Source: a virus. From it: DNA of 26,301 nt. This document shows, piece after piece, positions 1 through 26,301 of the stretch (positions are counted from its first letter, which is position 1; the number at the start of each line of letters is the position of its first letter). The stretch spans positions 1-26,301 of the IMG/VR virus record IMGVR_UViG_3300037320_000021; one strand, 5' to 3'. A program made the position numbers and the translations under genes. The notes below the pieces were generated by a model that was not told the origin of the DNA, searched no databases, and saw only the letters and a list, made by a program, of their open reading frames with translations.

Positions 1-46
1 GTCATAATTTCTAGTTTTTTGTAGCGGTTATTTCCTTACTACACTA

Positions 47-93
47 CAAATATACAACAGATAAACAGATAAACAAACGATATAAATGTTAAA
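47..93 (-). promoter_or_regulatory. Bacteroidetes-type promoter P1 with upstream box
   Basis: Read on the minus strand: an upstream box TTTAACAT (93-86), 8 bases, a -33 TTTG (77-74), 19 bases, and a -7 TATATTTG (54-47). The 19-base spacer contains two copies of GTTTATCT. The -33/-7 pair is the known Bacteroidetes sigma consensus. The upstream box at fixed distance is shared with P2 (23615-23661) and P3 (25321-25367). It lies just after the terminator of the lysis genes. An ATG at 5-3 follows 41 bases downstream of the -7 box and is probably the first codon of a gene running off the left edge. Confidence 0.8.
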
Positions 94-110
94 CTTTCAT
101 AATAAGGAAT

Positions 111-140
111 AAAAAAACCCCTAACATTTCTGCAAGGGGT
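111..140 (-). terminator. Intrinsic terminator ending the lysis/late operon
   Basis: On the minus strand ACCCCT pairs with AGGGGT, and the stem continues through one T-T mismatch to a GAAA tetraloop. A run of seven T follows. It sits about 50 bases after the holin stop codon and upstream of promoter P1, so it separates two transcription units. Confidence 0.85.
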
Positions 141-157
141 CAAACTAAAATAAAACT

Positions 158-184
158 ATAACTATGAACGGCTAATATAGTTAT
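158..184 (-). other. AT-rich inverted repeat after holin gene
   Basis: ATAACTAT (158-165) and ATAGTTAT (177-184) form a perfect 8-bp inverted repeat with an 11-base loop. On the minus strand it is followed by a T-rich stretch, and it lies between the holin stop and the strong terminator. It may be a weak first terminator or an RNA 3'-end stabiliser. The stem is almost all A/T, so stability is doubtful. Confidence 0.35.
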
Positions 185-193
185 TTGTTTTGA

Positions 194-673
194 TTAATTC
201 TTAGTAATCTTTTTAAATTTTTCAACACCTCTACTTCCAAAGTAAGCAAGGTAAACGGTAACTAATAGAGTCTTGAGCAAATCAACCCAAACAGGATCAA
301 TGTTAAAATTAATGCTAGAACTATCCAAAATAATAAAACAAGTCATAGCAAGAGTCAAAAACCCTAAAGAAAGCGGTCTAATGTTTTTGCTTAGAAAAGA
401 ATCTGATTCCATGTCGTACTTCCAACGGTCTGAAATATTTTTCATGTCCTCCTTATCCATTTCTATTTGCGCTAATAACATTTGTTTGTCTAACTCTGAT
501 ATATTAGGTTCACCGCTTATCTTCTCTCCTAAGGCAGTTAAGGCTTGTATACCCGTAATACTACCAGCAATAGTTAATAATTCAGGAGCGATGTCCTTAC
601 CTTGGTCTATTAGCCACCTAAGAGAGTCGCCTACTCTTGTAGTACCGTTTTTTTCCTTGTAACTTGGTTTCAT
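194..673 (-). CDS. Phage holin, 3TM (GTA-holin-like)
   Basis: This 159-residue protein resembles the 3-transmembrane holin family known from gene-transfer agents and many prophages. Seen directly: a hydrophobic or amphipathic segment near residues 30-47, a charged middle (about 60-95) with the typical pattern ISDRWKYDMESDSFLSKNIRP, then two hydrophobic helices at about 100-116 and 128-147, and a basic tail. A holin of this kind forms inner-membrane lesions that let the endolysin reach peptidoglycan. It is the last gene of the unit, starting 4 bases after the phosphoesterase stop, followed by a terminator. It lies two genes after the M15 peptidase, which supports a lysis role. The exact membrane topology is inferred. 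Confidence 0.75.
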   Translation of the reverse strand: MKPSYKEKNGTTRVGDSLRWLIDQGKDIAPELLTIAGSITGIQALTALGEKISGEPNISELDKQMLLAQIEMDKEDMKNISDRWKYDMESDSFLSKNIRPLSLGFLTLAMTCFIILDSSSINFNIDPVWVDLLKTLLVTVYLAYFGSRGVEKFKKITKN

Positions 674-677
674 ATTA

Positions 678-1895
678 TTATATTGTGTTATCTAACATTT
701 TCGGAAGTCCCTTATTATTTTCCCAAATTATACTATACCCAGCATTGGCATTATACCCTAGAGTTTCGCTGTAATAATTGCCAGTGAAAAAGGGCTTAAG
801 CGTTAATCTTCTGAGCATTAACTTGTCGTCTTGTATTACTTGGTATTTGCTCCTTTGTTTTGCAGTAAGTTTCTCCATTGCCTTGTGTAAGTGCGCTTCT
901 GTAATGAAATTGTATTTTCCATGCGCACCGTATAGGCTAACTAGTTCTTCTGATGTCTTTGAGCTGACTACCTTGTCGCCATGCAAGATAATGTGGTTAA
1001 TACCTTGAACCTCGTGCGAGATAACGTAAGCGTGAAACTCTACATTATAGCCCAATAGTTCAAGACAGTAAGCAATGATCTCAGCAGCACCTCCTTTGAC
1101 GTCTTCTTTGTTGTCTTTGCTTATCCTGTCGTGATTACCTCCTATTATCTTAACAGTATCTAGGTTGTTTATTTTGCTTAGTGATTCATGTAGTAATTTT
1201 GTACATAATTTAATGACGTTTGCACCTATCATTTTTGAGTCCATAGAGTGCCAAGAGTTAATATGATTAAGCCCTGTGAAACTCTCTATTAGGTCTCCTT
1301 GTATGTGTACATGACGTTTAGCAAATCGCAAATTGTTAAAATCTTCTATACTTGTATTTAGTCCGTCTTTTAGGACTTGAGTGTTGAAGTCTCTAGTCTT
1401 AACAAGTCCCTCTATCATTGCGCCAAAGTGTAAGTCAGCCCATTTTAAAACGCCTTCTGTGTTGGTTTGCTCATCTAGTTGTAATGGCTTATAAGTCTTT
1501 TTTAACTCTTTAGCTAAGGTTTGTTTTAGTTCTTCAACGTCAAAATCTTCGTCAATTTGCTTTTCCCTAAATACAATATTATATGAAGGTTCTTTGTAAT
1601 GATATGGCAAAAACTTAAAAGTGCTAATATCCTCATAAGGCAAATTATACTTTACGCAATACTCTTCAACTGTTAATATTGTATTTGTCTCAGGACACCA
1701 AGCACTTAGAAAAAAAGCTTCTTTGTAATCGTTTGCAGAAGTCGTAGAATCATTGTTAACTTCTTCGCTTTGAGTTAATTGATTGTATTCTTTTATTTTT
1801 CTGTCGTCGAGGGCATATCTGTGATACTTATTTGGCTCAATACCTAGTTTGTTTAATATTTCCGCATCTGTAATTGTTAATCTTTTATTTCTCAT
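678..1895 (-). CDS. Calcineurin-like metallophosphoesterase
   Basis: Seen in the 405-residue product: the metal-binding series of this fold, with DLH (D154, H156), GDLIE (G200-D201), GGNHD (N254, H255, D256), LHGD (H305) and AHLHK (H335, H337). These match the order D-x-H, GD, GNHD, H, GH-x-H of two-metal phosphoesterases. Position E204 (GDLIE) replaces the more usual D, and A334 replaces the usual G before the last H-x-H. The family cleaves phosphoesters in nucleotides, nucleic acids or phosphoproteins; the substrate here cannot be told. Residues 1-150 are an additional N-terminal region I do not recognise. I chose ATG 1895, preceded by an AT-rich leader. The frame is open to a TTG at 1922, which would add nine residues. 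The gene lies between endolysin and holin, an odd place for this enzyme. Confidence 0.82.
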   Translation of the reverse strand: MRNKRLTITDAEILNKLGIEPNKYHRYALDDRKIKEYNQLTQSEEVNNDSTTSANDYKEAFFLSAWCPETNTILTVEEYCVKYNLPYEDISTFKFLPYHYKEPSYNIVFREKQIDEDFDVEELKQTLAKELKKTYKPLQLDEQTNTEGVLKWADLHFGAMIEGLVKTRDFNTQVLKDGLNTSIEDFNNLRFAKRHVHIQGDLIESFTGLNHINSWHSMDSKMIGANVIKLCTKLLHESLSKINNLDTVKIIGGNHDRISKDNKEDVKGGAAEIIAYCLELLGYNVEFHAYVISHEVQGINHIILHGDKVVSSKTSEELVSLYGAHGKYNFITEAHLHKAMEKLTAKQRSKYQVIQDDKLMLRRLTLKPFFTGNYYSETLGYNANAGYSIIWENNKGLPKMLDNTI

Positions 1896-1928
1896 AGTTT
1901 TAGTTTTTTGTAAATATAACAAAATAAA

Positions 1929-2348
1929 CTACCACCTCGCTCTTGTCTTCCTGTGGTCATAATGCACGAAGGTAGAGTAAGCACTAAGACCACCTTGTAA
2001 CATATCTCCATTACTTATAAGCTCTTCAATCTTAGCGGCTACATACTTAGGAGTTAATCCTTGTGCTGTAATATCAGCAGCTTTGCATAATGTATGCTGT
2101 GACTCTCCATCACGACCTTGTGAAAGCTCATAGAATACTGGTCTAAATGCAATATTAATGCTTATCGGCACGTCTAATTCATTTCGTAATATTTGTAATT
2201 GATTTGCAAGTTTCTGCAAACTATACTTTAGGCTTTCGCTGTTTTTATAGATTTCAATTACTTTTTTTTGCTCTGAATCGTCAAAGAATCTAGACTCTAA
2301 GAACTCGCTAACCATAAAGTTTTCTGTTAGTTTTTTGTCGTCTATCAT
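1929..2348 (-). CDS. M15-family peptidoglycan peptidase (endolysin)
   Basis: A 139-residue protein with the zinc signature of the M15 D-Ala-D-Ala carboxypeptidase/L-Ala-D-Glu endopeptidase family: R69 in FRP, SQH...AAD (H85, D92) and FVHYD (H129). The C-terminal HYDxRKxRARW ending is typical of phage M15_3-type endolysins. The small single domain is the usual length, with no separate cell-wall-binding domain and no signal peptide, so release should depend on the holin. A cysteine (C88) stands where the family usually has glycine or a similar small residue. The start overlaps the previous stop as ATGA (2345-2348). It ends in TAG, showing that amber is a normal stop codon here. Confidence 0.88.
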   Translation of the reverse strand: MIDDKKLTENFMVSEFLESRFFDDSEQKKVIEIYKNSESLKYSLQKLANQLQILRNELDVPISINIAFRPVFYELSQGRDGESQHTLCKAADITAQGLTPKYVAAKIEELISNGDMLQGGLSAYSTFVHYDHRKTRARW

Positions 2349-2632
2349 TTTTTATATTTTTTTAGCTCACCTAAAAGTAACTTATTTTCATTTCTTAGTC
2401 CAATAACTTCAAATTCTAAATCTTCAATTTTCCTAGTCTGTTTGTCTATCTTATCGGTCATGCTAAGAATAAATGCGTTGTTTTGTTTTGCCATAAGCTC
2501 GTAAGCCTTGCCAATCTCAATGTTAGCGTTTGACTCTCTGGACTTTTTGCCCTTGAAAAACAAGAATACACTACTTATCGCTCCTGTGATCGCTGTGAAT
2601 ATTACGCCTGCATTATCTGAAAATATGCTCAT
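2345..2632 (-). CDS. Small membrane-anchored coiled-coil protein, lysis cassette
   Basis: A 95-residue protein with one hydrophobic helix at about residues 8-27, then a basic turn (KGKKSRE) and a long charged coiled-coil-like region (about 55-95, regular L/I spacing, KKYKK end). Topology and place, directly before the endolysin gene, resemble an inner-membrane spanin or a holin accessory protein. I see no family motif that decides this. It overlaps both neighbours as ATGA, so it is probably translated together with the peptidase. Confidence 0.6.
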   Translation of the reverse strand: MSIFSDNAGVIFTAITGAISSVFLFFKGKKSRESNANIEIGKAYELMAKQNNAFILSMTDKIDKQTRKIEDLEFEVIGLRNENKLLLGELKKYKK

Positions 2633-2826
2633 ATCTCTATTTCTATGTACTCGCCACCATGTCGCTCTATGAAGTTAATCATAGATTTTTCGTGAACGTA
2701 GGATGTTATTGGTCGACTAGTGCTAAATACTTGATTTTCTAATATCTTACCATAATTGAATATAGTGTTATCATCGTTTTTAGAAACGTAGTAAGGTTTA
2801 TTTAGATCGCTGTGATTGTATATCAT
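2629..2826 (-). CDS. Hypothetical 65-residue phage protein
   Basis: Unrecognised, soluble-looking protein rich in Asn, Tyr and Ile, with no membrane segment. It starts at an ATG after an AT-rich leader 15 bases beyond the stop of the fibre-type gene, and its stop overlaps the next start as ATGA. Its place between receptor-binding and lysis genes gives no firm function. Reality as a gene is supported by the tight packing. Confidence 0.6.
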   Translation of the reverse strand: MIYNHSDLNKPYYVSKNDDNTIFNYGKILENQVFSTSRPITSYVHEKSMINFIERHGGEYIEIEI

Positions 2827-2841
2827 ATCTTTATTTTTTAT

Positions 2842-4704
2842 TTAGGCTTGACCCCCATCTGTAATAGACCAATTATATGTATTTATTAAAACATTTCTAC
2901 CAGATTGTCCAGAACTATTGTATTTTATTGTTCCCGCACTAAATTGCACGTTTTGCTGAAGATTAAGTTGAGACCAGTCCTTATAGCAGTCGGCTAGGTT
3001 TTGTGCTGACATGTTAGATTGTTCTAAAAACATGTGCATAGTAGTAATATTACTTAAATCCCAATTATTTAGAGGTTGGTTAAATGCTTGTGTGTTATAA
3101 AACATTGTAGTCATATTTTCAACACCACTTACGTCCCAATTATTAATGTTCTGGTTAAATAATCTAGCACCTAAAAACGTTTCCCTCATCTGTGTGACAT
3201 TGCTAGTATTCCAATTATTAAGTGGCTGATTAAACGCAAAAGCATTAAGAAACATAGCCCTAATATTTGTAACATTACTTACATCCCAATTATTAAGAGG
3301 TTGGTTAAATTGAAGTGTACTCATAAAAACACCAAACATACTAGTCACATTGCTAGTGTTCCAATTTGTTGTGTCTGGATTTGCTATTGATGCACCTCGG
3401 AACATGGAATCCATAGAGGTTACTTGACTTAGATTTGGTATATCTGTTGCAGTCACTAACATGTTTTTACATCCAAAAAAAGCACCTTCAAAACTAGACC
3501 AAACAATATTACCCCATTGTTTTATATCTTTGACTTTCTCGTCATCTCCAGAATTGTTGAACTTTATTCTGCTAAATCCATTGACTGCCTTGGGAAATAT
3601 ATGCAGATCGTAAACCCCCGCATTTGTAAAGGTTATAGTAGCTTCATCGCTTAAATTATTGAAGGTTTCAATAACATTACCACCTTGTTTGGCTAATATA
3701 TCATAATCCCCTTCAGCACCTGTGAACTGAAATTGATTATTGTTTGATGTTCCGTTTTTTGTAGAATCAATTTGAATAGTAAGTGTTGGTATTAATCCAC
3801 CGTCTGAAAAGCTCCAACTTTGATTATTAATCAATAGATTTCTTGCAACTTCGCCTGCATAGTTATATTTAGAATTCCCCCCGTGAAATGTTACATTTGT
3901 ATTAGTATTAAGGTTTTGCATGTCTACTAATAACTTAGAATATCTTACTGTATTAATGTTACTTCCCAAGAACATAAGAGAGCCATTTTGTAGATTAGCT
4001 AGAGCTATTGCAGACGGCAATAATGTTAATTGAGATCCCAAGAAAATAAGAAATCCATTTTCTAGATTTGATAAAGTCATTTCAGAAGGCAAGGATTGCA
4101 GAGGACATCCTCTAAACATTTGACTTCCACTTTGTAAATTAGATAAAATCATTTGAAACGGTAAAGACGTTAAAGGACATCCTCTAAACATATCAGTTCC
4201 ATTTTGTAAATTAGCTAAAGTCATTTCAAAAGGCAAGGATTGTAGAGGACAATCTTGAAACATTTGACTTCCGTCAGTTACTATGTTCAACCATTCAATG
4301 TCGTTAGCTAGTGTATTTAAGTTTAAGCATCCAAAAAACAAACCTTGTCTGTTATCGGCAAATAGACCCCATTGATTAATTTTAGATAATTTTAACTTAT
4401 CGCCAGAGTCATTGAATCTTAAGCCTGTGAAACCATTAACACTTTTTGCTTTTACCTCTAAAATATAAACACCAGAACCGTTGTTAAATGTGATAGTTTC
4501 CTGATCAGATAAATCTCTAAAGGTTTGCACTACTATACCGTTCTGTTTTGCTACCACGTCATAGTTTCCTTGTGCGCCTGTAAGCTGAAATTGATCTGAA
4601 TTACTACCAGCCTTTGAAGTGTCGATCTCTATTATGAAGGCTGTATTTCCACCTCCAACCCTAAACCTATTATAATTAAACCCAAAATTAAATCCGTGTC
4701 TCAT
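2842..4704 (-). CDS. Two-module LRR/DUF285 (BspA-like) surface protein, probable receptor-binding fibre
   Basis: A 620-residue protein built from two parallel modules (about 21-313 and 315-619). Each begins with an Ig-like beta domain (FxxTGAxGxYDxxAKQxG, then VNGFxxxxFNxSGD) and a (I/N)QWG linker, continues with solenoid repeats, and ends with a shared cap (NxxWSxxDGG). Module 1 repeats are five 24-residue LRR-like units (144-263). Module 2 repeats are 25-residue DUF285 units, FNQPLNNWDVSNVT... (466-565). DUF285 and BspA-like repeats are known from bacterial surface adhesins. As the last tail gene it is a good candidate for the host-recognition protein, which is inference. I start at ATG 4704, which overlaps the previous stop as TAATG; an in-frame ATG at 4725 is less likely. 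Confidence 0.75.
   Translation of the reverse strand: MRHGFNFGFNYNRFRVGGGNTAFIIEIDTSKAGSNSDQFQLTGAQGNYDVVAKQNGIVVQTFRDLSDQETITFNNGSGVYILEVKAKSVNGFTGLRFNDSGDKLKLSKINQWGLFADNRQGLFFGCLNLNTLANDIEWLNIVTDGSQMFQDCPLQSLPFEMTLANLQNGTDMFRGCPLTSLPFQMILSNLQSGSQMFRGCPLQSLPSEMTLSNLENGFLIFLGSQLTLLPSAIALANLQNGSLMFLGSNINTVRYSKLLVDMQNLNTNTNVTFHGGNSKYNYAGEVARNLLINNQSWSFSDGGLIPTLTIQIDSTKNGTSNNNQFQFTGAEGDYDILAKQGGNVIETFNNLSDEATITFTNAGVYDLHIFPKAVNGFSRIKFNNSGDDEKVKDIKQWGNIVWSSFEGAFFGCKNMLVTATDIPNLSQVTSMDSMFRGASIANPDTTNWNTSNVTSMFGVFMSTLQFNQPLNNWDVSNVTNIRAMFLNAFAFNQPLNNWNTSNVTQMRETFLGARLFNQNINNWDVSGVENMTTMFYNTQAFNQPLNNWDLSNITTMHMFLEQSNMSAQNLADCYKDWSQLNLQQNVQFSAGTIKYNSSGQSGRNVLINTYNWSITDGGQA
3010..3309 (-). repeat. 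Four 75-bp repeats encoding DUF285 units
   Basis: Encodes residues 466-565 of the surface protein. Each unit begins FNQ(P/N)(L/I)NNW followed by (D/N)xSxxxxM and a phenylalanine-rich turn. A fifth, diverged unit precedes it (residues about 442-465). The protein pattern is kept better than the DNA. Confidence 0.75.
3916..4275 (-). repeat. Five 72-bp repeats encoding LRR-like units
   Basis: Encodes residues 144-263. The core is NGxxMFxGCPLxSLPxxMxLxNLQ-like (written by position: G2, MF5-6, L11, LP14-15, L20, L23). The last two units have lost the cysteine-proline pair. Repeats two to four are also clearly similar at DNA level. Confidence 0.75.
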
Positions 4705-4973
4705 TATGCTTCGGATTTTATGCAAAGGATATCGCCCGTAACAGATGTAATATTCTTAAAAGCTCCTGCAATAGAACCCCCAGCTTTTAGTTTTACCGTA
4801 AATGAAGAATCACCACCGCTATAAGTTTCTGTGGTAAAGTCACTATCTTCATTAGCGTAAACGGCCATGAACTTTTCATCTGTTGTCGTGTCTTCTCCTG
4901 TTGCTTTTTGTCTTACTCCAAACTGTCCTAGACTTGCTAAGTTGCTTTCTGAATTGAATTCTAATTTGTTCAT
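4704..4973 (-). CDS. Small tail-fibre-associated protein, unknown
   Basis: An 89-residue acidic protein rich in Thr, Ser and Gly with alternating polar/hydrophobic residues, consistent with a small beta-sheet domain; GGSIAGxFKNIxxVTGDI lies near the C-terminus. No signal peptide or membrane segment. It lies between the broken BACON gene and the LRR/DUF285 gene and overlaps the latter as TAATG, so it probably belongs to the tail tip or fibre. I do not recognise a family. Confidence 0.6.
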   Translation of the reverse strand: MNKLEFNSESNLASLGQFGVRQKATGEDTTTDEKFMAVYANEDSDFTTETYSGGDSSFTVKLKAGGSIAGAFKNITSVTGDILCIKSEA

Positions 4974-5001
4974 TACTTATTGTGTTTATTGTGGTTAATT
5001 A

Positions 5002-5301
5002 TTATTGTCCTGATTGTGTTATAGTGTGCTGTCCAGTTATGTCACCAGCCGTAAATGTAATTGATCCCGATCTTTCAGATGAATTAGGATTAGTTTGTAA
5101 CGTTACAGTTATAGTGGCATCGCCATTACCAGAAATAGCGATTAATGTAGCCCAACTAATGTTTTTCCTAATACCCTAATTAGCATTACAAAATAAATTA
5201 ATTGTGTAAGTTTTAGAAGTGAATCCTTCACTTGTAGAAACAGGACTTATAGTTAACTCTTTAACAAATTCTACTCTACTTGACGCTATAATCCCATTCA
5301 T
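5002..5301 (-). pseudogene. BACON-domain tail gene interrupted by in-frame TAG
   Basis: ATG 5301 lies two bases after the fibre stop. The frame codes 41 residues, reaches TAG at 5178-5176, then stays open in the same frame for 57 codons to TAA at 5004-5002. The part after TAG has clear BACON/Ig-like features: ISW (W50), SGNG (57-60), ATITVTLQTN, and a closing strand pair ending HTITQSG. BACON domains are carbohydrate- or mucin-associated modules common in Bacteroidetes and their phages. No ATG exists between the TAG and the domain. Either this is a nonsense mutation or a readthrough product of 99 residues is made. Other genes in the window end normally in TAG (1929, 21593, 25461), so general recoding is unlikely. 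Confidence 0.75.
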
Positions 5302-5302
5302 A

Positions 5303-8218
5303 TTAAGCTTGTTTTAATCTTCCAATTACAGCCACCTCATTAGTGTCTATAACTTCTAATTGGATAAAACTATACTGACTTTCTGGTACTGCTAATTCAG
5401 TAGAAGGAAATCTTAGTGTTACACCACTTTCCCCTATTATAGTTACTTCCCCCGTACCAAATTGACTCAAAACAAATTTAGTTCCTATTGGCGTGTTTAA
5501 CTTAATTACTGCACTTACTGCACTAGAAGAAGTGAATAATGGTGCAACTGTTTTATTACTTGTTTGGAACAAATAGCTAGTTGCTGATGTTTTTGTTTTT
5601 ACGTTGGTTATTAGGTTTTTTGTTATATGTACATCTCCTTTTAAATATGTATTCTCAATGTCGTCGTTTCCTAACACTACTGTATTCGAACCTTCTCCTG
5701 TTGCATCGTTTCCGATAACAATTTCATTTGTTGAGTCTTCTTGTTTTGATTTAGTTTGTGATCCTATAAATACACTATCATTGCTGTTTCTGTTTAGTCC
5801 TCCAGCACCTATACCAAAAGCGGTGTTATTACTTCCTGTTTCGTTTAAACTTAAAGCACTTACTCCATTAGCGGTGTTAGAACCTCCTGTTGTGTTTAAA
5901 CTTAAAGCATTTACTCCATTAGCGGTGTTAGCACCTCCTGTTGTGTTTGAACTTAAAGCACTTACTCCATTAGCGGTGTTAGAACCTCCTGTTGTGTTTG
6001 CACCTAAAGCACTTACTCCATTAGCGGTATTAGCAAATCCTGTTGTGTTTAAACGTAAAGCACTTACTCCATTAGCGGTGTTAGAACCTCCTGTTGTGTT
6101 TAAACTTAAAGCATTTACTCCATTAGCGGTGTTAGAACCTCCTGTTGTGTTTGCACCTAAAGCACTTACTCCATTAGCGGTATTAGCAAATCCTGTTGTG
6201 TTTAAACGTAAAGCATCTGTTCCATTAGCGGTGTTATTACTTCCTGTTTCGTTTGAACGTAAGGCATTTAATCCATAAGCAGTGTTATTAAATCCTGTTG
6301 TGTTTGAACTTAAAGCATTTTTTCCATAAGCAGTGTTTCTTTCTATGCCTGCTTTACCACTATTCCAAATAGTCTTATCTATATTATCAAATTCTAGATG
6401 TGGGATTAGAGGATTTTTAGCCGCCAATAATAAATCAATTCCTAAATTTATTATTGCAGCTCCTGCATCTCCGATATCGCTTAAGTTATTACCAATCAAC
6501 AAAGCACCAGATAGAGAACTTGAAGAACCGCCTTGAACTCCTATAGTGTACTCTACAAACTGAGCCTTTGCAGTTCCTGCTGATGCCGTTGCTGTAGATT
6601 CTACTAACCACCAACCTAGTAACGTTGCATTTGTTGATAATGGATTAACAACATACTCTTCTAGCTTAACTCCTGCTTTTGCTAGTGTCATATTCGCATA
6701 GTTGCCTTGACCTAATTGCAAAGCTACAACCCCAGAATTGAAGAAATAAAGCCTTGAGCCCGAAACTGTTGTAGATCCTAGCGGTGTTTTAACTCCGTTA
6801 TTATCCCAGAACTTAGGAATTACAGTATTACCGCCCGAATCAGCAGAATCTCTGTCAGCCAACACAAAGCTTACATTTTCATTATTTGCAAAAGATGGCG
6901 TACTTGGTTCTAGTGAGTTTCCAGTACCTCCAAATCTTAACAATGAACCGGCACCAATTCCAAATCCTAAACTATTATTTTTTCCCGTGACTGTAAGTCC
7001 TTTTTTTAGCGGAACCCCCGCTTCTTTTACATAATCGACTACAGTTCTTATAAGATTTGAATATTGACCTAGTGGGTTATAGAAATATTCAAAGCCTATT
7101 ATTTCGTTTACATTAACATCAATAACTATCCTAGCCACAAAAGCTTTTCTTACAAACTCAACTGTCGTGGGATAAGTTGTTTGCTGTTCTAAATCCCCGT
7201 CCTTATTATAATAAACAAAAGTTGAGTTTGCATTTAAATTTTCAACAGTAACATTTAATTTCTCAGAAGGATTATTTGCTAAATAACCTTCATCACTACT
7301 AATTTCAAACTTTAATGATGATAGTGTAAAAACAGTACCTCCATTTGCTGCTGTAACCGTAAAAGAACTACTTATTCCAGTACCTCTAGCCGATACGCTA
7401 GTAGTAATATTGTTAATAGCTTGCGTAATAGTAGCGTTAGTTACCGCATTGTTTGAATTAATATCCAATGCCGTGTCTAATGCGTCGGCTTCTGGTGGCG
7501 CATCAGGCGTTGCGGTGTTAAGATTTAAAAAGTCATCTAATGTAGTTTGTGTTTCATTGATTCCTATCTCGCTTGTAGTTTGACCTACATATAAGAAATC
7601 AAACTCTATACCGCTTCTTTGAGATTTAAAAACTATTAATTGAGCTACGCTTGGATCGTATGGGCCTGAAGTATTAACCTCGTCTTGTATTTGTGAAGTG
7701 TCGCCAATCTCACCAAGGTCAAATATTGCATTTTCTCTTGAATCATCCTTGTCACTTACAAAAAACACAATGTCCTGTGAACTTATTTGGGTCGCATTAT
7801 CTCCATAATTGCCTTTTACACCTGTAAAAATATAATATTCTCTTGATATATTTTGTGTAAAAACAGATGAGCCGTTACCGATTCTAAGAGTAAATAATAT
7901 TAAAAATTGGTTTTCTGTCTTAGCAAAAGAGGTGTCTGCATTAATTATACTCGCTATTTGTGCATTAATAGCAGTATTGCTTTCGTAATCTATGCCAGAT
8001 ACTTTTTTAAATACTGGTATTACGTCATTAATTGCACTAGCACCACCACCGCCAACCAAATTACCTAATGGATATTGAACCGTGTTTTGTAAGGAATTTG
8101 ACCATACTGGCAATAACTCGTCACCCACTAATGTATTTAGGCTAGGAAGGTTTGGGGTTATCTTACTGTTTGCGATAGCTTGCTCAACTGCCTGTAATCT
8201 TTGTTCTAATGTTGCCAT
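5303..8218 (-). CDS. Tail fibre with 17-residue tandem repeats
   Basis: A 971-residue protein. Residues 1-30 form a short coiled coil (LEQRLQAVEQAI). The N-terminal half has several beta-rich regions and a Gly-rich hinge (56-60). Residues 628-797 are ten exact-length 17-residue repeats, NTAxGxxALxxNTTGxx, with an 11th diverged copy to 814. Then comes a YadA-head-like stretch (NEIVIGND, NTVVLGND, 830-860) and a beta-rich C-terminal domain. The repeat type is known from trimeric fibres and adhesins, so a trimeric tail fibre is likely. There is no visible S74 chaperone dyad at the C-terminus. The start overlaps the previous stop as TAATG (8218). Confidence 0.8.
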   Translation of the reverse strand: MATLEQRLQAVEQAIANSKITPNLPSLNTLVGDELLPVWSNSLQNTVQYPLGNLVGGGGASAINDVIPVFKKVSGIDYESNTAINAQIASIINADTSFAKTENQFLILFTLRIGNGSSVFTQNISREYYIFTGVKGNYGDNATQISSQDIVFFVSDKDDSRENAIFDLGEIGDTSQIQDEVNTSGPYDPSVAQLIVFKSQRSGIEFDFLYVGQTTSEIGINETQTTLDDFLNLNTATPDAPPEADALDTALDINSNNAVTNATITQAINNITTSVSARGTGISSSFTVTAANGGTVFTLSSLKFEISSDEGYLANNPSEKLNVTVENLNANSTFVYYNKDGDLEQQTTYPTTVEFVRKAFVARIVIDVNVNEIIGFEYFYNPLGQYSNLIRTVVDYVKEAGVPLKKGLTVTGKNNSLGFGIGAGSLLRFGGTGNSLEPSTPSFANNENVSFVLADRDSADSGGNTVIPKFWDNNGVKTPLGSTTVSGSRLYFFNSGVVALQLGQGNYANMTLAKAGVKLEEYVVNPLSTNATLLGWWLVESTATASAGTAKAQFVEYTIGVQGGSSSSLSGALLIGNNLSDIGDAGAAIINLGIDLLLAAKNPLIPHLEFDNIDKTIWNSGKAGIERNTAYGKNALSSNTTGFNNTAYGLNALRSNETGSNNTANGTDALRLNTTGFANTANGVSALGANTTGGSNTANGVNALSLNTTGGSNTANGVSALRLNTTGFANTANGVSALGANTTGGSNTANGVSALSSNTTGGANTANGVNALSLNTTGGSNTANGVSALSLNETGSNNTAFGIGAGGLNRNSNDSVFIGSQTKSKQEDSTNEIVIGNDATGEGSNTVVLGNDDIENTYLKGDVHITKNLITNVKTKTSATSYLFQTSNKTVAPLFTSSSAVSAVIKLNTPIGTKFVLSQFGTGEVTIIGESGVTLRFPSTELAVPESQYSFIQLEVIDTNEVAVIGRLKQA
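5828..6337 (-). repeat. Ten 51-bp tandem repeats in tail fibre gene
   Basis: Exact 51-bp period, ten full units plus a decayed one down to about 5777. A higher-order 153-bp duplication is visible: a unit marked TTAGCGGTATTAGCAAATCC begins at 6021 and again at 6174, and its neighbours repeat in the same order. Because 51 is a multiple of three, unit gain or loss keeps the frame. Confidence 0.92.
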
Positions 8219-10515
8219 TAATTAAGTTTTAGTATTCCCTTGCTTCCGTCTATTGTTGCAGGATTGTTATTTATTGTTTCGCCTATGTTACTATTGCTAT
8301 TATAGTTAGTAGACTTTGCGAGTTTAGGCCTTACTAGGTATAAGTTAGAGCCTTCTTGAGCTTCTATATCTGGAGTATCTTTTTTAACATAATTTATATC
8401 ATCAATCAAAACATTATCGCTGCTTAATAATAGCTGTATTTGTCGAGCTATCGCTAAAGGCACTAAGTCAAGGTGAAAATTATAATTCTCAAAAGATTCT
8501 GATTCTAAAAGAAATTGTCTTGTGTCTGTTGTGTACACTTCGTTCTCGTCTTCTGGCTCAAATGTAGGTGGCATAACAAAAGGCAAATAGATTCTACTCT
8601 TTATACCTGTTGACCATCCTATTTGATTGTTTTCTGTGTTGAACCATTCTATGTAATGACTTTTTTCTAAATCGGCAGTAATTAGTATTCGTTCTGATAA
8701 GTATTTTACACTAGCCAAAGGGTCTTGATTGTCGAAGTTGTTACTATCACAAATTGCAAGCTGATAGCAGCCTAAGGCAAACCCGTTTATTTGGAACTCA
8801 AAGAAATCAAACTTTTGTTTTGTAAATACTGTAGTTATTTTTTTAATTAAGCTAAAGTTTCCTTCATTGCTGCTATAATCAAGCTCCATAGCTTCATAAT
8901 TCACAGAATCAACGGTAACAGTTCTAAATCCTTTTATTCTTAATATACCTATATCCTTAACCTCTATAAATGTTCCGATTTCGTTATAACTTAGTAACGA
9001 TCCGTCAAGAAAATTAACTCCAATAACATCGCCCGCTTCATTGTAAATATTAGAACCTTCAGGGAAGAAAACAAAAAGATCAGTTCCGTTGTAAAATGCT
9101 CTACCATCACGAATATCTTTTACATTCCTATTATTTGTAAGTTGACTTACTGGCAATTCGGTAACATCATCATCTTTTATCAAAAAGGCTTTATTATCTG
9201 AATAGCTAGATTGATATTGTATCCTTAAGTCTTGTCCTACTGGATATTTGTTAAACCAATCCCCATAATTTGTATCGGTTTGATCTTCATAGCTTAGTTC
9301 GTTTTCATAGTTTCTTATAAGTAAGTTTCTTTTTGCAAATCTTACAGAATTAAGTAATGAAACAAATATTTGTGGGTCTTCATCATCCGCACCACCTACC
9401 AAGAAATCTAATGTTTGTACACACCCAAAAGAATCTTTAACATGATAAATATAGTTCCCGTCTTCTAGCCCTGCAATAGTGTTAACTCCAAAATCAGAAC
9501 CGTTTAAAGATGCTTGTATTCCTATCTTTGTCTTTTCATTATTGTTTAATTCCTGAGAATTGGCTTTTATAATCTTTCCACTTGCAGTAGATGTTCCAAT
9601 TTGAATACTGATTACATTAATAGAACTTAATATCCACTTAACAGGAATATCTTTTTGTTCTATTATTGTTTGTACTTGGTCAGACGTAACAATAACAATA
9701 TCGTGACTTAATATATTTGTTCTGTTTTTTTCAAATTGTAGCCTATAGAATACAAATCCATTATTTTCAAATGATTCAGTAGAAATAAAGTCTTGTGGAT
9801 ATCTATATCCTTGACCAAAAAAACCGCTTACCTCGTTTATTACTAATGAGTCAAGAGCTAAATCGGATAAATCTCTTTTTAGTAACATTTCAACATTAAC
9901 GGTATCACAAGGCGTAGAAGATTCGCTAACCTCAAAAGAGTCTATTGTATAATTAATAGAGCTAAAAATAGTATAGTTAACAGACTTCTTGCATCCTATG
10001 TAGTCTTTAACAAATAATGTATAATCTCCATCGGCTTGATTTACTGGCAAATTAGATGAATAAGTACTATCATCTAGTGAGTACTCAAAATCTAATAATG
10101 ATAAGTCTAAGTTACTTAAGGGTCTTTTATCTTTTTTAAAAACTGGCACAAAATTACCTTCTACAACCGTTTGGCCTGTGATAAACCATTGAACCGGTAA
10201 TAATTTATTTACAAATGGTAAAGTTTGCCCCTCAGTATTAGATATAAATACATTGTTTGGGGTTTCGTAACTTCTTGTCTTGCTTAATTGTAGTGTAAAA
10301 GTAGTTATATTGTTTACTGTGCTTTCGCTCGTAGAAACAAAGTCAGCAGGATAATTATAAGATCGTGAAGAGCTACCGTCTTGATTCTCAATTCTAAGAC
10401 TAACTAAATCACTAGCAGAGCTTGAAGCACTCTTGACAATTTCAATATCAATAAGAATATTAAAGCATGGCGTAGACTGTACTGCACATTCAAATTTTGT
10501 TATATTATAACTCAT
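8218..10515 (-). CDS. Tail-tip protein with two SprB-like modules
   Basis: A 765-residue protein whose first half is a tandem duplication (about 8-184 and 194-373). Both copies carry STPC, then Y(N/R)YP(A/Q)DF(V/I)STES, then (L/I)PV(Q/K)W, and end in an SprB-like repeat (YSLDDSTY...GDYTLFVKDYIGC at about 145-175; ASLNGSDF...GNYIYHVKDSFGC at about 335-365). SprB repeats are known from the gliding adhesin of Flavobacterium. The second half (about 385-765) is unrecognised and may be the structural part that docks on the tail. It lies between a probable hub gene and the fibre gene, with start abutting the previous stop. Tail tip or upper baseplate is inferred from order. Confidence 0.65.
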   Translation of the reverse strand: MSYNITKFECAVQSTPCFNILIDIEIVKSASSSASDLVSLRIENQDGSSSRSYNYPADFVSTSESTVNNITTFTLQLSKTRSYETPNNVFISNTEGQTLPFVNKLLPVQWFITGQTVVEGNFVPVFKKDKRPLSNLDLSLLDFEYSLDDSTYSSNLPVNQADGDYTLFVKDYIGCKKSVNYTIFSSINYTIDSFEVSESSTPCDTVNVEMLLKRDLSDLALDSLVINEVSGFFGQGYRYPQDFISTESFENNGFVFYRLQFEKNRTNILSHDIVIVTSDQVQTIIEQKDIPVKWILSSINVISIQIGTSTASGKIIKANSQELNNNEKTKIGIQASLNGSDFGVNTIAGLEDGNYIYHVKDSFGCVQTLDFLVGGADDEDPQIFVSLLNSVRFAKRNLLIRNYENELSYEDQTDTNYGDWFNKYPVGQDLRIQYQSSYSDNKAFLIKDDDVTELPVSQLTNNRNVKDIRDGRAFYNGTDLFVFFPEGSNIYNEAGDVIGVNFLDGSLLSYNEIGTFIEVKDIGILRIKGFRTVTVDSVNYEAMELDYSSNEGNFSLIKKITTVFTKQKFDFFEFQINGFALGCYQLAICDSNNFDNQDPLASVKYLSERILITADLEKSHYIEWFNTENNQIGWSTGIKSRIYLPFVMPPTFEPEDENEVYTTDTRQFLLESESFENYNFHLDLVPLAIARQIQLLLSSDNVLIDDINYVKKDTPDIEAQEGSNLYLVRPKLAKSTNYNSNSNIGETINNNPATIDGSKGILKLN

Positions 10516-12744
10516 TTACACATTCTTTTTTATTAGTTTCCAGTTGCCAGGATCATTAAAACCAACTTGGATAATATAGCCAAAATATTCTTGTCTTTTG
10601 CTTGTAAATTTAATTAAAAAATTCGTATTAGGGATCAATCTTTCATTGTATAATGTTGACTCTCTTAACTTCCTGCGAATTGCGGTATTTAACGGACTCT
10701 CAAACTCATAATATTCTGCTTCGTAATCTGGCTTTTTTAGCTCGCTGTTTATTATATTACTGTTTTCAAATCTTATTGGTTCACCTTCTATCTTTGTGGC
10801 CACTTGGACCTTACCAGTACCGCTAGAATACCTTACAAACTTATTAGGGTACTTTGTCAACCCTGCTCCAAACGTTCGGCTGTGTCTTTCCATTGATCTA
10901 AAAGGCGTTAATAGTAAGTTACCCGCGCTTTCTGGATCGTAGCAAATAGGTTGCTGACTTAGTGAGTCTTGCCATACTTTAGGAGTGAACTTTGTGCCTT
11001 CGTAAATCTTACAATCAAATAAAAAGTTTTCGTTGTCGTAACGAGTGTCTTCACTTGGTGCGACTGCAAAGTTCTTACGTCTTGCAAGCTCAGCACCAAT
11101 TAAGTCAGCTCTTATTTTTCCTTCTACCTCGTATTTGTTATCTGCTGTTTTTAAGTGCGTCTGATAGGTTGTCAATGCGTTGTATTCTTGTAATCCTTGC
11201 AACTCCTCATAGTCTCCTGCTTTAGAGTTTCCGAAAGTTCCCGACTTGTACAGGAATTCTTCAGCACAACTTATTTTTAGTTTTGAAATTTCACCTAAAT
11301 CAATCAATGGAAAGTCTACAAAGAAATATGTTTTGTCTTCTATAACATAGAACTCTTTATTATTATGATTTTCTATAGACCAACCAAGGTTAAAATAATT
11401 ATTAGTTTCAAAAAGGTCTTTTAATTCCACGGTTAATTTTGATACTGGCAAATTTTGATTTTCTCTAACCGTTGGCAGGTTTCGTATTTGAGTTCCCGAA
11501 CTTAATAAAACGTTTTTGAATTCTCCATACTTAAAGTAACTAGATTTGATTCTATCTATTTGCCCTGTGTATATTTCTAACATTCTTTCAAATGCGTCAT
11601 AAAGTCTTATGCCTTTAAACTCTGTTGCTTGGAATGTACTGTTTTGTTCTAATTCTATATTGAAATTAAAATCATAAATATCTATTGCAGTTGGTAGGTT
11701 TCTTATTTCTGTATAAAATAATGGGAACAAAGTATAAATTATCGCTTGATTTCTAGTTAAATTTATAAATAAGGGAGATAAATCATCAAAACTACCCTGA
11801 GTTCTAACATCATTATTTTCAGATGTAATATCTGGATTACCATTTAATCCATTGAACAACTTTATTGTTTGTTTTCTTACAAATATCCATTCACTATCTA
11901 TAAATTCAAAAACAGCATATCCCAAAGCAAGTTTATAATTATTATCCCACCTTGACTGGTTGTTAGGAAAGACTCCATTTCTAATGTTGTGTTTAAAGGA
12001 ATAAGAAGATTTTAGCCTAAACTCTATAAAATCTAATTCAGTATTTATAAAAAAGAAACTTGAAGCGGTTACACTCTCTACATCTGGTACGCCAACTACA
12101 CTTAGATTAGATAGTCCTACAGCTTTATCACCCAAAACATTATTTACGTTAATTCCTTCGCTCGCAAATTCTTTAGTGAAATTAAAAGGAAATCCTGTTG
12201 TTATACCAAAATTTATATGATAAATCCTCCTGTTAGTTTCGCTATCTTTTACTTTAGTTTTACTATTTAAAAATATCCTTCTACCTTCCCAATAAATGTT
12301 TTTGTATTCTAAAGCTGTAATGTTACCACCGTTTATATCTGTAAGCCTTTGCAGTTCATAAGCTTCGTCGAATTGGCTTTCAACTAGACTTTGCAAACCC
12401 CCTGTAAGAAACTCTATACTTACCTTTTCATTATCTAATACATAGGTTTTCATGTCTAAATTTCCTATGTAGTCTAGCTCATAACTTCTATCTATAGACT
12501 CAATTACAAATCTTTCTAATTTTACTTCTACTTCAGTTCCTTCTCTCTCATAGATTTCTTGCAGTAATTCTCTACCGTCCTTTACAAATATTAGGTCATT
12601 AGATAGCTGTGTAACTACACCCCAATTATCTGTATTTCTAATTAATTGTTTATCATCTTCATTCCAATTTATAGGCTCAAAGTTTAATAAAACCCGACCT
12701 ATAGATTCAGAACTTAAATAATATCTTACCTCTGGATAATTCAT
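10516..12744 (-). CDS. Probable distal tail / hub protein
   Basis: A 742-residue protein directly after the tape measure, where siphoviruses encode the distal tail and hub proteins. It is rich in Phe, Tyr, Asn and Ile with alternating beta character; no peptidase or lysozyme motif is visible. Length is larger than a plain Dit protein, so it could combine distal-tail and hub roles. The start overlaps the tape measure stop as ATGA. Function rests on gene order alone. Confidence 0.55.
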   Translation of the reverse strand: MNYPEVRYYLSSESIGRVLLNFEPINWNEDDKQLIRNTDNWGVVTQLSNDLIFVKDGRELLQEIYEREGTEVEVKLERFVIESIDRSYELDYIGNLDMKTYVLDNEKVSIEFLTGGLQSLVESQFDEAYELQRLTDINGGNITALEYKNIYWEGRRIFLNSKTKVKDSETNRRIYHINFGITTGFPFNFTKEFASEGINVNNVLGDKAVGLSNLSVVGVPDVESVTASSFFFINTELDFIEFRLKSSYSFKHNIRNGVFPNNQSRWDNNYKLALGYAVFEFIDSEWIFVRKQTIKLFNGLNGNPDITSENNDVRTQGSFDDLSPLFINLTRNQAIIYTLFPLFYTEIRNLPTAIDIYDFNFNIELEQNSTFQATEFKGIRLYDAFERMLEIYTGQIDRIKSSYFKYGEFKNVLLSSGTQIRNLPTVRENQNLPVSKLTVELKDLFETNNYFNLGWSIENHNNKEFYVIEDKTYFFVDFPLIDLGEISKLKISCAEEFLYKSGTFGNSKAGDYEELQGLQEYNALTTYQTHLKTADNKYEVEGKIRADLIGAELARRKNFAVAPSEDTRYDNENFLFDCKIYEGTKFTPKVWQDSLSQQPICYDPESAGNLLLTPFRSMERHSRTFGAGLTKYPNKFVRYSSGTGKVQVATKIEGEPIRFENSNIINSELKKPDYEAEYYEFESPLNTAIRRKLRESTLYNERLIPNTNFLIKFTSKRQEYFGYIIQVGFNDPGNWKLIKKNV

Positions 12745-15700
12745 TTACCCTTGTATTTTAGTAGTTTAAATTGATGGCCCATGTCTACGCTTGTTCTATT
12801 GTTATTGACAAAGTTAGCGTTTCTTAGCGAACCTATTATATCTTTTTTAAGTCTTGAATTTTCGTTACGCATTGCGTTTATCTGGTTTTGCGTATCGCTT
12901 GCAGGACTCATCTTATTTGCGTTCATCGTAATTGAGTCAAGTACTGCGCTTCTAGCAATAGAATTATTAAGCGAAGGTATAACGGAATCGCCTTTATCTA
13001 AGTGCATCATGGTAGGCTTGTTTGGTGAAATACCTTTTAGGTTTCCGTCTTTACCTACAATAGCTTCTTCTTTATAACCGTCTCCTAATATTGCATATTC
13101 GTCCTCACCCCCTTTACGTCCTTTTTTATATTGTGGTAAAGGTCTACTTGCTACTATTGCTACTTGTGCTGCTCCTATTGCAGCAACAGCCAAGGCTGGC
13201 AAAATTCCAGCAGGGAAACCAAGGGTTGCAAATGTTTTCGCAATAGCTACAGCCGTACTAACTGCAATTTCAAACAATGCCGCTTTCCTTTGTTGTTCTG
13301 CTTTCTTTTGTTCTAATTCTACTCTTTTTCTTTCTTGCTCCTGTCTAAGTAAATCTTGTTGCTCTGCGTCACCTTCTGCTTGCTGTATTCTTGCATTGTA
13401 AAGCCTGTCGTTTTCTGCAATTTCATTATTTATTCTTATAATCTCATCTTGTGCTAGTGTTCTACCAATTCCTGTAAGAATAGTTCCAACCGCTTCCGCT
13501 CCTGCAATTATCTTATCAGACATTTCAGCACTTTTATCTGTGATGATATCAAAACTATCTTCAAGAATATTTGTATCAATGTTTAACAAATCCCCTAAAC
13601 CTTGTAACTCATCAAATATTATGTCTTTAGCAGATAACTTATCTAGCAAATCCATTAACTTTTCGGTGTTCTCTTGACCTTCTTTAGTTAATTGGTTGAA
13701 CTTTTCTAAGCCTATATTTGTAGATGCAAAAGAATCATCAGACTCTATATCTGTAATCCCTCGTGTCTCAATCTGATTTACCGTTGTTTGGTCTTCCATT
13801 CCAAGAAGTTCACGAGTTAACAGTCTTAAACTTTCCTTAGCTTTGTCTATTTGCTCTTGATACTTAACCCATTCTTTTCTTGTAGTACTTGTTTCTAATT
13901 GTTGAGCTTCTAATTTAGATATTATTTTATCGAAAAAAGGTATTGTTGCGCCTATAGCAGCGTCTACACCGTTAAAAGTTCCATTAATTTTAGCTAACTC
14001 TATTTCTGCGGCTTCAACTTGTCTTCCAAGCTCTTTCCATGCTTCACTTCCGTTTAGCGTCTGTCTTTGTTGTTCTTTTAGTTTAAATATTATGTTTTGA
14101 ACTGATCCGTCAACACCTTCATTTAATATTCTAGTTTTTTCTAAAAATTCGTTAGCACCTTGCAAAACCGCTTTATGCTCCCTGTATTGTTTGTTTAATT
14201 TTACTAATTTATCTTCAGCGTTACCAATTGCAATTCCTGAGTTTGTCCAGGTACCATTTACTATCTCATTTTGTTTTGCAATTTCTTCTAATATGTCAGG
14301 AAGCAAAGACTCAAACAGCATTTTGTTTTGTTGTGCTGTTTTTTCTGCTGCATCTCCTAATCTTTTATATTCATTTCTTTGTATAGATAGTACTTCGTTA
14401 ATATTTCTTTTTTCAATTTGTTCTTGTGTTAAGGCAAACTCGCCTATAAAATTTAATAATTTTGTCGTGCCTTCTAAATAAGTTTTAATAAATCTAGCAA
14501 ATGGCCCACTTCCAGAATCTAAACTTAATACTAAACCATCAAAAGAGTCTTTTAAATCTCCAATAATAGAATCTAAGCTATCGGCTGATACTCCTGCTTC
14601 CCTACTTAATGCGTTGTTATCTATGTATTCTTTATTAGCTTTAGACAAAGCACCTTCTAATACATCATATTTACTAGCTAAAGTTCCAATAACTGGCATA
14701 ACTCCTAATCCGTCTAGTTTTAACTCTTGTAATATTAATGTTAGGTTTTCTCCGCTATCGCTAGCGTCTTTTAAGCCTTTAATAAACTTTTGAAAAGTTG
14801 CAACCGCATCGGTGTCAAATTCTTGTTTAAATTCCGAAGCTGATTGACCTGTAAGTCTTAATATCAAATCTAATTTTTCACCCGTAGCGATACCTTCGTT
14901 TAATACTTTAAAGGTTTGTAAAAATGCACTTCTAGACGCTTCGGCCTGTATACCTAAAGCACTTGTAGCAGCTCCAAGACCTAAAGCAGCTTGTGCCGTT
15001 ACTGCATAGATGTTCGCAGCTCTTTGTATCTCTAATGAGTTTTTTAATATTTCGCTTTCTGTTGTTGCAAAGTTGTTACCAAGTTCAGTAATAACAGAAC
15101 CTAGTCTATCCGCATTTTCTACCGTGTCTTTAGATATTTCAATAAACTTTGCAAAGGCTCTTGCACTTTCTTCACCTGCTATGTTAGATGTTAGTTTAAG
15201 TTGTTCTATTGTTTTAGCGAAAGTTAAAATATTATCTCTTCCTTTTATCCCTAATTGTCCTGCAATTTCAGAAGATGCCAATAAACCTTGAATTGAAATA
15301 CCTTTCAAGTCAATACCTAAAGCAACTACTTCGTCACTAAATAATTTAATATCTGTTGTGCTTAGGTTTGTTGTTTTTCTTACCGCTATTAATTGTTTAT
15401 CAAATTCTTTTAAAGTATTAAACGCACTCCTTAAGACTGATACAGCAAGAAAAGCACCGCCCATAAATCCTAATGCCGAAGTCATTGCTTGAACTGCACC
15501 CATCGCACCACCTAAAGCCTTTCCGTAATTTCCTACACTTCTTTGAAACTTTCCTGCACTTTCATCTGTTCTTTTTAGTGCCTCATCTTTACGGTTTATT
15601 GATGCTGTGGTATTTCTTAAAGTTGCTTCTTCTTGCTTAGTTAGTTTTATTCCTAACTGTTGCTTAAGCATTAGGTCTTGCTGAGTCCTTATAAGCTGAG

Positions 15701-16082
15701 TTAGCTCTATTTGCACCTTTTGATACATAGTAGCCATACGACTACCTAATACAGCAGCTTCTTTTGTTCTCTTGTTAGCTTCTGTATTTTCAAATCTTAA
15801 TCTTTGTATAGCTTGAGCCTGTATGCCAGAAGCCTTTGTAAGTTTTGCTTTTTCTCTTGCAAGCGTCTGAGAAAGCCTTTTAGCTTCCTTTTGCTCTGCG
15901 TTTAATCCTTTTGTAGCCTTTCTAGTTTCGTTTATTTGCTTGCTTGCTGTGCTTGGTAGTTTAACGTCTTTAAATGCTTTATTTATAGTATTTACCTCGG
16001 CAGCAACTAGACCTAATTGCTTTATGAGTTTATCAATATCTTCTTTTGATTTCTGGGAAAGTACCTCTATAAATTCAGCCAT
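12741..16082 (-). CDS. Tape measure protein
   Basis: The longest gene, 1113 residues. Residues 1-185 are Lys/Glu/Gln-rich coiled coil; 191-220 is a Gly/Ala-rich hydrophobic segment; about 225-480 resembles the TP901-type tape measure core (Ala/Leu-rich helices, repeated Gly turns). Further coiled coil runs to about 930; 934-983 is a second hydrophobic segment; the last 130 residues contain the usual tape-measure end (KKGRKGGEDEYAILGD, then a Lys/Gly/Asp turn). Tape measures set tail length, at roughly 1.5 angstrom per residue in known phages, which would give a tail in the order of 150 nm. The ATG abuts the previous TAA. Confidence 0.95.
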   Translation of the reverse strand: MAEFIEVLSQKSKEDIDKLIKQLGLVAAEVNTINKAFKDVKLPSTASKQINETRKATKGLNAEQKEAKRLSQTLAREKAKLTKASGIQAQAIQRLRFENTEANKRTKEAAVLGSRMATMYQKVQIELTQLIRTQQDLMLKQQLGIKLTKQEEATLRNTTASINRKDEALKRTDESAGKFQRSVGNYGKALGGAMGAVQAMTSALGFMGGAFLAVSVLRSAFNTLKEFDKQLIAVRKTTNLSTTDIKLFSDEVVALGIDLKGISIQGLLASSEIAGQLGIKGRDNILTFAKTIEQLKLTSNIAGEESARAFAKFIEISKDTVENADRLGSVITELGNNFATTESEILKNSLEIQRAANIYAVTAQAALGLGAATSALGIQAEASRSAFLQTFKVLNEGIATGEKLDLILRLTGQSASEFKQEFDTDAVATFQKFIKGLKDASDSGENLTLILQELKLDGLGVMPVIGTLASKYDVLEGALSKANKEYIDNNALSREAGVSADSLDSIIGDLKDSFDGLVLSLDSGSGPFARFIKTYLEGTTKLLNFIGEFALTQEQIEKRNINEVLSIQRNEYKRLGDAAEKTAQQNKMLFESLLPDILEEIAKQNEIVNGTWTNSGIAIGNAEDKLVKLNKQYREHKAVLQGANEFLEKTRILNEGVDGSVQNIIFKLKEQQRQTLNGSEAWKELGRQVEAAEIELAKINGTFNGVDAAIGATIPFFDKIISKLEAQQLETSTTRKEWVKYQEQIDKAKESLRLLTRELLGMEDQTTVNQIETRGITDIESDDSFASTNIGLEKFNQLTKEGQENTEKLMDLLDKLSAKDIIFDELQGLGDLLNIDTNILEDSFDIITDKSAEMSDKIIAGAEAVGTILTGIGRTLAQDEIIRINNEIAENDRLYNARIQQAEGDAEQQDLLRQEQERKRVELEQKKAEQQRKAALFEIAVSTAVAIAKTFATLGFPAGILPALAVAAIGAAQVAIVASRPLPQYKKGRKGGEDEYAILGDGYKEEAIVGKDGNLKGISPNKPTMMHLDKGDSVIPSLNNSIARSAVLDSITMNANKMSPASDTQNQINAMRNENSRLKKDIIGSLRNANFVNNNRTSVDMGHQFKLLKYKGK

Positions 16083-16625
16083 TTACTTTTTATTCTTTGA
16101 CTCGTTAATTTTATTTATCATTTGTTTTTCGTATGCTAAGAATTTAGCTATACTTACATCTTCACTAATCGCAAAACCCATTATATTTTCAAACGCTACT
16201 AATGTAGAAGTTAAATCAAAAGTTACTTTCTTATCTTCTGAATTATCCTTAGACATTTCTATAAGGTTTTCAGTCACGTTTATGTTACGTTTAATTAAGG
16301 CTAATGCTTCTTTTGGCTTAGATAGGTCTATTTGTATTCCTGTGTTGCTTAAAGAGTTCTCAACGTCTAAAATATGCCTTGCATTTAAAGGTATTTCATC
16401 AACAACGGTGTAAGCGTAGTTTAAAAAGGCTAATTTGTGTTTAAGACCTTCTATTCTTACGGCTCCTTTTATTTTAGATAAGCTGTTCTGGTCGTTTCTT
16501 TTTTCGAAAAACTCATCGTATAATTGTTCAAATATTTCTTTATGATTCTCAACTAGCAAATATTTAGTTTCTCCACTCTCAAGAGCATTAAAGAAATCCT
16601 TTGCTTTGTGTTCTGTAAGTATCAT
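16083..16625 (-). CDS. Probable tail assembly chaperone
   Basis: A 180-residue, helical, charged protein without membrane segments, located immediately before the tape measure, which is the standard place of tail assembly chaperones. These bind the tape measure and guide tube polymerisation. No sequence motif proves it. No slippery frameshift joins it to the preceding gene; instead the two overlap as ATGA (16622-16625). Confidence 0.55.
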   Translation of the reverse strand: MILTEHKAKDFFNALESGETKYLLVENHKEIFEQLYDEFFEKRNDQNSLSKIKGAVRIEGLKHKLAFLNYAYTVVDEIPLNARHILDVENSLSNTGIQIDLSKPKEALALIKRNINVTENLIEMSKDNSEDKKVTFDLTSTLVAFENIMGFAISEDVSIAKFLAYEKQMINKINESKNKK

Positions 16626-17071
16626 ATACCTGTAATTTGTCTTATTTTCCTTATTAACTTATCCCTATAGTCGGTTTGTTGTAATTCTAAAAAGGTTTCC
16701 TTATTTAATCCAAAGATTCGCTTTCCGTATTTACCCCTTAACATACTCGTTTTTTCGTTTTGACTATCAAAAAGAAAATTAGAGCTTCCTAATGACTTTT
16801 GAAATAATTGATTTACAAATGCCCCTGTAAATATTAAGTCAACCCGTCCTTGTGCTTTAGGGTTTGTGCTTTGTTTGAATGCCTTATAAGATGAGCTTCT
16901 ATAGGCGGGACTTATTGCACTACCATCTGGATTTCTTCCGCTTTCAAATTCATCACGCTTAAGCTCCCTTATCTTCGTGTCCGTCAAAACTATCTTTTCG
17001 ACTTCCTTTTGCAATAGACTTAATTTGCTTACTTTGTTTAGTCTTTTTTGAAGTTCCTTTGCGCTTGGCAT
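16622..17071 (-). CDS. Tail-completion-like morphogenesis protein
   Basis: A 149-residue basic protein. The N-terminal 38 residues (coiled-coil-like, encoded where the gene overlaps the preceding one) are followed by a conserved-looking core: FESGRNPDGSAI, a Tyr/Ser-rich turn, DLIFTGAFVNQLF, and GKYGKRIFGLN near 113-123. This pattern resembles small tail or morphogenesis proteins of Bacteroidetes phages that I know only as unnamed proteins. Position between tube and chaperone suggests tail assembly. There is no later in-frame Met before the core, so the overlapping start is needed. Confidence 0.5.
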   Translation of the reverse strand: MPSAKELQKRLNKVSKLSLLQKEVEKIVLTDTKIRELKRDEFESGRNPDGSAISPAYRSSSYKAFKQSTNPKAQGRVDLIFTGAFVNQLFQKSLGSSNFLFDSQNEKTSMLRGKYGKRIFGLNKETFLELQQTDYRDKLIRKIRQITGI

Positions 17072-17210
17072 AATTTACATTTTTTAAATCTTTGTCAAAG
17101 TCAATTTGTAACGGTATTTGACTCTTAAGAAATATCTTTTGTTCTTCTCTTGTCAGTTCTTCAAAGTGTTTAAATCCTTTATCTGAGAAGCTTACTTTTC
17201 CTACTTGCAT
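16959..17210 (-). CDS. Hypothetical 83-residue protein overlapping the next gene
   Basis: The first 46 residues look like an ordinary small protein; the rest is Lys/Ser/Gly-rich (KRKGTSKKTKQSKQ) and is encoded in a 113-base overlap with the next gene in another frame. It follows the terminator behind the tail tube gene. Function unknown; by place it could be the first tail chaperone gene. The ATG at 17210 lies only 11 bases after the T-run of the terminator. Confidence 0.5.
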   Translation of the reverse strand: MQVGKVSFSDKGFKHFEELTREEQKIFLKSQIPLQIDFDKDLKNVNYAKRKGTSKKTKQSKQIKSIAKGSRKDSFDGHEDKGA

Positions 17211-17221
17211 AATTTTATAAT

Positions 17222-17250
17222 AAAAAAAGGACGGCGTATTACACCGCCCT
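17222..17250 (-). terminator. Intrinsic terminator after the tail tube gene
   Basis: On the minus strand AGGGCGGTGT pairs with ACGCCGTCCT (10 bp, two G-U pairs, 3-base loop), followed by seven T. The stem is GC-rich in an AT-rich window. It splits the late unit between the abundant capsid/tube genes and the tail assembly genes, whose expression would then rely on readthrough or antitermination. Confidence 0.88.
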
Positions 17251-17271
17251 AGATTAATAAATACTCTATTA

Positions 17272-18192
17272 TTAAGCTACAATTCCAACTCCTGAGATTC
17301 CTCTAAATAGTTGATCGGCTAAAACCGCTACATTTAGGCTTTCATCACTATCATATAGTTCAACTTGTACCGTATCTGTAGAAGATAGGGTTGTAGTAGT
17401 TACAAATACATATTTATTTGTCACATCGTTGTAAGCGACTGAGCTTGGAGCTTCGGCCACACCTTCGATAATAATTCTAAAGTTAGCCGCTAACAATCCT
17501 TTGATATTAAACGCTGAATTGGTTATTGCTGTTATAGTTGCCTTTACATCAGTTCCTGTGCTTAGATCGTCAAGAAATACATTAGCGTCTACAATTTCAG
17601 GCAAATCTTCACCTACATTAAAGCCTAAAGTTTCATTAGTTATAATTTGACCACGTACATTAAATTCGCTTTCGTCTTGCAACTGAATGCCAACGATGAC
17701 CTGTTCGCCGTTTGTTCCATCATTGAAAGTAAAAGTACCTGCGTTTTGCATTCCTAACTTAAAGCCAGAGACTTTAATACCATCTACAGATTCCACAACT
17801 AGAATTCCTTGCTCAAATACTAAAATAGCGTCACCACTTCCGTAGCTATTGTAACTAGATGCTATCTTATGAAATGGATAACCCTTCCAGTAAGTGAAAT
17901 CCATCATTGGCTTGCCGTTTCTTACAGTTCTAAGCAATCCGTTTGCTGATTCCTGTGTAGTGGCTTCGGCTGTATTGTTAGCGAAGTCAGCAGCGCCAAT
18001 AAAAGGTATAAAGTTCATCTTTTGAACCTCTTTGACAAAGTACTCTTTATTAAGCGTTCCTGACGCAATTACCTCGCTCCAACTTCTATCGGTACGAATA
18101 AACCCCCTTGGGAATCCTAATTCTACAATGCAAGCCGCTAGACCTGTGCCTTTCTTGTCCGTAGCGCAAGATTTGGCGTTTAAATTTATCAT
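17272..18192 (-). CDS. Major tail tube protein
   Basis: A 306-residue, acidic, beta-rich protein with many Gly/Thr/Val residues. A single copy, with no sheath gene nearby, fits a siphovirus tube subunit. Position after connector and tail terminator genes and before the chaperone/tape measure block is standard. The C-terminal 100 residues (from about 200) look like a separate Ig-like domain (ATITAITNSAFNIKG, then TTTTLSSTDTVQVELYD), a common decoration on tube proteins. The strong terminator that follows is consistent with a highly expressed product. Confidence 0.75.
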   Translation of the reverse strand: MINLNAKSCATDKKGTGLAACIVELGFPRGFIRTDRSWSEVIASGTLNKEYFVKEVQKMNFIPFIGAADFANNTAEATTQESANGLLRTVRNGKPMMDFTYWKGYPFHKIASSYNSYGSGDAILVFEQGILVVESVDGIKVSGFKLGMQNAGTFTFNDGTNGEQVIVGIQLQDESEFNVRGQIITNETLGFNVGEDLPEIVDANVFLDDLSTGTDVKATITAITNSAFNIKGLLAANFRIIIEGVAEAPSSVAYNDVTNKYVFVTTTTLSSTDTVQVELYDSDESLNVAVLADQLFRGISGVGIVA

Positions 18193-18208
18193 TTTGTTAT
18201 ATATTTAA

Positions 18209-18697
18209 TTAACATACTTTTTTTATTCTGCAATCGAATTCTAAAATAATTACATCCCAATAATCTAAAGCGGTTCTCTTCTGTGGCTTCTCTCTACTTC
18301 CTAGGTCGGTTCTGTGATAGTTGTGCAACTTTTGAATTTTTAATTCCCTAGATGTAATGTCTATAAATTTAAATTCATTAATAGCCTGTATCACTTTGTC
18401 ACAAAGAGGAACTAATACTTTTTTGTACGTTTCTTCGTTTCTCTGATCGTTAAACCATTCCTTTTTACTAGATGTTGCTATAAATAAATTTAATCTAGTC
18501 GTTAACTGCTTTTTGTATAAACTTTCTAAGTTTTCACCTTGAATTGGCATTACTAGCCATACAATAGGATATTTAGCAGCATTTGCAGAAAACACCTTGA
18601 TTAATTCAGATTCAGTACCGTAATGGTAAAGGCCTATATCAGAACTATCAACTAAGGGTTGTAAACCTTGTTTTAGTATTAATTCCGCTTCTATCAT
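18209..18697 (-). CDS. Probable tail terminator / head-tail joining protein
   Basis: A 162-residue protein with an alpha/beta pattern, containing YPIVWLVMP and TTRLNLFIATSS beta strands and a C-terminal DVIILEFDCRI strand. This arrangement resembles tail terminator proteins, which cap the tube and join it to the head. It lies just before the tube gene and overlaps the previous gene as ATGA. No diagnostic motif, so the assignment is from order and general shape. Confidence 0.55.
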   Translation of the reverse strand: MIEAELILKQGLQPLVDSSDIGLYHYGTESELIKVFSANAAKYPIVWLVMPIQGENLESLYKKQLTTRLNLFIATSSKKEWFNDQRNEETYKKVLVPLCDKVIQAINEFKFIDITSRELKIQKLHNYHRTDLGSREKPQKRTALDYWDVIILEFDCRIKKVC

Positions 18698-19290
18698 ATT
18701 CCTAAACTATTTAGATTTTCATAAAACTTAAAGTACTCTGTGGTAAAACCAGCATTGTCAGAAATAAACTTATAAAGTGTTACTTCATCTATTGACAAAT
18801 ACATAAAATGGTAATACTCTCTAGCTTCTCTTAGTTCATACATTCGTCTCCACGCTTGCACATACTTATTTGTACTCGATATAATTTGAGCCTTCTCTGC
18901 TTGGTCAACTGTGTTTCCTAACTGCGTCAGTCTTGTTTCTGTTTCCCTAACATAATTCGCATAAACAAAATCGGCAACCATTGACTGCTTAACTCCCGCA
19001 ATCTCATAACGTAAACCTCTCCATTTAATAGAATCATTGCCATCAATTAAGTCTTTATACTTTTGATTTGCGCTTACCTTAACAGTACCGTCTGTTTCAA
19101 ATTGGTCTAATATTATTTTAGATTCGTAGAACCCAAAAGCATCAGATAAGAAATTAATTTCATATTCTGCAATAGTCAATAACAACGCATCATTATTATT
19201 AATTGTTTGCGCTGCTAATCCTGTACCAGCTTCCTGATAAATGTTAGGAATAAATCGACTCCCTACGTAGTATGAAACATCTGTTATCAT
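18694..19290 (-). CDS. Probable head-tail connector protein
   Basis: A 198-residue helical protein with several aromatic-rich helices (ADFVYANYVRE, REAREYYHFMY). It lies in the connector (adaptor) slot after the capsid gene. Similar unnamed proteins occur at this place in Bacteroidetes phages. The start abuts the stop of the small gene before it. Confidence 0.5.
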   Translation of the reverse strand: MITDVSYYVGSRFIPNIYQEAGTGLAAQTINNNDALLLTIAEYEINFLSDAFGFYESKIILDQFETDGTVKVSANQKYKDLIDGNDSIKWRGLRYEIAGVKQSMVADFVYANYVRETETRLTQLGNTVDQAEKAQIISSTNKYVQAWRRMYELREAREYYHFMYLSIDEVTLYKFISDNAGFTTEYFKFYENLNSLGI

Positions 19291-19461
19291 TTACTTTCTT
19301 TTTTTCTTAGGTTCTTTTAGCTCTATGCTCTCAGTCCATTTAATAGCAACTTTTTTGCTTAAACAAATATGTGCTAAATCACGACTTAAAGTAACTTCGC
19401 TATCTTTTTTATGGACAGCGAAGTCTTTTGTGAATACTATCTTAATATCCCCTTTAGCCAT
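19291..19461 (-). CDS. Small basic protein after major capsid gene
   Basis: A 56-residue protein, two bases after the capsid stop and directly abutting the connector gene. Beta-like N-terminal half (IKIVFTKDFAVH) and a strongly basic end (KEPKKKRK). It could be a small capsid-associated or connector protein; nothing in the sequence decides this. The tight packing supports it as a real gene. Confidence 0.6.
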   Translation of the reverse strand: MAKGDIKIVFTKDFAVHKKDSEVTLSRDLAHICLSKKVAIKWTESIELKEPKKKRK

Positions 19462-19463
19462 CT

Positions 19464-20684
19464 TTAATCTGGATCAGATGCAAGAGTTACTAAATTGGCT
19501 GCGATACCAGTAGACTTTAAGAAACCAGTTTTGTCAACTTCTCTAATAAGAAATAACAATCTCGCTCTAGCCTTAATTGTCTTAAGGTCACCTTTAAATT
19601 GAGTACCTACAGTTCCTTCAGAAATTGTAATACCACCCATTTCATAGATTCTACCAAAACGACCTTCACCTACTACTAATGTATCATCAGCTAAGTTGTT
19701 ATCTTCAACAATGTCAAGACCTGCAATTTGACCAGTACTTAAGTCAAAAATATAGTTATTGTTTGCATCCTTCTTAAGCATGTAACTATCAATCACATCA
19801 GAATTAGCAGCAACAAAGTCAGGTGTATATTTAGAGCCTCTTGTCTTAACAATAGCGGTTCTCATTTTACGAACTAAATCTTTGATGTTTGCATCTTGAA
19901 TACTTGAAGCAACTGCGGTAAATGTAGGAACTTGAGCAACTAAACCTAACAAAGTGTTATTTGTTCCTGGCCCAACTGCTATTTGATTATCAATAACAGA
20001 ACGAACATTAACATCTAAGAAGTTGTTAAGTTCAGCAGCAGCCAAAACTTCATCTTCGCCAAACTCTTCACTAACTGGTAACGTATCACCAATTTTTCTA
20101 AGTACTGCGGTCTTCTCTTCGAATGCTACAGTACTTTCTGGAAAGTCTGCACCTTCCGCAACGGCTGCGGCTGCTCTTGTTATACTAGCCTCATCGAAGT
20201 CAATATATGCGATAGTTCCGTTGTGATTACCTATGCCAACAGGAAACTTTTGAAAATAATCGTACAAAGCACGCTTCTTTACTCCAAGCTGTCCTATGCC
20301 TGGCAATCTTACAGACTCGGTATTGTCTGCAATAGACGCTCGCACAACGTTAGCCTTGAAGTGTATCTCTTCTTTAGAACCTTTTACAATGGCTTTAAGT
20401 TTATCCTTATTTTCTAGGATTTCTTTAGCCAGCGTTTTGACCGCATTATGCTTTGAATCAGCAGCATCTTTTAACTGCTTTACGCTTTCCTTCATTTCGG
20501 TAACTAAAGCCTTAAGGTCTGTTACTGATTGTTTATCGGCTAAATCTTTTTCTAGCAAAGAATTTAATGCGGTTGCATCAAGCTTTGCTAATTCTGTTTT
20601 GAGCAATTCCATTTCGTCCTTGCTTGCCTGCTTTACTTTGGCCGCTAAGTCGTTAATGATTACTTCTTTTTCTTCTACTGTCAT
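19464..20684 (-). CDS. Major capsid protein, HK97 fold, with scaffold-like delta domain
   Basis: A 406-residue protein. Residues 1-105 are a Lys/Glu/Ala/Leu coiled coil, as in the delta (scaffolding) domain that the prohead protease removes. The rest fits the HK97-type capsid: an N-arm followed by ITRAAAAVAEGADFPES, the spine region, then an A-domain with GRFGRIYEMGG and a closing ARARLLF strand. It lies directly after the protease gene. A cleavage site near residue 110-125 is expected but cannot be fixed from sequence. Confidence 0.9.
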   Translation of the reverse strand: MTVEEKEVIINDLAAKVKQASKDEMELLKTELAKLDATALNSLLEKDLADKQSVTDLKALVTEMKESVKQLKDAADSKHNAVKTLAKEILENKDKLKAIVKGSKEEIHFKANVVRASIADNTESVRLPGIGQLGVKKRALYDYFQKFPVGIGNHNGTIAYIDFDEASITRAAAAVAEGADFPESTVAFEEKTAVLRKIGDTLPVSEEFGEDEVLAAAELNNFLDVNVRSVIDNQIAVGPGTNNTLLGLVAQVPTFTAVASSIQDANIKDLVRKMRTAIVKTRGSKYTPDFVAANSDVIDSYMLKKDANNNYIFDLSTGQIAGLDIVEDNNLADDTLVVGEGRFGRIYEMGGITISEGTVGTQFKGDLKTIKARARLLFLIREVDKTGFLKSTGIAANLVTLASDPD

Positions 20685-20695
20685 TTTTGTTGTTT

Positions 20696-21511
20696 TTAAA
20701 TTAAACTAACTTTACTTAGCATTTCGTGAATGCTTGCTTGAGTGCCTTGTGGCGGCTCGGTTGTAGAAGTGTCACCATTAACGGCTTCCGTTGTCTTTAT
20801 TAGTGTGGCATCGTTTGAACCAAAGGGAACTGCGCTACCTTCTAAATGTATTTTTAATTCTCTCACTAGCGTAACCACGTCAACGTTTTTAAAGGCTTCT
20901 TTGTTGACCGATTTCTCTAATGCTTCATCGTAATATTTCTTTTCAACTGCAAATCTTTCATCATTGCTATTAAAACCTATATCGGCTTTTATGTACATCA
21001 TCCGAATAGAATTTTGCATTCCCATTTTGCCCTTTTCAATGATTTTAGCAAAAGATGAATTTATAATGCTATCCTTTGCAATCTTAAAAACTAATGCTTG
21101 TGTTTTGCCTTCAAAGTCTTTGTTAAGGTCTTTCCAGTTTAGCTTCATAATCATTACCTCTACATCCTCAGGCATTGCAATAATATTATTAACGCTTATC
21201 TGATGATCGGTAACATAATAAACCTTTCTATCCTGCTCCTTTGCCGTTTTGTTCATTGAATTATTCATGTGAACATCATCGTGCATGTCAATATAATTTG
21301 TATTACTTATAACAGGATAGATAAATTTATCATCATAATTAGGTATGGCCTTAACTGTTTGATCGGTCTGATTATAAAACCCTAAGAATTTGTTTTCTTT
21401 GGTCTTAGGCGTGCTCTTTAACGATTTAACAATAGTTTCTTTATTCGCTTGTATGTATGCAAATCTATCAGCCTTATAGGTAAATTCTTTATTTGTTAAT
21501 TTGCAAAGCAT
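20696..21511 (-). CDS. Prohead maturation protease
   Basis: A 271-residue protein between portal and major capsid genes. Motifs compatible with the U35/HK97 prohead protease (herpesvirus assemblin fold): DMHDDVH near 75-81, a candidate catalytic His in VTDH (H103) and a candidate catalytic Ser in QNSIRMMY (S168), which corresponds to the SxG/SIGF position. The last 50 residues are Thr/Ser/Pro/Gln-rich and may be a flexible tail. The similarity is moderate, so gene order carries much weight. The start overlaps the previous stop as TAATG. Confidence 0.8.
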   Translation of the reverse strand: MLCKLTNKEFTYKADRFAYIQANKETIVKSLKSTPKTKENKFLGFYNQTDQTVKAIPNYDDKFIYPVISNTNYIDMHDDVHMNNSMNKTAKEQDRKVYYVTDHQISVNNIIAMPEDVEVMIMKLNWKDLNKDFEGKTQALVFKIAKDSIINSSFAKIIEKGKMGMQNSIRMMYIKADIGFNSNDERFAVEKKYYDEALEKSVNKEAFKNVDVVTLVRELKIHLEGSAVPFGSNDATLIKTTEAVNGDTSTTEPPQGTQASIHEMLSKVSLI

Positions 21512-21630
21512 TACTTTATAATTTTGTTATTTAACTTTAAGCTTTTAATCTCTTCTAGTATATTCTTAATTCTGTCTTTGTTTTTAGTCTTACTAATCTC
21601 CTTGTTGAGCGCCTTGATTTGATCTTTCAT
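21511..21630 (-). CDS. 39-residue charged helical protein between portal and protease
   Basis: ATG 21630 lies inside the 3' end of the portal gene in another frame, and the stop overlaps the protease start as TAATG. The product is Lys/Ile/Leu/Glu-rich and helical (IKNILEEIKSLKL). It may be a scaffold-like peptide or simply a translational coupler that delivers ribosomes from portal to protease. The two overlapping junctions favour real translation. Confidence 0.55.
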   Translation of the reverse strand: MKDQIKALNKEISKTKNKDRIKNILEEIKSLKLNNKIIK

Positions 21631-22861
21631 ATTTAATTTGTTTTGTAAAGTTATATCCTAACTGAATCTTTGCATCTTCTGGGTCAACTCCTGCTTGTAA
21701 CAAATTAAGCAAAGCTTCTGACTTTCTCTTTTCGCTTTCTTCCTTTTGCATTCTACTATAATAATTAAAAGGTAAATGAGTCCATTCCATACAAGCTTCG
21801 CCAACAAAGTTAAAACGCTTCATAATCAAATCTACAAAGTCTTCACCCTTAGGACTCATGACGTAGTCAACGTGTGCGCCCCTTGCTTTCTCTTGGTTTT
21901 CATAAGTTGCACCGCTTCCAACCTCTGCTTCAATTACATCTTTAGGCACTCCATAGATACGACCAATTTTAAAGGCGTCTTGTACGTAGGCTTCGTCTAG
22001 TTTTAGTTTCCCCATGTCCTCTACAAACCGCTTAATCTCTATCATTGATTTGATGGCTGTGACTGGCGTGTTTTTCATTGTCTTCTGTTCAATGTCTTTC
22101 TTCTCTCCTTGGCTCATCATAGGGTTGTCAAGGTCATCAGATCCTACTTTACCAGCTACCATGTACTTTCCAGCAAATAATAAGTTTGTGTTCTTTGCGT
22201 CTAATGCCAATTCAGAATTAGAAAGCACCTTAAAAAGTGAATCTATAACGCTTGAACCTTTAAACCATTGTTTTGTTGTTGAGCTTAAGTCTGTGTAGTG
22301 TATTACTTTATTAAATGGTATTTTAGTTTCGTCTCCGTTATCATACTTATACTTAACTAGATTCTTTTTAAAATTGTCTGCGTTTAGCTTTGACAAAAAC
22401 AGTTTGTCCCCTTGATCTGTCATTTCTTTTGGAAACTGCATTTTAGAAGGGTCTAGAAAATAAAGTATATTATCAGATGTAGAAATAAAACTTTCTGCGA
22501 ATAGATAAGCGTTACCCATCATTAACCAAAACATATAATCCCATTTAAGTTGACGGGTTGTTTGAAATGGATTTGGTTCTGATATTAATTCGTAAAGTGG
22601 ATGGTTTGGTATGATCTCGCCGTTAGTGTCTTTAACGTATATTTTACCCAATGAGAAAAGATCACAGTTCATTTTAACGATTGTCAAAAATGCTGGATTG
22701 TTAAGTATAACCTTTAGTTTGGCCGCTTCCTCTTGGTAATCGTTATACGAGGTATTAGGCGAATAGTGCATGAAGTTTAAACCTCTCACCCTATCTATTG
22801 TGGTATCACGATTGTATAGTCTTGTGAACCTACTCCCAAAGAATGATTCTAATATACTAAT
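21593..22861 (-). CDS. Portal protein
   Basis: An HK97-type portal of about 400-422 residues: N-terminal wing, NPFQTTRQLKWDYMFWLMMG, GNAYLFAE, then IHYTDLS, FKGSSVIDSL, a stem/crown region, and MEWTHLPFNYYS near the C-terminus, all usual in this family. It forms the dodecameric DNA channel. The reading frame is open to 22864, and its first codons read ISILESFFGSRFTRLY if begun at ATT 22861, which looks like a natural portal N-terminus. No ATG, GTG or TTG lies upstream of GTG 22789. See the finding on this start. The gene ends TAG directly followed by TAA. Confidence 0.9.
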   Translation of the reverse strand: MSILESFFGSRFTRLYNRDTTIDRVRGLNFMHYSPNTSYNDYQEEAAKLKVILNNPAFLTIVKMNCDLFSLGKIYVKDTNGEIIPNHPLYELISEPNPFQTTRQLKWDYMFWLMMGNAYLFAESFISTSDNILYFLDPSKMQFPKEMTDQGDKLFLSKLNADNFKKNLVKYKYDNGDETKIPFNKVIHYTDLSSTTKQWFKGSSVIDSLFKVLSNSELALDAKNTNLLFAGKYMVAGKVGSDDLDNPMMSQGEKKDIEQKTMKNTPVTAIKSMIEIKRFVEDMGKLKLDEAYVQDAFKIGRIYGVPKDVIEAEVGSGATYENQEKARGAHVDYVMSPKGEDFVDLIMKRFNFVGEACMEWTHLPFNYYSRMQKEESEKRKSEALLNLLQAGVDPEDAKIQLGYNFTKQIKYERSNQGAQQGD

Positions 22862-22940
22862 GTACTATATTTACAGGCATGCTCCCGAATTTTTTTAAAG
22901 AATGCTTGCAAGATACAAATTTATTTATTATGACTGTCTT

Positions 22941-23081
22941 TTATTTCAATTCTTTAGGCGTTATCTTATAAGCCACCAAATCCTTGTATTCAATTATCTG
23001 GTGGCATCCTCTACACTGTGTCTGGCCTGTGGTTTGTTCTACCTTGGTTGATTTATTGCAGTATGAGCAGTTTACTTTCAT
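22941..23081 (-). CDS. 46-residue zinc-ribbon protein
   Basis: Two CxxC pairs, CSYC (5-8) and CRGC (24-27), with a His next to the last Cys, form a one-metal zinc ribbon. The remaining 19 residues are a short charged tail. Similar mini zinc fingers occur in phages as nucleic-acid or protein-binding factors. It starts 8 bases after the membrane protein gene and is followed by the 79-base gap before the portal. Role unknown. Confidence 0.7.
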   Translation of the reverse strand: MKVNCSYCNKSTKVEQTTGQTQCRGCHQIIEYKDLVAYKITPKELK

Positions 23082-23088
23082 AGGCTAA

Positions 23089-23259
23089 TTATTTACGGTT
23101 AATAGAGTCCAACATCTTCGCAAAGACTCCAAGGATTAAAGATAAGCCTATATTCTTTATTAAGTCATGGCTTACAAGTAATAAGCATAAAAAGAATACA
23201 CCTGAGTATATTCCTAATATGCCTAGCTCTTGTACTATGTACTTTATTCTTTGCTTCAT
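23089..23259 (-). CDS. 56-residue membrane protein
   Basis: Two hydrophobic segments, about 12-29 (LGILGIYSGVFFLCLLLV) and about 36-49, with basic ends. It starts 15 bases after the possible structured RNA and is followed closely by the zinc-ribbon gene. A membrane protein between terminase and portal genes is not a structural component of the head; it could alter the host envelope or be a moron. Function unknown. Confidence 0.6.
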   Translation of the reverse strand: MKQRIKYIVQELGILGIYSGVFFLCLLLVSHDLIKNIGLSLILGVFAKMLDSINRK

Positions 23260-23273
23260 GGGTAATTTTTATT

Positions 23274-23365
23274 AAAAAGTGGCGAATACAGGTTAGCTCA
23301 TTTCCTGTCAGCGAGTTTATTCGGAAGTTCTCTCTCCTTGACTGGCATTGTGCTGCACGCCACTT
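23274..23365 (-). ncRNA. Candidate structured RNA element with terminal stem and T-run
   Basis: On the minus strand AAGTGGCG (23365-23358) pairs perfectly with CGCCACTT (23284-23277), enclosing 73 bases and ending in a T-run. Inside, TATTCG/CGAATA pairing (23318-23323 with 23283-23288) and CCTGT/ACAGG (23304-23308 with 23288-23292) can stack with a 9-base bulge. The inner stem competes with the outer one for two bases (23283-23284). It begins 7 bases after the 70-residue gene. It may be an RNA gene, a cis-regulator or an unusual long-loop terminator. I do not recognise an Rfam family. Confidence 0.45.
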
Positions 23366-23371
23366 AATTTA

Positions 23372-23584
23372 TTATGCTTTTTCTAATTCGTTTCTCATTT
23401 CTTCAGTAATATCATAATCACTTACACAAACAAACTCACCATCAATAAAACAAGCGGTTAAAATACCAAAGGATTTAGAGTTTGCAACCTTGCTAACTTT
23501 TCTTTTAGTCTCTAGGTTAATGATTTGGTCAATAGTTTTAAAGTCTTGTGTTGATGCTCCTGATGTGTTTACGTTAGTTGTCAT
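23372..23584 (-). CDS. Hypothetical 70-residue protein, first gene after promoter P2
   Basis: Small protein with a flexible N-terminus (Thr/Ser/Asn), a basic segment (ETKRKVSKVANSK), a beta hairpin (FGILTACFIDGEFVCVSDYDI) and an acidic helical end. No membrane segment or known motif. It has its own strong promoter match 30 bases upstream, so it is likely well expressed as leader gene of the head operon. Regulatory or morphogenetic role possible, not shown. Confidence 0.6.
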   Translation of the reverse strand: MTTNVNTSGASTQDFKTIDQIINLETKRKVSKVANSKSFGILTACFIDGEFVCVSDYDITEEMRNELEKA

Positions 23585-23614
23585 AGTTTGTAGTATTTAG
23601 CTTCATTGCTTATA

Positions 23615-23661
23615 CAAAGATACAACTATTAAACACATTAGCAAACAATAATAATGTTAAA
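23615..23661 (-). promoter_or_regulatory. Bacteroidetes-type promoter P2 with upstream box
   Basis: Minus strand: TTTAACAT (23661-23654), 8 bases, TTTG (23645-23642), 19 bases, TATCTTTG (23622-23615). The architecture is identical to P1 and P3. The upstream box contains the terminase stop codon. Probably drives the 70-residue gene and the head and tail genes beyond it, since no further copy was seen until P1. Confidence 0.8.
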
Positions 23662-24910
23662 TGTTTTTAATTATTCCCTCTTTTCTTAAGAATAGTACAA
23701 TATATCTAACAGCATCCATCAAGTGATTGTTTTTGTCTTCAGGTTCTTCAAGGACTACACCGTAACGATCAATCACTCTACTGTAGTTCTTTTGCTCTGT
23801 GTCGATGTTCTTTGAGTCTTGTGTATAATATACCTCTAATCCGTTTAGTATGTCTATACCGTCTAATATGCTCCCCTTTGTCTTGGTTGCTCTTAGTGCA
23901 TAATCAAATCCCATAGATCGTAATGCTTTTATTTTCTCTACGCGGTTGTTATCGCAAATTATAGGTCTGTTTTTGTTTATGTCTTTCTGTGCAAATAACC
24001 ATTTTATAAGGCCCTCTTCTTGATCTTGCAACTTTTTATTCATCGCGGTGCTTAAGCCTTCTCTTATTTGGTTCTCAGACTTATAATTAAGCTCTCTTAA
24101 GAATAGTCTACCATCGGTATATTTGGCCTCTATCATCGCCAAAGGGTCTACAGTACCCCAGTCTACTCCATAATAAACAGGTGCATCAAAATTATGATAA
24201 GTTTCAACGGTGCAACTATTCCAGAAAAATATTCTATTTGGATTAGAACCGATCTTACCTAGGCCGTATATTTGCCATTTGTTTTGATAGTACTTAGATT
24301 TTACATTGTTAACTATATCTAAGTTCGGGAGATTAAAATTAATGTATGCCTTTGATCTGTTAAGCTCAATTTCATTAACTTCTGTATGGTTTAGATATTC
24401 GTTGTCTTTGTAAGTAAGAATAAGAAACTCTGAATCATCACGATCTAATATATCAGTATGTACCCAAAACTCACTATTAGGATTGTAGTCTAGGATAACT
24501 TGTTTAGCTCGTGAGGTTAGTTCTCTGTAAGTCTCAAAGGTTGTCTTGTTGGCTTCGTTTAGAAATACAAGATCAGAACGTAAACCTTTTCCAATGTCTT
24601 CTTTATCTAATCCTATAAATGTAATCTTTGATTTGTTCCTAAACTCGTATTCTTTGCCACCTTTCCAACTATTGCGGTCAAAAATTTCAAACAGTCGCAT
24701 GATCTTAACGAAATCCTTTATGACCGTGATACGCATTTTAGAAAGCTCAGCCGATGCAATGTAGATGTCAAGACCTTCGTTACTGCTTGCATGATTAATG
24801 ATAAGCATAAGTATGCTAAAGGTCTTGCCTGCACCTTGACCGCCTTGAATTACTTTAATTCGCTTTATCATTGCGGCTATCTTTCTTAGAGCTGTGGTTG
24901 AGTTAATCAA
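23657..24910 (-). CDS. terL: Terminase large subunit
   Basis: A 417-residue packaging ATPase-nuclease. ATPase: Walker A GGQGAGKT (23-30), Walker B DLVFLNEA with E119, and a coupling-type motif DYNPNSEFW (141-149). Nuclease (RNase H fold): D250 in YYGVDWG, D320 in IICDNN, D399 in HLMDAVRY. Length is normal. The start is TTG 24910, since a TAG lies two codons before it; STTALRKI before the Walker region is typical for Bacteroidetes terminases and argues against the internal ATG at 24871. A hairpin terminator precedes it by about 15 bases. Confidence 0.95.
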   Translation of the reverse strand: MINSTTALRKIAAMIKRIKVIQGGQGAGKTFSILMLIINHASSNEGLDIYIASAELSKMRITVIKDFVKIMRLFEIFDRNSWKGGKEYEFRNKSKITFIGLDKEDIGKGLRSDLVFLNEANKTTFETYRELTSRAKQVILDYNPNSEFWVHTDILDRDDSEFLILTYKDNEYLNHTEVNEIELNRSKAYINFNLPNLDIVNNVKSKYYQNKWQIYGLGKIGSNPNRIFFWNSCTVETYHNFDAPVYYGVDWGTVDPLAMIEAKYTDGRLFLRELNYKSENQIREGLSTAMNKKLQDQEEGLIKWLFAQKDINKNRPIICDNNRVEKIKALRSMGFDYALRATKTKGSILDGIDILNGLEVYYTQDSKNIDTEQKNYSRVIDRYGVVLEEPEDKNNHLMDAVRYIVLFLRKEGIIKNI

Positions 24911-24924
24911 AGGCTATCGTTTAA

Positions 24925-24953
24925 GCTTAAAAACCTCTAATTGAAGAGGTTTT
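24925..24953 (-). terminator. Hairpin terminator/attenuator just upstream of terL
   Basis: On the minus strand AAAACCTCT pairs with AGAGGTTTT (9 bp, 6-base loop), followed by one more T and AAGC. The stem is symmetrical with A and T runs on both sides, so it may act in both directions. It lies between the 43-residue gene stop and the terL start, with no promoter match between it and terL. Confidence 0.65.
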
Positions 24954-24957
24954 GTGT

Positions 24958-25089
24958 TTATATTCTACTTTTTGCGAATTGTTGCATAAGCTCAATACTT
25001 CCTGAGAATGTTTTAATACACTTCTCTATTTGCTTAGGTGTTCCGATTTGACCGTTGTACTGACAAATCTTTTTTGCTAAATCTTTCAT
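24958..25089 (-). CDS. 43-residue hypothetical protein
   Basis: Small helical protein with two Cys (C9, C24) and a Lys/Gln/Ile-rich composition, MKDLAKKICQYNG at its start. Translationally coupled to the preceding gene (TAATG at 25089) and followed by a hairpin terminator. No recognised family. Together with the preceding gene it forms the short unit driven by P3. Confidence 0.5.
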   Translation of the reverse strand: MKDLAKKICQYNGQIGTPKQIEKCIKTFSGSIELMQQFAKSRI

Positions 25090-25298
25090 TATAATAATAT
25101 ATCAACTTTGTTAATAAACTGCTCAAAACTTAACTTACTGTCATGAATCATCTTATCTATTGATTCTAGGTTTTGAGAATATTTCATCTTCTTATTTAAA
25201 ATATAATCGTTAGTAGAGTCAAGAAAACTAATATCCATTAAAATCCAACCCTGTAATAAAGAAAGTAAATGTGCTTGTTTTTGTCCTTGTAATTTCAT
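25089..25298 (-). CDS. 69-residue hypothetical protein
   Basis: Unrecognised soluble protein with a Gln/Leu-rich N-terminus and a helical C-terminal half (LESIDKMIHDSKLSFEQFI). It begins 22 bases after the -7 box of P3 and overlaps the next gene as TAATG. By place it could assist packaging, but nothing in the sequence shows this. Confidence 0.5.
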   Translation of the reverse strand: MKLQGQKQAHLLSLLQGWILMDISFLDSTNDYILNKKMKYSQNLESIDKMIHDSKLSFEQFINKVDILL

Positions 25299-25320
25299 AG
25301 CCTTATTTTTTAGTTATAGG

Positions 25321-25367
25321 CAAATATACAACGGATAAACGGATATACAAACTTTATAGATGTTAAA
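25321..25367 (-). promoter_or_regulatory. Bacteroidetes-type promoter P3 with upstream box
   Basis: Minus strand: TTTAACAT (25367-25360), 8 bases, TTTG (25351-25348), 19 bases, TATATTTG (25328-25321). The spacer holds two GTTTATCC-like units. Bases further upstream (AATAATTAAAACATTTAACA) are nearly identical to those upstream of P2, although there they lie in the terminase coding sequence. Confidence 0.82.
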
Positions 25368-25436
25368 TGTTTTAATTATTTAAATATTCTCATAACATTT
25401 TAGTTTTTTTAGTTTATAGCATTAATAGTCGTTTAG

Positions 25437-25458
25437 TGCTACCTCTCCACAGGTGGCA
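25437..25458. repeat. Imperfect inverted repeat in intergenic region
   Basis: TGCTACCT (25437-25444) and AGGTGGCA (25451-25458) pair with one wobble on the plus strand, where the fold is better than on the minus strand. No T-run follows on the minus strand. It lies in the gap between the 37-residue gene and P3; the rest of 25299-25460 shows no gene. Confidence 0.35.
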
Positions 25459-25460
25459 GA

Positions 25461-25574
25461 CTAATATTTGTCCAATAAATATAACAATACAGTTACACAC
25501 GCCCAACCAATGAATGCGTACAACAAAACTAACACACCTCTTAATACGTAATCTACTATTTTATCTATTTTCAT
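25461..25574 (-). CDS. 37-residue single-span membrane peptide
   Basis: One strong hydrophobic helix (about residues 10-33, with GVLVLLYAFIGWACV) between charged ends. The start overlaps the small-terminase stop as ATGA; the stop is TAG. Such mini membrane proteins are common in phages and rarely understood. Coupling to the upstream gene supports translation. Confidence 0.55.
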   Translation of the reverse strand: MKIDKIVDYVLRGVLVLLYAFIGWACVTVLLYLLDKY

Positions 25575-25936
25575 TCTTTTATTTTTAATGGATCTAGGTT
25601 CATTAGTGGAGTGTTTAAGCTCTTGCCGTCTGTGGTAATGTCTGTATGCGTCTGGCTTAACCTTCGTCTTTCTTCGTCACTACCTATGAGCTTCATTAAT
25701 CCCATTTGTAGTGTGGCGTTCTCTGATTTGTACCATTTAGACCGCATTGAAACTTTAATTTCAGTCTTTACTTTCGTTAGTGCATCTTTTATACTCTCTA
25801 ATTTCTCTAATTCATGGTTGTAAAAAGTAGCAGCAGAACATGGAAGGTAACTAATAATATCCTCATTAAAAAAAAGTTTATATTTCTCTATTGCTTCAAG
25901 TGATTTCTTTTCGAGTTCTTCTTTTTTATATGCCAT
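25571..25936 (-). CDS. terS: Probable terminase small subunit
   Basis: A 121-residue basic, helical protein. Residues 30-45 (YLPCSAATFYNHEL) resemble a DNA-recognition helix-turn-helix; a coiled-coil section follows (50-65), then MRSKWYKSENATLQ and LIGSDEERRRL, a pattern I know from small-terminase-type proteins next to Bacteroidetes phage terL genes. It would recognise the packaging site and load TerL. Three small genes separate it from terL, which is a bit unusual. The start overlaps the oxygenase stop as TAATG. Confidence 0.7.
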   Translation of the reverse strand: MAYKKEELEKKSLEAIEKYKLFFNEDIISYLPCSAATFYNHELEKLESIKDALTKVKTEIKVSMRSKWYKSENATLQMGLMKLIGSDEERRRLSQTHTDITTDGKSLNTPLMNLDPLKIKE

Positions 25937-26301
25937 TATTTTAAATTTACAAATGCTTTAAGTGGGTAAAATATAAGTGAGTTTCTATAACCGCCTTCGT
26001 GTGTTGGTGTTATTGGCGTTACTCCATGTATGTTTTTCCATGCAGGATAAACTAAAATAGAATTGTTTGCGCTATCCATTGTTGCTCCATAATCGGGAAC
26101 GTGTAAGTTACCACCCTTTGCATTTAATCGTTTTGTTATTATTACGTTTACCGCTCCAACTATATTCCCTGTATCTCTATGAAACGGTGCTGAAATATTA
26201 TAGTTTGATATAGAACTTGTCCAAAGGTTTCCAAACTGCCATTCTTTATTTACTTGTTCAAATAGTTTCTTTTGTGCTTCGTATTGCTCTGGTATTATTT
26301 C
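25936..26301 (-). CDS. 2OG-Fe(II) dioxygenase, TET/JBP-like (C-terminal part)
   Basis: The last 121 codons of a gene entering from the right edge. Visible double-stranded beta-helix motifs: FHRDTGN (H41, D43 iron ligands, N46), GGNLHVPDYG (63-72), IHGVTPI (H92, third iron ligand) and YRNSLIFY (R106, 2-oxoglutarate contact). HRDxxN, GGxLxxPxYG, HGxTPI and RxSLxFY occur in this order in TET/JBP-type nucleic-acid-base dioxygenases, some of which are phage enzymes that hydroxylate 5-methylcytosine or thymine in DNA. A more general 2OG oxygenase with a protein or small-molecule substrate cannot be excluded, because the N-terminal half is outside the window. Confidence 0.75.
   Translation of the reverse strand, partial: EIIPEQYEAQKKLFEQVNKEWQFGNLWTSSISNYNISAPFHRDTGNIVGAVNVIITKRLNAKGGNLHVPDYGATMDSANNSILVYPAWKNIHGVTPITPTHEGGYRNSLIFYPLKAFVNLK

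Follow-up and report, generated by a model that had tools for sequence, protein, structure and literature searches.

An in-frame amber codon at a conserved tryptophan position of a phage BACON-domain gene: probably a recent nonsense mutation

The BACON-domain gene and its amber codon

The window, that is, the whole stretch of DNA analysed here, comprises 26,301 nucleotides (IMG/VR record IMGVR_UViG_3300037320_000021, positions 1 to 26,301) of a tailed phage. Its host probably belongs to the marine Bacteroidota (flavobacteria); a host search based on the MCP returned distant relatives only, including Lacinutrix and Ekhidna MAGs. The features at the locus are as follows.

5002..5301, minus strand: BACON-domain gene, 99 codons and a TAA stop, interrupted at codon 42
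5176..5178, minus strand: in-frame amber codon TAG, codon 42 (CTA on the plus strand; TGG, Trp, in relatives)
5014..5160, minus strand: BACON domain PF13004, residues 48-96 of the frame, wholly 3' of the TAG
5275..5301, minus strand: leader MNGIIASSR, the start of the BACON frame
5303..8218, minus strand: tail-fibre-like gene, 971 aa with 17-residue repeats, ending one base before the BACON ATG
4704..4973, minus strand: small downstream gene, intact, 94% identical in the related phage L004

The reverse complement of 5301..5002 begins with ATG and translates as MNGIIASSRVEFVKELTISPVSTSEGFTSKTYTINLFCNAN, the TAG, GIRKNISWATLIAISGNGDATITVTLQTNPNSSERSGSITFTAGDITGQHTITQSGQ and the final TAA at 5002. 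A sequence-only reading of this DNA had described a 99-codon frame open but for TAG at codon 42, with the domain signature after it and no start codon to rescue it, and all of this was confirmed. In the profile search PF13004 matched residues 43-99 alone (E=5.9e-12, 45.8 bits), while the part before the TAG gave no match, and the ORF list contains no ATG, GTG or TTG start among the 57 codons 3' of the TAG. The probability that 57 codons stay open by chance is about 0.008 at this base composition, and since the BACON match lies in the same frame, chance is ruled out. Judged by its sequence, the stretch after the TAG is plainly coding sequence by descent.

The frame is a gene for a small BACON-domain (putatively Ig-like) protein, with PF13004 scores of 43-46 bits against a curated cut-off of 25. 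The hallmark residues of the domain are an N-terminal Trp, central Asn and Arg and a C-terminal Gln (PMC6949934), and by our assignment all of them are present (W50, N71, R77, Q96). The protein is presumably tail-associated, an assignment based on synteny, because the gene begins one base past the stop of the tail-fibre-like gene. Its leader has counterparts in two other contigs, MSIGIISSSR in L004 and MNGITASAR in L086. The common leader, which lies close to the exchange junction, supports the choice of start codon.

Codon 42 encodes tryptophan in the homologues

When the piece after the TAG was compared with IMG/VR, one contig was matched, L002 (IMGVR_UViG_3300031211_000014), which is 86% identical there. 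The L002 protein (118 aa) occupies the same slot after a fibre-like gene and shares 89% DNA identity with the window over 269 bp; it differs in having a longer N-terminus and TGG in place of TAG (AAT-TGG-AAT, as against AAT-TAG-GGT in the window). Scanning with the downstream neighbour of the BACON gene led to L004, a closely related phage whose protein in the same slot is 30% identical and has Trp at the position of codon 42. More distant homologues in Maribacter phage Colly_1 and in the gut phage contig MT835609 also have Trp at the site. The comparison of homologues proposed in the sequence-only reading therefore gives a sense codon in all four: Trp42 is invariant in 4/4 homologues covering the site in a five-sequence alignment, and it is the sole invariant Trp. 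All five sequences share S57, G58, I64, N71, R77 and Q96. The viral BACON profile PF19190 scores 23.4 bits when the TAG is read as W or Y and 19.0 bits with Q. Tryptophan has TGG as its only codon, and one G-to-A transition turns TGG into TAG.

A DNA search of IMG/VR for sister copies found no other BACON gene bearing a TAG; it returned the contig of L002 and two unrelated chance matches, in L096 and L097. Neither blastn against phage records nor tblastn against plasmids gave a match. The L097 match sits within a 294-aa phage ORF. In L096 (region 449-1880) the match falls in an Asn-rich stretch, SNANNGSKASLSYFNSNNGVSNANWNISFRS, which resembles a DGR template repeat and has a reverse transcriptase ORF directly downstream.

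Among known proteins, Colly1_60 of phage Colly_1 (Molycolviridae) also has a single BACON domain and is coded directly after a tail protein gene, whereas it is intact, has Trp at the site, differs in its N-terminal part and is 39% identical. BACON domains are frequent in crAss-like phages (PMC6949934) and have also been noted in a flavophage family, in contigs of marine origin (PMC8776804). The tandem BACON repeats of crAss-like phages (PMC6949934) resemble our case in the domain and the tail neighbourhood, but the phage studied here has a single domain, no tandem array and does not use code 15.

TAG is a genuine stop codon in this phage

Three other genes terminate at TAG (1929-2348, 21593-22789 and the small ORF 25461-25574), just as the sequence-only reading had stated. 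The endolysin ends with RARW-TAG in the window and with RARW-TAA in L004; the portal gene ends with TAG-TAA, and TAA is found at nearly the same point in L007, L008 and L009. Relatives have TAA at, or very close to, the position of both these TAGs; TAG therefore works as a true terminator in this phage. A check of about 8,130 codons in 25 further genes found no internal stop.

The suppressor tRNA that the sequence-only reading had thought worth seeking in the phage did not turn up: no tRNA gene was detected in the window, a genome fragment in which Rfam likewise found nothing, or in the records of six relatives (G001-G006). A more distant record has a single tRNA, Thr-GGT. Neither the window nor the closest records contain a Sup-CTA tRNA, though about half of the code-15 phages have none anyway, such a tRNA being present in the other half or so (PMC11210395).

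An exchangeable slot behind the tail fibre gene

Compared by sequence, the slot behind the fibre gene is filled by different versions of BACON or by almost nothing. In L004, whose MCP is 84% identical to that of the window, the slot protein is BACON-like and there is one extra small gene in between. In L086 the fibre end is 92% identical to that of the window, and past the fibre stop there is only a 26-codon ORF, MNGITASARSILINTYNWTLNDYNPA, with the same leader and without BACON. Because the slot is variable and L086 has just this 26-residue ORF there, loss of the BACON protein seems tolerable. No homologue of the MCP of the window was detected in the L002 or L086 records, nor of its terminase in the L002 record; the PF03354 terminase profile matched none of four records, the window included, and is thus uninformative. 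As these records lack a detectable MCP homologue (they are possibly fragments), parts of the tail cassette seem to have been transferred between phages whose head genes differ.

The region from 2842 to 4725 is a DUF285 (PF03382) BspA-like repeat gene. It is about 94% identical in DNA over 1.2 kb to 3750-5405 of L086, whose record is without a detectable MCP homologue, and this match points to a recent swap of modules at the tail end between phages that differ in their head genes. The fibre-like gene itself contains tandem 51-bp repeats at about 5788-6337 that encode 17-residue units such as NTTGGSNTANGVSALSL; gaps relative to L086 at these repeats suggest that the copy number varies.

Predicted fold of the BACON frame

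A single model based on three sequences, the TAG being taken as W, gives the BACON frame seven strands at a mean pLDDT of 70, residue 42 opening the third strand. Its best PDB match was weak (E 1.7e-3): 3zmr, the BACON-containing enzyme BoGH5A. According to the model, a stub ending at residue 41 would keep about two of the seven predicted strands and is unlikely to fold. The function of the domain in this phage is putative, carbohydrate binding being part of its name. In PMC6949934 binding by phage BACON domains is no more than a hypothesis, and that paper cites structural work in which bacterial BACON domains are described as linkers.

Origin of the amber codon

Beyond the TAG itself, the domain shows no decay. 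Relative to L002, dN/dS is 0.28 before the stop (4 synonymous and 4 nonsynonymous changes) and 0.59 after it (6 and 12); with so few changes the difference lacks significance (Fisher p = 0.66). Genes compared with relatives are under purifying selection, mostly with dN/dS of 0.04-0.4. The BACON score of the window (45.8 or 43.7 bits) is not lower than that of the intact L002 protein (39.2 bits), and the half after the TAG has no second stop or indel. These comparisons suggest that the stop is recent, or is an error, or that the product is still made. With a long-standing nonsense allele more decay would be expected than is seen, a point against the nonsense reading unless the stop is recent. 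The sequence-only reading had named two signs that together would speak against it, namely that relatives have a sense codon and that this copy is decayed in other ways; the former was found (TGG) and the latter was not, a combination compatible with a stop of very recent origin or with an error of sequencing.

We consider it probable that the TAG is a recent TGG-to-TAG nonsense mutation in an exchangeable and dispensable tail-associated BACON gene; that the gene is dispensable, the change recent and the TAG present in the phage and not only in the assembly is what we infer. A single change at the conserved tryptophan would interrupt the gene, translation would end at the TAG to give a 41-residue stub, and with only the stub made the phage would most likely display no BACON domain from this gene. 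Such a loss is probably tolerated, since the slot that the gene occupies behind the tail fibre is interchangeable and is filled in relatives by BACON variants or a 26-residue ORF. Of the three options left by the sequence-only reading, nonsense mutation is the one that agrees with Trp in 4/4 homologues and with TAG as a working stop. The case would then be one of a tail-associated module probably being lost from a slot into which related phages have put other modules. It is an ordinary finding of little significance on its own, and it serves as a caution that lone in-frame stops in metagenomic contigs should not be taken for recoding.

Since the TAG occurs in no second isolate, a sequencing or assembly error or a minority variant has to be weighed: the population would have TGG, with a wrong consensus base at position 5177 of the window. 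One base would account for everything in a single metagenomic contig whose gene is otherwise undecayed, and no other IMG/VR contig has TAG in the BACON gene. However, well-covered contigs seldom have a wrong consensus base, and there is no homopolymer at codon 42 or other local hint of error. We regard such an error as unlikely, though it is the next most probable account after nonsense mutation.

The other two options assume that the full-length protein is made; for them there is no positive evidence, and even taken together they are improbable. In regulated or leaky readthrough, near-cognate tRNAs would rarely decode the TAG, giving few full-length BACON proteins, many stubs and variable display on the tail. 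The frame is open past the TAG and the domain scores well there, but readthrough genes keep the stop among relatives above a constrained downstream frame, and here all homologues have Trp, the TAG is seen in one copy only and the local RNA fold is unremarkable (z = -0.77); readthrough is thus a very doubtful reading. If it were true, the gene would be a phage example of tail display under stop-codon control. In suppressor-dependent expression, an amber suppressor tRNA in phage or host would restrict the protein to such hosts. Sup-CTA tRNAs are known from code-15 phages (PMC11210395), but the 26-kb fragment and G001-G006 have no tRNA and that of the more distant record is Thr-GGT, and we hold this option to be highly unlikely. 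A leaky amber at the conserved Trp acting as a switch for low-level, variable BACON display, perhaps only in suppressor-bearing hosts, is likewise very improbable.

Wholesale recoding of TAG to Gln as in some Crassvirales has next to no chance of being correct: BACON is common in crAss-like phages (PMC6949934) and TAG is read as Q in some of them (PMC11210395), but code-15 phages have many in-frame TAGs and shun TAG as a stop, whereas here a lone in-frame TAG among some 8,130 codons stands beside three TAG-ended genes, two of which have TAA at or very close to that position in other phages, the relatives show Trp and not Gln, and TAG stops elsewhere behave normally. Creation of the stop by adenine mutagenesis in a DGR target was rejected as virtually without likelihood, for although several differences from L002 cluster near codon 42, they include C/T and T/G changes and the PF00078 reverse transcriptase is absent from seven records (G000-G006).

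Two further observations concern other parts of the window. At 1922-1931 (minus strand) the endolysin TAG is followed two codons on by an in-frame TTG, the listed start of a 414-aa exonuclease-like ORF; the proximity is probably due to chance, and the true start is likely a later ATG. An intergenic element at 23268-23368 (minus strand), which has no Rfam match, consists of GTGGCG...CGCCAC arms followed by a T run and has a modest fold z of -1.65.

Follow-up and report, generated by a model that had tools for sequence, protein, structure and literature searches.

A TET/JBP-family dioxygenase gene beside phage packaging genes and its predicted DNA-modification cassette with an exchangeable partner

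The window analysed here spans the full length of an IMG/VR viral record (26,301 bases) that encodes the end of a tailed-phage genome with the structural and lysis genes. At its edge lies a minus-strand gene that a sequence-only reading had taken for a TET/JBP-like dioxygenase oxidising 5-methylcytosine before packaging. The locus raises the question of whether this gene belongs to the TET/JBP family and on which base its product would act. The motifs quoted in that reading (FHRDTGN, GGNLHVPDYG, HGVTPI and RNSLIFY) are all present in the translation of the edge ORF, which runs for 121 residues and then has an open 5' end, as the record stops at 26301 (Table 1). The full protein is about 264 residues long in the relative L002 (7220-8011), and the C-terminal 121 residues in the window include all catalytic residues. 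Everything upstream of TET residue 144, with any ParB-like gene of this phage and the gene directly before TET (X below), lies beyond the record end, and the sequence 5' of the edge gene was taken from relatives.

Table 1. Packaging-end features of the window, and genes found at position X in the best 80 of 430 relatives
Feature	Coordinates in window	Strand	Loci with this X	Basis
Tet_JBP dioxygenase, C-terminal 121 aa	25936..26301	minus		ORF; PF12851 37.7 bits; 5' end cut by record end
Small-terminase candidate, 121 aa	25571..25936	minus		Position only; TET stop overlapped by one base
Large terminase subunit	23657..24910	minus		Terminase_3 38.2 bits; phrog_2
X: FkbM methyltransferase			26/80
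X: "cluster 6" putative glycosyltransferase			26/80	Weak: phrog_842 E 0.004, TibC N-terminal domain E 0.011
X: TET-associated glycosyltransferase (TAGT, PF20691)			15/80
X: "cluster 39" putative glycosyltransferase			5/80	By eye; no significant match
X: amino-acid:DNA transferase (ADDT, PF18724) + kinase sets			4/80
X: nucleotidyltransferase-like fusion			1/80
X: cut off			3/80

The match of the edge ORF to the Tet_JBP profile lies above the cut-off of 34.9 bits, covers profile positions 51-161 of 164 and is its sole Pfam match. The ORF also scores 134.8 bits against phrog_6059, and these two scores together indicate that the resemblance is not due to chance. The full-length TET of L002 reaches 45.1 bits against PF12851. 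The fold was assessed with an AlphaFold2 model of the L002 protein (pLDDT 82.6, with residues 179-185 and 236-240 poorly modelled), which matched TET2 with a Z of 16.0 (rmsd 3.8 over 238) and NgTET1 with a Z of 15.8 (rmsd 3.2 over 204). CcTet and CMD1 were also matched, ahead of FTO (11.4) and PHD2 (9.9), and the best chain outside the TET family had a Z of 11.7. The competing identity of a prolyl hydroxylase-like or generic oxygenase, which the sequence-only reading had itself raised, was rejected since no such Pfam match was found and TET is clearly the better match in the fold comparison.

The residues H184, D186, H235, R249, S251 and Y255 (L002 numbering) are invariant in 11/11 diverse phage rows. 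We take H184, D186 and H235 to be the HxD...H iron triad and R249 the 2OG-binding arginine, from a weak TET2 register obtained by a PDB profile search (E 0.72), and all four lie within the part encoded by the window. The base-recognition residues of TET2 are N1387, Y1902 and H1904. In the same weak register, N189 and Y255 of L002 keep TET2 base-recognition positions, while the position of H1904 is occupied by L in this clade and by H in 0/11 phage rows, the TAGT-linked row included. Based on the Pfam score, the catalytic residues and the modelled fold of the nearest relative, we consider it near certain that the edge gene encodes a genuine TET/JBP-family enzyme, as had been proposed.

PHROGs and many RefSeq phage entries, for example NC_020857 and NC_011044, annotate members of the Tet_JBP family as "queuine tRNA-ribosyltransferase". 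We did not adopt this label for phrog_6059 and the RefSeq records, because Pfam sees only Tet_JBP in them; judged from sequence, it looks like a propagated error.

The edge gene had been placed one gene before the small terminase. Its position and adjacency were borne out, and the identity of the neighbour as a small terminase is assigned by position: the gene has no PHROG match at E<=0.01 and only a sub-threshold Pfam match, and in relatives the homologous genes (cluster 3, 43 members) lie ahead of the large terminase. On the start side of this candidate (window 25762-25881), just outside TET, identity to L002 falls to 43-44/60 bases and then recovers, and both the flanking TET and the remainder of the small-terminase gene are much closer to L002; this dip suggests recombination. 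The first large gene downstream of the cassette belongs to several different large-terminase clusters among the relatives (one, that of L006, without a Pfam match), and thus the cassette stays in position although the packaging genes next to it differ. Relatives of the portal protein in the phage collection came from phages of Flavobacteriia in 52/52 records, and on this basis we assign the host of the window's phage to Flavobacteriia. A host search via bacterial genomes gave two betaproteobacterial bin contigs, which were not trusted, and the portal relatives were used instead.

A scan of IMG/VR for TET relatives yielded 430 loci, of which the best 80 were kept. In these relatives TET is the last gene of a ParB-like - X - TET series with the packaging genes next. 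The three genes are adjacent in 64/80 loci, with 4-nt overlaps at 53/64 ParB/X junctions and 37/64 X/TET junctions, and of the 57 loci with at least 2 kb upstream, 56 have a ParB-like gene. The ParB-like protein scores 33-36 bits against PF02195 and resembles the N-terminal part of the phage DNA-methyltransferase family phrog_498. When X was assigned by the gene directly before TET, several labels were obtained (Table 1). The P-loop kinase of one ADDT locus (L031) is weakly recognised by Pfam, and its counterpart in the actinobacteriophage Prince strongly. The slot also holds a FAD-dependent oxidoreductase-like gene in L064 (1046-1858), and a glutamine amidotransferase-like gene with a putative GNAT gene, the latter named by eye, in L031 (1809-2811); these extra genes could possibly perform tailoring steps on an aminoacylated base. 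Based on the gene order, ParB-X-TET is very likely a DNA-modification cassette, and the proposal of DNA hypermodification beside the packaging genes is well supported by the synteny of the relatives. The advice to look upstream for a methyltransferase or a glycosyltransferase, followed in the relatives, uncovered both, although the methyltransferase is of the FkbM type and not a cytosine-C5 enzyme.

We then examined the linkage from the side of X, using gene-first scans that started from FkbM, TAGT and ADDT; the resulting sets partly overlap the first 80 loci. Among 80 FkbM loci, counted with trimmed TET queries, TET lay directly downstream in 79/79 with room for it and ParB directly upstream in 72/73. 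Likewise, 55 TAGT loci had TET directly downstream in 52/52 with room and ParB directly upstream in 50/51. The scan with the L031 ADDT gave seven loci including the query contig, and the order GATase-(GNAT)-ADDT-kinase-TET was found in 7/7, with ParB in view in six of the seven and the remaining contig (L097) beginning after ParB.

Exchange of X was followed on a tree of 87 TETs built by a quick maximum-likelihood method, in which the placement of the long rows L100, L101, L092, L098 and L082 is uncertain. L013 was too short and was left off the tree, L007 and L015 could not be given a slot label, and the count of changes excluded L035 and L092. The slot label changed at least 26 times over the 83 labelled rows. 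The labels are nevertheless more clustered on the tree than expected by chance, except for TAGT (93/500 shuffles as low). The ADDT locus L031 is nested in an FkbM clade with 98 and 96% SH-aLRT, and L034 and L035 have identical TETs with differing slot content. These observations suggest that the phages swap the chemical group put on their DNA. With at least 26 changes of X, TET should find its substrate irrespective of the X at hand, and this puts the step of X after that of TET.

The nearest relative of the window is L002, with 364/366 bases identical over the shared TET end, compared with 309/366 for L003. L002 encodes ParB, FkbM and TET; its FkbM gene (6541-7230) scores 48.7 bits against PF05050 (cut-off 22.7), and neither ADDT nor a P-loop kinase was seen in L002. 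From the near identity of the TETs, FkbM is likely the slot gene of the window's phage as well. Speculatively, O-methylation would then give this phage a 5-methoxymethyl base; that FkbM enzymes usually methylate sugars counts against this reading.

Based on these observations, we suggest with moderate confidence that ParB-X-TET forms a post-replicative DNA-modification cassette in which TET hydroxylates thymine and X caps the hydroxymethyl group. The ParB-like protein would load on or target the phage DNA. TET, with Fe(II) and 2-oxoglutarate, would convert the 5-methyl group of thymine in finished DNA to give 5-hydroxymethyluracil, and X, acting after TET, would cap the hydroxymethyl group before the DNA is packaged. 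As X is exchanged between phages, relatives with TAGT would make glucosyl-hydroxymethyluracil, a base-J-like product, and those with ADDT and kinase an aminoacylated thymine. In a wider and distinctly tentative form, one TET making 5hmU would serve a modular thymine-oxidising system, with the swapped slot giving 5-methoxymethyluracil (FkbM), glucosyl-hmU (TAGT or other glycosyltransferases) or aminoacyl-thymine (ADDT and kinase).

The choice of thymine has to be weighed against a route in which a C5 methyltransferase of host or phage makes 5mC, TET oxidises it to 5hmC and X caps the product, the start that the sequence-only reading had assumed. This route draws on the occurrence of TAGT in the slot, TAGT enzymes being known from hydroxymethylcytosine DNA, and on PF00145 cytosine-C5 methyltransferases in 11/80 of the relatives' records (5/38 and 6/42; three of the 11 are weak partial matches), several of them some 2 kb past TET, on the far side of the large terminase. 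On the other hand, PF00145 was never found inside the cassette among the relatives' loci. The window record, itself incomplete, contains none, and most IMG/VR records are fragments, so that absence there is weak; only 1/11 records of at least 36 kb and 0/11 named isolate genomes encode it. These isolates comprise MED4-117 and MED4-184, in the closer clade, and nine more distant ones (TET 21-26% identical in the rows aligned). Moreover, TETs of this clade also occur with ADDT and kinase, and 5hmdU is where the known DNA kinase pathway begins: according to PMC6449724, the phages M6, ViI and PhiW-14 modify thymidine by a DNA kinase acting on 5hmdU and then by further transferases. Judged by its Pfam name, ADDT presumably belongs to the thymidine pathway acting on 5hmdU as well. 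Against thymine, a C5 methyltransferase is encoded at L031 and L096, two of the seven ADDT loci. Homologues of thymidylate synthase or dUMP hydroxymethylase were found in 0/10 isolates, and a thymidylate-synthase homologue in 1/23 viral records. For a TET clade that occurs with a glycosyltransferase, FkbM or ADDT/kinase, a substrate available without X is to be expected, and thymine is the simplest candidate. We therefore regard thymine, giving 5-hydroxymethyluracil, as the reasonably probable substrate from gene context, and a start from 5-methylcytosine, which fared poorly in these counts, as rather unlikely. The TET clade of P12024L, tried as a 5mC control, did not serve, because PF00145 is nearly absent there (1/19 viral records, a weak partial match); P12024L encodes an N6/N4 methyltransferase instead. 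C5 methyltransferases outside the cassette were noted in L011, L012, L023, L031 (6937-7968), L033, L039 and L040; they may either supply TET with its substrate or have no connection to it.

It is also conceivable that FkbM acts first, methylating a base (for example at cytosine C5) whose methyl group TET then oxidises, which would make the cassette self-contained. The invariable position of FkbM directly before TET fits this order, as does the first Foldseek match of the FkbM model, an rRNA uracil-C5 methyltransferase. That match, however, has a TM of only 0.50 and stands amid many other methyltransferases, all generic class I enzymes, and the second Pfam match of FkbM, below the cut-off, is the RfbT O-antigen methyltransferase family. 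A glycosyltransferase or ADDT/kinase fills the same slot in close relatives, so that TET cannot depend on FkbM, and we consider this order very unlikely. Slightly less credit still is given to the idea that the TET-like enzyme acts elsewhere (on tRNA, N6-methyladenine or protein) or is a remnant. The queuine label in PHROGs and RefSeq would agree with a tRNA target, and CcTet, one of the fold matches, binds 6mA DNA as well; but the label lacks sequence support, the catalytic residues are invariant across the diverse phage rows, and the partners ADDT and TAGT are DNA-modifying families by Pfam name.

The proposed cassette can be compared with several known systems. Burke et al. 2021 and Pyle et al. 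2024 are said to have described a phage pathway of TET, C5 methyltransferase and glycosyltransferase. The cassette shares with it the Tet_JBP family and TAGT (PF20691) among the slot enzymes. It departs from that pathway in three ways: a C5 methyltransferase is missing from the cassette and from most of the genomes, a separate ParB-like gene nearly always accompanies TET, and FkbM or ADDT/kinase can replace the glycosyltransferase. Phage TETs in such pathways lead to glycosylated cytosine according to PMC12730594. With thymidine hypermodification in ViI, M6 and PhiW-14 the common elements are ADDT (PF18724) and a P-loop kinase, found in the slot of some relatives. In those phages 5hmdU enters from the nucleotide pool at replication, as stated in PMC6449724, whereas the isolates considered here lack a dUMP-hydroxymethylase homologue and have TET instead. 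The chemistry of JBP1 and JBP2, which make base J in kinetoplastids by thymine hydroxylation in DNA and subsequent glucosylation (PMC6449724), would be the same. Unlike in that system, decorations other than glucose would be attached, and thymine activity of the phage TET is suggested by gene context. The phage protein of about 264 aa is presumably also too short for a J-binding domain.

Among named phages, the actinobacteriophages Nigel, Prince and LilMcDreamy have ParB-TET near the terminase, where gene 2 is annotated as "queuine tRNA-ribosyltransferase" or "thymidine hydroxylase". ADDT is present too in Prince and LilMcDreamy, and Prince has a PF18751 kinase downstream. Their TETs are 24-26% identical in the rows aligned, and the order is ParB-TET-ADDT, not ParB-X-TET. 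Closer to the window, the Prochlorococcus phages MED4-117 and MED4-184 show the order ParB-FkbM-TET-terminase, as in L002, with 53% identity in TET over the full length and 48% in FkbM, and in P-HS2 the matches to TET and FkbM have coordinates identical to those in MED4-184. These phages differ in their cyanobacterial host, and the genes are not annotated as a modification system. In other phage TET lineages, TET adjoins ADDT or kinase-like genes (L107:7319-8952, L119:5404-9100 and L120:5491-9190); these three records contain no C5 methyltransferase, and the L107 transferase, which has no Pfam match, is ADDT-like by eye.

Iyer 2013 reportedly predicted that hydroxymethylpyrimidines made by phage TET/JBP enzymes are starting points for further modification. 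In our literature searches no paper describing ParB-FkbM-TET was found, which is weak evidence as key prior papers lie outside their coverage. We see the novelty in the ParB-X-TET arrangement with its exchangeable slot and in the FkbM member; as far as could be checked, neither the methoxymethyl nor the glucosyl product would have a precedent in phage DNA. If the proposed scheme is true, phages make base-J-like chemistry from thymine with TET and exchange only the decorating step, as would be expected if host defences track the decoration. Related TETs, with 76-100% identity to the window across the part in common, occur with different partners, so the question of thymine versus 5mC for phage TETs is directly testable, and the cassette offers new DNA-modifying enzymes.

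Two further features of the window were noted at its structural end. A 51-bp unit is repeated in 10.2 copies (86% matches) at 5819-6337, inside the gene of a 971-aa protein (5303-8218), and gives a 17-residue repeat in this probable tail protein without Pfam match. A 627-aa protein encoded at 2842-4725 contains DUF285 repeats (189 bits) and weak BspA-type leucine-rich repeats, and is a candidate receptor-binding protein.
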